A stretch of DNA of 64,000 bases. Source: Halolamina sediminis (lineage in GTDB: Archaea > Halobacteriota > Halobacteria > Halobacteriales > Haloferacaceae). The position numbers and the translations under genes were made by a program. Under the pieces are notes generated by a model. That model was not told the DNA's origin, made no database searches, and saw only the letters and a list, made by a program, of their open reading frames with translations. The first letter of the stretch is position 1. Each line of letters opens with the position of its first letter. Shown here piece by piece: positions 1-64,000 of this stretch. The stretch is from positions 992,001 through 1,056,000 of the forward strand of contig NZ_CVUA01000001.1 of NCBI RefSeq assembly GCF_001282785.1. Reading direction: 5' to 3'.

Positions 1-40
1 TTCCGGCTCGGTGAGCGAGGGCGACGCCGCGACGCTCTGA
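1..40 (+). CDS. 3' end of a gene cut by the window edge
   Basis: Positions 2-40 read as a short hydrophilic tail (SGSVSEGDAATL) ending in TGA at 38-40. It stops 17 bases before the stop of the opposing RDD gene, which fits a convergent pair. Only 12 residues are visible, so no function can be given, and the frame is supported only by composition. Confidence 0.35.
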   Translation, partial: SGSVSEGDAATL

Positions 41-57
41 TCGGGTAGCCGCCTTCC

Positions 58-522
58 TCACTTCGCCTCCACAACCACCGTCCCCGCCGCCAGATCGCCG
101 ACCCGCTGCCCGCGCTCGGTGAGGACAATCAGCGCCGACCCGAGCAGGAAAAACGCCGGCAGCGCGTCGACGATCCGAAGCACGTTCCGGACGAGCGCGT
201 CGGCGTGGCCGATCGGCTCACCGTCCTCATCCACGACCACGAGCCCCACCGCACGCTTCCCGAGCGTCTGCCCGTACGCCCCCTCCGTGTAGACGAAGTA
301 CGCCAGCCCGGCGACGACGGTGAACGACTGCAGGACGGCTACGACGGTTCCGACCGCGAGCGTGCTGGTCGGGTCGGCGACCACCACGAACGCGAGCGCG
401 ACGACGAGTCCGGAGAGTATCCCGAACACGGCGCCGATCAGCAGCGCGTCGAGGAGAAAGGCGCCGACGCGCTGGCCGAACGTCTTGGACTCGGTGCCGA
501 GTCGCGGGGCGGGGCGGTCCAT
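58..522 (-). CDS. RDD family membrane protein
   Basis: A protein of 154 residues, counted from the ATG at 522. The open frame runs further upstream but that part is arginine-rich antisense-like sequence, so I trimmed it. It has the RDD layout: Arg/Asp near the first membrane segment (residues about 17-40, QRVGAFLLDALLIG), a second segment at about 55-80, the conserved GQTLGKRAVGLVVVD stretch, then a last segment (LPAFFLLGSALIVL) and the GQRVGDLAAGTVVV ending. RDD proteins are integral membrane proteins, some linked to ion or compatible-solute transport, but the substrate here is unknown. It follows the YHS permease on the same strand with a 62-base gap, so the two may be cotranscribed. Confidence 0.85.
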   Translation of the reverse strand: MDRPAPRLGTESKTFGQRVGAFLLDALLIGAVFGILSGLVVALAFVVVADPTSTLAVGTVVAVLQSFTVVAGLAYFVYTEGAYGQTLGKRAVGLVVVDEDGEPIGHADALVRNVLRIVDALPAFFLLGSALIVLTERGQRVGDLAAGTVVVEAK

Positions 523-584
523 GGAGCCCGGTCGGTTGGCGGCACCTTCACCGTTGTGTCCGGGCAGACGGGTCGCCGCCGGGG

Positions 585-1979
585 TCAGTGGTCGTGCTCG
601 TGACCGCCGGCGCCGACCTCCGGTCCGTGGTGGGCGTACTCTTCGGGCTCTTCCTCGAACGCTCGCTGACACGTCTTCGAGCAGAAGTAGTAACTGTCGC
701 CGTCGTAGGTCGCGCTCGGGCCGTCGTCGTCGACGCGCATCCCGCAAACGGGGTCGCGGTACTCGCCGGGCGCCCCGAGACCGCGGCGGTAGAGGACCGC
801 GAGGAAGCCGACGAGGCCGAACGCGATCAGGTTCAGTCCGAGCGTGTAGTCAACCTCGAAGTAGGACTTCTCGGTTGCGGTCGTCCCGCTCGCGAGGTTC
901 GGGACGATCCCGAGCGCGTCGAACAGCAGCTCCATCAGGAACCCCGTAAAGGCCATCGTGACGAAGAACACCGCGAGGACGTACAGCATCACCGTCCAGC
1001 CGTAGTACTTCCGGTAGACGTTCAGCACGGGCACCGTGATCAGGTCGGCGTAGACGAACGCGATCACGCCCGCGAAGCTGATCCCGCCGCCCCACAGCGC
1101 GACCGCGAAGGGAACGTTCCCCATGCTCCCGACGAAGCTGAGCACGGCGATCGCGACGCCCATCACCGCGTTCTCGGCGGTGGCGAACAGCCCGTCGCCT
1201 TGGAGGAACAGCGCGTTCCAGACCGACTGCGGGACGAACACGATCACGAACCCCGAGATCAGGAAGCCGGCGATCACGTCGGTCCAGATCATGGACCACT
1301 CCTTGCGGAACTGGTTGGCCACCTTGTACCAGCCCCCCCACGAGCGGAGCTCCTCGCGCCACCCCCCGGCGCCGGCGGTCCGCTGCCTGTACGTCTCCAG
1401 ACACCCCTCGGAGCAGAACTGGAGCGTCTCGCCGCCGTCGGTGGTGAGGGTGTGCTCCGGACTGCCCTCCATGCCGCAGGTGGGGTCCTCGTCGACGCCC
1501 GCCGCGCGGTCGCGCTCGTTCAGGCGCTCGCGGACCTCGTCGAACTTGGTCTCGGGTAGCGTGACGTGGACCAGTAGCGCCATCACCGCGATCAGCACGA
1601 TCCCACCGAGCAGTTCGGCGACGAGGAACTCCCAGCCGAGCAGGAGCAGGATCATCAGGCCCAACTCGACGATCAGGTTCGTCGACGCGAACATGAACGC
1701 GAGCACGTTCACGACCGCCGCGCCCTTCTTGAACAGCCCCTTCGCGATCGCGACGGCGCCGAAGCTACAGCCGCTGCTGATCGCGCCGAACACCGTCGCC
1801 TTCGTCAGCCCGTTCAGGTCGCCCTCGCCCAACACGTCGGCCATCCGTTCCTTCGAGACGAACGTCTGGACGAGGCTGGTGACGGTCAGCCCCATGATGA
1901 TCGCCCACGCCGCCGTCCAGAGGAAGCCGACGCCGATCCGGAGCGACTCGAGCACACCGTCGACGATGGTCGGTGGCAT
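585..1979 (-). CDS. Permease with two YHS metal-binding domains (putative heavy-metal efflux)
   Basis: A protein of 464 residues starting at MPPTIVDG. The N-terminal half has about four membrane segments including the GCSFGAVAIAKGLFKKGA stretch typical of the YraQ/DUF318 permease family. A cytosolic loop carries a first YHS domain (CGMEGS followed by FCSEGCLETY). A second set of membrane segments is followed by a second YHS domain (DPVCGMRVDDD followed by YYFCSKTCQRAF). The C-terminus is His-rich (GGHEHDH). YHS domains bind metal ions, and related fused permeases are annotated as copper/zinc efflux proteins, so a role in metal export is a family-based inference. The start was chosen because upstream sequence lacks coding character. 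The SHOCT gene is divergent. Confidence 0.8.
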   Translation of the reverse strand: MPPTIVDGVLESLRIGVGFLWTAAWAIIMGLTVTSLVQTFVSKERMADVLGEGDLNGLTKATVFGAISSGCSFGAVAIAKGLFKKGAAVVNVLAFMFASTNLIVELGLMILLLLGWEFLVAELLGGIVLIAVMALLVHVTLPETKFDEVRERLNERDRAAGVDEDPTCGMEGSPEHTLTTDGGETLQFCSEGCLETYRQRTAGAGGWREELRSWGGWYKVANQFRKEWSMIWTDVIAGFLISGFVIVFVPQSVWNALFLQGDGLFATAENAVMGVAIAVLSFVGSMGNVPFAVALWGGGISFAGVIAFVYADLITVPVLNVYRKYYGWTVMLYVLAVFFVTMAFTGFLMELLFDALGIVPNLASGTTATEKSYFEVDYTLGLNLIAFGLVGFLAVLYRRGLGAPGEYRDPVCGMRVDDDGPSATYDGDSYYFCSKTCQRAFEEEPEEYAHHGPEVGAGGHEHDH

Positions 1980-2207
1980 GGATGAACGATCGGCCGCCTG
2001 GTCTAATGCGGTTTCCCTTAGTGAGTGACACGCCGCTACAGTACGCCCAGAACCGTCGTCGCTCGTGTCGCCGACCGTTCGCAGTCTGATCAGTTTCGAG
2101 AGTGAAATTGACTGGCGTGGGATAACCGACTTACAAGAAAAATGCGGGAATCGAACGACGGTTTCCAAAGAGCAAGCGTGGTAAACCAGGATCCCGTACG
2201 TTCACGT

Positions 2208-2582
2208 ATGTCCTCGAACACCGACGGCGAACGGCTCGGGCTGCTACTGCTCGCCGGCCTCGGCGTCCTCGTCCTGTTCCCCGCCCTGTTCATGGGGTTC
2301 GGAATGATGGGCGCCGGCGGGATGATGGGCGGGGCGTGGGGCGGCCACATGTGGGACGGCGGCGGCGCGACGGGCTGGTTCCCGCTCGTCGGGCTCGTGA
2401 TGCAACTGCTGTTCCTGCTCGTCGTGGTCGGCGGCGCCTACCTGCTCTTCCGTGCGGTCGCGGGTGACGATGGAACCGACCCCGCGATCGAGGAGCTGCG
2501 CTCGGCGTACGCCCGCGGCGATCTGAACGAGGAGGAGTACGAACGGCGGCGCGAGGCGCTGGAGCGCAACGGAGAGGGGTGA
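2208..2582 (+). CDS. SHOCT domain membrane protein
   Basis: A protein of 124 residues. Two membrane segments (about residues 8-30 and 55-80) flank a Met/Gly-rich stretch (MGFGMMGAGGMMGG and GHMW) that could bind copper. The C-terminus is a SHOCT motif: EELRSAYARGDLNEEEYERR. ATG 2208 is preferred over an in-frame ATG at 2142 because the protein then begins directly before its first membrane segment. It is divergent from the YHS metal permease, which fits a shared metal-related role, but function is unproven. Confidence 0.75.
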   Translation: MSSNTDGERLGLLLLAGLGVLVLFPALFMGFGMMGAGGMMGGAWGGHMWDGGGATGWFPLVGLVMQLLFLLVVVGGAYLLFRAVAGDDGTDPAIEELRSAYARGDLNEEEYERRREALERNGEG

Positions 2583-2588
2583 CCCGCC

Positions 2589-3194
2589 GTGGGCCGTCGC
2601 CGTCCGCTCCCGTCGTGGCTCGATCAGTACGCGACTCTCGGCCTGTACGGGCTCGTGGCTGGCACGGTCCTCTGTCTGCTCGCACTGTTCACTAATCCCG
2701 TCCCCGACCCGTCGTTCTCGTGGGCGACGCTGCCGGCCTCGCTCCGGCTGCCAGTGCGACAGCCCCGCATCGAGCACTGGCCCGTGAGCTACACGCTGGG
2801 GATCTGGCTGTGGGTATTCTGCGTCCCGGCGCTGTTTCTCGCCGGCTATCGGCGTTTTTCCGACACGATCGCCCCGACGTGGTGGCTCGTCGGGCTCCCG
2901 ACGGCGACGATGCTGGGGTTGACGACGTACTGCCGGTTCTTCTGGCCGAAGCTCTATCCGTCGACCTGGAACGCCCCCTCCTACACGCTGGTCTGCTGGC
3001 TCTACTGCTCCACCTACGAGCCGGTCTGGAGCAACGCGGCGTACGCGGTCGCGGGGATCGGCATCGTCGCGACCGCCATCGCGGTCCGTCGCTGGCGCGC
3101 GGACGTGCTCGCGCTCGCGACGTTCGGCGTGCTGGCGTTCCCCTTGGGGCTCCCGTCGCTGTTCGCGGCGTCCCGCCGACGAGCGACGCGCTGA
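2589..3194 (+). CDS. Hypothetical polytopic membrane protein
   Basis: A protein of 201 residues with a GTG start six bases after the stop of the SHOCT gene, so probably translated from the same transcript. Four to five membrane segments are visible: LGLYGLVAGTVLCLLALF, TLGIWLWVFCVPALFLA, WWLVGLPTATMLGLTT, the AAYAVAGIGIVATAIAV stretch and a last one near ADVLALATFGVLAF. Many Trp and Tyr residues lie near the segment edges. I do not recognise the family. Confidence 0.65.
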   Translation: MGRRRPLPSWLDQYATLGLYGLVAGTVLCLLALFTNPVPDPSFSWATLPASLRLPVRQPRIEHWPVSYTLGIWLWVFCVPALFLAGYRRFSDTIAPTWWLVGLPTATMLGLTTYCRFFWPKLYPSTWNAPSYTLVCWLYCSTYEPVWSNAAYAVAGIGIVATAIAVRRWRADVLALATFGVLAFPLGLPSLFAASRRRATR

Positions 3195-3216
3195 ACCGCC
3201 GCCTGTTCTTCCGTAC

Positions 3217-3366
3217 TCACTCCGCGCGGGCTTTCGAGATGTTCTCGACCGGGCCGCCACACTCCGGACAGCGAGTCAGCCTGTCCGAACTGGTGTGGTG
3301 ATCGAGGCAATCTGTACATTCGTACACTTTTTCTCCGCTGATATGCTCAGACCACGGGTCTTTCAT
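3217..3366 (-). CDS. Small rubrerythrin-like zinc ribbon protein
   Basis: A 49-residue protein from MKDPWSEH. Two Cys pairs (YECTDC and CPECGG) form a zinc ribbon of the type seen in short haloarchaeal 'rubrerythrin-like domain' proteins. The ATG at 3366 gives the typical family N-terminus; an ATG further upstream (3402) would add 12 unlikely residues. It is convergent with the membrane gene ending at 3194. Role unknown; such mini-proteins are usually read as metal-binding or protein-contact modules. Confidence 0.75.
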   Translation of the reverse strand: MKDPWSEHISGEKVYECTDCLDHHTSSDRLTRCPECGGPVENISKARAE

Positions 3367-3516
3367 TGGTATATGTCGCCAATAACCACTATTAGTCTTC
3401 AATCCTTCGGTAGTATGGGATGCTGTCCGATCAGCGACGACGCCAGTTTTCCCGAGCGACCGATCGGCTCCCCCGACCCGTTAGAGTGAAACCGCCGCCG
3501 GGCGAAGCTACCCGCT

Positions 3517-3933
3517 ATGAGCGCAGATCAGGAGCAACGAACCATCCGCTGTCTCGTCGCCAAAGTCGGGCTCGACGGTCACGACCGTGGCGCCCACGTG
3601 ATCGCGCGGGCGTTCCGCGACGCCGGCTTCGAGGTCATCTACTCCGGGCTCCATCGCGCGCCCGAGGAGATCGTCCAGGCGGCGGTCCAGGAGGACGTCG
3701 ACGTGCTCGGGATCTCGATCCTCTCGGGCGCACACAACACGCTGGTTCCCAAAGTGATCGAGGGGCTGAAGGAGTACGACGCGTTCGACGACACGCTCGT
3801 GCTCGTCGGCGGGATCATCCCCGACGAGGACAAGGAGAAACTGCTGGAGTTGGGCGTCGCGGAGGTGTTCGGCCCCGGCACGCCGATGGAGGAGACCGTC
3901 GAGTTCGTCGAGGAGCACGCACCCGAGCGATGA
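3517..3933 (+). CDS. mcmA2: Methylmalonyl-CoA mutase, cobalamin-binding (small) subunit
   Basis: A protein of 138 residues, the stand-alone B12-binding domain of methylmalonyl-CoA mutase, which interconverts methylmalonyl-CoA and succinyl-CoA. The DxHxxG cobalamin motif is visible as LDGHDRGA near residue 20, with the His as lower axial ligand. The later SGLH, GISILSGAH and VLVGGIIP stretches complete the Rossmann-like fold. The stop overlaps the start of the MeaB gene (ATGA), so the two are translationally coupled. The catalytic subunit is encoded 27 kb away at 31199. Confidence 0.93.
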   Translation: MSADQEQRTIRCLVAKVGLDGHDRGAHVIARAFRDAGFEVIYSGLHRAPEEIVQAAVQEDVDVLGISILSGAHNTLVPKVIEGLKEYDAFDDTLVLVGGIIPDEDKEKLLELGVAEVFGPGTPMEETVEFVEEHAPER

Positions 3934-5000
3934 ACGCGGCCGCAGAGACCGAGCTGGTCGAGGAGCTGCTCGACGGCAAGCACCGGGCGCTGGCCCGCGT
4001 GATATCGAAGGTCGAGAACCGCGCGCCGGGCTACCGCGACATCGTCTCCCAGCTCCACGAGCACACCGGCCACGCCGACGTGATCGGCGTCACGGGCTCG
4101 CCCGGTGCGGGGAAGTCGACGCTGGTGGACAAGCTCGCCAAACAGTACCGCGACCGCGGGGAGACCGTCGGCGTGATCGCGGTCGACCCCTCCTCGCCGT
4201 ACACCGGCGGTGCGGTACTCGGCGACCGCATCCGGATGGCCAGCAACGTCGGCGACATGGACGTGTTCTTCCGCTCGATGTCCGCCCGCGGCACACTTGG
4301 CGGGCTCTCGATGGCCACCTCGGACGCGATCAAGGCGCTCGACGCGTTCGGCAAGGACCGAATCATCGTCGAGACCGTCGGGGCCGGGCAGAACGAGGTC
4401 GACATCGTCCGCACCGCCGACACCGTGGTCGTGTTGGTTCAGCCCGGCTCGGGCGACGACGTCCAGATGCTCAAGGCCGGCATCCTCGAGATCGGCGACA
4501 TCTTCGTCGTCAACAAGGCTGACATGGACGGCGCGAGCCGGACCGTCGCGGACTTAGAGGAGATGCTCCACATGGAGCGCGACCCGACGGCGAAGCTCGA
4601 TACGGGGGGCTTCGAGAAGCCAGACCATCCCGACGAGGACGACCTGCCCGTCGACGGCGCCGACGCGGACGACGACGACGATATCTGGGAGCCGATGGTG
4701 CTCGAAACCATCGCGAAATCCGGCGAGGGCGTCGACGAACTGCTCGAGACGCTCGACGACCACTCGGCGTGGCTCGACGAGACCGGCCGGCGGGAAGCGA
4801 AGGCCAAGCAGCGCTACGCCGCCGAGATCCGCCAACTGCTCCGGGCCGACGTGGCGGACCTGATCGACGACGAACTCGCCCGACGGGGCGGTGTCGAGGC
4901 GATGGCCGAACGCGTGGTCGATCGTGAGACCGATCCCTACACGGTCGCGGACGACGTGCTCGGTCCGATCGAGGACTGTGTCGAGGAGCAGCGGGAGTAG
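3930..5000 (+). CDS. meaB: Methylmalonyl-CoA mutase-associated GTPase MeaB (ArgK family)
   Basis: A protein of 356 residues, a G3E-family GTPase that protects and reactivates B12-dependent methylmalonyl-CoA mutase. Walker A is GVTGSPGAGKST near residue 55. The DPSSPYTGGAVLGDRIRM region and the IVETVGAGQNEVD switch follow, and the G4 motif is NKADMD. An acidic insert rich in Asp (about residues 230-250) is a halophilic addition. Its ATG at 3930 overlaps the TGA of the B12-binding subunit, which decides the start. T-rich sequence just after the stop (5003-5030) may end transcription. Confidence 0.95.
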   Translation: MNAAAETELVEELLDGKHRALARVISKVENRAPGYRDIVSQLHEHTGHADVIGVTGSPGAGKSTLVDKLAKQYRDRGETVGVIAVDPSSPYTGGAVLGDRIRMASNVGDMDVFFRSMSARGTLGGLSMATSDAIKALDAFGKDRIIVETVGAGQNEVDIVRTADTVVVLVQPGSGDDVQMLKAGILEIGDIFVVNKADMDGASRTVADLEEMLHMERDPTAKLDTGGFEKPDHPDEDDLPVDGADADDDDDIWEPMVLETIAKSGEGVDELLETLDDHSAWLDETGRREAKAKQRYAAEIRQLLRADVADLIDDELARRGGVEAMAERVVDRETDPYTVADDVLGPIEDCVEEQRE

Positions 5001-5081
5001 GTCGTTTTCGTGTTTCTGTTGGGTTTCGTGATGGTGTCGTTGTAGGGTCGGTGCGACTGCAACTGTAGTAGTATCTCGATT
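5001..5081. other. Intergenic spacer after meaB
   Basis: A gene-free stretch that is relatively AT- and T-rich for this genome (GTTTTCGTGTTTCTG and similar). It may act as a terminator region for the mutase operon. No ORF is supported. Confidence 0.4.
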
Positions 5082-5385
5082 GTTGGCCACTGGAACAGCA
5101 ACCGCAACAGCAGCTCGATCGTAGACCTCTTGCGACCGCAGGGTGCCGGGCACGAGGCCCGGCACAGCACGGAATCCCCACCCCTCCCCCCGCGGCCGGC
5201 GACAGTCGCCGGCCGCGAGGCGTCCACCGCCCCGCTACCGCAGCGCGGTCGCGGTCGGCGCGAAGCGCGAGCGCCTCTGTGCGCGAGTCGAGCGCGAGGG
5301 ACGAACGAGCGAACGACGTGAGCGAGTGAGTCGGCTGGGGAGGCCAGAGGGCTGTGCGGGGCGGTGCAGTCACAAGTGGTCTAGC
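5082..5385 (+). repeat. Structured repeat element, copy A
   Basis: A gene-free element of about 304 bp that recurs at 45714-46009. Shared blocks include 5107-5122 (16 of 16 with 45745-45760), 5129-5141 (13 of 13), 5172-5191, 5217-5235 and the 49-base 3' block 5337-5385 (44 of 49). Between these lie two strong hairpins: 5143-5165 (9-bp stem, loop ACGAG) and 5191-5217 (12-bp stem, loop CAG). Both have counterparts in copy B at the same place with different stem sequence. It sits between convergent genes. I see no coding capacity; a structured RNA or a non-autonomous mobile element are the main options. Confidence 0.75.
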
Positions 5386-5425
5386 GTCGAGAGGCTGTTC
5401 GCGGTCGAATTGTGGAAACCCCCAC

Positions 5426-6418
5426 TCACTCCTCCCGAACTGCCTCGATAATCTCCTCCTCCGTCTCCCGATCCGGACCGTTCTCGACGCCGCCGCGCCC
5501 GTGCTCGCGGTGCGCGCGAGCCGTCCCCGCCACCGCCTCAAACGGATCAGTCGACTCCCACCCCAATGCAGCCAGCTTCTCAGTCGCCGCCAGCGCAGGC
5601 TCCGGGGAGTACAGCGGGAAGTCCGTCGCGTCGACCCCCGCAGCCGCGAGATCACTCGGCCCCGTCTGGACGATCTCGACTTCCGTATCCAGCGCGTCGG
5701 CGGCCAGTTCGAGCGACTGCGAGAGCGAGAACGTGTTCCGGTCGGCAACGTTGTACGCCTCGCCGGGCTCGCCGTCCTCGGCGACGATCCGGAGCGCGCT
5801 CGCGACGTCTCCGACGTAGGAACGGTGGAGCAGGCTGTCGCCGTCGAACGGGACGACCACCTCGTCGTACTCCGCCACGCGGTCGGTCCAGTAGGCGAAG
5901 CGCTCGGTGTAGTCGTGGGGGCCGTAGACGAGCATCGGCCGGACCGCCATCGCGTTCACCCCCCGCTCGGCTGCGCGGGCGACGACGCGGTCGCCCTCGG
6001 CCTTCCGCGGACCGTAGCTCTCGGGCGAATCGTCGGTCGCCTGCTCGGGCGTGCAGTCGTGGAGCGCCGTTTCGCCCTCGCGCAGCGGCACGTCCGGCGC
6101 GTCGTAGGCCGAGCCGGAAGAGACGTAGACGTACGCGTCGGCGTCGGCGAACACCTCGGTTGCGGTCTCCACCTCGCCGGGGTGGTACGCGCAGGTGTCG
6201 ATCACGATATCCGGCTCGGCGGTGTCGCGAGCGCCTTCGAGCGCCTCCCGGTCGGCTCGGTCGCCGTGGACCGCCTCGACGCCCGTGCGGTCCGTAAACG
6301 GGTCGTCGGACTCCCCACGGTTGAACAGCGTGACGCTGTAGTCGTGATCGAGCAGTTCCTCGACGGTGTGGCGGCCGACGAAGCGGGTACCACCGACGAC
6401 GAGTGCGGTGTCGGACAT
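5426..6418 (-). CDS. NAD-dependent epimerase/dehydratase (extended SDR)
   Basis: A protein of 330 residues. The N-terminal Rossmann motif is VVGGTRFVGRHTVEEL, and the active-site pair appears as SYGPRKAEGD (Tyr-x3-Lys). YVYVSSGSAYD supplies the Ser/Thr region. This is the atypical extended SDR group whose members act on nucleotide sugars or related substrates; the substrate cannot be named. The stop faces repeat copy A, and the gene is preceded on its own strand by the CinA-like gene 54 bases upstream. Confidence 0.88.
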   Translation of the reverse strand: MSDTALVVGGTRFVGRHTVEELLDHDYSVTLFNRGESDDPFTDRTGVEAVHGDRADREALEGARDTAEPDIVIDTCAYHPGEVETATEVFADADAYVYVSSGSAYDAPDVPLREGETALHDCTPEQATDDSPESYGPRKAEGDRVVARAAERGVNAMAVRPMLVYGPHDYTERFAYWTDRVAEYDEVVVPFDGDSLLHRSYVGDVASALRIVAEDGEPGEAYNVADRNTFSLSQSLELAADALDTEVEIVQTGPSDLAAAGVDATDFPLYSPEPALAATEKLAALGWESTDPFEAVAGTARAHREHGRGGVENGPDRETEEEIIEAVREE

Positions 6419-6472
6419 GGGTAGAACTGTGACGCCGCCGGCAAAAACACGCGCTCCGCGGCAGTCGAGGGG

Positions 6473-7201
6473 CTACTCCGGAGTCGACACGCGCTCCCGG
6501 AGCCACTCGATCCCCTCGGCGACGGTGTCGGGGTCGCGCCCGGTGACTTTCAGGCGGTTGGTCCCCTCGGTGGAGGGGTAGCTCCCCACCACGAGGTCGA
6601 ACCGCTCGCGGAACTCCGCGAGCGTGTCGGTTAGCGAGCCCTCCGGCGCGGTCGTCGCGAGCGTCTCGCTCACTGCGTCGCCGCCGAACTCCCCGCTGAC
6701 GAGGTCGAACATCGCCTCGAACTCCGCGGGCGGGCCCGGGAACACGTAGACGTTCTCGACGGCCGCACCCGGACAGAGCCCCACGGGGTTGAGGAGGGGT
6801 CGTCCACCGGCGGGCGTCGCTCCCCACGCTTCGAGATCGAGGTCGATCTCGTCGGGATCGAGGTCGGCGCGGTCCACGCCCTCGTAGTCGGCCATCTGTT
6901 GGAGCAGGTCCTCCCGGACCTCCGCTTCGAGCACGAGTTCGCGGCCGAACGCGTCGGTCACGGCGCCCATCGTCACGTCGTCGTGGGTGCCGCCGAGGCC
7001 GCCGCCGACGACGACGGCGTCGAACTCGCGGCGCCAGTCGTCGACGATCTCCGCGATCAACTCGCGGTCGTCGGGGATCGTGAGCATCCGGGCGACGGTC
7101 GCACCGCGTTCGTGCAGCCGGCGAGCGACCCGCTCGGCGTTGGTGTTCCGCGTGTCGCCGGCGAGGATCTCGTCACCGACCGTGACGATAGCCACCTCCA
7201 T
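6473..7201 (-). CDS. CinA-like molybdopterin-binding domain protein
   Basis: A protein of 242 residues matching the N-terminal domain of CinA (MoaB/MogA fold): VTVGDEILAGDTRNTNA at the start, then VVGGGLGGTHDDVTM (the GGxGxxxDD motif) and FPGPPAEFEAMF. There is no C-terminal PncC amidase domain, so nicotinamide-nucleotide amidase activity is not expected from this chain. Stand-alone versions of this domain are common in archaea and have been linked to nucleotide-diphosphate cleavage, but the role here is inferred. Confidence 0.88.
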   Translation of the reverse strand: MEVAIVTVGDEILAGDTRNTNAERVARRLHERGATVARMLTIPDDRELIAEIVDDWRREFDAVVVGGGLGGTHDDVTMGAVTDAFGRELVLEAEVREDLLQQMADYEGVDRADLDPDEIDLDLEAWGATPAGGRPLLNPVGLCPGAAVENVYVFPGPPAEFEAMFDLVSGEFGGDAVSETLATTAPEGSLTDTLAEFRERFDLVVGSYPSTEGTNRLKVTGRDPDTVAEGIEWLRERVSTPE

Positions 7202-7290
7202 GCGCGAACTGAGGGCAGCCAGCCCCCTGAGTGGTTCGACACCGGTGCGGGATCACGGGAGCTATGGCCGGCGACCGTCCAGTCGCGGGT

Positions 7291-7608
7291 ATGGCGTGGT
7301 ACCTCCTGCTCGCGGCGGGGCTGTTCGAGGTGGCGTGGGCGATCGGACTGGAATACTCCGACGGGCTGACGAAGCCGATTCCGACCGCGGGTACCGTGCT
7401 CGCACTCGTGGCGTCGATGATCCTGCTCGCGAAAGCCGTTGAACAGCTTCCCGTCGGAACCGCCTACGCGGTCTGGACCGGGATCGGTGCGGTCGGAACC
7501 GCCCTGCTGGGGATCGCGCTGTTCGACGAGCCGGCGACGGCCTCGCGGCTGGCGTTCATCGGCGTGATCGTCGTGGGTATCGTCGGACTCCACTCGGTCT
7601 CGACCTGA
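7291..7608 (+). CDS. SMR transporter, SugE/Gdx type (guanidinium exporter family)
   Basis: A protein of 105 residues, the usual SMR length, with four membrane segments. MAWYLLLAAGLFEVAWAIGL carries the essential membrane-embedded Glu. The signature PVGTAYAVWTGIGAVG matches the SugE/Gdx subtype rather than EmrE. Gdx members exchange guanidinium for protons; some lines export quaternary ammonium compounds. I chose ATG 7291 because it aligns with known SugE starts; an earlier in-frame ATG adds a non-family extension. It is divergent from the CinA-like gene. Confidence 0.9.
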   Translation: MAWYLLLAAGLFEVAWAIGLEYSDGLTKPIPTAGTVLALVASMILLAKAVEQLPVGTAYAVWTGIGAVGTALLGIALFDEPATASRLAFIGVIVVGIVGLHSVST

Positions 7609-7636
7609 AAACGAGTTCGAGAGAGGCTGCGAGCGC

Positions 7637-9121
7637 TCAGTAGGACTTCGCGAAGTACGCCGTCTCGTCGGCGTCGTCGCCACAGACCGCACACGCCGCG
7701 TCGTCGTCGAGCACGTCGTCGTGGTGTTTCTCCTCGTCGTCGGGGAACGGAACCATCACGATCTCGGCGGCCATCTGGTCGGCGATCTCCTCCTCGCAGG
7801 CCTCGTCGCCGCACCACGGCGCCTTCACGTAGCCGCCGTGCTGGCCGAGCGTGCCGAGGATGCCCGCACGATCGTCGGCGTCGCGGACGTTCTCCTCGAT
7901 GTTCTCCTCCGCTTCTGCGAACAGCTTGGCGTAGACGGTGTCGAGTTCGTCACGGACCGACTCGGTGACGCCGTCGCGCTCGAGCGTGACCTCCTCGCCG
8001 TCGGGGCGGTGGACCGCCGTGATCTCGCCGTCCTCGACCTCGTGGGGCCCGATCTCGAAGCGGACGGGGACGCCCTTGAGCTCCCACTCGTTGAACTTGA
8101 ACCCGGGGTTGCGCTCGTCGCGGTCGTCGAGTTCGACGCGGACGCCGGCGTCCTCGAGGTCGTCGGCGACGCCCTCGGCGTAGTCGAGCACTTCCTCCTT
8201 GGTGTCGGACTGGTAGATGGGGACGATCACGACCTGCTCGGGCGCGAGCGTCGGGGGGAGTACGAGCCCCTGCTCGTCGGAGTGAGTCATGATCAGCGCG
8301 CCCAGCGAACGCCAGGAGAACCCCCACGAGGTCGTGTGGGCGACGCGCTCTTCCTCGTCCTCGTCGCTGTAGGTGATGTCGAACGCCTCCGCGAACGACT
8401 GGCCGAGGTGGTGGGAGGTCGCGCCCTGCACCGACTTCCCGTCGGGCATCAGCGCCTCGACGGTCGTCGTCGTGTCGGCCCCGGGGAACTTGTCGTGGTC
8501 GGGCTTCTGCCCGCGCATCACGGGGATCGCGAGCACGTCCTCGTACACCTCCTCGTACTGGTCGAGGCGGGTGAGCGTCTCCTCCCACGCCTCCTCGTCG
8601 GTCTCGTGGGCGGTGTGGCCCTCCTGCCAGAGGAACTCCTTGGTGCGGAAGAACGGCTTCGTCTCTGTCGCCTCCCAGCGAACCACCGAGGCCCACTGAT
8701 TGACTCGGAGGGGGAGGTCACGGTGGCTGCGGATCCACTGAGACATGTACGGCGCGATGATGGACTCGGAGGTGGGTCGGACCGCGAGCCGCTCCTCCAG
8801 TTCCTCGTGGCCGCCGTGGGTGACCCACGCGACTTCGGGGTCGAACCCCTCGACGATGTCCTTCTCGCGTTCGAGGTAGGATTCGGGAATGAACAGCGGA
8901 AAGTAGGCGTTCTGGACGCCGGTGTCCTTGAACCGGGCGTCGAGTTCGCCCTGTACTCGCTCCCAGAGGCCGTACGCCCGCGGGCGGGCGACGATGAACC
9001 CGGACATCCCCTCCGGGCCGTAGTTGGTCAGCCCCGCCTTCCGACAGACTTCGGCGTACCAGTCGCCGGTCGCGTACTCCTTGGACTCGGTGATCCCGAG
9101 CGTCTGGTCGTCGTCGCTCAT
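7637..9121 (-). CDS. proS: Proline--tRNA ligase, archaeal type
   Basis: A protein of 494 residues, the usual length of archaeal/eukaryal-type ProRS without the bacterial editing insert. Class II features are visible: RPTSESIIAPYMSQWIRSHRDLPLR (motif 2 region is RTKEFLWQEGHTAH) and the C-terminal motif 3 region. The C-terminal domain holds a zinc-binding Cys set (CGDEACEEE, CAVCGDD) and ends in Tyr, as in this subfamily, where the terminal carboxylate contacts the active site. It attaches Pro to tRNA-Pro in the cytoplasm. Confidence 0.97.
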   Translation of the reverse strand: MSDDDQTLGITESKEYATGDWYAEVCRKAGLTNYGPEGMSGFIVARPRAYGLWERVQGELDARFKDTGVQNAYFPLFIPESYLEREKDIVEGFDPEVAWVTHGGHEELEERLAVRPTSESIIAPYMSQWIRSHRDLPLRVNQWASVVRWEATETKPFFRTKEFLWQEGHTAHETDEEAWEETLTRLDQYEEVYEDVLAIPVMRGQKPDHDKFPGADTTTTVEALMPDGKSVQGATSHHLGQSFAEAFDITYSDEDEEERVAHTTSWGFSWRSLGALIMTHSDEQGLVLPPTLAPEQVVIVPIYQSDTKEEVLDYAEGVADDLEDAGVRVELDDRDERNPGFKFNEWELKGVPVRFEIGPHEVEDGEITAVHRPDGEEVTLERDGVTESVRDELDTVYAKLFAEAEENIEENVRDADDRAGILGTLGQHGGYVKAPWCGDEACEEEIADQMAAEIVMVPFPDDEEKHHDDVLDDDAACAVCGDDADETAYFAKSY

Positions 9122-9167
9122 ACGCCGACGAAGTGGTGGTCACGGCTTAAAACGTCCGAAGCACCCG

Positions 9168-9695
9168 TCAGCGCTCGCCCGGGAACGGCACGCCGGTCTC
9201 GACGGTCACGTCCCGCGGCTCGCTGTTTTCGTAGACGAACCGCCCACGGAACGTCCCGCCGTCGAGTACGACGGGCAGCCACTCGCGGTCGGTCGGCCAC
9301 ATCTCGTCGAACGGGAGGTCGTCGACGGAAAACCACTCGGGGTCGGCCTCGTCGGTCTCCTCGGGCGTGCCCGCGTACTCGGTCACGCGGAACACGTGGA
9401 CGACGGCGTCCCAGTCGTCCGAGCGGTAGACGAACTCCCCGGCCTTCTCCGGGTCGAGCACGTCGATACCGACCTCTTCGCGGACTTCACGGACCACGCA
9501 CTCCTTGGGCGTCTCGGCCTCCTCGACTTTCCCGCCGGGGCCGACCCACTGCCCGCTGCCGACGCCGCGTTTCTTGTGGATGAGGAGCGTTTCAGTGTCC
9601 TCGTCGCCGGCCGACTGTTCGTCGCCGGCCGCACCGACGACGAGGTGACACAGCGTCGCCGCGGGCAGTTCGCCGACGGGGTCGTCCTCGAACAC
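9168..9695 (-). CDS. Nudix hydrolase, MutT/MTH1-like
   Basis: A protein of 175 residues. The Nudix box is clear: GGKVEEAETPKECVVREV followed by REEVGI. The QWVGPGGKVE context and the C-terminal WFSVDDLPFDEMWPTD resemble MTH1-type enzymes that clean oxidised purine nucleotides, so 8-oxo-dGTP hydrolysis is possible but not shown. It lies 46 bases upstream of proS on the same strand. Confidence 0.88.
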   Translation of the reverse strand: MFEDDPVGELPAATLCHLVVGAAGDEQSAGDEDTETLLIHKKRGVGSGQWVGPGGKVEEAETPKECVVREVREEVGIDVLDPEKAGEFVYRSDDWDAVVHVFRVTEYAGTPEETDEADPEWFSVDDLPFDEMWPTDREWLPVVLDGGTFRGRFVYENSEPRDVTVETGVPFPGER

Positions 9696-9753
9696 GCCCG
9701 GGGGTTGGCCGGCACGGGAAAAAGGATGTCGCCCCGCTACCGGTTTGGGAAGG

Positions 9754-9759
9754 CTTTTA
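9754..9759 (+). promoter_or_regulatory. TATA-like box of the FttA/aCPSF1 gene
   Basis: CTTTTA within GGCTTTTACTGC lies 123-128 bases before the ATG. Transcription would start near 9780 and leave an untranslated leader of about 100 bases, which is long for this leaderless genome. Confidence 0.4.
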
Positions 9760-9841
9760 CTGCCGCGCGGAAATACCTCCGGGTAAGCGGGTTCTCGCCG
9801 TACTTTCCCGCGCGGCTACACCGGAGAGAATCACCGCCACT

Positions 9842-9869
9842 CTCGCGTCGGGTACGCTGTCGACGCGAG
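9842..9869 (+). promoter_or_regulatory. Perfect hairpin in the FttA leader
   Basis: CTCGCGTCG and CGACGCGAG form a perfect 9-bp stem around a 10-base loop. It ends 12 bases before the ATG at 9882, where it could mask translation initiation or be a site for self-cleavage by the encoded nuclease. Confidence 0.5.
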
Positions 9870-9881
9870 CGTCTTCGACAT

Positions 9882-11813
9882 ATGAGTCAAGTAGATACGC
9901 AACTCGAGGAGTTGAAAAGTGAGATCGAGGCAGAGATCCCGTCCACGATCTCCATTACCGACGTGAAGTACGAGGGGCCGGAGCTGGTGGTCTACACCCG
10001 CGACCCCAAGGAGTTCGCCGGCGACGGCAACCTGGTCCGCCAGCTCGCCTCCAAGCTTCGCAAGCGCATCACGGTCCGCCCGGATCCCGACGTGCTCTCG
10101 CGGCCCGCCGAGGCCCGCGAGAAGGTCATGGACGTGATCCCGGAGGAAGCCGGGGTCGAGGACCTGGACTTCCACGAGGACACCGGCGAGGTCGTCATCG
10201 AGGCCGAGAAGCCCGGTATGGTGATCGGCCGACACGGCTCCACGCTCCGGGAGATCACCCGCGAAGTGGGCTGGACCCCCGAGGTCGTCCGCACGCCGCC
10301 GATCGAGTCCTCCACCGTCTCGAACGTCCGGAACTTCCTGAAGCAGGAACGGCAGGAGCGCCGCGAGATCCTCGAACGCGTCGGCCGGCAGATTCACCGC
10401 GAGGAGATGGCCGACGAGCAGTGGGTCCGGATCACCACGCTAGGCTGCTGTCGCGAGGTCGGTCGCGCCGCGTTCATCCTCAACACCGCGGAGACGCGCG
10501 TGCTGGTCGACTGCGGCGACAAGCCTGGTGCCGAGGGCGAGGTGCCGTACCTCCAGATCCCCGAGGCGCTGGGCGCCGGCGCCCAGAACCTCGACGCGGT
10601 CGTGCTGACCCACGCCCACCTCGACCACTCCGCGCTGATCCCTCTCCTCTTCAAGTACGGCTACGACGGCCCGATCTACTGCACGGAGCCGACGCGGGAC
10701 CTGATGGGGCTGCTCACGCTCGACTACCTCGACGTGGCCGCGAAGGAGGGTCGCACGCCCCCGTACGACTCCGCGCAGGTGCGCGAGGCCATCAAGCACT
10801 GCATCCCGCTGGAGTACGGCGACGTGACCGACATCGCGCCCGACCTGAAGCTCACGTTCCACAACGCGGGCCACATCCTCGGCTCGGCCGTCTCGCACTT
10901 CCACGTCGGCGACGGGCTGTACAACGTCGCGTTCTCGGGCGACATCCACTACGACGACACGCGGCTGTTCAACGGCGCGGTCAACGACTTCCCCAGGGTC
11001 GAGGCGCTGGTGATGGAGTCCACCTACGGCGGCCGGAACGACTACCAAACCGATCAGGAGGACTCCGAACGCCGGCTGATCGAGGTGATCAACGAAGCCC
11101 ACGAGAAGGGCGGGAAGGTGTTGATCCCGGCGTTCGCGGTCGGGCGGTCACAGGAGATCATGCTCGTCATCGAGGAGGCGATGCGGACCGGGAAGATCCC
11201 GGAGATGCCGGTCCACCTCGACGGGATGATCTGGGAGGCGACGGCGATCCACACCACCTATCCCGAGTACCTGCGTGACGACCTGCAGGACCGCATCTTC
11301 CACGAGGACGAGAACCCGTTCCTCGCCGAACAGTTCAACCACATCGACGGCGGCGAGGACGAGCGCCAGGAGGTCGTCGACGAGGGACCGTCGATCATCC
11401 TCTCCACCTCCGGGATGGTCACCGGCGGGCCGATCATGTCGTGGCTGCGCCACCTCGGCAGCGATCAGGACTCCACGCTCACCTTCGTCGGCTACCAGGC
11501 CCAGGGGACCCTCGGCCGGCGTATCCAGAACGGCTGGGACGAGATCCCCGTCTCGGACTTCGGATCCGGCCGCGACGGTCGCAGTTCGAAGCTCACGCTG
11601 AAGATGGACGTCGAGACCGTCGACGGCTTCTCCGGCCACGCCGACCGCGAGGGGCTGATGAACTTCGTCCGGAACATGAGTCCGCGCCCGGAGAAGGTGC
11701 TCTGTGTCCACGGCGACGAGAGTTCCGTGCAGGACTTCTCCTCGGCGCTGTACCACGAGTTCAACATGCGCACGTTCGCGCCGAAGAACTTGGAGACGTT
11801 CCGGTTCAAATAG
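9882..11813 (+). CDS. fttA: Transcription termination factor / beta-CASP ribonuclease FttA (aCPSF1)
   Basis: A protein of 643 residues, the family's usual length. The N-terminal KH domains include the GxxG motif in KPGMVIGRHGSTLREIT (about residues 110-125). The metallo-beta-lactamase part has THAHLDHSAL (HxHxDH zinc ligands), HILGSAV and FSGDIHYDD. The beta-CASP part has MESTYGGRND, GFSGHADREG and VLCVHGD. In archaea aCPSF1/FttA cleaves nascent RNA at U-rich ends and terminates transcription with the polymerase. ATG 9882 starts the conserved MSQVDTQLEELKSEI; the open frame upstream is spurious. Confidence 0.97.
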   Translation: MSQVDTQLEELKSEIEAEIPSTISITDVKYEGPELVVYTRDPKEFAGDGNLVRQLASKLRKRITVRPDPDVLSRPAEAREKVMDVIPEEAGVEDLDFHEDTGEVVIEAEKPGMVIGRHGSTLREITREVGWTPEVVRTPPIESSTVSNVRNFLKQERQERREILERVGRQIHREEMADEQWVRITTLGCCREVGRAAFILNTAETRVLVDCGDKPGAEGEVPYLQIPEALGAGAQNLDAVVLTHAHLDHSALIPLLFKYGYDGPIYCTEPTRDLMGLLTLDYLDVAAKEGRTPPYDSAQVREAIKHCIPLEYGDVTDIAPDLKLTFHNAGHILGSAVSHFHVGDGLYNVAFSGDIHYDDTRLFNGAVNDFPRVEALVMESTYGGRNDYQTDQEDSERRLIEVINEAHEKGGKVLIPAFAVGRSQEIMLVIEEAMRTGKIPEMPVHLDGMIWEATAIHTTYPEYLRDDLQDRIFHEDENPFLAEQFNHIDGGEDERQEVVDEGPSIILSTSGMVTGGPIMSWLRHLGSDQDSTLTFVGYQAQGTLGRRIQNGWDEIPVSDFGSGRDGRSSKLTLKMDVETVDGFSGHADREGLMNFVRNMSPRPEKVLCVHGDESSVQDFSSALYHEFNMRTFAPKNLETFRFK

Positions 11814-11837
11814 CCGTAACGGCCCCTTCGACGCGTC

Positions 11838-12701
11838 TCAACTGTCGACGACCTCGGCCGGATCGACGACCTCGCCCGACAGTTCGTCGACGCCGACCTG
11901 ATCGCAGTACTCCACCAGCGGGCACGCCTCCGGGCCGTCGAGACACGCCGGCTCGCGAGCGGTGCAGTACTCCCGGCCGAACTGGATCATCGCGGTGTGG
12001 CCGAACCCGCACTTCTCGCCGGGGACGGCGGCATCGATGGCCCGTCGGACCTGCTCGTGGTCGGCGTCGGCGGGCGCGAGCCCCATCCGGCGGGCGATCC
12101 GGTGGACGTGCGTGTCGACGGGGAAGACGCCGTTGCGACCCCCGGAGAACAGTAGCACGCAGTCGGCCGTCTTCGGGCCGACGCCCTTCATCTCCAAGAG
12201 TGTCTCCCGGACGTCGCCGGGGTCGCCGGACTTCACGAACTCGTCGAAGCCGTCGGCGCCACCGTACCCCTCGACGACGCGGCCGGCGAGGCGGATGATC
12301 GTCTCCGATTTCTGATTGTACAGCCCTGCGGAGGAGATCGTTTCGGCGAGTTCGTCCTGTGCGGCGGCGGCGAGGGACTCGGCGAGGTCGGTCTCGTCAC
12401 CTCCCTCCTCGCCGGCTCCACTCGCCGGCGAGCCGTACCGGCTCATGAGACTGTTGTGGGCCGGCTGGCTGGCCTTGTCGCTGGTGTTCTGACTCAGGAT
12501 CGTCCGGACCAGACACTCGAACCCCTCCCGGCCGCCGTAGGCCTTCTGCCAGTACATCTCGCCGAGTTCGTCGACGACTGCCTCGGCCCGACTGGCTGGT
12601 TCGCCGTCGTCGACGGCCGTGACCGCTTCCCCGCCGCCGTCCGGGCCGCCACTGATGTTCCTCGATGGCTCGTCCGCACGCTCCTCGGCGTCGTCGTTCA
12701 T
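11838..12701 (-). CDS. nth: Endonuclease III (DNA glycosylase/AP lyase)
   Basis: A protein of 287 residues including a disordered acidic N-terminus of about 45 residues. The helix-hairpin-helix GVGPKTADCV carries the catalytic Lys, and PVDTHVHRIARR carries the catalytic Asp. Four Cys near the C-terminus (CTAREPAC, then LDGPEAC, then PLVEYC) would bind a 4Fe-4S cluster, but spacing is C-x6-C-x6-C-x5-C instead of the classical x6, x2, x5. It removes oxidised pyrimidines in base excision repair. It is convergent with fttA, 24 bases apart. Confidence 0.93.
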   Translation of the reverse strand: MNDDAEERADEPSRNISGGPDGGGEAVTAVDDGEPASRAEAVVDELGEMYWQKAYGGREGFECLVRTILSQNTSDKASQPAHNSLMSRYGSPASGAGEEGGDETDLAESLAAAAQDELAETISSAGLYNQKSETIIRLAGRVVEGYGGADGFDEFVKSGDPGDVRETLLEMKGVGPKTADCVLLFSGGRNGVFPVDTHVHRIARRMGLAPADADHEQVRRAIDAAVPGEKCGFGHTAMIQFGREYCTAREPACLDGPEACPLVEYCDQVGVDELSGEVVDPAEVVDS

Positions 12702-12747
12702 ACCGAACGGTCCGGTCGGGGGACCAAAAACTGCGTGGCGAACGCCG

Positions 12748-13221
12748 TCAGCTCTCGCCGGGTTCGACGGTCAGCGTCAGCGTCAGCGCCGCGCCGTCGG
12801 CCAGCGCGTCGATCAGCTCCCGGTCCAGATCCGCGGCGGCGCCGTCGGCGCCGACGAAGACAGTTCGACCGTCGACGTACTCGCTGGTCCGGCCGACGAG
12901 GCTCCGGTCGCCCTCGAAGGTGATTTCCGGGTCGCCTCGGCCGGTGATCGTGTCCGTCAGCGTCTCCCCGCCGGAGTCGACCGCGAACTCGGCAGTGATC
13001 GTCGCTTCGCTCGACTGGCAGGCGTCGACGAATGTGTCGTCGAAGTCGGCTGGGGTCGTGTCGGCTTCGACGCCGACGATACAGTCGCCGGCGGGGGTGA
13101 GCCAGTCGTCCGTGGTCACCTCGACGGTGCTCCCGTGCTCGCCGGAGACGTTCTCGTGGCCACGCGCGCGAATTCGCTCGACGTGGCCCGTTTCGGTGCT
13201 CGTCGCGTCCGCGTCGTTCAT
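12748..13221 (-). CDS. DUF371 family protein
   Basis: A protein of 157 residues with the DUF371 hallmarks: RARGHENVSGEHGSTVEVT, then LTPAGDCIVGVEAD, then VGRTSEYVDGRTVFVGADGAA. The family is archaeal, small and of unknown function. It precedes nth on the same strand with a 46-base gap. Confidence 0.88.
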   Translation of the reverse strand: MNDADATSTETGHVERIRARGHENVSGEHGSTVEVTTDDWLTPAGDCIVGVEADTTPADFDDTFVDACQSSEATITAEFAVDSGGETLTDTITGRGDPEITFEGDRSLVGRTSEYVDGRTVFVGADGAAADLDRELIDALADGAALTLTLTVEPGES

Positions 13222-13502
13222 GCCTGCGGGTCGGCGACGCCCCGGGAAGTGTCTGCCGGACCGGGTCGACCTCCCGACGAGTGTGTGAGTCCGTGTCGGG
13301 CGGTAGAGGCCGTGTGACGCAATTACACCCGTGAACCACCGAAGAATTTAACTACGCTACTACCTTACGCTGAGGTACCAGAACGCCTCCGGCGCTGGTG
13401 GCACCGCACGCAGAATGATCGGGAACTCTTATCCACGATTTGCTGCGGCCCCACGAGCGTCCGCTGTGTCCGGAGGGCGGATGGTACAGAGGTTCGATTA
13501 GC
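13222..13502. other. Divergent promoter region of the DUF371 and coiled-coil genes
   Basis: A gene-free stretch of 281 bases. Two AT-rich TATA-like sites are visible, GAATTTAACT near 13344 and CTCTTATCC near 13427. The second is placed to serve the + strand gene, leaving a leader of about 45-50 bases. I see no ORF. Confidence 0.4.
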
Positions 13503-14426
13503 ATGGTAACGAAACAGGACGTACTCGAGAAGTACGACATCGAAGCACTGAGTGAAGAAGACAACGTCGATCTCCCCGAGGAGAAGCTGGAGAACGGCTC
13601 CAAGGGCGAGCTGATCAAGCTCGCCGGCCAGCTCCGGGATCGACGGAACGACCTGAACCAGATCGCCTCCGAGCGCGCCTCCAAGCGCGACGATCTGAAC
13701 GCCAAGACCCGCGAGAAGGTCGACGAGGCACAGGAGCATCGCGAGCAGCGCGACGAGCTCAACGAGCAGGTTCAGGAGCACAAGGAGAGCCGGAACGAGC
13801 TCAACGCCGACGCGAACGAGCTGTTCGACGAGGTCGAGGAGATGAAGGAGGACCTCGAGCTCGACGACGGCAAGGACGCCGAGGAGCTCCGCGAGGAGAT
13901 CGAGGACCTCGAGTTCAAACAGCAGACCGAAGTGCTCTCGGCTGAGGAGGAGCGCGAACTCATCGAGAAGATCGAGGACAAGCGCGAGCAGCTCGCCGAG
14001 CGCGAGGAGAAGGTCGATCAGAGCGACGAGCTCGAGGAGAAGATCGAGAAGGCCGAGGAGGTTCGCTCGGAGGCCAGCCAGCACCACCAGAAGGTGACGG
14101 AGCTGGCGGACAAGGCCCAGGAGCACCACAACGAGATGATCGAGGCCTACCGCGAGGCCGACGAGATCCGTGACGAGGCCGACGAGATGCACGAGCTGTT
14201 CGTCGAGGCTCAGGAGGCGGCCGACCGCCACCACGAGGACTTCGTCCGCGTCCAGAAGCGCCTGCGCGAGCTCGACAAGGAGGAAGAGGAAGAGCGCAAG
14301 GACGAGCGCGAGCAGAAGATGGAAGAGGAGAAAGAAGAGGCCGAGGAGATCTACCAGAAGTTCAAGGAAGGCGAGACCCTCGACACCGAGGACCTGATGA
14401 AGCTGCAGAAGACCGGCCTGCTGTAA
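13503..14426 (+). CDS. Archaeal coiled-coil protein (COG1340-like)
   Basis: A protein of 307 residues that is almost entirely coiled coil from residue 35 to 285, made of Glu/Lys/Arg-rich heptads (DELNEQVQEHKESRNELNA and similar). This matches a widespread archaeal family once mis-named phosphoserine phosphatase; it may have a structural or chromosome-related role, but function is not established. ATG 13503 gives the conserved MVTKQDVLEKYDIEAL start. The C-terminus EGETLDTEDLMKLQKTGLL is conserved in haloarchaea as I recall. Confidence 0.88.
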   Translation: MVTKQDVLEKYDIEALSEEDNVDLPEEKLENGSKGELIKLAGQLRDRRNDLNQIASERASKRDDLNAKTREKVDEAQEHREQRDELNEQVQEHKESRNELNADANELFDEVEEMKEDLELDDGKDAEELREEIEDLEFKQQTEVLSAEEERELIEKIEDKREQLAEREEKVDQSDELEEKIEKAEEVRSEASQHHQKVTELADKAQEHHNEMIEAYREADEIRDEADEMHELFVEAQEAADRHHEDFVRVQKRLRELDKEEEEERKDEREQKMEEEKEEAEEIYQKFKEGETLDTEDLMKLQKTGLL

Positions 14427-14447
14427 CGTTTCGGAGAATCGCTTCCG

Positions 14448-14452
14448 TTTTT
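14448..14452 (+). terminator. T5 tract after the coiled-coil gene
   Basis: TTTTT 22 bases past the stop codon fits the U-rich termination sites that archaeal polymerase and FttA use. Hairpins follow downstream at 14467-14535. Confidence 0.35.
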
Positions 14453-14466
14453 CGACGCCGCAACGA

Positions 14467-14535
14467 GCCGCCAGCGGCGGCGTTAACGAGAGCCACTGGC
14501 TCTCGTTCGCCAACCAGAACGCTTCGCGTTCTGGT
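14467..14535. repeat. Three consecutive short-loop hairpins
   Basis: GCCGCC-AGC-GGCGGC (about 14467-14481), AACGAGAGCC-ACT-GGCTCTCGTT (14485-14507) and ACCAGAACGC-TTC-GCGTTCTGGT (14513-14535) follow one another with 3-6 bases between. All have 3-base loops and the last two have perfect 10-bp stems. They resemble the hairpin string at 28764-28865 in design. Confidence 0.7.
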
Positions 14536-14593
14536 GACGCCGTCGCCGCCGTTTCGGCCATCCTTTTTGTAGTACCGCGCCGCAGTAGCGCTC

Positions 14594-15604
14594 ATGACCG
14601 ACACGAACGACCGACTGGGACGGTTCCTCCTCGTCGCCGGCGGCACGCTCGTCACGCTGGTGGCGGCCTGGCTGCTGTTCGTCGAGTTCGCGGCGGACCT
14701 CGCGGATCTGCTCGGGATCCTGCTCGTGTTTGCGTTCGCGGCCGGCGCCGTCCGGATGCTGGCCAACGTCGCCGGGAGCCAGTTCCCGGCGTACAACGTC
14801 GCGGAGGTCGGCGTCGAGGGGCCGATCACCCGCGACGGCGGCGGCAACGCCCCCATCCCGAGCGGCCCGGTGGGCGCGACCGCAGACGAGATCGCCGACC
14901 AGATCGATCGGGCCGACGACGATCCTGCGGTCGACGCGCTGCTCGTCAAGCTCAACACCCCCGGCGGCGAGGTGGTCCCGAGCGAGGACATCCGCAACGC
15001 CGCCGAACGGTTCGACGGCCCCACCGTCGCCTACGCGACCGACGTGTGTGCGAGCGGCGGCTACTGGATCGCGTCGGGCTGTGACGAGATCTGGGCACGC
15101 GAGCCGTCGATCGTCGGCTCGATCGGCGTGATCGGCTCCCGCCCGAACGTCGCCGACCTCGCCGACCGACTGGGGGTCAGCTACGAGCAGTTCACCGCCG
15201 GCGAGTACAAGGACGCCGGCACGCCGCTGAAGGAGATCGACGACGAGGAACGGAAGTATCTTCAGAGCCTGATCGACGGGCTGTACGACCGCTTCGTCGA
15301 CCGCGTCGCCGAGGGCCGGGAGCTGAGCGAAGGGGAGATCCGGGACACCGAGGCCCGGATCTACCTGGGGACCGAGGCAGCCGAGATGGGGCTGATCGAC
15401 GAGATCGGCACCCGCGAGGACGTCACCGACAGCCTCGAAACGGAACTCGGTCAGGAGGTCGCCGTCCGGGAGTTCGAACCCCAGCGCGGCCCGCTCGCCC
15501 GCGTGGGAATGGGTGCACGTTCGGTCGCGTACGCCTTCGGCGCCGGGCTCGCCAGCCGCGTCACCGGCGAGGACGGGGGGCTCGACTTCCGGTTCCGGGC
15601 GTGA
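14594..15604 (+). CDS. sppA: Signal peptide peptidase SppA (S49 family)
   Basis: A protein of 336 residues. Two N-terminal membrane segments (about 10-30 and 38-55) anchor it. The protease domain shows LLVKLNTPGGEVVPSEDI, the catalytic Ser in CASGGYWIAS and the catalytic Lys in AGEYKDAGTPLK, the Ser/Lys dyad of SppA. The short 'SppA N-domain-less' form is normal for archaea. It degrades leftover signal peptides in or at the membrane. The following gene starts 82 bases later. Confidence 0.93.
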   Translation: MTDTNDRLGRFLLVAGGTLVTLVAAWLLFVEFAADLADLLGILLVFAFAAGAVRMLANVAGSQFPAYNVAEVGVEGPITRDGGGNAPIPSGPVGATADEIADQIDRADDDPAVDALLVKLNTPGGEVVPSEDIRNAAERFDGPTVAYATDVCASGGYWIASGCDEIWAREPSIVGSIGVIGSRPNVADLADRLGVSYEQFTAGEYKDAGTPLKEIDDEERKYLQSLIDGLYDRFVDRVAEGRELSEGEIRDTEARIYLGTEAAEMGLIDEIGTREDVTDSLETELGQEVAVREFEPQRGPLARVGMGARSVAYAFGAGLASRVTGEDGGLDFRFRA

Positions 15605-15656
15605 GCGTGCCCGCCCCGATCGAGCGTTCGTGTGATCTTGTGGGGCCGACCCGAAG

Positions 15657-15662
15657 CTTAAC
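15657..15662 (+). promoter_or_regulatory. TATA box of the DUF373 gene
   Basis: CTTAAC sits 25-30 bases before the GTG at 15687, the spacing expected for a leaderless haloarchaeal transcript. This supports the GTG as the start. Confidence 0.55.
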
Positions 15663-15686
15663 GTCGCGGCGCCCCTCGCTCCGCCC

Positions 15687-16826
15687 GTGAGCACGCTGGT
15701 CCTCTGTGTGGACCGCTCGAACGACGTCGGCGCCAAGACGGGCGCGGCGATGCCCGTCGCCGGCTGGGAGGCGGTGCGCTCGCTCGTGACCGACGTGGGG
15801 CTCGCCGACCCCGAGGACGCGAGCGTCAACTGCCTGCTCGAAGCCCTCCGTGTCACGCGCGATCTGACCGACAGCGGCGACGACGCGACCGTCGCGGTGG
15901 TCTCCGGCGGCGCCGACTCGCGGGTGAACGCCGACCGCGCGATCGCCCGACAGATCGACGAGTTGATCGAGCGCTACGACCCCGACTCATCGATCGTCGT
16001 CGTCGACAGCGCCGAGGACGAGCGCGTGGTCCCCATCGTCGAGTCCCGTGTGGGCGTCGACAGCGTCGACCGCGTCGTCGTCCGGCAGGCCCGCGACATC
16101 GAGTCGACGTACTACCTGCTCAAGCAGTTCCTCGGTGACGAGGAGATGCGCCAGACTGTGCTGGTGCCGCTGGGCGTTGCCCTTCTCGTACTGCCCGCGC
16201 TCGCGATCCAGTTCTCGCCCCAGATCGCGATGGCCGGGCTGGCCTCGCTGCTCGGCGCGGTGCTGCTGTACAAGGGGCTCGCGATCGACGATCGGCTGGA
16301 GAACACGCCCGAACAGGTGCGCGAGGCGCTGTACTCCGGGCAGGTCTCCGTCGTCACGTACGCCGTCGGCGCCGGGCTGGCGCTGGTCGGGGCGTTCTTC
16401 GGCGGGCTCTCAGCGACCGAGGCCGGCACCGAACCCGTCCTGATCCAGTCCGTGCTGTTCGTCTACGACGCGGTGCCGTGGCTGGCACTGGCGGCACTGA
16501 CGGCCTCCGCGGGCCGGCTGATCGACGAACGCATCCGCGACGACGGGCTCTCCTCCCCGGTGTTGAACCTCCCCTTTGGCGTCGTCGCGGTCGGGCTGGT
16601 GATCCGTGGCTTCGCGGGCTACTTCCTCGAACAGCAGGCGGACATCCCCCACCTGACGCTGTCAGTGTGGACCGTCGAGATCACGTTCCAGCCGGGCCAG
16701 CGCCTGCTGGGGTTCATCGTCGCCGGCATCGTCGTCTCGCTGATCGGCGTCCGGGTGGCGTCACGGGTCACCGACGAAGTCGAGGAGGAGAGCGTTACCG
16801 AGGACGAGACCGTCGAGCAGTCCTAG
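15687..16826 (+). CDS. DUF373 family membrane protein
   Basis: A protein of 379 residues with a GTG start. A soluble N-terminal domain of about 150 residues (LVLCVDRSNDVGAKTG, VVSGGADSRVNADRAIARQ, VVVRQARDIESTYYLLKQ) is followed by five to six membrane segments. This is the archaeal DUF373 family, of unknown function. Its TAG stop and the TAG stop of the opposing gene share the tetranucleotide CTAG at 16823-16826. Confidence 0.9.
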   Translation: MSTLVLCVDRSNDVGAKTGAAMPVAGWEAVRSLVTDVGLADPEDASVNCLLEALRVTRDLTDSGDDATVAVVSGGADSRVNADRAIARQIDELIERYDPDSSIVVVDSAEDERVVPIVESRVGVDSVDRVVVRQARDIESTYYLLKQFLGDEEMRQTVLVPLGVALLVLPALAIQFSPQIAMAGLASLLGAVLLYKGLAIDDRLENTPEQVREALYSGQVSVVTYAVGAGLALVGAFFGGLSATEAGTEPVLIQSVLFVYDAVPWLALAALTASAGRLIDERIRDDGLSSPVLNLPFGVVAVGLVIRGFAGYFLEQQADIPHLTLSVWTVEITFQPGQRLLGFIVAGIVVSLIGVRVASRVTDEVEEESVTEDETVEQS

Positions 16827-17590
16827 AACTGGCCCGCGCTACCGGAGGCGTTCGACCCCTCCTGCTTCGGTCGGATCACGTCCGCCAGCGCGACGACGGC
16901 GCCGAGCAGCCAGCCCAGCGGCACGGCGATCCCGAACCACATCGCGACGTACGCCGGTCCCTCCAGCGCGAAGCGGCTCCGGATGATCTCGTTCAGCCCG
17001 CCCACGGTGAGCACGTTGTCGAGGATCCAGATCGCGAGGTTGGTGCTGCCCGTGAGCACGCCCGCCAGCGCCGGCGAGTACAGCGCGGCGACGACCGGCG
17101 GGAGAAACAGCGCGGTCGTCGCGGCGGGGTAGGCGAACAGGACGCTCGTCAGGCGTCCGCCACGGCGGGAGAACACGACCGCGAGCCCCGCGGAGACGGT
17201 CGCGACCCCGCCCGCGGCGGCGACGGCGATCAGCCCGCTCGTCGAGAACTGCCGGACCCACGCGCCCACGGTCAACAGCCCCCACGCCACCGCGGCGACG
17301 AGGACGACGCCGACGATCCCCAGTCGGGTGGTCGCGGAGTCGAGCTTGCCGGCGTAGTACCGCGTCGCGAAGCCGAGCAGGAGGAGGGGGTAGCCGATCA
17401 TCACGAGCGGGATCCCCAGCGCGGCCCAGGCGTAGTAGGCGGCCTTCTGGCCGCCGGTTTCGGGCTCCCAGCGGCCGAGCACGCTACTGGGGTCGAGCTG
17501 TCGGGGGAACACCAGCTCCATCCACGTCGCGTGGAGGCGGGCGACGTCGATGCGGATGGCGTCGATCAGTCCGGTTCGCTGCCCTTGCAT
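16823..17590 (-). CDS. Polytopic membrane protein, possibly YIP1-like
   Basis: A protein of 255 residues with about six membrane segments starting near residue 52 (AAYYAWAALGIPLVMIGYPL). Gly/Ala-rich segments and the position of an amphipathic N-terminus recall haloarchaeal YIP1-type proteins, but the match is loose. It converges with the DUF373 gene with overlapping stops. Confidence 0.7.
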   Translation of the reverse strand: MQGQRTGLIDAIRIDVARLHATWMELVFPRQLDPSSVLGRWEPETGGQKAAYYAWAALGIPLVMIGYPLLLLGFATRYYAGKLDSATTRLGIVGVVLVAAVAWGLLTVGAWVRQFSTSGLIAVAAAGGVATVSAGLAVVFSRRGGRLTSVLFAYPAATTALFLPPVVAALYSPALAGVLTGSTNLAIWILDNVLTVGGLNEIIRSRFALEGPAYVAMWFGIAVPLGWLLGAVVALADVIRPKQEGSNASGSAGQF

Positions 17591-17667
17591 TGAGCGAGAA
17601 GAGCAGTCCCGCCGAGGTGAAAGTTGCGGTGCGGCCGACGGGCGTCAGACGACAGTTCTCCGACAGT

Positions 17668-18519
17668 TCAGCGGTGCCACGGGCCGAAATCCGGGTCGAC
17701 CATCCGCCGGCTCTCCGCCAGCTCGTCGATCGCTTCGAGCTCGCCGTCGTTGAGCTGGAGCGAGAGCGACGCCCAGTTGTCGTGGAGGTGGGCCTCGCTG
17801 GATGCCTTCGGGATCGCGGTGACTCCCTGCTCGCGGAGCCACGCGAGGCTCACTCGCGCCTCGCTGACGCCGTGGGAACCCGCGATGTCGCTGATGACCT
17901 CGTTGCCGAACACCTCGCCACGGGCCAGCGGGGAGTACGCGACGGGCTCGATGTCGTGCTCCTTCGTGGTCTCGCGGACCGCCTCCTGCTGGAGTAGCGG
18001 ATGGCACTCGAACTGGTGGGCGAATATCTCGTGGTCGGCCGCCGCCTGTGCCGCCTCGATCTGGTCGGGCTCGAAGTTGGAGATGCCGATGCGGTCGGTG
18101 ACCCCCTCCTCGACCAGCTCGTCGAACGCGCGGAACGTCTCCGCGGGGTCGTACGCCTCCGCCGGCCAGTGGACGTACAACAGGTCGACGGCGTCGACGC
18201 CGAGGTTGTCGACGGCGTCGTAGGCAGCGTCGATCGCGTCGTCGTACCCCAGATCCGAGTTCCAGATCTTCGTCGCGAGGAAGACGTCCTCCCGGTAGAC
18301 GTCGCTGCGGGCGATCCCGTCACCCACCAGATGTTCGTTGCCGTACGCCTGTGCGGTGTCGACGTGGCGGTACCCCATCTCCAGCGCGGTCGCGACCGCC
18401 TCGGGACAGGTCTGCTCGTCGGTCAGCTCCCACGTCCCCATGCCGAGCATCGGCATGCCGCTTGCGCGCGGGCAGTCCTCGGCCGTCGCGATCTCGTCGC
18501 CGGTCGGTGTCTCGCTCAT
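17668..18519 (-). CDS. Aldo/keto reductase
   Basis: A protein of 283 residues. AKR motifs are clear: GMGTWELTDEQ, YRHVDTAQAYGNE (catalytic Asp and Tyr), the Lys in LATKIWNSDL, the VHWP stretch (His), IGISNFEPDQI and the NADPH-binding AIPKASSEAHLHDN. This is a 2,5-diketo-gluconate reductase-like AKR; the substrate is unknown. The ATG at 18519 is chosen because the 34 codons upstream have no family match. Confidence 0.9.
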   Translation of the reverse strand: MSETPTGDEIATAEDCPRASGMPMLGMGTWELTDEQTCPEAVATALEMGYRHVDTAQAYGNEHLVGDGIARSDVYREDVFLATKIWNSDLGYDDAIDAAYDAVDNLGVDAVDLLYVHWPAEAYDPAETFRAFDELVEEGVTDRIGISNFEPDQIEAAQAAADHEIFAHQFECHPLLQQEAVRETTKEHDIEPVAYSPLARGEVFGNEVISDIAGSHGVSEARVSLAWLREQGVTAIPKASSEAHLHDNWASLSLQLNDGELEAIDELAESRRMVDPDFGPWHR

Positions 18520-18636
18520 GTACGCAGATAGTGGCTCCTGCGAGGAAAAGCCGTTGCGGCCGGGGCAGTCGAGCGGTCGCGGCAGGTCGCGCGCCGAGAT
18601 CGGTACACACGACGACGCCATGGGCTCTGAAACTGC

Positions 18637-18673
18637 GGTACGACGGCCACAGTCGGTCGCGCGCCGTCGTCTA
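18637..18673 (-). repeat. Fragment of the 28.9-kb hairpin repeat
   Basis: Positions 18650-18671 are identical over 22 bases to the reverse complement of 28956-28977. The preceding bases back to about 18637 also align with several mismatches. It lies just downstream of the geranylgeranyl reductase stop codon. Confidence 0.6.
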
Positions 18674-18679
18674 TTCCGC

Positions 18680-19912
18680 CTACTCGGAGAGCCGTTCGCG
18701 TGCGAACTTCGCGAGCAGCGGCACGTCGCTCAGGTGGAGTAGCTTCCGCATCGCCCCGACGTCGCCGGCGTTGACCTTCGCCAGCGTCTCCTCCTCGGTC
18801 TCGTTCAGGTCGGCCATCAGCGTGTCGTACCGGGAGTTCGGCGCGAGATACAGCAGTTCGGTCATGAGCAGGCGCTCGCGGGCCCGCGGGGCGACCTCGC
18901 TGTGCCAGAGCTTGTTGTACACCGCCATCGCCGACGCCGACGTGTCGGGGTCCTCGGGCGTGAGACAGCGGTCGGCGGTCGTCGCCGCCGCGCGGCCGGA
19001 CTGCATCCCCTTGTGGATCCCTTCGCCCCAAAGCGGGTCGATGGTGGGGACGGTGTCGCCGATCGCCATGAAGCTGTCAGTGCTGAGCTCGCCCGGGGTC
19101 TGGATGTGGGCCGAGCCGCGGTGGACCTTCCCTTCGATGCGCTTGGCGTCCTCGAAACGGGGGTCGGTGTCGAGCCAGTACTGGAGGTAGTCGTCGATCC
19201 CCATCCCCTCCTTGCCGTGACGCTGGTGGCTGTCGTTCTGGATGTAGCAGATCCCGACCTTGGCCTCGTCGCCGCCGGTGTGGAAGATCCACGAGTAGCC
19301 GCCGGGTGCGAGATCGTGGTCGAGTCGGAGCATCATCGAGTCGGTCAGGTCGGCGTAGTCGGGGTGGTCGATCTCGACGCCTTCGAGCTCGTACTCGACG
19401 CCGATGGCCTGCTTCCCGCGTTTGAGGTCGCTGACGCCCAGATCCTTCGCCAGCGGCGCGGCGGGGCCGGTGGCGTCGACGAGGATGTCGGCGTACACCT
19501 CCTCGTCGCCGTTGTAGCGAACGCCCACGGGCTTGCCGTCCTCTTTGATGGGTCGAGAGACGCGGGCGTCGAACCACACCTCCGCACCCTTCTCGCGGGC
19601 GTCCTCGACCATCCACTGCTTGAACTCGGCGAACTCCAGTACAGCGCCGGGCTGATTCTGGACGTAGTGACGGTTCGGCGACTCCAGTACCACGTCGTCG
19701 GTGTAGTTCATCACCACGTCGTCGGGGACGCCGAAGGCAGCCATCATCGACGGGAACGTGCCGGCGGTCGACTTGTTGCTCTGACGCGGGAACTCGTCCT
19801 CCGACTCCAGTTCGAGGAGGACGACGTCGTAGCCTCGCTGGGCGAGGTCGCGGGCACACTGTGCGCCCGCGGGTCCGGCCCCGGCGATGACCACGTCAAA
19901 ACGGTCGGACAT
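18680..19912 (-). CDS. Geranylgeranyl reductase family flavoprotein
   Basis: A protein of 410 residues. The FAD-binding motif is VVIAGAGPAGAQCARDLAQRG, followed by YADILVDATGPAAPLAKDL and the second FAD motif FMAIGDTVPTIDPLWGEGI. Archaeal members reduce geranylgeranyl chains of membrane lipids (digeranylgeranylglycerophospholipid reductase) or menaquinone side chains. This paralogue is more divergent than the core lipid enzyme, so the exact substrate is open. ATG 19912 starts the conserved MSDRFDVVIAG. Confidence 0.87.
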   Translation of the reverse strand: MSDRFDVVIAGAGPAGAQCARDLAQRGYDVVLLELESEDEFPRQSNKSTAGTFPSMMAAFGVPDDVVMNYTDDVVLESPNRHYVQNQPGAVLEFAEFKQWMVEDAREKGAEVWFDARVSRPIKEDGKPVGVRYNGDEEVYADILVDATGPAAPLAKDLGVSDLKRGKQAIGVEYELEGVEIDHPDYADLTDSMMLRLDHDLAPGGYSWIFHTGGDEAKVGICYIQNDSHQRHGKEGMGIDDYLQYWLDTDPRFEDAKRIEGKVHRGSAHIQTPGELSTDSFMAIGDTVPTIDPLWGEGIHKGMQSGRAAATTADRCLTPEDPDTSASAMAVYNKLWHSEVAPRARERLLMTELLYLAPNSRYDTLMADLNETEEETLAKVNAGDVGAMRKLLHLSDVPLLAKFARERLSE

Positions 19913-20150
19913 GAACACACGAAACGCCGTGTCCGTAATGAGTGTTGCTAACTCCGCAGCCAACGCTGCGAATCCGTGGCGTACGCCGGCAGTTCCCACC
20001 GGCTCGGATGGAGCGGAACGACCGGAATCGGCCCGCCGTGATCTCCCGTACGGGCTCGGTCCCGACTGAGTCACGGCTTCGCTACCGAAACACCCGCAGG
20101 CTTGCTCCCATCCGTGTTTTGTTACCCCACTGTCCCGTCTGGGGAGCTGG

Positions 20151-21536
20151 ATGCAACTGTTCGGCCGACAGGTCGGGGGGATCTGGCGACGCGCGGCCAG
20201 TCTCGGCTGGCCCGTCGCCGTCCAGCACACGTTCACGACGCTGATGCGGACCGTCGACATCATCGTCACCGGCCTGTTCTCCCCTGCGGCCGTCGCTGCC
20301 GTGGGGTTGGCCGACCTCTACGCCCAACTCCCGCTTCGGGTTGGCCTGGGCCTGGGTGCGGGCGCGATCACGCTGTCGAGTCAGGACACCGGGCGCGACG
20401 CCGAAGTGAGCCGGGACCGCGCCATCACGCTGGCGCTTGTCATCGGCGGGCTCTGCGGGCTCCCACTCGTCGCGGTGGGGCTGTTCTACGCCCGACCGCT
20501 CATCGCGCTCTTGGGTGCGGAACGGGAAGTCGCCCGACTCGGCGGCCTCTATCTCACGCTCGTCTTCGGCGTCGCCCCCATGCGAATCGTCGGCCTCGTC
20601 GGCGCGCGAGCGCTCCAGGGCGCCGGCGACACACGAACGCCGATGGTGCTCAACGGCGGCGTCAACCTCGTCAACGCCGTGTTGACGGTCGCTCTCGGTC
20701 TCGGCCTCTGGCAGTTCCCGCGGATGGGTATCGTCGGCGTCGGTCTGGCCACGGCCATCAGCCGGACGATCGAGGCGGGCCTCGTCGCGGCGGCGATCGC
20801 GACGCCCCGGACCGCGCTCTCGTTGGAGCCGACGTGGGACACGACCGTCGCGCGGCAGGTGGTTAGAGTCAGCCTGCCGTCGTTCGCGGAGGGGATGAGC
20901 AGCTCGCTCGCGAACTTCCCGTTCAACTCCCTGCTGTTGCTGTTCGGGACGGAGGCCAACGCCGCCTACCACATCGGCCGACGGGTGTACCAGCAACTCA
21001 CCGGCCCGCTCTACCGGTCGGCCAGCACCGTCACCAGCATCGTCGTCGGCCAAGCGCTCGGCGAGGGGGAGGCGGTCGAGGCCCGACGGAACGCCGTCTC
21101 GCTGCTCGTCCTCAGTTTCGCGCTACTGACGGCGGCGGGGATCGCGATGTTCGCCGGCGCCGAGCGCATCGTCGCCGTGTTCACGAACGACCCCGCCACG
21201 AGGGGGTACGCGGTGGCGTTCACACGCGTCTTCGCCGTGTCGATGCCGTTCTTCGGGGTGTTCTTCCCGCTCGCAGGGGCGCTCCGGGGCGCCGGCGACA
21301 CCCGGACGCCGTTCTACGCCCGACTCGTCGGCACGTTCGTCTTCCTGCTCGGTGCCTCGTACCTGCTCGCCATCCCGCTCGGCTACGGCTTGGTCGGCGT
21401 CTACGTCGGGATGGTGCTGACGTACGTCTGCTGGGCAGGTATCGTTAGCGCCGGCTTCTACTGGGGCGGCTGGGCCGACACTGCGGCGTCGATGATCGCC
21501 GAGCGAGAAGAAGCGGGCGGAACGGAGACCGAGTAG
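20151..21536 (+). CDS. MATE family efflux transporter
   Basis: A protein of 461 residues with 12 predicted membrane segments in two related halves. The repeat signature ARALQGAGDTRTPM (half one) and GALRGAGDTRTPF (half two) is diagnostic of MATE/NorM-type cation-drug antiporters. Archaeal members use H+ or Na+. It is convergent with korB (12 bases between stops). Confidence 0.92.
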   Translation: MQLFGRQVGGIWRRAASLGWPVAVQHTFTTLMRTVDIIVTGLFSPAAVAAVGLADLYAQLPLRVGLGLGAGAITLSSQDTGRDAEVSRDRAITLALVIGGLCGLPLVAVGLFYARPLIALLGAEREVARLGGLYLTLVFGVAPMRIVGLVGARALQGAGDTRTPMVLNGGVNLVNAVLTVALGLGLWQFPRMGIVGVGLATAISRTIEAGLVAAAIATPRTALSLEPTWDTTVARQVVRVSLPSFAEGMSSSLANFPFNSLLLLFGTEANAAYHIGRRVYQQLTGPLYRSASTVTSIVVGQALGEGEAVEARRNAVSLLVLSFALLTAAGIAMFAGAERIVAVFTNDPATRGYAVAFTRVFAVSMPFFGVFFPLAGALRGAGDTRTPFYARLVGTFVFLLGASYLLAIPLGYGLVGVYVGMVLTYVCWAGIVSAGFYWGGWADTAASMIAEREEAGGTETE

Positions 21537-21548
21537 CCGGGGACGACC

Positions 21549-22412
21549 TCAGTAGAACTCGCGGACGAGATCCGTCGCGTTCTCGGGTGCGCCGTCGGGG
21601 ATCTCGGTCATGTCCTCGGTGACGCCGTGGGCCTCGTGGTAGGGGACGGACTCCTCGTCCTGGTAGAGGATCCCTTGGTACTCGCCGTCGGGGTCCATGA
21701 TGCGATCCTTGGCCTCGTCGAAGTCGCTGGGGTCGTGGTCGGTCTCCGCGAGGTCCGTGAGGTTGTCGCGGAAGTAGTCGTACGTGTCCGTGTCGTTGAA
21801 CGTGACACACGGCGAGAACACGTTGACGAACCCGAACCCATCGTGCTCGATGGCCTCCTGCACCAGTTCGGCGTGGCGCTGGGCGTCCGAGGCGAACGAC
21901 TGGGCGATGAACGTCCCGCCAGCCGAGAGCGCGAGCGCGAGGGGGTTGACCGGCGGCTGCTTCGGCCCTTCGGGCGTCGTCGCCGTCTCGAAGTCCTCAC
22001 GCGAGGTCGGCGAGGCCTGCCCCTTGGTGAGACCGTAGATGCGGTTGTCCATCACGACGTAGCTCATGTCGACGTTCCGGCGCACCGCGTGAACGAAGTG
22101 ACCGGCGCCGATCGAGTAGCCGTCGCCGTCGCCGCCCGCGACCATCACTTCGAGGTCGGGGTTGGCCATCTTCACGCCCGTCCCGACGGGTAGCGCGCGG
22201 CCGTGGACGCCGTGAAGCGCGTAGCTGTGCATGTACGTGCCGATCTTGCCCGAACAGCCGATACCGGCGACGACGAACGTGTTGTCGGGGTCGTTCCCCG
22301 TGTTCGCCAGCGCCTTCATCATGCCGTTCATCGTCCCGAAGTCGCCGCAGCCGGGACACCAGGTGGGCTGCTTGTCAGATTTGAAGTCGATGAATCGAAC
22401 GTCGCTGCTCAT
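21549..22412 (-). CDS. korB: 2-oxoacid:ferredoxin oxidoreductase beta subunit (2-oxoglutarate type)
   Basis: A protein of 287 residues that binds thiamine diphosphate. TWCPGCGDFG opens the domain, GGDGDGYSIGAGHF and VVMDNRIYGLTKGQ give the TPP/Mg site, and GCSGKIG is also typical. With KorA it oxidises 2-oxoglutarate to succinyl-CoA and reduces ferredoxin, replacing the NAD-linked dehydrogenase in haloarchaea. Its ATG overlaps the KorA stop (22409-22412). Confidence 0.93.
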   Translation of the reverse strand: MSSDVRFIDFKSDKQPTWCPGCGDFGTMNGMMKALANTGNDPDNTFVVAGIGCSGKIGTYMHSYALHGVHGRALPVGTGVKMANPDLEVMVAGGDGDGYSIGAGHFVHAVRRNVDMSYVVMDNRIYGLTKGQASPTSREDFETATTPEGPKQPPVNPLALALSAGGTFIAQSFASDAQRHAELVQEAIEHDGFGFVNVFSPCVTFNDTDTYDYFRDNLTDLAETDHDPSDFDEAKDRIMDPDGEYQGILYQDEESVPYHEAHGVTEDMTEIPDGAPENATDLVREFY

Positions 22413-24160
22413 TGGAGCACCTCCGTGATCTCGTCGGCGAGCTCGTCCGCTCTGAACCCGACCCCGTTGTACTTGTTCACTCGATCCACGCGCTGGAGCG
22501 TGTCGTGCTCCAGCACGTCCGCGAACTGCCCGGTCGCGTTACACTCGACGACGACGACCTGCTCGGCGGCCTCGAACGCCTCGGAGAGGTCCGGCCGCGG
22601 GAACAGGTACGGCACCGAGAGGAACCGGAACTCGGGGTCGTCCTCGCCCATCAGGTCCATCGCCTCGACGATGGTCCCCTCGTTCGACCCCCACGAGACG
22701 ACGAGGTTGTCGGCGTCGGCGTTGCCGAACTCCCGCGGAGTCCAGTCCTCGCGCTCTCGGGCGGTCTCGACTTTCCGCTGGCGTTTGTCGACCTGCTCGA
22801 CGCGGATCTCCGTGTCCTCGGTCCGCCGGCCGAGCTCGTTGTGTTCGAGCCCGGTGGACATGTGGGCGCCGTCGGTCGTGCCCGGCTTCGCGCGCGGGCT
22901 GATGCCGTCCTCGGTGGCGGCGTGGGCCCGGAAGCGCCCCTCGTCGTCGAGCCACTCGTCGATCTCGTCCTCGTCGACGAGCTTCCCGCGGTCGATCTCG
23001 ACCTCGTCCATGTCGAACGCCTCGGGCGGGAACGTCTGCTCGGTGACCGCCATCTCGAGGTCAGACACCAGGTAGACGGGCGTCTGGTACTTCTCGGCGT
23101 AGTTGAACGCCTCGACGGTCTTCCAGAAACACTCCGAGATGGTGGTCGGCGCGATCACGAACCGCGGGATCTCGCCGTGGCCGCCGAACAGCGTCATGTC
23201 GAGGTCGCCCTGCTCCTGCTTGGTCGGCATCCCCGTCGAGGGGCCCGAGCGCATCACGTCACAGATCACCAGCGGCGTCTCGCTCTGGGCCACCAGCCCG
23301 AACGTCTCGGACATCAGGTCGATCCCGGGGCCGGAGGTGGCGGTCATCGACCGTGCGCCCGCGCGGGCCGCGCCCAGCGCCATGTTGATCGCCGAGAGCT
23401 CGTCCTCGGCCTGCACGACGTGGCCGCCGTAGTGCTCGAGGCGCCCGGTCAGGTACTCCATCACGTCGGTCGCCGGCGTGATCGGGTAGCCCGAGTAGAA
23501 CCGGCAGCCGGCCGCGATGGCCCCCATCCCGATCGCCTCGTCGCCGTTGATCAGGACGTAGTCCTCGTCGGTGGTTTCCAGTTCGTACTCGAACTCGGCG
23601 CTCTCGGTCGCGTAGTTGTCGCCGACGTACTCCGCGCCGAGCTCGGCGGCGGTCTTGTTGTTCTCGACGATCGACTGGCCCTTGTCGCTGAAGCGCTTCT
23701 CCAGCGAGGAGGCCAGATGCTCGATCGGGAAGTCCGTGACCTCGCAGGCGGCCCCCAGCGCGACGATGTTGCGCATGATGGCGCCGCCGGCCTCCTCCGC
23801 CAGCGACTTGAGGGGGACGTCCATCCCCACCATCTCGTCGGGGATCTCGAGGTCCTGCATCGACGTGCGCTCGCCGTCGTAGATGATCACCGACCCCTCG
23901 TGGAGTTCGTCGATGTTCTCGTCGACGGTGCGCTGGGTCAGCGCGATCAGCACGTCGAGGCGGTCGACCGTACTCTCCACCGGGTCGATGGCGGTTCGAA
24001 CCTTGTACGCCGTGTACCCACCCCGGATACGTGAAGCGAAGTCTTTCGAGGTGAACACGTGTCGCCCGGCCCGGGAGAGCGCTCTCGCGAAGATCTTCCC
24101 GGTGGAGTCGATGCCATCGCCGGCCTCCCCGCCGATGGCCCAGTTGAAGTCCGCAGGCAT
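22409..24160 (-). CDS. korA: 2-oxoacid:ferredoxin oxidoreductase alpha subunit (2-oxoglutarate type)
   Basis: A protein of 583 residues, a fused gamma-alpha chain. The gamma domain is at the N-terminus (AIGGEAGDGIDSTGKIFARA). The alpha domain starts near residue 200 with GDEAIGMGAIAAGCRFYSGYPITPAT and continues with ATSGPGIDLMSE and a C-terminal transketolase-like domain (VVVECNATGQFADVL). The upstream open frame (to 25414) is an artefact; ATG 24160 gives the conserved N-terminus. KorA and korB are translationally coupled. Confidence 0.94.
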   Translation of the reverse strand: MPADFNWAIGGEAGDGIDSTGKIFARALSRAGRHVFTSKDFASRIRGGYTAYKVRTAIDPVESTVDRLDVLIALTQRTVDENIDELHEGSVIIYDGERTSMQDLEIPDEMVGMDVPLKSLAEEAGGAIMRNIVALGAACEVTDFPIEHLASSLEKRFSDKGQSIVENNKTAAELGAEYVGDNYATESAEFEYELETTDEDYVLINGDEAIGMGAIAAGCRFYSGYPITPATDVMEYLTGRLEHYGGHVVQAEDELSAINMALGAARAGARSMTATSGPGIDLMSETFGLVAQSETPLVICDVMRSGPSTGMPTKQEQGDLDMTLFGGHGEIPRFVIAPTTISECFWKTVEAFNYAEKYQTPVYLVSDLEMAVTEQTFPPEAFDMDEVEIDRGKLVDEDEIDEWLDDEGRFRAHAATEDGISPRAKPGTTDGAHMSTGLEHNELGRRTEDTEIRVEQVDKRQRKVETAREREDWTPREFGNADADNLVVSWGSNEGTIVEAMDLMGEDDPEFRFLSVPYLFPRPDLSEAFEAAEQVVVVECNATGQFADVLEHDTLQRVDRVNKYNGVGFRADELADEITEVLQ

Positions 24161-24292
24161 GCTGGCACGAACTACCAACGGCCCGCGCAAAAACCTTCTG
24201 AAGCGTCCGGTCACTCGGTCAGTTTCGACCGTGTAAGACACGGCGAAACCGACCGTTCGTTCCCCAACTCCGGCGCCCGCGAAGGAAAGCGG

Positions 24293-24298
24293 CTTTAG
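24293..24298 (+). promoter_or_regulatory. TATA box of the flavin reductase gene
   Basis: CTTTAG lies 22-27 bases before the ATG at 24320 and supports leaderless transcription from the korA-divergent region. Confidence 0.5.
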
Positions 24299-24319
24299 CG
24301 CGGCGGCGAAAGTCGCGGT

Positions 24320-24967
24320 ATGAACGCGACTGTCGTCGGCCGCGAGTCGGTCGGCCCGAACACGTTCACGCTCACGTTCGACACGCCCGAGGGGTTCGAG
24401 GGGCTCGCCGGCCAGTTCGTTCGACTCTCCGGTGAGATCGACGACGAGGAGTACGCCCGCTTCTACACGCTCTCCTCGCCGGGCATCGGCGAGACGTTCG
24501 AGATCACTGTCGAGGTTGCCCCGGAGAGCGGCCCGTTCAGCGACTATCTCGCGGCGCTCGAGTCGGGCAACGAGGTCGAAGTCACCGGCCCGTTCGGCGA
24601 CGACTACTACGAGGGCGAACGGCGAGCGGTCGTTCTCGCGGGCGGGCCGGGGATCGGCGCCGCAGTCGCGATCGCCGAGGCCGCAGTCGAGAACGACGCC
24701 GAGGCCGCGGTCGTGTACCGCTACGACGGCGAGCCGGCCCACGAGGAGCGCCTCGACGCGCTCGTCGACGCCGGCGCGGACGTGACGCTGCTGGGCGAGG
24801 ACGCCGACGCCGCCGCCTTCGAGCGTGCGGTGGGTTCGGTCGTGACCGGCGCGGACGAGGAGGGCGTGTTCGTCTACGGGTTCGCCGAGTTCGTCGAGTC
24901 GGCGACCGACGCGATCGAAGCTGCGGGCGGCGACGCGGAGGGGGCGAAAGTCGAGAACTTCGGGTAG
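24320..24967 (+). CDS. FAD-dependent oxidoreductase (ferredoxin-NADP reductase fold)
   Basis: A protein of 215 residues with two domains. The FAD domain has RFYTLSSPG (RxYS/T motif) and the pyridine-nucleotide domain has VLAGGPGIGAAVAIA. No 2Fe-2S domain is present. Being divergent from the ferredoxin-reducing KorAB, it may pass electrons between ferredoxin and NAD(P)H, which is inference from context. Confidence 0.8.
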   Translation: MNATVVGRESVGPNTFTLTFDTPEGFEGLAGQFVRLSGEIDDEEYARFYTLSSPGIGETFEITVEVAPESGPFSDYLAALESGNEVEVTGPFGDDYYEGERRAVVLAGGPGIGAAVAIAEAAVENDAEAAVVYRYDGEPAHEERLDALVDAGADVTLLGEDADAAAFERAVGSVVTGADEEGVFVYGFAEFVESATDAIEAAGGDAEGAKVENFG

Positions 24968-25115
24968 GCCGGTCACGGCGACGACTGCCGGCGCGAGGCG
25001 TCCACCGCCACCGCGACCGCACCGCCGCCGTGGTGGGGCGCACACTCCCGTCGGAGACGTGTCTCGCCCGGACCGAACCAAAGTATTCACTATCGGGCGT
25101 CTACAAGCCGGGTGT

Positions 25116-25823
25116 ATGGAGAACGACGACGCCCTTTCTCGCCGCTCGTTCATTCGCGCGGGCACCGCCGGCGCCGCCGCGTCGATGGCGGCCGGGACCG
25201 CGGCGGCACAGGAGGGAACCGAGACCGCGACGCCGAACGGGACCGCGACCGGGACTGACACCGGTACCTCAACGGGTACCGACGGCGGCACCGCGACCGG
25301 CACCGAGGGCGGCGGTGGCGGTGGTGGGGGCGGCGGCGGTACCACCCACACCGTCGACATGACCGACCAGTTGGTGTTCGACCCGGCAGATATCAAGATC
25401 GAGGTCGGAGACACCGTCGTCTGGGAGAACGTCGGGACGGTCGGCCACAGCGTGACGGCTTACGAGGACAACATTCCGGACGGAGCCGACTACTGGGCCT
25501 CGGGCGGGTTCGACGCCGAGCAGCCCGCGCGGGACGCCTACCCCGAACAGGGAGACATCCCCGGCGGCGAGAGCTACCAGTACACCTTCGAGACGCTTGG
25601 TACGCACGAGTACTTCTGTATCCCCCACGAGGGGGTCGGCATGGTCGGGTCAGTCGAAGTCGTCGAGAGTATCGAGACGCCGGCGCCGACCGGACCCGCG
25701 GTGCCCGACAGCGCGAAGACGCTGGGTGTCGGCGCCGCCTTCGCGATGGTCGCGACGCTGCTGATCGCGTACTTCTTCCTCCAGTTCGGCGGCGACAGCC
25801 CCGGACACGAGGACGAGGAGTAG
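25116..25823 (+). CDS. Halocyanin-like blue copper protein, membrane-anchored
   Basis: A protein of 235 residues. A Tat signal (SRRSFIRAG, then an Ala-rich h-region and AAAQ) is followed by a Thr/Gly-rich linker with a run of Gly. The plastocyanin-like domain has the copper ligands GHSVTAY (His) and FCIPHEGVGM (Cys, His, Met). A C-terminal membrane segment (FAMVATLLIAYFFLQF) anchors it outside the cell. Likely a small electron carrier. A TATA-like TATTCAC lies about 30 bases upstream of ATG 25116. Confidence 0.9.
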   Translation: MENDDALSRRSFIRAGTAGAAASMAAGTAAAQEGTETATPNGTATGTDTGTSTGTDGGTATGTEGGGGGGGGGGGTTHTVDMTDQLVFDPADIKIEVGDTVVWENVGTVGHSVTAYEDNIPDGADYWASGGFDAEQPARDAYPEQGDIPGGESYQYTFETLGTHEYFCIPHEGVGMVGSVEVVESIETPAPTGPAVPDSAKTLGVGAAFAMVATLLIAYFFLQFGGDSPGHEDEE

Positions 25824-25824
25824 G

Positions 25825-26883
25825 CTAGAACAGTCCGCTTCTCTCCCGGATCGCTTCGTAGCAGTCCACGTACGTCTCGACCACAGCGTCGTGACCGAAC
25901 CGCTCGAACAGTTCGTTGTACTCCCGGCGTGGGACGTTCCCGGCCGCGGTGATCACCTCGGCCATCTCCTCGGGGCTGGTGACCCGGCGGCCGCGGTCGA
26001 CGCCCTCGACCAGTTCGTGGGCGCTGGAGTCGGCCTGGTACTCGACAACGCCAAGACAGCCACACGCGAGCGCGCGGAGGAGTTCGGTCGCGAACGGCTC
26101 CACGCCCGCAGTCTGGGCGAACACGTGGGCGCCCTTGTAGATGCTCACGCGCTCGCGCTCGGGCAGCGCGCCAGTGAAGGTGACCCGGTCGTCGATGCGG
26201 AGCTCCCGCGCGGCGGTCTCGACGGCCTCGCGCTCGGGGCCGTCGCCGACGATCGCCGCCGACCAGTCCCGCCGCCGGCGCTCCGCGAGCGCGAGCAGGA
26301 GCGTCCCGACGTTGGCGTGTTCGTCCAGCCGGCGGGCGTACACCACGTCGAAGCGGTCGTCGGCTGGCGTTTCACGGATCATCTCGAGGTCGATGCTCTC
26401 CGGCACGACCCGAACCGAGCCGTCCTCGGCGCCGTGCTCCCTGACCCGCGTGCGGATCAGCTCCGAGGGGACGGTGACGAGGTCGCCCGCGCTCGCGGCC
26501 CGCGTCTGGCTCCCCGGTTCGGTCGCGCCGTCGCCGAACCAGTCGACGAGCACGGGCGTCCGGAGCATCGTCCCGATTTTCTCGGCGACGGCGACGTGTC
26601 GCGGCGGCCCGTGGACCGCGTGGATGGCATCGGCGCCCGCGCGCCACAGCGCGGTCGGGAGTTTCGCCGCGAACGCCCCAGTCGCGGGCTCTCTGGTCAC
26701 TCGCCGGTACTCGATCCCCTCGTGTTCGAACGTCGGCACGGCGTCGCCGCCCCACCACTGCGCACAGAGGTACGTTACCTCGTGTCCGCGATCGGCGAGC
26801 AGGCGGGCGGTCCGGCGCGCTCGCTCCAGCCCCCGACGCTCGACGCTGTGGGCGGTCTCCATGGAGACGAACGCGACGTGCAC
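25825..26883 (-). CDS. Glycosyltransferase family 4 protein
   Basis: A protein of 352 residues from a GTG start giving MHVAFVSMETAHS, the usual opening of haloarchaeal GT4 enzymes. The C-terminal domain has AIVGDGPEREAVE, VTFTGALPERE and the nucleotide-sugar motif GVEPFATELLRALACG (E-x7-E-like). It probably adds a sugar to an S-layer glycan, lipid or polysaccharide; neither donor nor acceptor is evident. It abuts the halocyanin stop by one base. Confidence 0.85.
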   Translation of the reverse strand: MHVAFVSMETAHSVERRGLERARRTARLLADRGHEVTYLCAQWWGGDAVPTFEHEGIEYRRVTREPATGAFAAKLPTALWRAGADAIHAVHGPPRHVAVAEKIGTMLRTPVLVDWFGDGATEPGSQTRAASAGDLVTVPSELIRTRVREHGAEDGSVRVVPESIDLEMIRETPADDRFDVVYARRLDEHANVGTLLLALAERRRRDWSAAIVGDGPEREAVETAARELRIDDRVTFTGALPERERVSIYKGAHVFAQTAGVEPFATELLRALACGCLGVVEYQADSSAHELVEGVDRGRRVTSPEEMAEVITAAGNVPRREYNELFERFGHDAVVETYVDCYEAIRERSGLF

Positions 26884-26987
26884 GGCGTGAGGTTGCTTCC
26901 CGGGGGGTAAAAACAGCCCCGACTCGTTTTGGCCCGGCGGCGTTCGGCACCGATACCTAAGTAAGGGGCGAACGGCTATTGTCGTCA

Positions 26988-27104
26988 ATGGCAAACCTAT
27001 CCACCGAGGACGATCAACGGTACGCGAAGCAACTGTTCATCCTCATCGTAGCGTGGCTGGTACTGGTGATTGGTGCAGGTGTGCTGATGATCTTCTTCCT
27101 CTGA
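26988..27104 (+). CDS. 38-residue single-pass membrane protein
   Basis: ATG 26988 to TGA 27104 encodes MANLSTEDDQRYAKQ followed by a 23-residue hydrophobic segment of Leu, Ile and Val. A TATA-like ACCTAAG lies about 30 bases upstream, giving leaderless spacing. Polar N-terminus plus one C-terminal helix is typical of small regulatory membrane subunits. I do not recognise the family. It is divergent from the glycosyltransferase. Confidence 0.7.
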   Translation: MANLSTEDDQRYAKQLFILIVAWLVLVIGAGVLMIFFL

Positions 27105-27303
27105 GCGCGGGCACGGCACGGCGCGACGGGTGAACTCTCCCGGCGCGACGGGCGAACGGTCCCAGCGCTACGGTTGGTCGAGGAGTTTGTCGCCGAGAGA
27201 CGGCGGTCTCGGCAGAAACGTCGCCGTATCGGTTTACAGCACGATTACCGCGGAGTGTCTGTACTGGAGCACGGAGGCTCCGGCAGGAACTTCGCCGTGT
27301 CGG

Positions 27304-27567
27304 TCAGAGCATCCCTTCGGCTTCCAGCCCCTCCAGCACGTCCTCGACGAGAGAGTCGACGTCGCTGTAGGGGAACTCCTGCTGCCCGCCGAGCTTGGCG
27401 GCCAGCTCCATCGCGGTGAACGACACGTCGCCGGCCTCGAACCGCGTGCTCGGTCCCTCGGGGAGCGCGGGCACGAGGTCCATCTGACTGTCGACCGGGA
27501 AGTCGGCGCCCTCGAAGGCGTCGGTGAGCTGTGCGCGGAGTTCGCGTTCGGTTTCCTCGTCGACCAT
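27304..27567 (-). CDS. MTH865 family protein
   Basis: An 87-residue protein with the MTH865 helical fold pattern: ELRAQLTDAFEGADFPVDSQ, then ALPEGPSTRFEAGDVSFTAMEL and ending in VEDVLEGLEAEGML. This is an EF-hand-like archaeal/bacterial family of unknown function. The ATG at 27567 is preferred over an in-frame TTG nine bases upstream. Confidence 0.85.
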   Translation of the reverse strand: MVDEETERELRAQLTDAFEGADFPVDSQMDLVPALPEGPSTRFEAGDVSFTAMELAAKLGGQQEFPYSDVDSLVEDVLEGLEAEGML

Positions 27568-27674
27568 ACTCCCCAATGCCGCCGAACGCCGGATAAGCGT
27601 TTCCGAAACGCGGGAGAACCTCCCGTGGGTTCCCTCGGCGGGGAGAACCCCCGACGATTGGCCGGAACCGCCCC

Positions 27675-27680
27675 GCTTTA
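27675..27680 (+). promoter_or_regulatory. TATA box of the M42 peptidase gene
   Basis: GCTTTA lies 26-31 bases before ATG 27706, matching leaderless spacing and deciding the start over an in-frame codon at 27694. Confidence 0.5.
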
Positions 27681-27705
27681 GACGGTTCGGCCGGTGCTAC
27701 GGGGT

Positions 27706-28752
27706 ATGGCGTTCGACTTCGACTTCGACCTGCTGAAGGAGCTAACCGAGGAACGGGGCGTCCCCGGCTACGAGGACCGCGTGCGCGATCTGGTGCGCGA
27801 GGAACTCGAAACGAGCACCGACGACGTCCGCACCGACGCGATGGGCAACGTCGTGGGCACGATTGAGGGCGACGCCGACTACTCCGTCGCCGTCGCCGCC
27901 CACATGGACGAGATCGGTTTCATGGTCAAGCACGTCACCGACGACGGCTTCCTCAAGATCGACGCGCTCGGCGGCTGGGACGCGCGTGTGCTGCGCGCCC
28001 AGCGCGTGACCGTCCACGGCGAGGAGGACGTGACCGGCGTGTTCGGCTCCGTCCCACCGCACACGCTCGACGAGGAGCCCGACGGCGAGGAGGAAGTCGG
28101 CGACCGCGTCGTCGACCTCGGCCGCGACGCCGAGGAAGTGAAAGAGCTCGTGAGCGTCGGCGACCTCGTCACGATGGATCAGACGACGGTGCAGATGGGC
28201 GACTCGGTCACGGGGAAGGCGCTCGACGACCGCGTCTGCCTGTTCGCGATGCTCGAAGCCGCCCGGGAGATCGAGAACCCCGACGCGACGATCCACTTCT
28301 GTGCCACGGTGCAGGAGGAGGTCGGGCTCCGCGGCGCGACCGCCCTCGGCGTCGACGTCGATCCGGACCTCGCGATCGCGCTCGACGTGACGATCGCGAG
28401 CGACATCCCCGGCGTCAGCGCGGACAAGCACGTCACGACGCTCGGCGACGGTGCCGCGATCAAGCTGAAGGACAGCTCCGTCATCACGACGCCGAAAGTC
28501 CACAAGCGCCTCCGCTCGGTTGCCGAGGACGAGGAGATCGACCACCAGATCGAGGTGCTCCCCTCCGGCGGCACCGACACGGCGGGGTTCCAGAACACCA
28601 ACGGCGCCAAACCCGTCGGCGCGATCTCGATCCCGACACGCTACCTCCACACGGTCACCGAGACCGCCAACGGCGACGACATCCGCGCCACGATCGACCT
28701 GCTGACAGCGTTCCTCGAGAGCGAGGACGGCGAGCACGACTACTCGCTGTAA
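27706..28752 (+). CDS. M42 family metallopeptidase (TET-like aminopeptidase)
   Basis: A protein of 348 residues. Metal and catalytic residues are visible: AAHMDEIGFMV (His-x-Asp), DDRVCLFAML (bridging Asp), CATVQEEVGLRGA (Glu-Glu), ALDVTIASD (Asp) and the C-terminal PTRYLHTVTE (His). M42 enzymes are dodecameric cobalt/zinc aminopeptidases that finish cytosolic peptide degradation; some act as deblocking aminopeptidases or glucanases. Confidence 0.93.
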   Translation: MAFDFDFDLLKELTEERGVPGYEDRVRDLVREELETSTDDVRTDAMGNVVGTIEGDADYSVAVAAHMDEIGFMVKHVTDDGFLKIDALGGWDARVLRAQRVTVHGEEDVTGVFGSVPPHTLDEEPDGEEEVGDRVVDLGRDAEEVKELVSVGDLVTMDQTTVQMGDSVTGKALDDRVCLFAMLEAAREIENPDATIHFCATVQEEVGLRGATALGVDVDPDLAIALDVTIASDIPGVSADKHVTTLGDGAAIKLKDSSVITTPKVHKRLRSVAEDEEIDHQIEVLPSGGTDTAGFQNTNGAKPVGAISIPTRYLHTVTETANGDDIRATIDLLTAFLESEDGEHDYSL

Positions 28753-29252
28753 CCGACCACGTCGACGAGAGTCGGAGACTCTCGTCTGCCATCGAGGGAC
28801 TCCGTCCCTCGGGCGACCGGAAGCCGTCGGCTTCCGGTGACGTTGTCAGAAGCGGAGCTTCTGACTGCCAGTCGCACGTAGTCCGACGACGGCGCACGAG
28901 CCACTGCGCGCTCCGTCGCGCGGTCACTGAACCCATGCCGTGATCGTGTGTGACCGACGACGGCGCGCGACCGACTGCGGCCTCCGGGCCGCAGTACGGA
29001 GCCGACGCCGTGATTGTGTGTGACCGACGACGGCGCACGACCGATTGCGGCCTCCGGGCCGCAGTACGGAGCCGACGCCGTGATCGTGTGTGAGCGTGGA
29101 GGGGCCGCTCCTGCCGGCTTTCGACCCCGCACACGCCGCGAACCGGGGCCCGTTCCTACGCGGTGGGATTTGCCGACACCCACTCCTAAGAGGAAACCCC
29201 TTTCTCGGATAGGGTCGAATCACGAGTACACCCGTCCCCGAGTGACCAACAG
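28753..29252. repeat. Hairpin array with CGGAG-type loops and a 70-bp tandem repeat
   Basis: A gene-free 500-bp stretch. Four near-perfect palindromes come first: 28764-28786 (10-bp stem, loop GGA), 28793-28811 (8-bp stem, loop TCC), 28816-28838 (10-bp stem, loop GTC) and 28845-28865 (9-bp stem, loop GGA). A fifth is at 28904-28923. Then a 70-bp unit occurs at 28938-29007 and 29008-29077, with a partial copy from 29078. Each unit holds the palindrome CTGCGGCC-TCCG-GGCCGCAG or a near copy. After about 29100 I see only the promoter region of the small zinc ribbon gene. Confidence 0.85.
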
Positions 29253-29390
29253 ATGAAGGAGTACGAGTACGTCTGTCAGGAATGTGGGCAGCAGATCGAG
29301 GTCAACGGACCGATGCGTGAGGCGATCATGAAGAACGGTTGCCCGGTCTGCTCTGCGCCCGCCGACACCGACCACTTTTCGCAGATCTGA
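29253..29390 (+). CDS. 45-residue zinc ribbon protein
   Basis: ATG 29253 to TGA 29390 encodes MKEYEYVCQECGQQIEVNGP and continues to a second Cys pair, CPVCSA. Two CxxC pairs 23 residues apart form a zinc ribbon. Such mini-proteins are frequent in haloarchaea and several have been linked to stress or motility traits, but function here is unknown. The next gene's stop begins at the very next base, on the opposite strand. Confidence 0.8.
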   Translation: MKEYEYVCQECGQQIEVNGPMREAIMKNGCPVCSAPADTDHFSQI

Positions 29391-29855
29391 TCAGGCGTCG
29401 CGGTCGACCTCGGTGCGCCGGCCAGTCACGTTCGTCGTCTCGAACTCGTAGAGTCGAATGTCGAGATCCTCCTTCGGCTCGCCCCAGATTTCGAACAGCG
29501 GCCGCTTCGCGTCGCCGTACTGTTCGATCTGGTCGATCGAGAGCTCCGCGGGGTCGATCTCCGACAGCGTCCCCGCGGCGACGACGCTGCGGTACACCTC
29601 CTCGGCACCCGCCGCGTCGTCGCCGTAGACGACGAACCGCGCGTTGGTGCTGGCCTCCAGGAACCGACGCTTCTCGCTCTCGGGTGTCGAGACCAGCCGA
29701 AGGTAGAACGCCCGCTTCTCGGGGTCGTAGCCGTACGAGACCGGTGCCGCGTACGGGTCGTCGTCCTCCGCCAGGGAGAGCACTCCCGTCTCGTTCTCGC
29801 CGAGGAACGCGTCGGTCTCCTCGGGTGTCATCTCGGTCTCTCGGGCGAGTGGCAT
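29391..29855 (-). CDS. Pyridoxamine 5'-phosphate oxidase-like FMN-binding protein
   Basis: A protein of 154 residues with the split-barrel flavin-binding pattern: AFLGENETGVLSLAEDDDPYAAPVSYGYD near the N-terminus, RAFYLRLVSTPESEKRRFLE, then ARFVVYGDD. The family includes F420- or FMN-binding reductases as well as PNPOx; the cofactor is not decided by sequence. A second in-frame ATG lies eight codons downstream. Confidence 0.82.
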   Translation of the reverse strand: MPLARETEMTPEETDAFLGENETGVLSLAEDDDPYAAPVSYGYDPEKRAFYLRLVSTPESEKRRFLEASTNARFVVYGDDAAGAEEVYRSVVAAGTLSEIDPAELSIDQIEQYGDAKRPLFEIWGEPKEDLDIRLYEFETTNVTGRRTEVDRDA

Positions 29856-29933
29856 CTGTATCTCGACTCAAACGGAGCTTGGGGTTAAGTGATTTCGATC
29901 GGGCCAGACGAGCGGAGACGACGGTTGCTCGGA

Positions 29934-30569
29934 TTACCCGTCGGCGAACACGTCGCCGAGCAGCTTCCGTTGGGCCGCGACGAGGTGTTCGGTGAACGTC
30001 GACTGAGAGATCCCCAGCTCCTCGGCGAGCTCGGTCGCGTTCGCCCCCTTGGGCCGCTCGAAGTACCCCTGCCGGTACGCCGTCTGCAGTACCTCGAACT
30101 GCCGATCGGTGAGCTTCCCGCGGTTGACGAACCGCCGGTCATCGTTGCTCCCCGACAGCGGCGGCTGGAGGAGCTGTTGGACGTCCGCGGAGGGGAACTC
30201 CTCGCGCAGCGCCGCCATCGCGTCTTGGAGCGTCTCGAACTCCGCGGCGTGGAACACCAGCGTGAGCTCCTCGCCGTCGGCGAGGTAGCGGTGGATCGGG
30301 CAGTCGAACCCGCCCAGACACGCACACGGGCAGTCGCCGACGTGTTCGGTCCGGTACACGTCCGCGGTGCCGTACGAGAAGATCGGCTCCAGATCGGCGT
30401 CGCCGGCCACCTCGTCCGCGTCGACGAGGAACTCCGTCACCGTCTCCCCCGCGGGAGAGACGCTCGTCGAGATACTCTCGACGACGGCGCCCGTCGTTCG
30501 CGAGAACCCGGCAACAGGACAGCCCGCCGGGCTGTCGAACGTCACCGTCGCCCGGATACCGGAACTCAT
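29934..30569 (-). CDS. Bat-like HTH transcription regulator (HTH_10)
   Basis: A protein of 211 residues. The C-terminal HTH_10 domain (KLTDRQFEVLQTAYRQGYFE, GANATELAEELGISQSTFTE) is the DNA-binding part of bacterio-opsin-activator type regulators. The N-terminal half holds a Cys cluster, CPCACLGGFDCPIH, which could sense metal or redox state. The target genes are unknown; the divergent winged-helix gene is 138 bases away. Confidence 0.9.
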   Translation of the reverse strand: MSSGIRATVTFDSPAGCPVAGFSRTTGAVVESISTSVSPAGETVTEFLVDADEVAGDADLEPIFSYGTADVYRTEHVGDCPCACLGGFDCPIHRYLADGEELTLVFHAAEFETLQDAMAALREEFPSADVQQLLQPPLSGSNDDRRFVNRGKLTDRQFEVLQTAYRQGYFERPKGANATELAEELGISQSTFTEHLVAAQRKLLGDVFADG

Positions 30570-30707
30570 GCCCTCACCTACTGTTCGGTGGGTCTTGAGT
30601 GCGGTGGTCCGGGGGCCGTCCGAACCGTGCCGGGGCGATAGGGCCTAATAAACCCCCCACGATATCCGTGGTTCACGCTTGTTGGAGTAGGGCCCACACA
30701 GTTGGGT

Positions 30708-31073
30708 ATGAGCTACGCCGTCCCGCCCACACAGAACCGTCCTCCGGAAACTGCCGGCGAAGAACTGCTCCAGGCGGAGAGCGAGATCACCGATCTGCTC
30801 GCGGTTCTCGACGATCCCGACTGCCGTGCGGTCCTCGAAGTCACCGGCGAGCAGCCCCTCTCGGCCACCGAAATCGTCGAGCGCTGTGACATCCCCTCTT
30901 CGACCGCGTACCGGAAGATCGAGCGGTTGGTCGACGCCGGCTTGCTCCGGGAGGGCGTCCGCATCCGGAGCTCCGGCAAGCACGCCAGCGAGTACCGCCG
31001 CAGCGTCGACCACGTCGAACTGTCCATCGGCGACGGCGGGACGGAAGTTCGCGTCGTCGAGCGCGACGAGTAG
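30708..31073 (+). CDS. Winged-helix transcription regulator
   Basis: A protein of 121 residues. An ArsR/MarR-type winged helix is visible: LLAVLDDPDCRAVLEVTGEQ, LSATEIVERCDIPSSTAYRKIERL and a wing region near GLLREGVRIRSSGKHASEYRRS. ATG 30708 is chosen over a TTG two codons earlier. It precedes the mutase gene by 125 bases on the same strand but that gene has its own TATA box. Confidence 0.87.
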   Translation: MSYAVPPTQNRPPETAGEELLQAESEITDLLAVLDDPDCRAVLEVTGEQPLSATEIVERCDIPSSTAYRKIERLVDAGLLREGVRIRSSGKHASEYRRSVDHVELSIGDGGTEVRVVERDE

Positions 31074-31167
31074 CGAGCCGAGAGCGGATCTCGTCGACAG
31101 ACGATCGAGTTCTCTATTGCAGTAACTGATTTACGACGCGGGCTCGCGCCGTCCAGGGAGCCGAACC

Positions 31168-31177
31168 CTTCATAATC
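31168..31177 (+). promoter_or_regulatory. TATA-like box of the mutase large-subunit gene
   Basis: CTTCATAATC is AT-rich and ends 21 bases before ATG 31199, consistent with leaderless transcription of a separate unit. Confidence 0.5.
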
Positions 31178-31198
31178 GTTCCGGCGAAAGGGAGAGCC

Positions 31199-32899
31199 AT
31201 GTACGACGACGAGGATCTCGCGGAGATCCGCGAGTCCCGCGAAGAGTGGGAGGCGGAGACGTTGGACCCGACCATCGACGCCTACGGCGAGCGAAAGGAT
31301 CGCTTCGCGACGGTCTCGAACCTCGGGATCGATCGACTGTACGACCCCTCGGATGTCTCCGATCTCGACTACGAGGAGGATCTGGGCAACCCCGGCGAGT
31401 TCCCGTTCACCCGCGGGCCGTATCCGACGATGTACCGCGGTCGGACGTGGACGATGCGCCAGTTCGCCGGCTTCGGCTCCGCCGAGGACACGAACGAGCG
31501 CTTCCATTATCTGATCGAGGAGGGGCAGACGGGACTGTCGACGGCGTTCGACATGCCGTCGCTGATGGGGATCGACTCCGACGACCCGATGGCGCTCGGT
31601 GAGGTCGGGAAGGAGGGCGTCGCCGTCGACACGCTGCGGGATATGGAGATCCTGTTCGACGGGATCGACATCGGCGAGGTGTCGACCTCGTTCACGATCA
31701 ACCCCTCCGCGCCGGTGATCTACGCGATGTACCTCGCGCTGGCCGACGAGCAGGGCGTCCCCCGCGAGGAGGTCCGTGGCACCCTCCAGAACGACATGCT
31801 CAAAGAGTTCATCGCGCAGAAGGAGTGGGTGATCCCCCCGGAGCCGTCGCTCGACATCGTCACCGACACGATCGAGTTCGCGACCCAAGAGACGCCGAAG
31901 TTCAACCCCGTCTCCATCTCGGGCTACCACATCCGTGAGGCGGGCTCGACGGCGGTCCAGGAGCTCGCGTTCACCCTCGCCGACGGGTTCGCGTACGTCG
32001 AGGACTGCCTCGACCGCGGGATGGACGTCGACGAGTTCGCGCCCCAACTGAGCTTCTTCTTCAACTCCCACAACTCCATCTTCGAGGAGGTCGCGAAGTT
32101 CCGCGCCGCGCGGCGCATCTACGCCCGCGTGATGGACGAGTGGTACGACGCCGAGAAGGACGCCTCGAAGAAGCTCAAGTTCCACACCCAGACCGCCGGG
32201 CAGTCGCTGACCGCCCAACAGCCGCTCAACAACATCGTCCGCGTGACGATTCAGGCGCTGGCGGGCGTCTTCGGCGGCACCCAGAGCCTCCACACCAACT
32301 CCTACGACGAGGCGCTGGCGCTGCCCAGCGAGGAGGCGGTCCGGGTCGCGCTGCGCACCCAGCAGATCATCGCCGAGGAGTCCGGCGCCGCCGACAGCGT
32401 CGACCCGCTTGCGGGCTCGTTCATGGTGGAGAGCCTCACCGACGAGGTCGAGGAGGAGGCCATGGAGTACATCGAGTCGATCAAGGAGATGGGCGACGGC
32501 TCTGTCCGCGACGGCGTGCTCACGGGGATCGAGGAGGGCTTCTTCCACCGCGAGATCCAGGAGGCGTCCTACGAGTACCAGGAGCGCGTCGAGGACGAGG
32601 AGGAGACCGTCGTCGGCGTCAACAAGTACGTCTCCGAGGAGGACACCTCCCCCGAGGTGCTCAAAGTCGACGAGGAGGTCGCCGGACACCAGCGCGAGCG
32701 CCTGGAGTCGGTCAAGCAGGAACGCGACGACGCGGCCGTCGAGGCCGCGCTCGACGACCTGCGCGAGGCCGTCGAGAACGACGAGAACGTGATGCCGTAC
32801 ATCGTCACCGCGGTCAAGGCGTACGCGACGATGGGCGAAATCATGGACGTGTTCGAGGCCGAACACGGCGGCTACCGCGAGAAGATCGGGCTGGCCTGA
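31199..32899 (+). CDS. mcmA1: Methylmalonyl-CoA mutase, catalytic (large) subunit
   Basis: A protein of 566 residues, the usual length of the archaeal catalytic chain without a B12 domain. The TIM-barrel substrate region shows EFPFTRGPYPTMYRGRTWTMRQ, FAGFGSAEDTNERFHYLI and GLSTAFDMPSLMG. QSLTAQQPLNNIVR and GGTQSLHTNSYDEALALP are also family marks. It isomerises methylmalonyl-CoA to succinyl-CoA with the small subunit at 3517. The partner and MeaB are 27 kb away, so assembly is in trans. Confidence 0.95.
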   Translation: MYDDEDLAEIRESREEWEAETLDPTIDAYGERKDRFATVSNLGIDRLYDPSDVSDLDYEEDLGNPGEFPFTRGPYPTMYRGRTWTMRQFAGFGSAEDTNERFHYLIEEGQTGLSTAFDMPSLMGIDSDDPMALGEVGKEGVAVDTLRDMEILFDGIDIGEVSTSFTINPSAPVIYAMYLALADEQGVPREEVRGTLQNDMLKEFIAQKEWVIPPEPSLDIVTDTIEFATQETPKFNPVSISGYHIREAGSTAVQELAFTLADGFAYVEDCLDRGMDVDEFAPQLSFFFNSHNSIFEEVAKFRAARRIYARVMDEWYDAEKDASKKLKFHTQTAGQSLTAQQPLNNIVRVTIQALAGVFGGTQSLHTNSYDEALALPSEEAVRVALRTQQIIAEESGAADSVDPLAGSFMVESLTDEVEEEAMEYIESIKEMGDGSVRDGVLTGIEEGFFHREIQEASYEYQERVEDEEETVVGVNKYVSEEDTSPEVLKVDEEVAGHQRERLESVKQERDDAAVEAALDDLREAVENDENVMPYIVTAVKAYATMGEIMDVFEAEHGGYREKIGLA

Positions 32900-32936
32900 T
32901 CGGTTCGCGACTCCCCTTTCCGTCCCGTTGTAGGTG

Positions 32937-32944
32937 GGTTTATG
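32937..32944 (+). promoter_or_regulatory. TATA-like box of the acetyl-CoA synthetase gene
   Basis: GGTTTATG ends 28 bases before ATG 32973 and supports that ATG over an in-frame codon at 32934. Confidence 0.45.
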
Positions 32945-32972
32945 TCTGCACCGACCCACCATCGTGGTGACT

Positions 32973-34961
<1,989 letters not shown>

Positions 34962-35057
34962 ACGACAAGGGACGATATACAACGACATACGGGGGGTCAC
35001 CGAGCCGTCAGTCGTTCCCCCGATACGTTTTGCGGATACAGCGGCACTTCCGACAGG

Positions 35058-35700
35058 ATGGACGAGCCGGCGGATCCGCCGGTCGAACGGCTGTCGCGAT
35101 CGGTCGGGGCGGGCGACGACGGCGACGCGATCGCGTGCCTACGAGCGTTCGAGACGGTGCCGGCCGAGAGTCGGCAGGCGGCGTTGCGGGCGCTCCGGGA
35201 GGACGCGGAGCGGACAGCGCCACTCGTCCCCGAAATCACGCCGTTTCTCACCGATGGCGAGCGGTCGGTCCGGTTGACGGCGCCAGAAGCTGTTCGTCGC
35301 GGCCACAGAAGCCGACTCGTCGGCAGCCACTGACTGTGTCGGCGCGCTCGCGGACCGGGTCGCCGACCAGAACCACTCCGTCCGGGCGCGTGCCGCCGAG
35401 GCGCTCGGCCTGCTGGGGCAAGCTGACTCCACTGAGAGCGAGGCCGTCGCCGCCGACGTTCCGACCGTCGACGACCCGGAGCCGTTCGTGGCCGACCGGC
35501 TGACGTTCGCCGGCGACGCGCTCGCGGGCGAGGCGTCGCTACCTGACGACGTTGGGACCGTCGACGCCGTCCGGGAAACGGCGAGGGAGGTGGTGGACGC
35601 CGTCGACGCGCCCGACGAGTCGAACGCCTGCCCACACTGCGGGCTCTCACTGGCGGGTTCAGGGCCCCCGACCTGCCCCGGTTGTGGGGCGCCGCGCTAG
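35058..35700 (+). pseudogene. HEAT-repeat protein with C-terminal zinc ribbon, frameshifted
   Basis: The first reading frame (from ATG 35058) gives HEAT-like helices (ACLRAFETVPAESRQAALRAL, LVPEITPFLTDGERSVRLT) and is cut off near 35283. The story continues in the next frame as KLFVAATEADSSAATDCVG, HSVRARAAEALGLLG and ends with CPHCGLSLAGSG, CPGCGAPR at 35700. A single extra base, or two missing, near 35280-35285 explains the shift. HEAT proteins are protein-contact scaffolds. It may be a recent pseudogene or a sequencing error. Confidence 0.75.
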
Positions 35701-35713
35701 CTTCGGCTCGTAT

Positions 35714-35727
35714 TTAGGTGGGCCTAA
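35714..35727 (+). promoter_or_regulatory. DtxR/SirR-type iron operator
   Basis: TTAGG-TGGG-CCTAA is an inverted repeat that matches the half-sites of DtxR/IdeR-type iron boxes. It lies just upstream of a TATA-like CTTATTGG (35741-35748), and a further TTAGG half-site is at 35750-35754. Downstream genes include a ferri-siderophore binding protein, so iron repression is the natural reading. Confidence 0.65.
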
Positions 35728-35768
35728 CTTTCGAAAGCTCCTTATTGGATTAGGCCGACCGAAACCAT

Positions 35769-35867
35769 ATGGCCGACGAGGAGCCCCGAGACGTGGCACC
35801 GACCCGACGAGAGTACGTGAAGGACGGCGCCGGGGTCGTCGACGTCATCACGGGCGATCGCCGATGA
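35769..35867 (+). CDS. 32-residue remnant of a Tat lipoprotein N-terminus
   Basis: ATG 35769 to TGA 35867 encodes MADEEPRDVAPTRREYVKDG followed by 12 more residues. TRREYVKDGAGVV resembles the Tat motif TRREYLTYGSSVG of the binding protein at 36788, but the h-region and lipobox are gone. It starts about 25 bases after a TATA-like box behind the iron operator, and its TGA overlaps the ATG of the next gene. It looks like the stump of a second binding-protein gene that now serves as a translated leader. Confidence 0.5.
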   Translation: MADEEPRDVAPTRREYVKDGAGVVDVITGDRR

Positions 35868-36772
35868 GCGAGTCGAGCCGACACGACGCCGACCACGACG
35901 TGGCTATCGTCGGCGGCGGCCCCGCCGGCTGTTCGGCGGGCGTTTTCACCGCCCGAAACGGGCTCGACACGGTGATCTTCGACCGCGGGCGCTCGTCGAT
36001 CCAGCGGTGTGCCCACCTCGAGAACTACCTCGGATTCCCCGCCGGCATCGACATCGAGACGTTCTACGACCTGCTGCACGACCACGCCGAGGAGGCGGGC
36101 TGTGCGATCGTTCCCGACCTCGTCGAGTCGGTCGAGCACGGCGACGAGGGGTTCGTCGTTCGGCCGCAGTCGGGCGAACCGGTCACTGCCCGGCGGGTGA
36201 TCGCTGCCACCCGGTACGACGCCGGCGAGTACCTGCGCGGCCTTGATGACGAGGACGCGATGTTCGAGCGCCACGAGTACGACGGCGAGACCCAGCAGCA
36301 GTTCGACCGGGAGTACCCCGACGCCGACGGGTCGACGCCGGTCGACGGACTGTACGTCGCCTCCCCGTACCAGCCGACGAGCCCGCAGGCAATCACGGCC
36401 GCGGGCCACGGCGCCCGCGTCGGCGTCGCCATCGTCGAGGCCGCCCGCCGTGGACAGGGGTACCCCGAGGGGCTCGCCAGCTACTACGACTGGGTCCGCC
36501 CGGAGAGCGAGCGGACCGGCGAGTGGAGCGACCGCGACCGCTGGCGGGAGTTCTTCGAGGAACAGTTCCCCGACGATCACGACCTCACCCCGGAGCGGGC
36601 CGCGGAGATCCGGGAGGCGGAGATCGACCGACGGTTCGGGATGTACATCACCGACGACGAGGCCGAGCGCCGCAGGAAGGACGGACAGCGCCGCCTGCTC
36701 GACCACGTCGACGACGAACTCGTGCTCGAGGCGGCCCGCGAGATCGAGGCCGAGCGCGAGACGGACGACTGA
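35864..36772 (+). CDS. FAD-dependent oxidoreductase, thioredoxin-reductase-like, in iron operon
   Basis: A protein of 302 residues. The FAD motif is VAIVGGGPAGCSAGVFTARN, and the second is DGLYVASPYQPTSPQAITAAGHGA. The overall order resembles thioredoxin reductase, but no CxxC redox pair is seen. The C-terminal 90 residues are charged and helical. Between an iron operator and a siderophore-binding protein it could reduce or remodel an imported ferric siderophore, which is inference. The start overlaps the previous stop. Confidence 0.78.
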   Translation: MSESSRHDADHDVAIVGGGPAGCSAGVFTARNGLDTVIFDRGRSSIQRCAHLENYLGFPAGIDIETFYDLLHDHAEEAGCAIVPDLVESVEHGDEGFVVRPQSGEPVTARRVIAATRYDAGEYLRGLDDEDAMFERHEYDGETQQQFDREYPDADGSTPVDGLYVASPYQPTSPQAITAAGHGARVGVAIVEAARRGQGYPEGLASYYDWVRPESERTGEWSDRDRWREFFEEQFPDDHDLTPERAAEIREAEIDRRFGMYITDDEAERRRKDGQRRLLDHVDDELVLEAAREIEAERETDD

Positions 36773-36787
36773 CTCACTCCACCACCC

Positions 36788-38023
36788 ATGAACGACGACC
36801 ACGGCCTGACACGACGGGAGTATCTCACGTACGGCAGTTCGGTCGGCGCGAGCGGCCTGCTCGCCGGCTGTACCGGCGGCGACGGCACCGCGAGCTCGAC
36901 CGACGCCGATGGAACTATCGACGCGACCGAGACGGACGATTCGACTGATGGTACGTCGACGCCGAGCAGCGACACCGCGTCGATGGCGCCCGTCGGCGAA
37001 GTCGAGTTCGACAGCGTCCCGACGAACGTGATGGTGTACAGCCTGCTGTACGCCGACATGGCAGTCGCCTACGGCCACGGCGACGCGGTGAACTCGCTGG
37101 GGTTCAGCGCCGAGGCCGGCGGCAACACGCTCGACGCCTACTACGAGCGGCTGCCCGGCGTCTCCTTCGATCACGAGGACATCGAGCAGCTCAACTCCGG
37201 CGAGAGCGGTGTCACCATCGACAAAGAACTGTTCTACGAGCTGAACTCCGACCTCCACCTCGTCGACCCGTGTCTCGTGACAAGCTTCGACGGCTGGGAG
37301 GAGGGCGACATCGAGGAGATCCGGGAGAACGTCGCCCCGTGGTTCGGCAACACGCTCAGCCGACGCAACAGCGAGCCACCCGAGTCCTGCGCCGACGAGT
37401 ACGAGTACTACACGCTCTGGGAGATCGCCGACCGCACCGCCGACGTGTTCCGCGCCGGCTCGACGTACGAGGAGCTCGCCACGGTCCACGACGACCTCCT
37501 GTCGACGATCGAGGCCGACCTCCCGCCGGAGAGCGAGCGCCCCTCGGTCGCCTCGGTGCTGTTCATGCAGGGGACGTTCTACCCATCCCGCATCAGCACC
37601 GCGGGGTTCAGTAACGCCCACGTCCGGCCGCTCGACGCCGACGACGCGTTCGCCGGCGACGACGTGAACTACCAGACGTCCTACGACTACGAGCAGCTGC
37701 TGGAGATCGACCCCGACGTGATCCTCCACCGCTACGGGATCAACGCCTACTACGACGTGGGGTCGATCCGGGAGACCATCGCCGAGGACCCCGTCGGCGG
37801 GGAGCTGACCGCGATCGAGAACGATCGGTTCTACCCCGGCGGCCACCCCGTGCAGGGGCCGCTGATGAACCTCTTCCAGTTGGAGATGACCGCGAAGCAG
37901 CTCTACCCCGAGCAGTTCGGCGAGTGGCCGGGGTACGAGCAGGGCGACCCCTACCCCGAGATCCCCGAGGGCGAGCGACTGTTCGACCGTGAGCGCGTCG
38001 CCGAGATCGTCGGCGGCGAGTAG
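36788..38023 (+). CDS. Iron-siderophore ABC transporter binding lipoprotein
   Basis: A protein of 411 residues. A Tat-type lipoprotein signal is at the N-terminus: TRREYLTYGSSVGASGLLAGC with the lipobox Cys. An acidic Thr/Ser linker follows, then a periplasmic-binding fold of the FepB/BtuF class (VPTNVMVYSLLYADMAVAYG, YDYEQLLEIDPDVILHRYG, FYPGGHPVQGPLMNLFQ). It catches Fe-siderophore outside the cell. No permease or ATPase gene is adjacent, so those must be elsewhere. It is convergent with the acyl-CoA ligase. Confidence 0.85.
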   Translation: MNDDHGLTRREYLTYGSSVGASGLLAGCTGGDGTASSTDADGTIDATETDDSTDGTSTPSSDTASMAPVGEVEFDSVPTNVMVYSLLYADMAVAYGHGDAVNSLGFSAEAGGNTLDAYYERLPGVSFDHEDIEQLNSGESGVTIDKELFYELNSDLHLVDPCLVTSFDGWEEGDIEEIRENVAPWFGNTLSRRNSEPPESCADEYEYYTLWEIADRTADVFRAGSTYEELATVHDDLLSTIEADLPPESERPSVASVLFMQGTFYPSRISTAGFSNAHVRPLDADDAFAGDDVNYQTSYDYEQLLEIDPDVILHRYGINAYYDVGSIRETIAEDPVGGELTAIENDRFYPGGHPVQGPLMNLFQLEMTAKQLYPEQFGEWPGYEQGDPYPEIPEGERLFDRERVAEIVGGE

Positions 38024-38027
38024 ATGG

Positions 38028-39689
38028 TCAGTCTTCGGTATCTGGTGCCGCTTCTTCGGGTGCGGCTTCGTCGAGTAGCTCGCTTTCCTCGCCCTCGTAC
38101 AGCTCCCGCAGATCCTTCTTGGAGAACTTCCCGGTGGCGGTCTTCGGAATCTCGTCGATGAACTCGAACCCGTCCGGAACCCACCACTTCGGATACGCCT
38201 CGAGGAGCATCTCGCGGAGTTCGTCGGTCAACTGGTCTCGGTCGGTCCCTTCGGGGGCGACGACCATCGCCACGGGTCGTTCCTGCCAGCGCTCGTGTGG
38301 CACGCCGATGACTGCCGCCTCGCTGACGTCGTCGTGGGCCATGATCGCATTCTCGAGTTCCTGTGAGGAGATCCACTCGCCGCCGGACTTGATCACGTCG
38401 TCGGCCCGGTCGACGATCTCGATGTAGCCGTCCGTGTCGACGGTGACGATGTCGCCGGTCCGGAGCCACGATCCGTCGAAGTCCGCCTCGTTGGCGTCCG
38501 GCCGGTTGAAGTACTCCATCGTCACCCACGGACCGCGGACGAGTAACTCGCCGAACGCCTCGCCGTTCCAGTCGACCTCCTCGCCGTCGTCGCCGACGAC
38601 TTTGAACTCGAGGCCGGGGACGATCAGCCCCTGTTTCGATTTCACGTTGAACTGCTGGTCTCTCGGGGCGTCCACGAGGTCGTGTTTCAGGTTCGAGACC
38701 GTCCCGATCGGGGACATCTCGGTCATCCCCCACGCGTGGAGGACCTCCACGCCGAGTTCGTCGAACTGCTCGATGAGCGCTTCCGGGGCCGCCGCCCCAC
38801 CGATGACGATCCGTTCGAGCGAGGAGAGATCGACGTCGTTGTGCTCCACGTAGTCGAGGAGGCCGAGCCAGACCGTCGGGACGCCCGCAGTCAGCGTCAC
38901 GCCCTCCTCTTCGATGAGTCGGGCGATGTCTTCCGGCTCCGGCGACGGTCCGGGGAACACCTGTTTGGCTCCGGCAGCCGCCGCCGAGAACGGCATCCCC
39001 CACGCGTTGACGTGGAACATCGGCACGACCGGCATCACCACGTCCGAGTCGTCGATACCCAGCGCCTGCGGGACCATCGACGCCATCGTGTGGGCGTGAA
39101 GCATCTTGTGAGTGTACTCGACGCCCTTCGGCATGCCCGTCGTCCCCGACGTGTAACACATCCCCGCGGGTCGTTCCTCGTCGAGTTCCGGGAACTCGTA
39201 CGTCGTCGGCTGGTCGCCGACGAACGACTCGTAGTCCGTGACGGGCTCGAGCGGCAGGTCGGGAACCTCCGAGCCCATGATCACGAACTGCTCGACGCTC
39301 TCGAAGGCGTCGGGCTCGTACGCCGAGGCCAGCTTCTCGGCCAGCGACGGGTCGACGAAGATCACCTTGTCTTCGGCATCGGCGACGATATGCTGAATGT
39401 GGCCGTCAGGCAGCAGCGGATTGATCGTGTGGAGTTGTGCCCCAGTGTTCGGGACCGAGAAGTACGTCTCGAAGTGTCGATCGGTGTTCCAGCAAACCGT
39501 CCCGACACGATCCCCGGTTTCGACGCCAGCTTCCTCGAGAGCGTTCGCTAACTGCCGAACGCGGTCGCCGTACTCGTCGTAGGTGTACCGCTTCGTCCCC
39601 TCGTGTGTCCGTGCGACGACTTCCCGCTCCGGAGTGATGTTTTCTGCACGCCAGAGGAACGGTTTCAGTGTCTGTTGGTATCCAGTCAC
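38028..39689 (-). CDS. Long-chain fatty acid--CoA ligase
   Basis: A protein of 553 residues from a GTG start giving [16 protein letters not shown], the usual haloarchaeal opening. Adenylation motifs are [53 protein letters not shown] and [15 protein letters not shown] (catalytic Lys). It activates fatty acids for beta-oxidation. The open frame continues upstream into the MFS relic, which is spurious. The C-terminus is an acidic tail. Confidence 0.92.
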
Positions 39690-39792
39690 ACATCGAGTTG
39701 TGGTAACGTATGTAATAGCTTTTTGCTGGGTTTCCTGAGTGGTTCGCTCGGACGTCCCGGCAGGGCTCGTCCGACAGTTCACTCCGACGCAG

Positions 39793-40261
39793 CTACCGGT
39801 AGGCCTCGAACTCCATCCCGAACGCGAGGAAGTAGTCGTGCCGACGGCGCCGAAGACGACCGCCACCGCGAGCACGGGGCCGGCGAAGAAGGCGGTTCGG
39901 CCGAACGTCTCGGTGCCGGCAAACCCCGCAGCCAGCCGCGAGGGGTCGGTCGCCTGCTTCACGACCGCGAACCCCAGTCGAGAGCAGGCCGAACGCCGTG
40001 AGCGCGTACCGCGAGCCCAGTCGGTCCGAGACGGCGCCGCCGGGGGAGGAGTACACCGCCGAGATCACGTTGCCGGCCGTCCCGTACAGCCCGATCACGA
40101 ACCCCGAGGTGCCGAGGGCGCTCCTGTACTGGGAGGTAGCTGCTGGTCATCTGGACCCCCGGGCTGAACGCGAACATCGCGAGCGAGAGCACCAGCACGT
40201 CACGTTCGATCGCGAGGAACCGCCAGAACTGGTCGCCGACTGTGGGCTCCTCCTCGGCCAT
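39793..40261 (-). pseudogene. MFS transporter, degraded
   Basis: The piece begins as MAEEEPTVGDQFWRFLAIER and a first membrane segment, then shifts frame near 40120 to SALGTSGFVIGLYGTAGNVI and SDRLGSRYALTAFGLL. It jumps in another frame to TETFGRTAFFAGPVLAVAVV and ends FLAFGMEFEAYR. At 469 bp against more than 1.1 kb for a whole gene, most central membrane segments are missing. Several frameshifts plus a deletion make it a clear relic. Confidence 0.8.
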
Positions 40262-40303
40262 CGGCCGCCGCTTGGATCGGTCCCGTCGAATACTACTGGT
40301 CGC

Positions 40304-41299
40304 TCAGAACACCGTTCGGACGACCGCCAGCCCGACCGAGGACACTGTGAGCAGCGCGAGCAGCACGACAAGCACCGGCCGGTAGCCCGTCTCCCGCAGG
40401 TCGTCGAGTCGGATCTCCAGCCCCAGCCCCACGAAGGCCAGCAGGAACAGCCAGTCGGCGGCATTCGCGAGGGAGTCCACCTCCGGGCCCGAGAGCAGCC
40501 CGAGGTTGGCGATCGCGACGACGGCGACGAAGCCGACGACGAACTTCGGGAACGGGGCCCAGAGCCGAGCGACAGTCCCACGATCGTCGCCCGCGCTCTC
40601 GTTCGAGCGCGTGCTCGCGTACACGCCGGCGTACGCGACCGCGACGAGGCCGATCGCGGCGTTCCGGATCAGTTTCACCAGCACCGCCCACTCGCCCGCC
40701 GTCTCGGAGACCGCAAACCCCGCGGCAGCTACGGGGCCGGTGCTGAACATCGTGAGGCCGGCCCAGATACCGAACGTTCGATCCGGCAGCGCGAGTGCGG
40801 TTCCCACCGCGGGGTAGGCGACAAGCGTGACGGCGTCGAACAGGAGGATCGTCGTGGCGGCGTAGGCCACCGTCGTCTCGTCGGCGTCGATGCTCTCGGC
40901 GACGGCGACGACCGCCGAGACGCCACAGACGCCGGATCCGGCCGCGAGCAGCGAGCCCGTCTCGCCGTCGATCCGGAACGCCAGCCGGGAGAGCGCCTCG
41001 ACGAGCAGGACCGTCACGGTCAGCGCCCCCGCCACCAGCACCAGCAGTTTCGGGCCTCCGGCGACAACGCGGTCGAGCGCGACGCTTGCGCCCGTGAGGA
41101 CGATGCCCGTCTTGAGCCAGAGCTTGTGCGTCCCGACGCCGGCGCGGGCGGCGTCGGGAACGCCGACGAGGTTCCCGACCGCCAGCCCGAGTAGGATCGC
41201 GAGAATCAGGTGGTTCATCGGGACGGTGGCGGCAAGGAGCCGGGCACCGAGTCCCAGTCCGACGAGCAGCGCGAGCCCCGGAAGCAGCGACCGGGACAT
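40304..41299 (-). CDS. YeiH/UPF0324 family putative sulfate exporter
   Basis: A protein of 331 residues from ATG 41299 (MSRSLLPGLALLVGLGLG). About ten membrane segments are present. Family marks include MNHLILAILLGLAVGN, HKLWLKTGIVLTGASVAL, GSGVCGVSAVVAVAESI and GLGLEIRLDDLRETGYRP. YeiH proteins are predicted anion exporters; substrates remain uncertain. Its ATG overlaps the TGA of a tiny upstream ORF. Confidence 0.88.
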   Translation of the reverse strand: MSRSLLPGLALLVGLGLGARLLAATVPMNHLILAILLGLAVGNLVGVPDAARAGVGTHKLWLKTGIVLTGASVALDRVVAGGPKLLVLVAGALTVTVLLVEALSRLAFRIDGETGSLLAAGSGVCGVSAVVAVAESIDADETTVAYAATTILLFDAVTLVAYPAVGTALALPDRTFGIWAGLTMFSTGPVAAAGFAVSETAGEWAVLVKLIRNAAIGLVAVAYAGVYASTRSNESAGDDRGTVARLWAPFPKFVVGFVAVVAIANLGLLSGPEVDSLANAADWLFLLAFVGLGLEIRLDDLRETGYRPVLVVLLALLTVSSVGLAVVRTVF

Positions 41300-41385
41300 C
41301 ACCACGGGACCGTGAGCCCGAGTCGAACCGCGGCGACGAGCAGCAGTCCCAGCAGGACCGCTTGCCACCCCTCGCCGAGTTCCAT
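41299..41385 (-). CDS. Possible 28-residue membrane peptide upstream of YeiH
   Basis: ATG 41385 to TGA encodes MELGEGWQAVLLGLLLVAAV and eight more residues, one hydrophobic helix. The stop overlaps the YeiH ATG (ATGA), the same coupling seen between real genes here. It could be a leader peptide or a small subunit. The frame remains open upstream to about 41532 without convincing coding sense. Confidence 0.4.
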   Translation of the reverse strand: MELGEGWQAVLLGLLLVAAVRLGLTVPW

Positions 41386-41482
41386 CCAGCGGCGCGCCGC
41401 GTCGTCGCCGTCGATCACGGCCGACCGTCCGGGAGTGAGCGATATACGGGTTCCGCTGTCGGCCAGCCGGACCGGTACGGGG

Positions 41483-42262
41483 TCAGCCCCCGTAGACGGC
41501 GTCCCAGCGCATCGCCCGTCGGCGGTTATCACAGTCGTTACAGACGAACTCGTCCATCGAGCCGACGCTCACGTCGAGGCTGTCACAGTTCCCGCAGTGC
41601 CAGCCGTACTGCTCGTCGCGGTCGTCGTCGAGGTAGGTCGGATGGAACGGGCCGTTCGACCCCCGTTCGTTCTCGTCGTAGGCGATCACGATCGTCTTCC
41701 CGTCCTCGGTTTCGCGGCGTTCGGTCCCGGATCCGGCCCCGTCGTCCGGGATCTCCTCGTCGCCGACGAGAGTCAGTTCGGCGATGCGGTCGCCGGCGAT
41801 ACGGACCTGCCGGGTGTGGTCGTGGTCGTAGCCGTGTTCCTCGTAGAACGCGCGGCCGGCCTCGTTGGCCTCGATCACGCTGGCCTCGATCCGGTCGGCG
41901 CCGCGGTCGGCCAGCCCGGACTCGATCCGGTCGAGCAGCCGGCTCGCGAGCCCTTCTCCCCGCCGACCCGGGCGGACGTGGAGCCACTCGATCCGGCCGA
42001 CTCGGGGGGAGTCGCCCGCGAGGAACGCCTGTGCGAAGCCGATGATCTCGTCGCCGTCCTCGGCGACGATCACGACCGTTTGGCCGTCCACGATCTCCTC
42101 GGCCAACGTGCCCGCGGCGTCGCCTTCGGCGCCGTACCACGACTCGACTGCCCGCTGGCGCGTCTCGGCGTCGAGCACGTCGCCGTACGACGCCGCGAGC
42201 GAGCGGTTGGCAACGTCCCTGATCCCGGGGATATCGGTCTCTCTGGCGGCTCGAAGGTTCAT
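41483..42262 (-). CDS. GNAT acetyltransferase with C-terminal zinc ribbon
   Basis: A protein of 259 residues. The GNAT domain (residues 1-150) has the acetyl-CoA loop VRPGRRGEGLASRLLDRIE. The C-terminal part ends with a zinc ribbon, HCGNCDSLDVSV and VCNDCDNRRR, a fusion I associate with haloarchaea (DUF5816-like). The acceptor substrate is unknown. ATG 42262 starts MNLRAARETDIPGI. Confidence 0.85.
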   Translation of the reverse strand: MNLRAARETDIPGIRDVANRSLAASYGDVLDAETRQRAVESWYGAEGDAAGTLAEEIVDGQTVVIVAEDGDEIIGFAQAFLAGDSPRVGRIEWLHVRPGRRGEGLASRLLDRIESGLADRGADRIEASVIEANEAGRAFYEEHGYDHDHTRQVRIAGDRIAELTLVGDEEIPDDGAGSGTERRETEDGKTIVIAYDENERGSNGPFHPTYLDDDRDEQYGWHCGNCDSLDVSVGSMDEFVCNDCDNRRRAMRWDAVYGG

Positions 42263-42313
42263 ACCCGTTTGTTGGTCGCGACGGGTGTTCAATCTACGGG
42301 CGGCCCGCGTGCG

Positions 42314-43984
42314 CTACGAACGGTCTCCCTCGGCGTCGGCTTTCAGGAGTTCGACGACGAATACCGCCCCGCGCTGGTCGTTGTCCTCGACCCACACGTC
42401 GCCGCCGAACTGGTCGGTGAGCGTGTACACCAAGTAGAGGCCGATCCCCGACCCCGGGCTATCGAGCCCCTTCTCGCCCTTGCCGAAGACCCGTCCCTTC
42501 TGCTCGTCGGGGATCCCGGGGCCGTTGTCGGCGATCCGAATCCGGACGACGTCGTCGGTCTCGACGGCGTCGACCGTGATCTCGGGCGTCTCGCTGTCGT
42601 TGTGCCGGACGGCGTTCTCGAGGAGGTTCCGGAACACCGAGGGGAGCATCTCGTTGGCCAGCACGTCGACCGCCGGGATCTCGCCGTCGACGCGGAACTC
42701 CGCCTCGGCGAACGACTCCCGGACGGCCTCCAGTTCTGTCTCGAGGTGCCGCCGGAGGCTGGTCGGTCGCGGCTCGATCGCAGAGTCGCCGGAGAGCGAC
42801 TCGACGAACTCCCGGACGGTCTCCGTGACCTCGATCACGTGGTCGGACTTCCGGAGCACCCGATCCAGCGCGTCCTGTCCCTCGGAATCGACGTGGGGCG
42901 TGAGGGTCTCTGCCCATCCCCGGATGACGGCCATGTCGTTCCGGATGTCGTGGCGGACCACGCGGTTCAGCGCTTCGAGCTGTTCGGTTTTCTCCTCTAG
43001 CTGCTGCCGGTACGCCTCCCGCTCGGTCACGTCGTTGATCGTCACCAGCTGACCCGTGGTTACGCCGCCGGTCGTGAACGGCGTCGTCGAGATCTGGTAG
43101 TACCGGCTCCCCTCGCTGGCGTCGATCTCCAGCACGCCCGGGTCGTCGAGACGGCTCGCGATGACGGGGACGATCTCTTCCACTCGGTTGCCGATCGAGT
43201 CCTCGAGTGCGGGGAACAGCGCGGCCGCGGCTTGGTTGTAGTCTCGCACGCGATCATCCGGGTCGAGGAACACGGCCGGTTCGTCGCTGTCCCCGGTCAG
43301 TTGAACCGTCTCGAAGCGGTTGATGTAGACGAACAGCGTGCCGACGGCGAACACCGCGACGCCCATGGGCTCGTACATCAGCGGCAGGAGCCACGGGATC
43401 TGTTCGCCGAACACGGTTGCCCCGGCCGGAACGGCCGTTATCGCGGCCAACACGACCAGCGGCCGGCTGTCGGTTCCGGTGTGGTCGAACCGCTCGATCA
43501 GCATGAAGAAGCCGACCCCGATGACGACGTAGGACAGCCCCAGTGTGAACCAGTAGAGGACCCCGTGCTGGATCGCCAGGTGGGGGAACGGATCGGTCGT
43601 CCACTCGGTCGTGAAAAAGAGGTTGTGGACGGGGTTGGTGAGTTTGAGGACCACGAACAGGAGGAACACACCGATCATGAGCCGGAGATAGGGCGTCTGC
43701 CGCGGGGGGCGGCCGGTGTAGGCGGCACAGAAGTACACCCACGCCGCGACGGCACCGAACGCGAAGATGAACCCGATCGTGTACGACGCGATCCGCACCG
43801 GATCGGTGGGCGCGAGCAGGTAGCCGACGTACCCCAGCGACCAGACGGTAACCGAGAGCAGCAGCGCGACCAGTCCCTTCCTGGTGCCCGGGTGTTCGAT
43901 CCGCCGTGCCCGCGGGATCGAGAGGAGACAGGCTAGCGCGGAGACGACGAACACGCCGACGTGTCCCAGGAAGAGTAGGTCCAT
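42314..43984 (-). CDS. Sensor histidine kinase with 7TM N-terminus and PAS domain
   Basis: A protein of 556 residues. Seven membrane segments fill residues 1-220 (7TMR-HisK type). A PAS domain follows (VFLDPDDRVRDYNQAAAALFP). The phosphoacceptor region is LNRVVRHDIRNDMAVIRGWA, with His in the HD-x-x-N context typical of haloarchaeal kinases. The ATPase domain has RNLLENAVRHND (N box), IADNGPGIPDEQ (G1) and SGIGLYLVYTL (G2). The signal is unknown and no response regulator is adjacent. Confidence 0.92.
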   Translation of the reverse strand: MDLLFLGHVGVFVVSALACLLSIPRARRIEHPGTRKGLVALLLSVTVWSLGYVGYLLAPTDPVRIASYTIGFIFAFGAVAAWVYFCAAYTGRPPRQTPYLRLMIGVFLLFVVLKLTNPVHNLFFTTEWTTDPFPHLAIQHGVLYWFTLGLSYVVIGVGFFMLIERFDHTGTDSRPLVVLAAITAVPAGATVFGEQIPWLLPLMYEPMGVAVFAVGTLFVYINRFETVQLTGDSDEPAVFLDPDDRVRDYNQAAAALFPALEDSIGNRVEEIVPVIASRLDDPGVLEIDASEGSRYYQISTTPFTTGGVTTGQLVTINDVTEREAYRQQLEEKTEQLEALNRVVRHDIRNDMAVIRGWAETLTPHVDSEGQDALDRVLRKSDHVIEVTETVREFVESLSGDSAIEPRPTSLRRHLETELEAVRESFAEAEFRVDGEIPAVDVLANEMLPSVFRNLLENAVRHNDSETPEITVDAVETDDVVRIRIADNGPGIPDEQKGRVFGKGEKGLDSPGSGIGLYLVYTLTDQFGGDVWVEDNDQRGAVFVVELLKADAEGDRS

Positions 43985-44027
43985 TGTGTGTGGGTGTGAA
44001 TCACTCTTTCGTATCTATAACCTCTTT

Positions 44028-44460
44028 GGCTTTGGACACAGCCGCGGCATCAGGCTCAGTGGTGCCGACACGGGAGTCGGCACAGTTCGCTCGCCGTCGT
44101 CGGACTACGTCCGACTGGCAGACGAGAGCCGACGGCGCTCGTCGACGCGGCTGGTTTGAACACAGCCACGGCGTCTAGCTCCTTGCTCGCCGGACGGAGC
44201 CGGCAAGCGGTCACGCGCCGCGGGGGAGGGGGTTTGAACACAGTCACGGGATCCGCTTCGGGGCGACGGTACGGAGGCCGTCGCGGCTCGCGCCCCGTGA
44301 CTGGTTTGAACACAGTCACGGCATCGAGCTCCGTGGCCGCGCGACGGAGCGCGCGGCAGGTCACGCGCCGTGACTGGTTTGAACACAGTCACGGCATCAG
44401 TCTCAGTGGTGCCGACACGGAGGTCGGCACAGTTCGCTCGCCGTGACTGGTTTGAAGGAA
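44028..44460. repeat. Tandem palindromic array, about 73-bp units
   Basis: Units begin at 44028, 44153, 44231, 44303 and 44376, and a partial one at 44449, each opening with a version of GGTTTGAACACAGTCACGG. At the unit junctions GTGACTG-GTTTGAACA-CAGTCAC forms a 7-bp hairpin. Inside each unit is a second palindrome with an ACGGAG or ACGGGA loop and a different stem: 44062-44083, 44189-44204, near 44255-44275, near 44333-44352 and 44409-44430. The rest of the 43985-44495 gap holds only the promoters of the flanking genes. Confidence 0.88.
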
Positions 44461-44463
44461 CAG

Positions 44464-44470
44464 CTTTAAC
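44464..44470 (+). promoter_or_regulatory. TATA box of the DRG GTPase gene
   Basis: CTTTAAC sits 26-32 bases before ATG 44496 and immediately after the last array unit, so the palindromic array ends just upstream of the core promoter. Confidence 0.55.
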
Positions 44471-44495
44471 GACGGCCACGGCGGATTTTCGGCCG

Positions 44496-45608
44496 ATGGG
44501 ACTCGAGGAGGAGATCGAAGAACTCCGCGAGGAGATCGCCGAGACGCCCTACAACAAGTCCACCGAGGGCCACATCGGGCGGCTGAAGGCGAAGCTCGCG
44601 GAGAAAAAGGAGAAGCTGGAGAACCAGTCCTCCTCCGGCGGCGGCCACGGCTACGCCGTCGAGAAGACCGGCGACGCGACCGTCGCCCTCGTCGGCTTCC
44701 CCAGCGTCGGCAAGTCGACGCTGATCAACGCACTCACCAACGCCGAGAGCGAGACCGGCGAGTACGAGTTCACCACGCTCGACGTCAACCCCGGGATGCT
44801 CAAACACCGCGGCGCGAACATCCAGATCCTCGACGTGCCGGGGCTGATCGAGGGCGCCGCCAGCGGCCGCGGCGGCGGGCAGGAGGTGCTCTCCGTGGTC
44901 CGGACCGCCGATCTCGTGGTGTTCATGCTCTCGGTGTTCGAGATCGACCAGTACGAACGCCTCCGGCACGAGCTCTACCAGAACAAGATCCGGCTCGATA
45001 CCGAGCCCGCGAGCGTCTCGATCACCAAGGGCCACACTGGCGGGCTGCAGGTCACCGTCAGCGACTCGGTGTCGATGGAGAAAGAGACGATCAAGGACGT
45101 GCTCCGGGAGCACGGCTACGTCAACGCCGAGGTGACGGTGCGGGGCGACCCGTCGATCGACGAACTGATCGACGCGATCATGGACAACCGCGTCTACCTG
45201 CCGTCGATCGTCTCGGTCAACAAGGCCGACCTGATCGACCAGGAGTACCTGCCGACGGTGAAGGAGAACCTCCGGGAGCACGAGATCGATCCCGAGGCGG
45301 CGATCTTCATCTCCGCCGAGGAGGAGAAGGGGCTCGACGGGCTCAAAGAGCGCATCTGGGAGGAGCTGGGCCTGATCCGGATCTACATGGACAAGCCCGG
45401 CCGCGGCGTCGACTACGAGGAGCCGCTGGTGCTGCCGCCGGGCTCGACCGTCGAGGACGCCTGTCTCGACATCGGCGGCGACGAGTTTTTGGATCGGTTC
45501 CGCTTCGGGCGGGTGAGCGGGCCGTCGGCGAAACACGACGACCAGCAGGTGGGGAAGGATCACGAGCTGGCGGACGAGGACGAACTCCGGATCATTACGC
45601 GGAAGTAG
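44496..45608 (+). CDS. DRG family GTPase with TGS domain
   Basis: A protein of 370 residues, collinear with archaeal and eukaryotic DRG proteins. After a basic-acidic N-terminal helix region come G1 VALVGFPSVGKSTL, switch and G2 region YEFTTLDVNPGM, G3 ILDVPGLIEGAASGRGGGQE and G4 SVNKADLI. The C-terminal TGS domain is PLVLPPGSTVEDACLDIGG. DRG GTPases bind ribosomes or RNA and support translation. The start agrees with the conserved MGLEEEIEELREEI. Confidence 0.94.
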   Translation: MGLEEEIEELREEIAETPYNKSTEGHIGRLKAKLAEKKEKLENQSSSGGGHGYAVEKTGDATVALVGFPSVGKSTLINALTNAESETGEYEFTTLDVNPGMLKHRGANIQILDVPGLIEGAASGRGGGQEVLSVVRTADLVVFMLSVFEIDQYERLRHELYQNKIRLDTEPASVSITKGHTGGLQVTVSDSVSMEKETIKDVLREHGYVNAEVTVRGDPSIDELIDAIMDNRVYLPSIVSVNKADLIDQEYLPTVKENLREHEIDPEAAIFISAEEEKGLDGLKERIWEELGLIRIYMDKPGRGVDYEEPLVLPPGSTVEDACLDIGGDEFLDRFRFGRVSGPSAKHDDQQVGKDHELADEDELRIITRK

Positions 45609-45713
45609 TGGGTTAGCGCACGAGGACTGAGGTGAATTACGAATCCGTGCATCGACCACCACGACCGTAATTGCGTCTCGACACATCAGTATCCGCGACA
45701 GCGACGGCGTCTC
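45609..45713. other. Spacer between the DRG gene and repeat copy B
   Basis: A gene-free stretch of 105 bases with slightly lower GC than its surroundings. I see no ORF or strong hairpin. Confidence 0.4.
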
Positions 45714-46009
45714 GTTGGCAACTGAAACAGCACCTCCGACAGCGACAGCAGCTCGATCGTTGGCAACTTGCGACCGCAGCGTGCCGAGCACGAGGCTCGG
45801 CATAGCCCCGAATCCCCATCCCTCCCCCCGCCGGCGCCGACCGGCGGCGCCGGCGAGGCATCCACCGCCCCGCAGCCGGCAGTGGCGCGAGACGCTCGCA
45901 CCTCCGTGTGCGAGTTCAGCGCGAGGGATGAGCGAGGCCGGCAGGCCGAGCGAATCGGTTGGGGAGGCTTGTGGGCTGTACGGGGCGGTGCGGTCACAAG
46001 TGGTCTAGC
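45714..46009 (+). repeat. Structured repeat element, copy B
   Basis: Second copy of the element at 5082-5385, in the same orientation and again downstream of a + strand gene. Hairpin 45781-45803 (stem GTGCCGAGC, loop ACGAG) corresponds to 5143-5165, where both stem arms differ in step. Hairpin 45829-45855 (stem CGCCGGCGCC, 7-base loop) corresponds to 5191-5217 with a wholly different stem. The 3' block 45961-46009 ends CACAAGTGGTCTAGC as in copy A. Confidence 0.75.
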
Positions 46010-46020
46010 TCACTCCGCGG

Positions 46021-46166
46021 TGCCGTTCGCGGTCGGGCTGTCTGTCTCGACTTCAACGCGCGTCTCTTGTGCCGTTCGCGGTCGGGCTGTCTGTCTCGAC
46101 TTCAACACAGTCTCTTGTGCCGTTCGCGGTCGGGCTGTCTGTCTCGACTTCAACGCGCGTCTCTTG
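46021..46166 (+). repeat. Three-copy 48/49-bp tandem repeat
   Basis: Units start at 46021, 46070 and 46118, each opening TGCCGTTCGCGGTCGGGCTG and ending CTCTTG. The middle one has ACACAG where the others have ACGCGCG. It directly follows repeat copy B, which also has GTTCGCGGTCG just beyond its end in copy A (5397-5407), so the array may have grown from the element's flank. Confidence 0.85.
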
Positions 46167-46267
46167 CCGTCATCGCGCACGCTCACGCGTGGAAGACTAA
46201 TCACGACGCCGCAATCCATCACCGCCTTCGGTACGCTTTTCGCTCCCACGAACTCACTCCCGTCCAC

Positions 46268-47020
46268 ATGAGTCACGAACTGGACCACGTCATGATGCGG
46301 GTCGAGGACCTCGACGAGTCGCTCGACTGGTACACGACCCACCTCGACTACGAGGAGAAGGGCCGGTGGGAGGCGGACACGTTCACGAACGTCTTCCTCG
46401 GCCCCGAGGACGTCCACGACGACGGCGCGCTGCTGGAGCTCACGTACAACCACGACGGGCGCTCCTACGAGATGGGCGACGCGTGGGGCCACATCGCCGT
46501 CCGCGTCGAGGACGTCGAGGCGGCGTACGACGAGCTGATGGACGAGGGCGTCGAGGACTACCGCCCGCCGGCGGAGAACCCCGGCTACGCGTTCGTCAAA
46601 GATCCCGACGGCCACGAGATCGAGATCGTCGAGCGCGATCACGGCGCCCGGTGGAGCCTCGACCACACGATGATCCGCGTCGAGGACGCCGACGCCTCGA
46701 TCGGCTGGTGGACCCGGAAGATGGGGTACGAGCCGGCGGGGCGCTGGGAGGCCGACACGTTCGCGAACTACTTCCTCGCACCCGAGGACGCCGCCGAGGA
46801 GGCCATGACCGTGGAGCTCACGTACAACTACGACGGGCGCTCCTACGACCTCGGCGACGCGTGGGGCCACCTCGCGGTCGCGTGTGACGATCTGGAAGGG
46901 TTCTGGGAGACGCTCCGGACTCGCGAGGCGGAGGACTACCGCGATCCGGAGTCGTGTGACTACAACTACGCCTTCACGAAGACGTTCGACGGCCACGAAG
47001 TGGAACTGGTGACCGAATAG
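46268..47020 (+). CDS. Two-domain VOC family protein (glyoxalase/dioxygenase fold)
   Basis: A protein of 250 residues made of two related VOC domains (residues 1-125 and 130-250). Each opens with LDHVMMRVEDLDESLDWY or LDHTMIRVEDADASIGWW and has a GRWEADTF stretch and an ELTYN-DGRSY motif. The family includes glyoxalase I and extradiol dioxygenases; His and Glu ligands are present, but the substrate is not clear. ATG 46268 is the first with family match. Confidence 0.88.
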   Translation: MSHELDHVMMRVEDLDESLDWYTTHLDYEEKGRWEADTFTNVFLGPEDVHDDGALLELTYNHDGRSYEMGDAWGHIAVRVEDVEAAYDELMDEGVEDYRPPAENPGYAFVKDPDGHEIEIVERDHGARWSLDHTMIRVEDADASIGWWTRKMGYEPAGRWEADTFANYFLAPEDAAEEAMTVELTYNYDGRSYDLGDAWGHLAVACDDLEGFWETLRTREAEDYRDPESCDYNYAFTKTFDGHEVELVTE

Positions 47021-47075
47021 CGCAACTATTCGCTTTCGAGGAATCTTTATTGATCTACGGCTCGGATTGCGAGCC

Positions 47076-47516
47076 ATGAGCGAGAGCGCCCCAGGGGTCG
47101 AGGCGTGGAAAGAACACACCACCGCCTTCGACCGAGTTCGGTCCGTCGCAGCGTCCGCGTCCGGGCCGAAGACTGCCGCGGAGATCGCCGACGACGCTGC
47201 CGTCGCGGAGAACACGGCGCGCGACCACCTCGATCGACTCGTGGAGATGAACGTGCTACTGCGTGGGGAGCGCGACGGAACCACGACGTACGCGCCCGAC
47301 CTGCTCCACGCGCGCGCAGGACCGGTCCGTGAACTGCTCGACGAGCACGACCACGACGGGCTCGTACAGCTGAAGGCGGAGTTGCAGGAGCGAGTGGCCG
47401 AGTGGCGTGGGGAGTACGAGGCGGACTCCCCGGCGGTGCTCCGGGAGCGCGCTGCCGACGCCGACATAGTCCTCGACAGTGCGACGCTGACTCAGCACCA
47501 CCATCGGGGCAGGTGA
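47076..47516 (+). CDS. HTH regulator (DUF7342-like), possibly truncated
   Basis: A protein of 146 residues. The N-terminal winged helix reads VRSVAASASGPKTAAEIADD, ENTARDHLDRLVEMNVLLRG. A helical C-terminal part follows (LVQLKAELQERVAEWRGEYE, SPAVLRERAADADI) and ends abruptly in the unusual tail TLTQHHHRGR. Related haloarchaeal regulators usually run longer, so the tail may come from fusion to the glycoprotein relic that begins here. Function is otherwise unknown. Confidence 0.72.
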   Translation: MSESAPGVEAWKEHTTAFDRVRSVAASASGPKTAAEIADDAAVAENTARDHLDRLVEMNVLLRGERDGTTTYAPDLLHARAGPVRELLDEHDHDGLVQLKAELQERVAEWRGEYEADSPAVLRERAADADIVLDSATLTQHHHRGR

Positions 47517-48404
47517 CTGGGTCGTTCACGAAGCCTCCGCCAGCGGTCTTGGCAGTCTGGTCGCTGTCGAGGGTGGCTTCAACGCCGCGCTCGGTGACGG
47601 CCCAAACCTCTCTGTCACGCAGACCGAGGAGTCCACGCTCTCGAACCGTCAGCCCAAGACGCTGAACCTCACCGCTACGCCGAGTAGCGCGATCCAGCTC
47701 GTGGCTGACGCCGAGAAGGAGATCTACTACATCGCAGTCAATACGGGAGACGCCGTGTTCGACCGCAGCGGAAGCCAGGTGTCCGCCGCACCAGGCGATG
47801 AGTACACCGCAACTTTCAGGTTCGATGACACCAAACCCGTTGGTCCGGACGCTGAGGACCACCAGTCCGTGAACTCCACGTCCGAGATTATCACAGGCAC
47901 GACATCCCTTGATGAGACGCCGGTGAACGTCACGGCCTCTTCGGACCAGACGATCACGGGCACGTCCAAGCTCGGCCGGGCACGGAGTTCACCGTGACCG
48001 TCCAGAGCACGGGCGACACCTCGCCGCGGTTCTACAACAACCCGACTGCGACCGTCCAGGACGACGGTACCTGGAACGTCCCGGTCGACCTCTCCGAGTA
48101 GTCCGCCGGTGACACGTTCACCGTGACTTCGGACTACTTCGACTCGGCCGACGGTGAGGTCGTCGAGAGCGTCTCCGAGGAGACGCCGACCGCGACTGCG
48201 ACGGCAACCGAGCAGCCGGAAACTGAGACGGCAACCGCGACGGCTACGGCCACCGAGGCTCCGGACACGGACACGGAAGCTCCGGACACGGAGACCGAGG
48301 AGCCTGACACGGAGACCACCACGACCACGACGCCCGGCTTCGGCGTCGCTGTCGCGCTGGTCGCCCTGCTCGCCGCCGCGCTGCTGGCCGGTCGCCGAGA
48401 GTAA
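47491..48404 (+). pseudogene. PGF-CTERM surface glycoprotein, 5'-truncated and disrupted
   Basis: From 47491 an open frame reads LSTTIGAGDWVVHEASASGL and continues through a Thr/Ser/Asp-rich extracellular domain to a frameshift near 47975. It resumes in another frame as TEFTVTVQSTGDTSPRFYNN, meets an in-frame TAG at 48099 (LSE*SAGDTFTV, probably a former Tyr codon) and ends in a Thr/Glu/Pro spacer plus TTPGFGVAVALVALLAA and RRE. That ending is a PGF-CTERM sorting signal. No signal peptide or start exists, so it is a relic of an S-layer type protein. Confidence 0.85.
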
Positions 48405-48555
48405 CTGACTCTCGCGACTCCCAGTAACTGACTACCGGCTCACGCCGGTCCTTCCGTTTTCACTTCTTTCGAACGCTACACCCGCTAGCGACAGCGCTGT
48501 CGCGCGGCAGATGCACAACGGTAAGGGATTTACCCGCGCGTCGTCTTCTCCCGAT

Positions 48556-49584
48556 ATGGCCGGTATCGCGGGCGCCGTTCCGCCGTGGCTCCTCGACGTC
48601 ACCGACGTGCTGGCGTGGATCGTCATTGGCGCGTTCGCCCTCGGCGCGGCGCTCGAGATCCTCACACGACGAGAGAACGACGGCGGGACGCTGGACGCCG
48701 TCGGCGACCAGCTCGACACCGCCCGAACCGTCTCGGCGTCGGCGTGGGGGCTGTTCGCGCTGTTCTGGCTGCTGCTGTTCCCCCACTTCGCGTTCGTCCA
48801 CAAGAGCTACGTCGAGGGCGTGCTCGCGCTCGTCGCCGTGCCCGCCTGCCTCTACGCGGGCTACCTGCTCTGGGCGGGCCGGGACACGCTGTTCCTGCTC
48901 TCGCGCTCGACGGCGATCATGGGGCTGATCTATCTCCCCTTCGAGACGATCCCCGCCATGACCGTCGGCGGGCTGCGCATCCCCGCGCCGCGGCAGGTGC
49001 TGATCGAGATCGTCGCCGCCCAGACAGGGTTCATGATGAGCCTCTTCGGCTCGAACCCCGAACTCATTCCGGGGCCGCAGGGGTACCAGAACACCTACGA
49101 GTTCGTCGCGAGCGACGGGCAGCTCCTCCAGTTCTCCGTCGTGCTCGCGTGTACGGGGCTGGGGAGCATCGCGATCTTCGCGGGGCTGATCACTGCCGTT
49201 CGCGCGCCGCTGCGCCGCAAGCTCCGCGCGCTGAGCGTCGCCGTCCCGATCATCTACGGGCTGAACCTCGTCCGGACGACGTTCATCGGCATCGCGTTCG
49301 GCGAGCAGCTGCTCCAGATCTTCCCGAACCTCGTGTTGACGATGTTCGGCGGCTCGGACCCCTACCGCGTCTCGTGGTACGTCTCCGACCGCATCATCAG
49401 CCAGCTGCTCGCGGTGGTCGCGCTGGTGGGCGTCACCTACCTCGTGGTCCGGGAGCTCCCCGAGATCCTGACGATCATCGAGGACGTGCTGTTCATGGTG
49501 ACCGGCGACGAGTATGACCTCGCCGAGACGCTCGACCTCCCGCGGAGTCGGGCCCGGACCCAGATACCCGAAAGCGGCGACTGA
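48556..49584 (+). CDS. artA: Archaeosortase A
   Basis: A protein of 342 residues with about eight membrane segments. The exosortase-type catalytic residues are visible: Cys in VVLACTGLGSIAIF, Arg in GLNLVRTTFIGIAF and a further Arg in YVSDRIISQLL. In Haloferax, ArtA cleaves PGF-CTERM proteins and links them to membrane lipid. The gene lies 151 bases after the relic of a PGF-CTERM substrate. ATG 48556 gives the membrane start; an in-frame codon at 48511 adds 15 residues without support. Confidence 0.94.
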   Translation: MAGIAGAVPPWLLDVTDVLAWIVIGAFALGAALEILTRRENDGGTLDAVGDQLDTARTVSASAWGLFALFWLLLFPHFAFVHKSYVEGVLALVAVPACLYAGYLLWAGRDTLFLLSRSTAIMGLIYLPFETIPAMTVGGLRIPAPRQVLIEIVAAQTGFMMSLFGSNPELIPGPQGYQNTYEFVASDGQLLQFSVVLACTGLGSIAIFAGLITAVRAPLRRKLRALSVAVPIIYGLNLVRTTFIGIAFGEQLLQIFPNLVLTMFGGSDPYRVSWYVSDRIISQLLAVVALVGVTYLVVRELPEILTIIEDVLFMVTGDEYDLAETLDLPRSRARTQIPESGD

Positions 49585-49587
49585 CGG

Positions 49588-50391
49588 CTACTCCCCGACG
49601 AGGTCTTCCGGCGCACCCGCCAGCGACGCCAGCGCCTCCGCCTCCAGATGATGCGGTTCCGCTGGCACCACGAGCAGGTGGAGCGGGCCGCCGAACTCCC
49701 GGTCGGCCAGCGCCGACAGTCGGTCGGCCGCCACGACCGGCTCGGGGCTGCCAGCCCGGGCGACGACGACCGCGAGCTCGTCGGCCCAGTTTTCGGCGAG
49801 CAGTTCGGCGGCGCGGTCGCCGGTCATGAACCGCTCGTCCTCGCTCAACCCTGCTGCGTCGGCCGTGGGGTCGTCGACCTTGATGTCCAGATAGACGAGC
49901 GTGTGGAGGTCCCGTTCCCGGTTGGCCTCGATCGTCTCGATCACGCTGTCGGGCACGTCGCCGCCGCCGTGGGCGCTCGGGAACGGCAGCGTCGTGGCCT
50001 TCCCGAAGCGGTAGTTCTGCAGTCCCGTCAGCCCCGCCGCGGCCGACTGGGCGGAGACGCCGTGGATCACGCGCGTCTCGATCCCGCGCTCGTGGGCGCG
50101 CAGCCGGAGGTCCACGTGCGTGGTCGAGATCATCGTGTCCCCCGCGGTGAGGAAAGCGACGTCCTCCGCTTCGGCGGCGTCGAGGATGGGCTCGGGGTCG
50201 CGCTCGACGCCGGCGCGGTCCCGGAGCTCGATCTCGGTGTCGTGGTACGCCGCCAGTTCTTCGACCGTCGTGCCGACGAGGCGGCTGGTGTAGAACTCCG
50301 CGAACGCGCGGTCGGCGGCGGCAAGCGCCTCCCGCCCCTCGACCGTGATCGAGCGCTCGTCGTAGAGCCCCAGCCCGATGAACGTGAGCAT
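49588..50391 (-). CDS. dphB: Diphthine synthase
   Basis: A protein of 267 residues, a tetrapyrrole-methylase fold enzyme starting MLTFIGLGLYDERSITVEG. TAGDTMISTTHVDLRLRA and GVSAQSAAAGLTGLQNYRFG are diagnostic of DphB/Dph5. It methylates the modified His of elongation factor 2 in diphthamide synthesis, using SAM. The stop is three bases from the artA stop on the other strand. Confidence 0.95.
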   Translation of the reverse strand: MLTFIGLGLYDERSITVEGREALAAADRAFAEFYTSRLVGTTVEELAAYHDTEIELRDRAGVERDPEPILDAAEAEDVAFLTAGDTMISTTHVDLRLRAHERGIETRVIHGVSAQSAAAGLTGLQNYRFGKATTLPFPSAHGGGDVPDSVIETIEANRERDLHTLVYLDIKVDDPTADAAGLSEDERFMTGDRAAELLAENWADELAVVVARAGSPEPVVAADRLSALADREFGGPLHLLVVPAEPHHLEAEALASLAGAPEDLVGE

Positions 50392-50487
50392 GGGGGGAGT
50401 CGGCGGCCCCGGCCCAAATCGGTGTCCATCGGGGTCGGGAGTGAGACGGCGGCAAGGACTACCTTGGTTCGGCTCACAGGGGCAGTC

Positions 50488-51555
50488 ATGTCCGAAACGG
50501 ATCCGGTCGAGGAGTCCGCTGCCGACGACCGCGACCTGTACGACGTGGCGACGTGGGAGCCACGGAGCGCCGTCGATCGGGCCGCGGTGGCGGTCCACGG
50601 CGTGCTCGCGGGCAACGCACGCGCACTACTCGTCCTGTTCGCGGCGCTGGTCTTCCTCGGACAGGTGGGTGGGGTCGTCTGGCTCGCGAGTCGGAACCCC
50701 GCGCTGGGGATCGTCGCGCTGCTGTCGGCGGTACCGGCGTTCGCGCTGGTGGCGTTCGTTTGGCGACAGGACGTGGCCCAGAAGGAGCCCCTGGGGACGC
50801 TCGCGGCGACGTTCGTGCTCTCGGTACTGTTCGCCAGCTTCGCGGCGACGATCAACACCGCCCTCGGCGGACTGTTCCGCTCGGTCGGCGTCTGGGGGCT
50901 GGTGCTGTACTTCTTCCTGATCGTCGGCCCCGGCGAGGAGCTCGTGAAGTGGCTCGCAGTCCGGCTGTACGCCTACGAGCGCTCTGAGTTCGACGCCGTC
51001 ATCGACGGCGCGGTGTACGGCGCCGTCGCCGGTCTCGGGTTCGCGACGATCGAGAACACGCTGTACGTCGTGCAGGGGTTCGTCAGAGCCCAGCAGTCCG
51101 GCGCCACGCAGGCGATCGGCGCCGCCCTCGGCACCGCCACCTCGCGGGCGCTGGCCGGGCCGGGGCACGTGATCTACTCGGCGTGGGCGGGCTACTACCT
51201 CGGACTCGCGAAGTTCAACCCCGAGAACCGCGGGCCGATCGTCGTCAAGGGGCTGCTGATCGCCGCCCTCATCCACGCGCTGTACAACAGTATCGTCACC
51301 GTCGCGCCGCTGGGTGGGCTCTCCCTGCTGGGCTACCTCGGCTTCGTGATCGTCTACGACGGGATCTTCTTCTACCTGCTCTACCGGAAGCTGGCACGCT
51401 ACCGGGACAGCTACGCGAGCACGGTCGACGGCGAGTCCGAACGGCGCGACGACGCGACGATCGAAGCGGACGGCTCCGACGACGGCCCCGTCTGGGACGC
51501 CCCCGAAACCGGGGACGACACCGAGCCGGAGACGACGAACGACAGCGAACGCTGA
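50488..51555 (+). CDS. PrsW family intramembrane metalloprotease
   Basis: A protein of 355 residues with about eight membrane segments between residues 40 and 300. Active-site marks are GPGEELVKW (Glu-Glu), AGLGFATIENTLYV and two late His positions (GPGHVIYSAWAGY and LIHALYNS). The C-terminus is a long acidic soluble tail. PrsW in Bacillus cuts anti-sigma factors; archaeal targets are unknown. Confidence 0.9.
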   Translation: MSETDPVEESAADDRDLYDVATWEPRSAVDRAAVAVHGVLAGNARALLVLFAALVFLGQVGGVVWLASRNPALGIVALLSAVPAFALVAFVWRQDVAQKEPLGTLAATFVLSVLFASFAATINTALGGLFRSVGVWGLVLYFFLIVGPGEELVKWLAVRLYAYERSEFDAVIDGAVYGAVAGLGFATIENTLYVVQGFVRAQQSGATQAIGAALGTATSRALAGPGHVIYSAWAGYYLGLAKFNPENRGPIVVKGLLIAALIHALYNSIVTVAPLGGLSLLGYLGFVIVYDGIFFYLLYRKLARYRDSYASTVDGESERRDDATIEADGSDDGPVWDAPETGDDTEPETTNDSER

Positions 51556-51585
51556 CTACCCACGGATCCCGCGTGCAGTAGCTGA

Positions 51586-51757
51586 CGATCGGCGATCCGA
51601 CGACGTTCGTGGGCCGAGCGGACCGACCTCCCCGTTCACGGTCGGCGTCCCGGCGTGGCGGTGGCCCGCCTCGGCAGTCGTCCTGTTCCTCATCGTGTCC
51701 GCGGTCAACGTCGACGGCGACGCGATGGTCGGTGCGCCGGAGCTGCGGGGCGCTAAC
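51586..51757 (+). pseudogene. Relic of the C-terminus of a DppC-type permease
   Basis: Translated pieces TIGDPTTFVG and, in a shifted frame, FTVGVPAWRWPASAVVLFLI then NVDGDAMVGAPELRG mirror the C-terminus of the permease at 52868 (TLGDPSNFSWG, FTVGLPSAWWLAGLPLLLL, NVLGDAMVEALEPRGG). The DNA also matches in blocks such as GTTCACGGTCGG and GGCGACGCGATGGTCG. It overlaps the last codons of the opposing permease gene. Confidence 0.7.
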
Positions 51758-52733
51758 TTCCGTCCCCCTCCACACGCGGGTCGATCACCGAGTAGTACAC
51801 GTCCTGTAGGGCGTTGACGACTGTGACTGCCAGCACCGGAAGCAACACCACGGCGAAGATCAGTCCGGGTGCCCGGCTCCCCGCGGCGTCGATCGTCAGC
51901 GTGCCGAACCCGGGCGTCTCGGTGACCCACTCGACCGCGTACAGCCCCACGAGCACGACACCGAGCATCTCGGAGGACAGCAGCGTCAGCAGGCGCGCGG
52001 CGGAGTGGGGGAACACGTGCCGGCAGATCCCGAGCAGCCCGACGCCTTTCGCGCGGGCGGTCTTGACGAACGGCTCGTTCGCGTACTGCTCCAGATCCGT
52101 GCCGGCGACCCGGAGTTGGATCGCGAACAGGTACAGCCCCATCGTCACGCCCGGCCAGATCGCCGCCCGGAGGTTCACCGGCGAGAACGGGCTCACCGCC
52201 TCGTCGTACCCCATGTCGACGATCTCGCCGGAGGCGTCGATCACGAGCACCGGGAGATACACCTGCAGCACGTACGCGACCAGGAACACCGGCACCGAGA
52301 TCGCGGCCGCGCCGAGCAGCTTGGTCTTCGCGCTCGCGTCGCCGCGCTCGACGGCGACGGCCAACAGCTGGATCAGCGTTCCGAGGACGATCGCGACCGC
52401 CAACGCCGGGACGAGGTAGATCAGCGTGACCGTAACCGCCTCGACGACGAGCTCCCGGACGACCACGGTCCGCCCGCCGAACCCGAGCTGCCCGAGATCG
52501 AGCGTGAGGACTCGGAGGAGCCAGTCGCCGTACTGGGCCAGCAGCGGCTCGTTCTGGGCCGCGAACCGGGGCTGTCGATAGAGCCCGGCGAACAGCCGCG
52601 GCGCGTAGGCCGCCCTGAGCTTGTGCGGGTTCGGCACGTACGCGAGCGCGACGAACACGCCGCTGAACACGAGCCACAGCGTCAGCCCGAGCCGGCCGAG
52701 CCGGCGGGCAAGCGCGGCTAGAGGGCTACGCAT
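51753..52733 (-). CDS. ABC transporter permease, DppB-type
   Basis: A protein of 326 residues with six membrane segments. The inner-membrane loop motif (EAA-like) is YANEPFVKTARAKGVGLLGICRH, and YAVEWVTETPGFGTL is typical of oligopeptide/nickel permease DppB. Substrate is uncertain. It is divergent from its DppC-type partner, and neither ATPase nor binding protein genes are next to it. Confidence 0.88.
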   Translation of the reverse strand: MRSPLAALARRLGRLGLTLWLVFSGVFVALAYVPNPHKLRAAYAPRLFAGLYRQPRFAAQNEPLLAQYGDWLLRVLTLDLGQLGFGGRTVVVRELVVEAVTVTLIYLVPALAVAIVLGTLIQLLAVAVERGDASAKTKLLGAAAISVPVFLVAYVLQVYLPVLVIDASGEIVDMGYDEAVSPFSPVNLRAAIWPGVTMGLYLFAIQLRVAGTDLEQYANEPFVKTARAKGVGLLGICRHVFPHSAARLLTLLSSEMLGVVLVGLYAVEWVTETPGFGTLTIDAAGSRAPGLIFAVVLLPVLAVTVVNALQDVYYSVIDPRVEGDGS

Positions 52734-52867
52734 CGGCGCCGGGCGGCCGTCGTCGGTTGGAGGGCGTCACAGTCGGGTGGAGGGTGGACCGTCGCATGGA
52801 CGAGTAGTGCCACGTTGTCACAAACTATTAGTTCTTGCTCACCACTGTTGGGGCTGTCCCCCCCGCT

Positions 52868-54049
52868 ATGAGTGAGCCCTCCCCCCCTGACGCCGGGCGT
52901 TTCGCCACGGTCGACTGGAACGAGTTCGACGCCGAGCACGCGACGCCGGCGGTCCCGCGCTGGCTCCCGGCCAGCGCCGTCGCCCTGCTCGCGCTGTTCT
53001 GTTACGACTACGTCGCCGACCTCCCGGTCGTGATGACGGGCCTCGACTGGCTGCTCGTGTTGGGCCTCTACATGTTCGGTTCGATCGGGCTGGCGGCGCT
53101 GGTCGGGGCGCCGGAGCAGGTCGCACACTACTGGGGGCAGTTCCGGACCGAGCCTCTCGCAGTCGCGTGTCTGGGCTTTTTGACTGCGTTCGTCGCTGTC
53201 GGGGTGTTCGGCCCGTTCCTGGTGAGTGAGCCCGAGGTACGGATCCTCTACTCCGCTCAGCCGCCCGTCTGGGGCAGCATCGACACCGTGTTCGTCCCGA
53301 ACTGTTACGGGCCCGTCGTCGACGGCCGCTGTCAGGGCTCCTGGCGGTTCCCCCTCGGCACGACCGCCATCGGCGGGAAGGACCTGCTCGTGTTGCTGGT
53401 GCTGGGGACGCGGACGAGCCTGAGCGTCGCCTTCGGCGCCGCGGCGCTGATCGTCCCCGCGGGCGTCGGGGTCGGCGTCGCGGCGGCCACGATCGGCGGT
53501 CGTGTCGAGGCGGCGCTGATGTGGCTGGCCGAGTCCCTCCAGTCGGTCCCCGCGATCCTGATCTACCTCGTGCTGTTCTACTGGATCGTCGAGGGGCGGC
53601 TCCGACTCCTGATCGGCGTGCTCGGGCTGGTCAGCTGGGGCGGGCTGGCCCGTCTAGTGCGCGACGAGCTCAGAGTCCGTGAGAACGAGCAGTACGCACA
53701 AGCTGCCCGCATCGGCGGCGTCGGGGAGCGACGGCTGCTGAGCCGGCATCTACTGCCGAACCTGCTGCCGGCCGTGCTCTCGAACGTGGCGCTGCAGATC
53801 CCGCTGTTCGTCCTGATCGAGGCGACGGTGTCGTTCATCCAGATCCCGGTGATGCAAGGCGCCTCGACGCTCGGCGACCCCAGCAACTTCTCGTGGGGAC
53901 AGCAGATCTACAACTCCCTGTTCACGGTCGGGCTCCCCTCGGCGTGGTGGCTCGCGGGGCTCCCGCTACTGCTGCTGTCGCTGACAGTGTTCGCGTTCAA
54001 CGTCCTCGGCGACGCGATGGTCGAGGCGTTGGAGCCCCGCGGTGGGTAG
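52868..54049 (+). CDS. ABC transporter permease, DppC-type
   Basis: A protein of 393 residues with an N-terminal extension of three membrane segments before the transport domain. The family loop is YAQAARIGGVGERRLLSRHLLPNLLP, with PLGTTAIGGKDLLVLLVLGTRTSL ahead of it. With DppB it would form the channel of an oligopeptide-type importer. A decayed copy of its 3' end sits at 51586-51757, beyond the dppB-type gene. Confidence 0.88.
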   Translation: MSEPSPPDAGRFATVDWNEFDAEHATPAVPRWLPASAVALLALFCYDYVADLPVVMTGLDWLLVLGLYMFGSIGLAALVGAPEQVAHYWGQFRTEPLAVACLGFLTAFVAVGVFGPFLVSEPEVRILYSAQPPVWGSIDTVFVPNCYGPVVDGRCQGSWRFPLGTTAIGGKDLLVLLVLGTRTSLSVAFGAAALIVPAGVGVGVAAATIGGRVEAALMWLAESLQSVPAILIYLVLFYWIVEGRLRLLIGVLGLVSWGGLARLVRDELRVRENEQYAQAARIGGVGERRLLSRHLLPNLLPAVLSNVALQIPLFVLIEATVSFIQIPVMQGASTLGDPSNFSWGQQIYNSLFTVGLPSAWWLAGLPLLLLSLTVFAFNVLGDAMVEALEPRGG

Positions 54050-54097
54050 GCGCCGCCCCTCCGACACGGCCTTTCCGCTCCGGCCCGTCGTTCACCC

Positions 54098-54379
54098 ATG
54101 ACCGAACGGATCGAGGCCGAAGCCATCCACGCCGTCGCGCCCGAGGAGTTCGGCGAGCACGATCTCGACCCCGAACTCGAGTCGCTGGCGGGGGATCGCC
54201 ACGTCGTCGTCTGCCGGCGCGGCGGCCACCCGTCGATCTTCGAGCTCGCGTGGGCGATGCTCCGCCGGAAACCGATCGAGCCGGTGACGCTGCTCGTCGA
54301 GGAACGTATCCGAGAGGGCGAGACCGTCGACGTGACCGTCGAGGAGACGTCGATCGACGGCGTCTACCGCGTCGTGTAG
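54098..54379 (+). CDS. Hypothetical 93-residue protein
   Basis: A small acidic, soluble protein (MTERIEAEAIHAVAPEEFGE, VVVCRRGGHPSIFELAWAML) with alternating beta and alpha prediction and codon use like its neighbours. I do not recognise a family. Its 3' end overlaps the opposing membrane gene by 16 bases. Confidence 0.65.
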   Translation: MTERIEAEAIHAVAPEEFGEHDLDPELESLAGDRHVVVCRRGGHPSIFELAWAMLRRKPIEPVTLLVEERIREGETVDVTVEETSIDGVYRVV

Positions 54380-55047
54380 CGACGGAGCGGCCGGGCGGCG
54401 AGCAGCCACGCCGCGAGCACGTACGCCGCCGTCCCGAGAACGTACGTCCCGCCGCCGACGGTCGGCGCTGCGCCGACGCTCAGCCCCGCGCCGGTCAGCG
54501 CCCCCGCGAGGCTCGTGACTAGCGGCAGCGCACAGCCCGCACAGGAGCCGACTGCGACCAGCCCGCCGACCCCCGCGGAGAGCCCCTCCTCGACGACGTT
54601 CCGGACCGACAGCGACACCAGGTAGCCGAGCGCGAGCACGCCGGCCGCGCGGTAGGGGACGAGCGTGAACGCGACCCCGACGCCGCTGAAGCGCAGTACG
54701 GGCCCCCACCCGGGCGGAAGCAACACGAGATCGACGCCCGTCGCCGGCCCCATCGCGGGCCCGACGGCGCCGATCAGCCACGCGAGCCCGAGCACGTAGG
54801 CGGCACCGACGGCGGCGGCGATCCACCGCCCCGGCCGACCAACCGTCGGGCGGTCCGCGTGTCGGACTGCGACCACGGCGACAGTGAGCCAGACGAACGG
54901 TATCGCGAGCATCGTCGGCGCCGCCAGCCCCGCGTCGGTCGCGAGGAGGTACGCCAGCGCGAGCGCGGACTGGACGCCGAGTGCGAGCACCGCGGTCCGG
55001 GCCGGCGCGGGGATCGACCACGAGCGTGCGGTCGCGACGCGGCTCAC
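54364..55047 (-). CDS. Membrane protein of the copper-loading operon
   Basis: A protein of 227 residues with a GTG start that overlaps the P-type ATPase stop (55044-55047). Six to seven membrane segments are present. The only Cys pair is in VAVGSCAGCALPLVTSLAG, an attractive copper-binding or redox site within the membrane. Likely works with the ATPase in oxidase copper supply; the family name is not known to me. Confidence 0.75.
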   Translation of the reverse strand: MSRVATARSWSIPAPARTAVLALGVQSALALAYLLATDAGLAAPTMLAIPFVWLTVAVVAVRHADRPTVGRPGRWIAAAVGAAYVLGLAWLIGAVGPAMGPATGVDLVLLPPGWGPVLRFSGVGVAFTLVPYRAAGVLALGYLVSLSVRNVVEEGLSAGVGGLVAVGSCAGCALPLVTSLAGALTGAGLSVGAAPTVGGGTYVLGTAAYVLAAWLLAARPLRRYTTR

Positions 55048-57494
55048 TCGCGCTCACCCCCATCGGCGACTGCAGCCCGCCGACGATCGCCGCCCGCCGT
55101 CGCCGGCTCCGGGTCGTCCTCTCCGTTCGGCCCGAGCGAGCGCGTCGTGTTCGCGACGACGAGTAGACTCGACGCCGCCATCGCGACCGCGGCGATCAGC
55201 GGCGTGATGACTCCCAGCGCCGCGGCGGGCACCGCGACCGCGTTGTAACAGAACGCCCACGCGAGGTTCTCCCGAACCCGCCGGCGTGTCGCCGTGAGGG
55301 TGTCGAGCGCGCGATCGACGGCGCCGAGATCCCGACCCACCAGCACCGCATCGGCGGCGTCGGCGGCGAGTTCGGTGCCGGAAGCGACCGCGATTCCGAG
55401 GTCGGCCGCCGCGAGCGCCGGCGCGTCGTTACTGCCGTCGCCGACCATCGCGACGGTTCCTTCGTTCCCGAGCCGCCGGACCGTCTCGGTCTTCCCGGCG
55501 GGCGGGAGCCCGGCGTACACCTCGTCGATTCCCGGCACTTCGCGGAAGCGGTCGGCCGCGGCCCCCTCGTCGCCAGTGAGGACGACCACCCGGCGGTCCT
55601 CGCTCAACTCTTCGACCGCCTCGCGCCAGCCGGGCCGGGGGTCGTCGCCGGCGACGAGCACGCCGCGAACCGCGCCCGCCCAGCCGACGTACGCCGCGAG
55701 ATGGCCCGACTCCTCGCCCTCGGCGTAGCGATCGCGGAGCTCGTCGGGGATCGTCGCGTCCGCGAACAGCGATTCGTCGCCGACGGTCACCTGCGGCCCG
55801 GCCCCGACACGGCCCGAGACGCCGTGACCGGGGTGGGTCTCGTACGCCGCGACGGTCGAGTCCGGCCCCGTCTCGGTGTTGGCCTCGTCCGCGGCGGCGA
55901 CGACCGCCTCGGCGACGGGGTGGTCCGAGCGCGCCTCGACGGCGGCCGCGCGGCCGAGCAGCGTCTCCCGGTCGGTTCCGTCGGCGCTTTCGAGATCCAG
56001 CAGCGCCATCTCGCCGGTCGTGAGCGTGCCGGTCTTGTCGAGCGCGACGGTGTCGACGTCGGTGGCCGTCTCGACGGCGCTCCCGTCGGTCAGGACGACG
56101 CCGTCCTCCAGCAGCGAGCGCGTGCCGGCCGCGATCGCCAGCGGCGTCGCGAGCCCCAGCGCACAGGGACAGGAGACCACGAGCACCGTCAGCCCGGTCA
56201 GGAGCGCCGCGGTCACGCTGGCGCCGAGCAGCAGGTGGACCACGAACGCGAGCGCGCCCAGCACGAGCACCGCGGGAACGAAGATCGTCGCGAGCGCGTC
56301 GGCCAGTCGCTGGGGCGTGCCCTCGCCGCGGACGTCCCAGAGCAGCGAGACCACGCGGTCGAGCGTGCGTTCCGCGCCGTCGGCGGCCCGAACGACGAGC
56401 CGGCCGTCGGAGACGACCGTCCCGCCGCGGACCTCGTCGCCGCGACCGCGCCGCACCGGGAGCGACTCGCCGGTCACGAGCGACTCATCGACCGCGGCGG
56501 TCCCCTCGATCACCTCGCCGTCGACGGGGACGCGCTCGCCGGAGCGGACGACCAACTCGTCGCCGCCCTCGACGGCTTCGACCGGGACCGTCTCGCTTCC
56601 GTCGCCGGTCCGCAGCCGGGCCTCCGAGACGCGATCGCGGGTGAGGTCTGCGAGCTCGCCGACCGCGCGCTGCTTGATCCGCTCCTCGTAGTAGCTCCCG
56701 ACCGTGACCGCGAGCACGACGACGATCGTCACATCGAAGTACACCTCGATCCGCCCAGTGAGCACCGCGAGTCCGCTGTAGAGGTAGGCGGTCGCCGCCG
56801 CTAGCGAGACGAGCAGGTCCATGTTGGGCTGCCGGGTTCGGATGGCGACGTACGCCCCGCGGAGCAGCGGCGCGCCGGTGTACGCGAGCACGACCGTCGC
56901 CGAGAGCCAGACGTTGCCGAGCAGGAACCGGCCGGCGCCGTCGCTCAGGTCGAACAGCAGCGCATCCGGCGGCAGCCCGAAGTAGACGGGGTAGAGGAAC
57001 AGGACGTACCACAGCATCGCCATCATGCCGAAGAAGCCGCCGACGAGCAGGCGGCCGACCGTTCCGTCGTCGTCGCGGCGCTCCGCTGTCGACGGCGCGG
57101 CCGCGTAGCCGACGCCGGAGACCGTCTCCGCGACTGACTCGGGGTCGGTCGCGTCTGGGTCGTAGTGGACCCGCATCGCCTCGGCCGGGAAGTTCGCGTC
57201 CGCCGCGGCGACGCCGTCGTCGGCGGTCGCGCGACGTTCGAGGAACGCCTCACAGCTGGCGCAGTGCATCCCGTCCACCTGCAGGTACGCGGTCTCGGCG
57301 TCGTCGGGGGCTGACGTTTCGGACCCACGAACCGCCTCGCGGGCGTCGGCGGCGTCTGCCGCCGCCGGGTCGTCGAGGCTCCGCGCGACTTCCAGACAGC
57401 CACGGCAGCAGAACGTCCCGTCCACGTCGTCGCCGGTCAACGGCGGGTCGGGCGTATCGAGCCCACAGAGCGTACAGTCGTTGGTCGCGCTCAC
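55044..57494 (-). CDS. Copper-translocating P1B-type ATPase (CopA/FixI-like)
   Basis: A protein of 816 residues from a GTG start. The N-terminus has a Cys-rich metal domain (CTLCGLD, FCCRGCLEV) and an HMA domain (VDGMHCASCEAFL). Then come TGES, the CPC metal channel (VVSCPCALGLATP), the phosphorylated Asp in ALDKTGTLTTG and the hinge GDGSNDAPAL. CPC indicates Cu(I). The Cys-rich N-terminal module plus location opposite a cytochrome oxidase resembles CcoI/FixI pumps that feed copper to oxidases, as opposed to detoxification pumps. Start and stop overlap both neighbours. Confidence 0.93.
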   Translation of the reverse strand: MSATNDCTLCGLDTPDPPLTGDDVDGTFCCRGCLEVARSLDDPAAADAADAREAVRGSETSAPDDAETAYLQVDGMHCASCEAFLERRATADDGVAAADANFPAEAMRVHYDPDATDPESVAETVSGVGYAAAPSTAERRDDDGTVGRLLVGGFFGMMAMLWYVLFLYPVYFGLPPDALLFDLSDGAGRFLLGNVWLSATVVLAYTGAPLLRGAYVAIRTRQPNMDLLVSLAAATAYLYSGLAVLTGRIEVYFDVTIVVVLAVTVGSYYEERIKQRAVGELADLTRDRVSEARLRTGDGSETVPVEAVEGGDELVVRSGERVPVDGEVIEGTAAVDESLVTGESLPVRRGRGDEVRGGTVVSDGRLVVRAADGAERTLDRVVSLLWDVRGEGTPQRLADALATIFVPAVLVLGALAFVVHLLLGASVTAALLTGLTVLVVSCPCALGLATPLAIAAGTRSLLEDGVVLTDGSAVETATDVDTVALDKTGTLTTGEMALLDLESADGTDRETLLGRAAAVEARSDHPVAEAVVAAADEANTETGPDSTVAAYETHPGHGVSGRVGAGPQVTVGDESLFADATIPDELRDRYAEGEESGHLAAYVGWAGAVRGVLVAGDDPRPGWREAVEELSEDRRVVVLTGDEGAAADRFREVPGIDEVYAGLPPAGKTETVRRLGNEGTVAMVGDGSNDAPALAAADLGIAVASGTELAADAADAVLVGRDLGAVDRALDTLTATRRRVRENLAWAFCYNAVAVPAAALGVITPLIAAVAMAASSLLVVANTTRSLGPNGEDDPEPATAGGDRRRAAVADGGERE

Positions 57495-58261
57495 GGCGTC
57501 GGCACCTCCGCGTAGTGGGGCAGGTGGATCTGTGGCACCGGGACGCCGAGGAGGCCGAGCCCGTGCAGCAGCGGGAGCAGGCCGAGTAGCAGGAACGCGC
57601 CGCCGAGCGCGCGGTGGAGCTGCGACCGGGCCGACGGCGACACCGCGCCGAGCACCGTGGCCGAGCCGATCATCGCCGGCGCGGTGCCGACGCCCAGCGT
57701 GCCCAGTGCGAGCGCGCCGGCGACCGGCGAGCCGCGGGCGAACGCGTAGAGGTACGCCGGATACAGCAGCGGACACGGCAGCAGCGCGTGGATCGAACCT
57801 AGCAGCGCGATCCGCGGCCCCTCGGCCCACGTCCGCGCTCGCTCGACAGCAACCGTGGAGAGCCGCTCGAACAGCCCCGAGACGCCGGGGATCGGCACTC
57901 GGCCGGGATCGATCGGCCGGCCGCGGAGGTAGCCTGCGCCGACGACGAGAACGAGCGTCCCGGCGACGACGCCGAACAGCCCGCGGACCACGTCGACGCC
58001 GGCGAACAGGCTGCCGCCGGCGACGGTCGCGCCCCCGAGCGCGCCGAGGGCCGCGCCCACCAGCGCGTACGTGCCCACGCGGCCGGCCGTCAGGAGCCCC
58101 TGCTGGCGTACGTCACGGAGCGTCACTCGGCCCTGTGGGCTGCCGGCGTCCCCGGCGTACGCGGTCACGAGCGGCCCACACATGCCCAGACAGTGGGCGC
58201 CGCCGAGCAGCCCGACGAGCAGGAACGCTCCGAGCTCGACGCCGGCGCCGAGTCCGAACAT
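57491..58261 (-). CDS. TauE/SafE-like (CcdA-like) membrane protein
   Basis: A protein of 256 residues with six to seven membrane segments. GGAHCLGMCGPLV near residue 25 is a conserved His/Cys motif of the sulfite-exporter-like proteins found with oxidase maturation genes. A second family mark is LPCPLLYPAYLYA. In cbb3 gene clusters relatives sit beside CcoI. A role in moving copper or reducing equivalents is inference. Confidence 0.85.
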   Translation of the reverse strand: MFGLGAGVELGAFLLVGLLGGAHCLGMCGPLVTAYAGDAGSPQGRVTLRDVRQQGLLTAGRVGTYALVGAALGALGGATVAGGSLFAGVDVVRGLFGVVAGTLVLVVGAGYLRGRPIDPGRVPIPGVSGLFERLSTVAVERARTWAEGPRIALLGSIHALLPCPLLYPAYLYAFARGSPVAGALALGTLGVGTAPAMIGSATVLGAVSPSARSQLHRALGGAFLLLGLLPLLHGLGLLGVPVPQIHLPHYAEVPTP

Positions 58262-58264
58262 GGC

Positions 58265-58459
58265 TCAGACGCTGCCGACGGCGGACTCCCCCTCCTCGTG
58301 CGGACCGAACATCAGGTAGAGGCCGCCGACGATCAGCAACACGCAGGTGGTCGACGCCAGTGCGACAGTGACCCCACCGTTGATCTGTAAGGCGTACAGC
58401 CACACCGGGACGAGCGCTGCGAGCCCGATGGCGGCCAACCCTCGTGCGGATACGGACAT
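58265..58459 (-). CDS. 64-residue cox-cluster membrane protein
   Basis: Two membrane segments (GLAAIGLAALVPVWLYAL and TVALASTTCVLLIVGGLYLM) and a short acidic tail. It starts the copper-loading operon, three bases ahead of the TauE/SafE-like gene. Similar small proteins of unknown function occur in haloarchaeal oxidase clusters. Confidence 0.75.
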   Translation of the reverse strand: MSVSARGLAAIGLAALVPVWLYALQINGGVTVALASTTCVLLIVGGLYLMFGPHEEGESAVGSV

Positions 58460-58528
58460 ACACCCTCGTTCGGTCTCATTTACGTAGGCACCTCCGCCGA
58501 TTCCTACCGTCTGGGAACTGGCGGGGTG

Positions 58529-58540
58529 GGTTAATCAATC
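58529..58540 (+). promoter_or_regulatory. TATA-like region of the ba3 oxidase operon
   Basis: GGTTAATCAATC is the most AT-rich stretch in the 99-base divergent gap and ends 18 bases before ATG 58559, so it fits a leaderless operon promoter. Confidence 0.5.
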
Positions 58541-58558
58541 GGGGAACAAGGCGCTCCC

Positions 58559-59764
58559 ATGGCACCGAACGCGGATAGACAGCCACGGCCGACACGGCGA
58601 CGGCTCCTCGCCGCCGGAGGGGCGGTCGCGACCGGCGCGCTGCTCGGCGCGGCCGGCCCCGCGGCGGCCCAGTCGTCGTTCGACGGCTGGTTCGACGGCG
58701 TGAGCAACTACGACGGCGTCGTCGACCGGACCGGCCAGTCGGAGGTAACCGTCGAAGTGGGCGTCGATAACGGGGGACAGCCGTACGGGTTCGGCCCGCC
58801 GGCAGTCCGAGTCGATCCCGGGACGACGGTCGTCTGGGAGTGGACCGGCCGGGGCGGCTCGCACAACGTCGTCGCCGAGGACGGCTCCTTCGAGTCGGAG
58901 CTCTCCTCGGAGGAGGGATACACGTTCAGCCACACCTTCGAGAGCGAGGGGACGTTCAAGTACGTCTGTGTCCCCCACGAGTCCCTCGGGATGAAGGGAG
59001 CGGTCGTCGTCGGCGCCGGCGGTGGCGGCGTCTCCGAGCCGGACTACGGCGACTGGTTCAGCGACGTCCCCAACTACGACGAGACCGTCGACGAGCGCGG
59101 TAACTCGGAGGTGACTGTCGAGGTGGGCGTCGACAACGGCGGCCAACCGTACGGGTTCGGCCCGCCGGCGGTTCGTATCGACCCCGGGACGACGGTCGTC
59201 TGGGAGTGGACCGGCCGTGGCGGGTCGCACAACGTCGTCGCCGAGGACGGCTCCTTCGAGTCGGAGCTCTCCTCGGAGGCGGGGTACACGTTCAGCCACA
59301 CCTTCGAGGAGGAGGGCGTCTACGAGTACGTCTGTGTCCCCCACGAGTCCCTCGGGATGAAGGCGGCGATCGTCGTCGGCAACGTCAGCGGTGGCGGCGG
59401 CGACGGCGGTGACGGCGGCGAGGGCGACGGCGAGGCCGCGGGCGGCGGCTTCTCGATCCCGATGCCCTCGGACTTCGTTGGCTGGCTGGCGCTGCTGTTC
59501 GGCGCCGGCGGCGGGCTCGCGGTGACAATGGTGCTCGGCGCGGAGTCGTACGCGGCCTACCGCGAGCACTCCAAGTCCGAGCAGGCGTACGTCGGCGAGC
59601 AGTCGACCGAGGCCGCCGACACCGAGCCCGTCGAGGAGATCGGCGAGGAGTACGATCCGGTCGGGACGGCGGCGCTGGTCGCGGGCTACTTCGTCCTGAT
59701 CGCGCTGTTGTGGGTGTTCATGTACTTCGTCGAGTTCATTGGCGGACCGACGATCACTGGGTGA
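58559..59764 (+). CDS. Double halocyanin domain protein fused to membrane segments
   Basis: A protein of 401 residues. A Tat signal (TRRRLLAAGGAVATGALLG) is followed by two plastocyanin-type domains (about 40-155 and 160-275). Each has GGSHNVVAEDGSFESELSS and YVCVPHESLGMK, giving the His, Cys, His, Met copper site. A Gly/Asp linker and two C-terminal membrane helices (WLALLFGAGGGLAVTMVLG and a last one near VAGYFVLIALLW) anchor it. As first gene of the oxidase operon it is the likely electron donor to the ba3 oxidase. The two domains are nearly identical in DNA as well. Confidence 0.92.
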   Translation: MAPNADRQPRPTRRRLLAAGGAVATGALLGAAGPAAAQSSFDGWFDGVSNYDGVVDRTGQSEVTVEVGVDNGGQPYGFGPPAVRVDPGTTVVWEWTGRGGSHNVVAEDGSFESELSSEEGYTFSHTFESEGTFKYVCVPHESLGMKGAVVVGAGGGGVSEPDYGDWFSDVPNYDETVDERGNSEVTVEVGVDNGGQPYGFGPPAVRIDPGTTVVWEWTGRGGSHNVVAEDGSFESELSSEAGYTFSHTFEEEGVYEYVCVPHESLGMKAAIVVGNVSGGGGDGGDGGEGDGEAAGGGFSIPMPSDFVGWLALLFGAGGGLAVTMVLGAESYAAYREHSKSEQAYVGEQSTEAADTEPVEEIGEEYDPVGTAALVAGYFVLIALLWVFMYFVEFIGGPTITG

Positions 59765-59767
59765 TTC

Positions 59768-60289
59768 ATGCACGTACATCGATTCGAGAAACTCTGGTTC
59801 GGCGCATCGCTCGTCCTGATCGTCGCGTTCATCGGGACCATCATCTACGGCGCGGTCGGCCCCGGCGTCGCGATGGTCGACGACAGCGGCGGGACGGTCG
59901 AACCGTCGGTCATCGCCGACGGGAACTACGAGCAGGTGGATAACTTCCGGGAGCCGGGCGTGTACGACAGCGACGACGGCGTGAACGTGTACGTCGTCGC
60001 CCGGCAGTACCTGTTCCAGCCCGGCAGCTCGGAGCCGATCCGCGTGCCCGCGGGCGAGCCCGTGACGTTCCACGTCACCACGCCCGACGTGACACACGGG
60101 TTCAACCTCGCCGGGACGAACGTGAACTCGATGGTGATCCCCGGGCAGATCGCGGAGTTCACCGTCACGTTCGACGAGCCCGGGGAGCACGGCATCGTCT
60201 GTCACGAGTACTGTGGCAGCGGCCACCACACGATGGAGGGCCAAGTGGTCGTCGTGGAGCAGTCGGAGTTCGACGGAGGTGACAGCTAA
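59768..60289 (+). CDS. ba3-type cytochrome oxidase subunit II
   Basis: A protein of 173 residues with one N-terminal membrane segment, the short form typical of ba3 oxidases. The CuA site is complete: DVTHGFN (His) and CHEYCGSGHHTM (two Cys, His, Met). VVARQYLFQPGSSEPIRVPAG is also typical. It receives electrons from the blue copper donor. The stop overlaps the ATG of subunit I by one base (TAATG). Confidence 0.94.
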   Translation: MHVHRFEKLWFGASLVLIVAFIGTIIYGAVGPGVAMVDDSGGTVEPSVIADGNYEQVDNFREPGVYDSDDGVNVYVVARQYLFQPGSSEPIRVPAGEPVTFHVTTPDVTHGFNLAGTNVNSMVIPGQIAEFTVTFDEPGEHGIVCHEYCGSGHHTMEGQVVVVEQSEFDGGDS

Positions 60290-62046
60290 TGGCTACTGAA
60301 CACGGCAGCGAGACGGGGTTCGAGACCGAGCAGGAGTACGTGGAGACCGACGACGGCACGCGGCGCAAGCTGGCGTTCGTCGACCGGTTCCCCGAGGCCG
60401 CCCGGACCGCACGGATCTGCCTGTGGATCGCGTTCGCGTCGTTCGGCGTCGGCGCGCTGTTCGGGCTGATCCAGGCGCTGCACCGCACGAACACGCTGCG
60501 GATCATCCCGTCGTCGGACTACTACACGATCCTGACCGGTCACGGCGTGCTGCTGGCGCTGGTGTTCACCACGTTCGGGATCGCCGGGCTGTTCCACTGG
60601 GCGAACACCCGGAGTTTGGGTGTCTCCCCCACGAACAAGCGGCTGACGCAGGGCTGGCTGTGGACGATGACGATCGGCACCGTGCTCGCCGCCGCGACGA
60701 TCCTCGCGGGGCTGTTCGACTGGATCCCCGCCAGCGCGGACGTGCTGTACACGTTCTACGCGCCGCTCGAGGCGCATCCGCTGTTCTACATCGGCGCGGC
60801 GCTGCTGATCGTCGGCTCGTGGGGCGCGGGGCTGGACTGGTTCCTGCAGTACCGCGAGTGGCGCGAGTCGAACCCGGACAGCCGGATCCCGCTGCAGTCC
60901 TTTATGGTGATGACGACGATGCTGATGTGGTACCTCTCCTCGCTGGGAGTGGCGATCGAGGTCGTCGTCTTCCTGATCCCGTGGTCGCTGGGGCTGATCA
61001 GCCAGGTCGACCCGCTGCTGACCCGGACGCTGTTCTGGTACTTCGGCCACCCGGTGGTGTACTTCTGGCTGCTGCCGGCGTACGTGGTCTGGTACACCGT
61101 CCTGCCGAAGCTCGCGGGCGGCCGGCTGTTCAGTGACCCGCTCGCACGGGTAACGTTCATCCTGTTCCTGCTGCTGTCGACGCCGGTCGGGTTCCACCAC
61201 CAGTACACCGACCCCGGGATCGCATCCGGCTACAAGTTGGTGGCGATGACGAACACGTTCTTCCTGCTGTTGCCATCGTTACTGACGCTGTTCACCGTCG
61301 TCGCGAGCATGGAACACGGCGCGCGCCAGCAGGGCGCGGGCGGCCGCCTCGCGTGGCTCAAGGATCTCCCGTGGGAACGGCCGGAGTTCTCCGGCATCGC
61401 GCTCGCGGGGATCATGTTCGCCGCCGGCGGCTTCTCCGGGATGATCAACGCCGGGATGAACATCAACTACCTCATCCACAACACGATCTGGGTGCCGGGT
61501 CACTTCCACCTCACCGTGGGGACCGCCTACGCGCTGACGCTGATGGCGATCTCCTACTGGCTGGTCCCCCAGCTCACCGGCAAGCGGCTCCAGTTCCGCG
61601 GGCTGGCGTCGATCCAGCCGTTCGTCTGGTTCGTCGGCATGGTGCTGATGTCGAACGCCATGCACCGCGGCGGGCTCGCGGGCATCCCCCGGCGCACCGC
61701 CGAACCGCAGTACGAGCAGGTGAGCTTCGACGCCGTCGTCGGGACGGTCGGCGAGATGCGGGTCCAGATCGCGATTGGCGGCACGCTCCTGTTCCTCGGG
61801 GCGGTGATGTTCCTCGCGGTGATGTTCGGGACGTGGGCGCTGGGCAAGCCCAACAGCCAACTGCGGGTCAGCGGCTCGATCCCCGAACCGCTCTCGGGCC
61901 CCGAGGAGTCGCCGCAGGTGCTCGACAACCTCAAGCTCTGGACGGCCATCGCGGTCGCGCTGGTGTTGCTGGCCTACGGCATCCCGCTGTACGACATGGT
62001 CGCCGACGGGCTCCTCTGGCCCGGTAGCCTTCCGATCCCGGCGTAG
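60289..62046 (+). CDS. ba3-type cytochrome oxidase subunit I
   Basis: A protein of 585 residues with about 13 membrane segments. Heme and CuB ligands are visible: YTILTGHGVLLALVF, WYFGHPVVYFWLLPAYV (His and the cross-linked Tyr), TPVGFHHQYTDPG (His-His) and VPGHFHLTVGTA (heme ligands). The D-channel residues of A-type oxidases are absent, in line with B-type enzymes. It reduces O2 and pumps protons at high oxygen affinity. Confidence 0.96.
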   Translation: MATEHGSETGFETEQEYVETDDGTRRKLAFVDRFPEAARTARICLWIAFASFGVGALFGLIQALHRTNTLRIIPSSDYYTILTGHGVLLALVFTTFGIAGLFHWANTRSLGVSPTNKRLTQGWLWTMTIGTVLAAATILAGLFDWIPASADVLYTFYAPLEAHPLFYIGAALLIVGSWGAGLDWFLQYREWRESNPDSRIPLQSFMVMTTMLMWYLSSLGVAIEVVVFLIPWSLGLISQVDPLLTRTLFWYFGHPVVYFWLLPAYVVWYTVLPKLAGGRLFSDPLARVTFILFLLLSTPVGFHHQYTDPGIASGYKLVAMTNTFFLLLPSLLTLFTVVASMEHGARQQGAGGRLAWLKDLPWERPEFSGIALAGIMFAAGGFSGMINAGMNINYLIHNTIWVPGHFHLTVGTAYALTLMAISYWLVPQLTGKRLQFRGLASIQPFVWFVGMVLMSNAMHRGGLAGIPRRTAEPQYEQVSFDAVVGTVGEMRVQIAIGGTLLFLGAVMFLAVMFGTWALGKPNSQLRVSGSIPEPLSGPEESPQVLDNLKLWTAIAVALVLLAYGIPLYDMVADGLLWPGSLPIPA

Positions 62047-62076
62047 CGCAGCGCCCTCCCACTCTTCGACTGACTC

Positions 62077-62670
62077 ATGACTGACGCCGACACACCCACT
62101 GACCCAAAAGCCGATACGCCGGCGGACGACGCCCCGCCGGAGGACGACGAGATCGATCGCCGTCGACTGATCCGCTGGATCGCCGTGCTCGCGTTCGGCG
62201 TCCCGGTCGTCGTCGAGGTGCTCACGTTCGGTAACATCATCAACGACGAGCTGCTCGGCGGCGGGGACGACCCCACGCCGACGGCCGCGGCGACGGAGAC
62301 GGACCGCCCGGACGCGGTCGGCGTCGACGACGAACTGCTCCCGGAGACGGCGGCGACGGAGACGATCACGACCTCCGAGGTCCGGCAGACCGAGGGCGGT
62401 CGGACGTACGTCTTCGGCGCCGAGGTGGAGAACACGACCGAGGAGCCGGTCGAACTCCGGACCCAACGCCTCCGGCTCCGCGACGGGGAGCGCGTCGACG
62501 GCGTGTCGAGCACGGGCAGCATCGACCCCGGCGAGTCGGGGGTGGTCACCGCCGCGTGGTCGATCCCCGACAGCGCGATGCCCGGCGCCGTCGAGGTGAC
62601 GGCAGTTCGGGGCGGCGAGACGGTGTTCGAGGGGTTCGTGCTGGTGGAGCAGCCCGTCGTCGTTGGTTGA
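62077..62670 (+). CDS. FxLYD-type membrane-anchored protein of the oxidase operon
   Basis: A protein of 197 residues. An acidic cytosolic N-terminus (30 residues) precedes one membrane segment (WIAVLAFGVPVVVEVLTF). The exported part is a beta-sandwich (TYVFGAEVENTTEEPVELR, SIDPGESGVVTAAWSIPD) of the FxLYD kind. It is the last gene of the oxidase operon and probably supports assembly or stability, which is inference. Confidence 0.72.
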   Translation: MTDADTPTDPKADTPADDAPPEDDEIDRRRLIRWIAVLAFGVPVVVEVLTFGNIINDELLGGGDDPTPTAAATETDRPDAVGVDDELLPETAATETITTSEVRQTEGGRTYVFGAEVENTTEEPVELRTQRLRLRDGERVDGVSSTGSIDPGESGVVTAAWSIPDSAMPGAVEVTAVRGGETVFEGFVLVEQPVVVG

Positions 62671-62700
62671 GGAATCGTTTCGGGTCGACTATCTGCCCGG

Positions 62701-62873
62701 CGGAAGAGGGATTTCAACCACGATCGTTCCGCTCACTTCGTTCGCTTCACTCCCTGATTCAAATCCCACGTACGGCTTTCGCTGCTCACGTTGTTCGCAG
62801 CAGAAAAGCCGGAGGAGGGATTGTGAACTACGCCCGGACTCGCTTCGCTCGTCCGGTCTAGTTCAAATCCCTC
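62701..62873. repeat. Alternating tRNA 3'-end fragments
   Basis: Copies of the tRNA-Thr T-arm/acceptor sequence lie downstream of that gene: 62701-62719 and 62808-62828 in tRNA orientation (the latter repeats GCCGGAGGAGGGATT exactly) and 62756-62767 and 62861-62873 in inverse orientation (GTTCAAATCCCTC). Between them are palindromes with CTTCG centres, for example CCGGAC...GTCCGG at about 62833-62856. Confidence 0.75.
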
Positions 62874-62909
62874 TCGGGGCTCTTCGACTCCGCTTCGCTC
62901 CGTCAGAAG

Positions 62910-62982
62910 AGCCGGAGGAGGGATTTGAACCCTCGACCTATTCCTTACGAAGGAATCGCTCTGCCAGCTGAGCTACCCCGGC
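62910..62982 (-). tRNA. tRNA-Thr (anticodon CGT)
   Basis: A complete 73-base cloverleaf: acceptor GCCGGGG/CTCCGGC with one G-U pair, D-stem GCTC/GAGC, anticodon stem ATTCC/GGAAT with loop TTCGTAA (anticodon CGT) and T-arm GAGGG-TTCAAAT-CCCTC. The discriminator is U, as expected for archaeal tRNA-Thr. CCA is not encoded. No intron is present. Confidence 0.97.
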
Positions 62983-63038
62983 GCGTCCATCCCCACGTAC
63001 CGGCAACGCAGACATAAGGGTTCCGAAACCCGGCGCAG

Positions 63039-64000
63039 TCAGTCGATCCGGTCGAGCCGCGTGTCGAGGCAGACGTTCAGTTCGTGGGGCGCGTACGACC
63101 GCACGACGCGCTCTTCCAGCGTCGTCACCTCGTACTCGTCGCCGGCCGCTTCCTCCAGCGCCGACCGCCCGCGCTCGAAGGGGGCGTCCTCGTGCTGGAT
63201 GTCGTAGAGGTGGACCACGCACGACTCGCCGGCGAACGCGACCGCCGTGTCGGCGAACTCCGCGGCGGTGTGCGGGAGGTTCATCACCAGCCGGTCGGCC
63301 CAGTTCTCGTACTCTTCGGTCAGTTCCCGCACGTCGCCGACGTGGGTCGTGATCCGGTCGGCGACGCCGTTGCGCTCGGCGTTCTCCTCGAGGTACGCGA
63401 TCGCGTCGGGGTTGAGGTCGCAGGCCACGACCTCCGCGCCCGCGTCGGCCATCGGGATCGCGTACGGGCCCACGCCGGCGAACATGTCCAGCGCGTGCTC
63501 GCCGGGCTCGACCTGCTCGACGACCCGGTGGCGCTCGGTCGCGAGCCGGGGAGAGAAGTACACTTCGGCCACGTCGACGGCGAACTCGTGGCCGTACTCG
63601 CGGTGGACTGTCTCCGTCGGCGGGCGCTGTTCGCCCTCGTCGGCCAGCACCACCCAGTCCCGGACGCGGGTCTCGCCCTTGACTTTCGAGTCGCGGTTGA
63701 GCACGCTCCGGACCGGGATGTCCGACTCGACGATCGCCTCCGTGATCTCCTCGGCGCGCTCGGGGTCGTCCTCGTCGACGAGCACCACGTCGCCCAGCCG
63801 CTCGTACGTCGGCTCGAACCCAAGCAGGTCCGCGGGCGTGCGCTGGGGGGTGCGCGCGGGCACGTCGTGGCTTACGACGGGCAGATCCGCGGGGACCGAA
63901 TCGGGGTCCGTGACGGGGATGAACAGGTCGCCGTCGGAGTGTTCGATACCGTACTCCTGATCGACGAGATCCGCCTCGGCGAGACGCTGTCGTGTCGCCT
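63039..64000 (-). CDS. tRNA (guanine-37-N1)-methyltransferase, Trm5 type (5' end outside window)
   Basis: At least 320 residues are visible; the frame is open to the edge (ATRQRLAEADLVDQEYGI at the far end). The fold shows SVLNRDSKVKGETRVRDW, HREYGHEFAVDVAEVYFSPR, the SAM motif ALDMFAGVGPYAIPMADAGA and the catalytic motif VMNLPH. These fit Trm5, which makes m1G37; the related TYW2/Taw2 usually lacks the NLP motif. Downstream of it is tRNA-Thr on the same strand. Confidence 0.88.
   Translation of the reverse strand, partial: ATRQRLAEADLVDQEYGIEHSDGDLFIPVTDPDSVPADLPVVSHDVPARTPQRTPADLLGFEPTYERLGDVVLVDEDDPERAEEITEAIVESDIPVRSVLNRDSKVKGETRVRDWVVLADEGEQRPPTETVHREYGHEFAVDVAEVYFSPRLATERHRVVEQVEPGEHALDMFAGVGPYAIPMADAGAEVVACDLNPDAIAYLEENAERNGVADRITTHVGDVRELTEEYENWADRLVMNLPHTAAEFADTAVAFAGESCVVHLYDIQHEDAPFERGRSALEEAAGDEYEVTTLEERVVRSYAPHELNVCLDTRLDRID

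Follow-up and report, generated by a model that had tools for sequence, protein, structure and literature searches.

A genus-wide family of imperfect hairpin repeats, mostly placed at stop codons, in Halolamina

What is the array of palindromes, alike in their flanks and different in their stems, that precedes a gene for a DRG-type GTPase in Halolamina sediminis? It lies in a 64,000-nucleotide stretch of the genome (here, the window) and comprises five units of about 73 nucleotides at 44,029-44,456, with conserved flanks and differing, near-perfect stems. A preliminary description made from the sequence alone had reported five such units, the first one long, and this is what we found: start-to-start spacing is 124, 78, 72, and 73 nucleotides, and the leftmost unit owes its length to an inserted extra pair of hairpins at about 44,107-44,154. 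The motif TTTGAACACAGTCACGG matches five times at ≤3 mismatches (0.04 expected; none of 100 shuffles reached 5). The sequence GGTTTGAACACAGTCACGG is exact in three units (44231, 44303, and 44376) but diverged in the two leftmost. All of the stems named in that description are present; units 1 and 5, however, have the same one, GTGCCGAC/GTCGGCAC, which leaves four different stems among the five units. The sense direction of the array is the minus strand, on which a unit reads TAACCAGTCACGGC, GCGTGACC, stem, CTCCGT, opposite stem, ACGGAGC, CGAT, and GCCGTGACTGTG, and forms a long imperfect hairpin: outer arm, GA/GA internal loop, variable stem, and a loop that is usually CTCCGT (Table 1). The array sits between two divergent promoters rather than behind a stop codon, at 42 nucleotides from the start of the DRG gene, an arrangement that is the same in four other Halolamina species.

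Table 1. Features of the window that bear on the hairpin family (units numbered in sense order)
Coordinates	Strand	Feature	Basis
18602..18676	-	Single decayed unit just past stop of gene 18680-19918 (-)	Covariance model R1, 53.9 bits
27234..27306	-	Very decayed unit abutting stop of gene 27304-27576 (-)	R1, 23.1 bits, E 0.003
28753..28880	+	Remains of first unit at stop codon (TAACCGACCACG), broken by a chain of unrelated hairpins	Sequence; same arrangement in genome G001 (L261)
28880..29094	+	Second family array, three units, downstream of M42 peptidase gene (Pfam)	R1 matches
42314..43984	-	HisKA_7TM histidine kinase gene, downstream of array in its sense direction	Pfam PF16927, PF02518, PF00512
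44031..44106	-	Unit 5, stem GTGCCGAC/GTCGGCAC	R1, 70.1 bits
44107..44154	-	Extra-hairpin block between units 4 and 5, GACGAG../GTCGGACGTAGTCCGAC type	Sequence reading; like blocks in L005, L010, L261
44155..44230	-	Unit 4, stem GCCGG/CCGGC, loop CTCCGT, 5' outer arm decayed	R1, 60.6 bits
44233..44307	-	Unit 3, stem CGACGG/CCGTCG	R1, 75.2 bits
44308..44380	-	Unit 2, stem GCCGCGCG/CGCGCGGC, loop CTCCGT	R1, 83.8 bits; predicted fold -42.2 kcal/mol, z = -4.9
44381..44453	-	Unit 1, nearest DRG gene, stem GTGCCGAC/GTCGGCAC	R1, 75.3 bits
44461..44475	+	Probable BRE/TATA region of DRG gene, bounding array	Sequence around TTTAACG, ~28 nt before start codon
44498..45608	+	DRG-type GTPase gene (name from preliminary description)	Array also 42-43 nt upstream of start in four other Halolamina species, pointing away

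The array is a member of a genus-wide Halolamina family of ~73-base hairpins, with about 35 arrays per genome, that is undescribed in the literature searched. An initial DNA search of the home genome (2.84 Mb, single contig) gave some 25 intergenic matches; R1, a covariance model built from 32 units, gave 71 matches there at E ≤ 1. These fall into 35 clusters, and one cluster, which sits inside a gene, is probably false. R1 matched 18 to 81 times per genome in all seven Halolamina genomes examined, while, in a set of 60 genomes, those from the family and order outside Halolamina gave one match, in a single genome. Scanning 392 genomes of the order added three weak matches in other genera (L285-L287), which we discarded: two lie in coding sequence and one is a simple palindrome. 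Outside Halolamina there is one clear site, at the 3' end of herA in one sister genus (G027 and G407), where Halolamina also has one. The Rfam 15 covariance models yielded no match at E ≤ 1 and none at gathering scores. Spread by plasmid or phage was rejected because plasmid and phage sequences gave no family match, and two viral contigs found by pattern score as chance with the model; pattern matches in bacteria (Streptomyces and others) were put down to chance, the scan having covered 257 Gb of high-GC genomes.

What characterizes the family is place, not loop. Of the 100 Halolamina arrays for which an upstream gene was called, 70 begin ≤6 nucleotides from its stop codon in sense orientation, and the stop forms the first three bases of the unit in most of these. 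Co-directional gaps hold 48 arrays in sense and 5 in antisense orientation (p = 7e-10; orthologous sites are not independent). The preliminary description had proposed a check of strand and position, and the family is strongly biased in both. Genes were called by a codon-usage ORF finder trained on these sequences, which missed a few small genes; some apparent exceptions to the placement come from such missed genes or from other hairpins that have been inserted at the stop, as at 28,753-28,880. The array at the DRG site is an exception: it does end right before the DRG promoter, as described, but this promoter context is atypical of the family. Host genes include those for aconitase, superoxide dismutase, pyrophosphatase, ATP synthase, proteasome, MCM, and lipoyl synthase; we dismissed a single regulon, since these are mixed, unrelated housekeeping genes. 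The MCM gene upstream of one array (L016 3-1499) contains an intein (Pfam PF14890). A readthrough peptide was likewise dismissed, because unit length varies and the stop offset is -3, -2, or -1, so that no frame is kept.

The loop ACGGAG, by contrast, had been put forward as fixed, and as the part that is recognized while the stem matters by pairing only. ACGGAG, which that description gave alongside ACGGGA, is the commonest loop and no more: its sense form, CTCCGT, occurs at the tip of 80 of 201 units in the genus (40%), other loops are common, and the outer CGG/CCG, the GA/GA internal loop, and the stop-codon position are at least as constant. In the window, only 2 of 26 ACGGAG sites lie in perfect palindromes with arms of ≥6, both inside the array; a scan by loop would therefore find little, whereas the structure model finds the family. 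The other half of the proposal fared better, in that the inner stem keeps pairing without keeping sequence. A 22-pair model has 90.2% of cells paired and 136 double-change cells versus 40 in shuffles; sequences found later, mostly from other species, have 93.1% paired and 439 double-change cells versus 129, in an alignment produced by fitting to the model. Covariation is strong evidence for the pairing, and this extends to species that did not contribute to the model. The GA internal loop, present on both strands, is flanked by covarying pairs 18-52 (C-G, U-A, and U-G) and 21-49 (C-G, G-C, and A-U). A candidate pseudoknot between the CTCCGT tip loop and the downstream ACGGAG was rejected for want of covariation (2 double-change cells versus 2.2 in shuffles).

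Pair 18-52, beside the GA/GA loop, has 49 G-U and 3 A-C cells, and G-U is favored only there and at the poorly paired 23-46; elsewhere it is about as frequent as A-C, and units with exactly one non-Watson-Crick pair outside these two positions have 11 G-U and 12 A-C. Such near parity is unusual for a selected RNA helix and weakens a simple RNA-helix reading. In multi-unit arrays, Watson-Crick pairing amounts to 96.7% in the unit touching the stop codon compared with 88% in later units (p = 3.5e-6); it is the first unit that appears to be under constraint. Many tandem copies have the 3' outer arm of the first unit but a 5' arm that is unrelated and no longer pairs (e.g., L133 1336-1485 and L076 6913-7061), as if duplication took the core, the 3' arm, and the following flank.

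How the stems change became apparent from sites common to several species. With each genome read only in part, 34 of 77 site groups are common to ≥2 species. Across 92 orthologous site pairs, the coding flank is 86.7% identical and the first-unit stem arm is 52% identical, yet still paired; when the best-matching units are compared, arm identity is 64%. For unrelated sites the figure is about 46%. The stem changes include 101 GC↔CG and 114 GC↔AT pairs. Between species, then, stems are exchanged en bloc while pairing is kept, with loop and flanks unchanged. At herA, for example, stem and loop read CGACGAC-CTCCGT-GTCGTCG in the home genome but TCACGCG-CTCCGT-CGCGCGA in G002, while the flanking sequence is almost identical; here the two arms have been replaced together and not by stepwise compensation. 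This exchange suggests a gene-end signal in which shape counts more than sequence. Part of it is unit turnover within arrays, as 15 orthologous pairs have an identical arm in some unit. Arms common to unrelated sites occur in 95 units, slightly above a Markov expectation of 78 ± 8. Arms are equally alike within and between genomes, which led us to reject genome-wide homogenization; with so little sharing between sites and no excess within a genome, there is no sign of a recent burst of transposition. Of the orthologous sites in G001, about half are empty, which makes the element dispensable, and others have decayed or partial units at the same place. Loss explains the empty sites as well as mobility does.

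The herA site bears on origin. HerA ends in TRHG-E/D-stop in many haloarchaea, including genera without arrays, and in Halolamina and the one sister genus the C-terminal codons, CACGGCGAGTGA, are the 5' arm plus GTGA of the first unit. This coincidence suggests that the family may have begun at the herA 3' end. In the home genome, herA has the codon AGA in this C-terminal stretch, and the opposite arm matches it (herA 3' ends L288-L291, L311, and L315).

Several known systems resemble the family in part. ERIC/IRU and other small bacterial intergenic repeats are imperfect palindromes in intergenic gaps, as here; their stem sequence is kept, whereas Halolamina stems vary. Integron attC sites are hairpins in which the outer boxes are conserved, spacers follow, and the terminal stem varies; they were compared for their shape, and Halolamina units have no cassettes between them. 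A further parallel is with REP/BIME elements (the RAYT-associated GTAG and CGTC families), which are dispersed extragenic palindromes near 3' gene ends, clustered, with internal mismatches, and sometimes supply the stop codon (PMC3733652). Halolamina units share all of this: they are extragenic, clustered at 3' gene ends, and supply stop codons. They differ in being ~73 nucleotides rather than the 20 to 40 of REP, archaeal, arranged head to tail only, sense oriented at the stop, not conserved in stem sequence, and free of any need for RAYT; the GTAG tag is found at the palindrome foot in only 24 of 201 units. The family would work like REP at gene ends, and by the tests made (tag and RAYT) it is not a member. 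No REP-like repeats of haloarchaea were found in the literature searched. Transcripts of Haloferax volcanii are ended by T stretches and by some hairpins (PMC7237163); like the Halolamina units, these signals lie just downstream of genes, with hairpins near 3' ends. The Haloferax hairpins have not been presented as a family of repeats, however, and the Halolamina unit has no T stretch in or after it in the home genome.

Our preferred reading, held tentatively and at somewhat less than even confidence, is that these are REP-like, structured elements of gene 3' ends that came into the Halolamina lineage at an early stage, have been inherited vertically, and act in the transcript; we infer the function in the transcript. 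As the last ribosome leaves, the hairpin would close at the stop codon and mark or protect the mRNA 3' end, whether it pauses RNA polymerase, fixes the endpoint of 3' trimming, or does both, as proposed for bacterial REP elements. A factor may read the constant parts (outer CGG/CCG, GA/GA loop, and preferred CTCCGT tip), with the stems needing only to pair. Tandem copies would be by-products of slippage under weaker constraint, and new stems probably arise by short-tract exchange between units. In favor of this reading are the covariation, the sense placement at stop codons, the sites common to several species, the tighter pairing of the first unit, the exchanged arms, the lack of a single regulon, and the G-U excess at pair 18-52; the near parity of G-U and A-C over most of the stem, the T-tract results given below, the DRG site, and the empty sites in G001 speak against it. 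A more elaborate version seems quite doubtful: a dedicated stop-codon RNA element, read by a factor at translation termination or 3'-end formation, whose stems a specific process would rewrite in paired blocks, leaving only the shape to be inherited, and which was perhaps born at the herA 3' end and then spread to other gene ends. If the elements instead replaced T-tract signals as intrinsic terminators, their place, sense orientation, and tandem copies would make sense, and in one tested Haloferax case a hairpin ends 59% of transcripts (PMC7237163). The home genome fits, with a T-tract outside the array at 1 of 29 array gene ends versus 17 of 58 other gene ends (p = 0.004) and no run of four T's inside the 24 arrays examined there. 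However, this deficit was not reproduced in five other species (11 of 57 array ends versus 24 of 131 others; p = 0.84), so substitution for ordinary terminators is not established. We dropped T-tract replacement as a pattern confined to the home genome; no U-run follows the hairpin either, and the terminator reading strikes us as improbable.

Alternatively, the folded single strand of a REP-like or MITE-like DNA element might serve a transposase or recombinase, stop codons being tolerated or preferred targets. High copy number restricted to one genus, strict Watson-Crick pairing without a general preference for G-U, and the example of bacterial REPs, likewise located at gene 3' ends and able to provide a stop codon (PMC3733652), are what one would expect of it. 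We nonetheless consider it unlikely. Neither of two carrier genomes, G001 and G002 (79% complete in the case of G002), has the Y1/RAYT transposase domain PF01797, on which ground RAYT/IS200-type mobilization was rejected; units are no more alike within a genome than between genomes, stem sharing between sites is only slightly above expectation, and phage or plasmid copies were not found. The home genome has IS200-type Y1 transposases as broken pieces only (G000:C1:2716873-2717231 and 2554893-2555084; L207, L210, and L213). The units could also be functionless products of replication, quasi-palindromes perfected by template switching and multiplied by slippage. That GC↔CG changes are about as many as GC↔AT is not expected from point-by-point compensation and agrees with this, as do the stems often common to tandem copies of one array; but non-palindromic parts are conserved (the GA/GA internal loop and covarying pair 21-49), the units are sense oriented and abut the stop codon, the best-paired unit is the one at the stop, and the family is absent from all but one other genus sampled. 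We regard a neutral origin as rather unlikely.

Signals for 3'-end formation and mRNA decay in archaea are poorly known, and the family offers about 35 natural sites per genome, with empty orthologous sites as controls. Site pairs in which both arms have been swapped naturally, with loop and flanks intact, make the roles of sequence and structure at gene ends testable, and the en bloc replacement of paired arms represents an unexplained mutational or recombinational process.

Two other repeats caught our attention. Chains of short, unrelated GC-rich hairpins with TGCC or TGACG linkers make up a second kind of element, which interrupts the hairpin family within the terminal loop of a unit, between neighboring units, or directly behind the stop (28753-28880 and 44107-44154 in the window; L005 1600-1680; L010 1730-1800; L261). 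Lastly, the gap downstream of the DRG gene holds three 49-bp tandem copies of GTGCCGTTCGCGGTCGGGCTGTCTGTCTCGACTTCAACGCGCGTCTCTT (46020-46166) that, by eye, are unrelated to the hairpin family.
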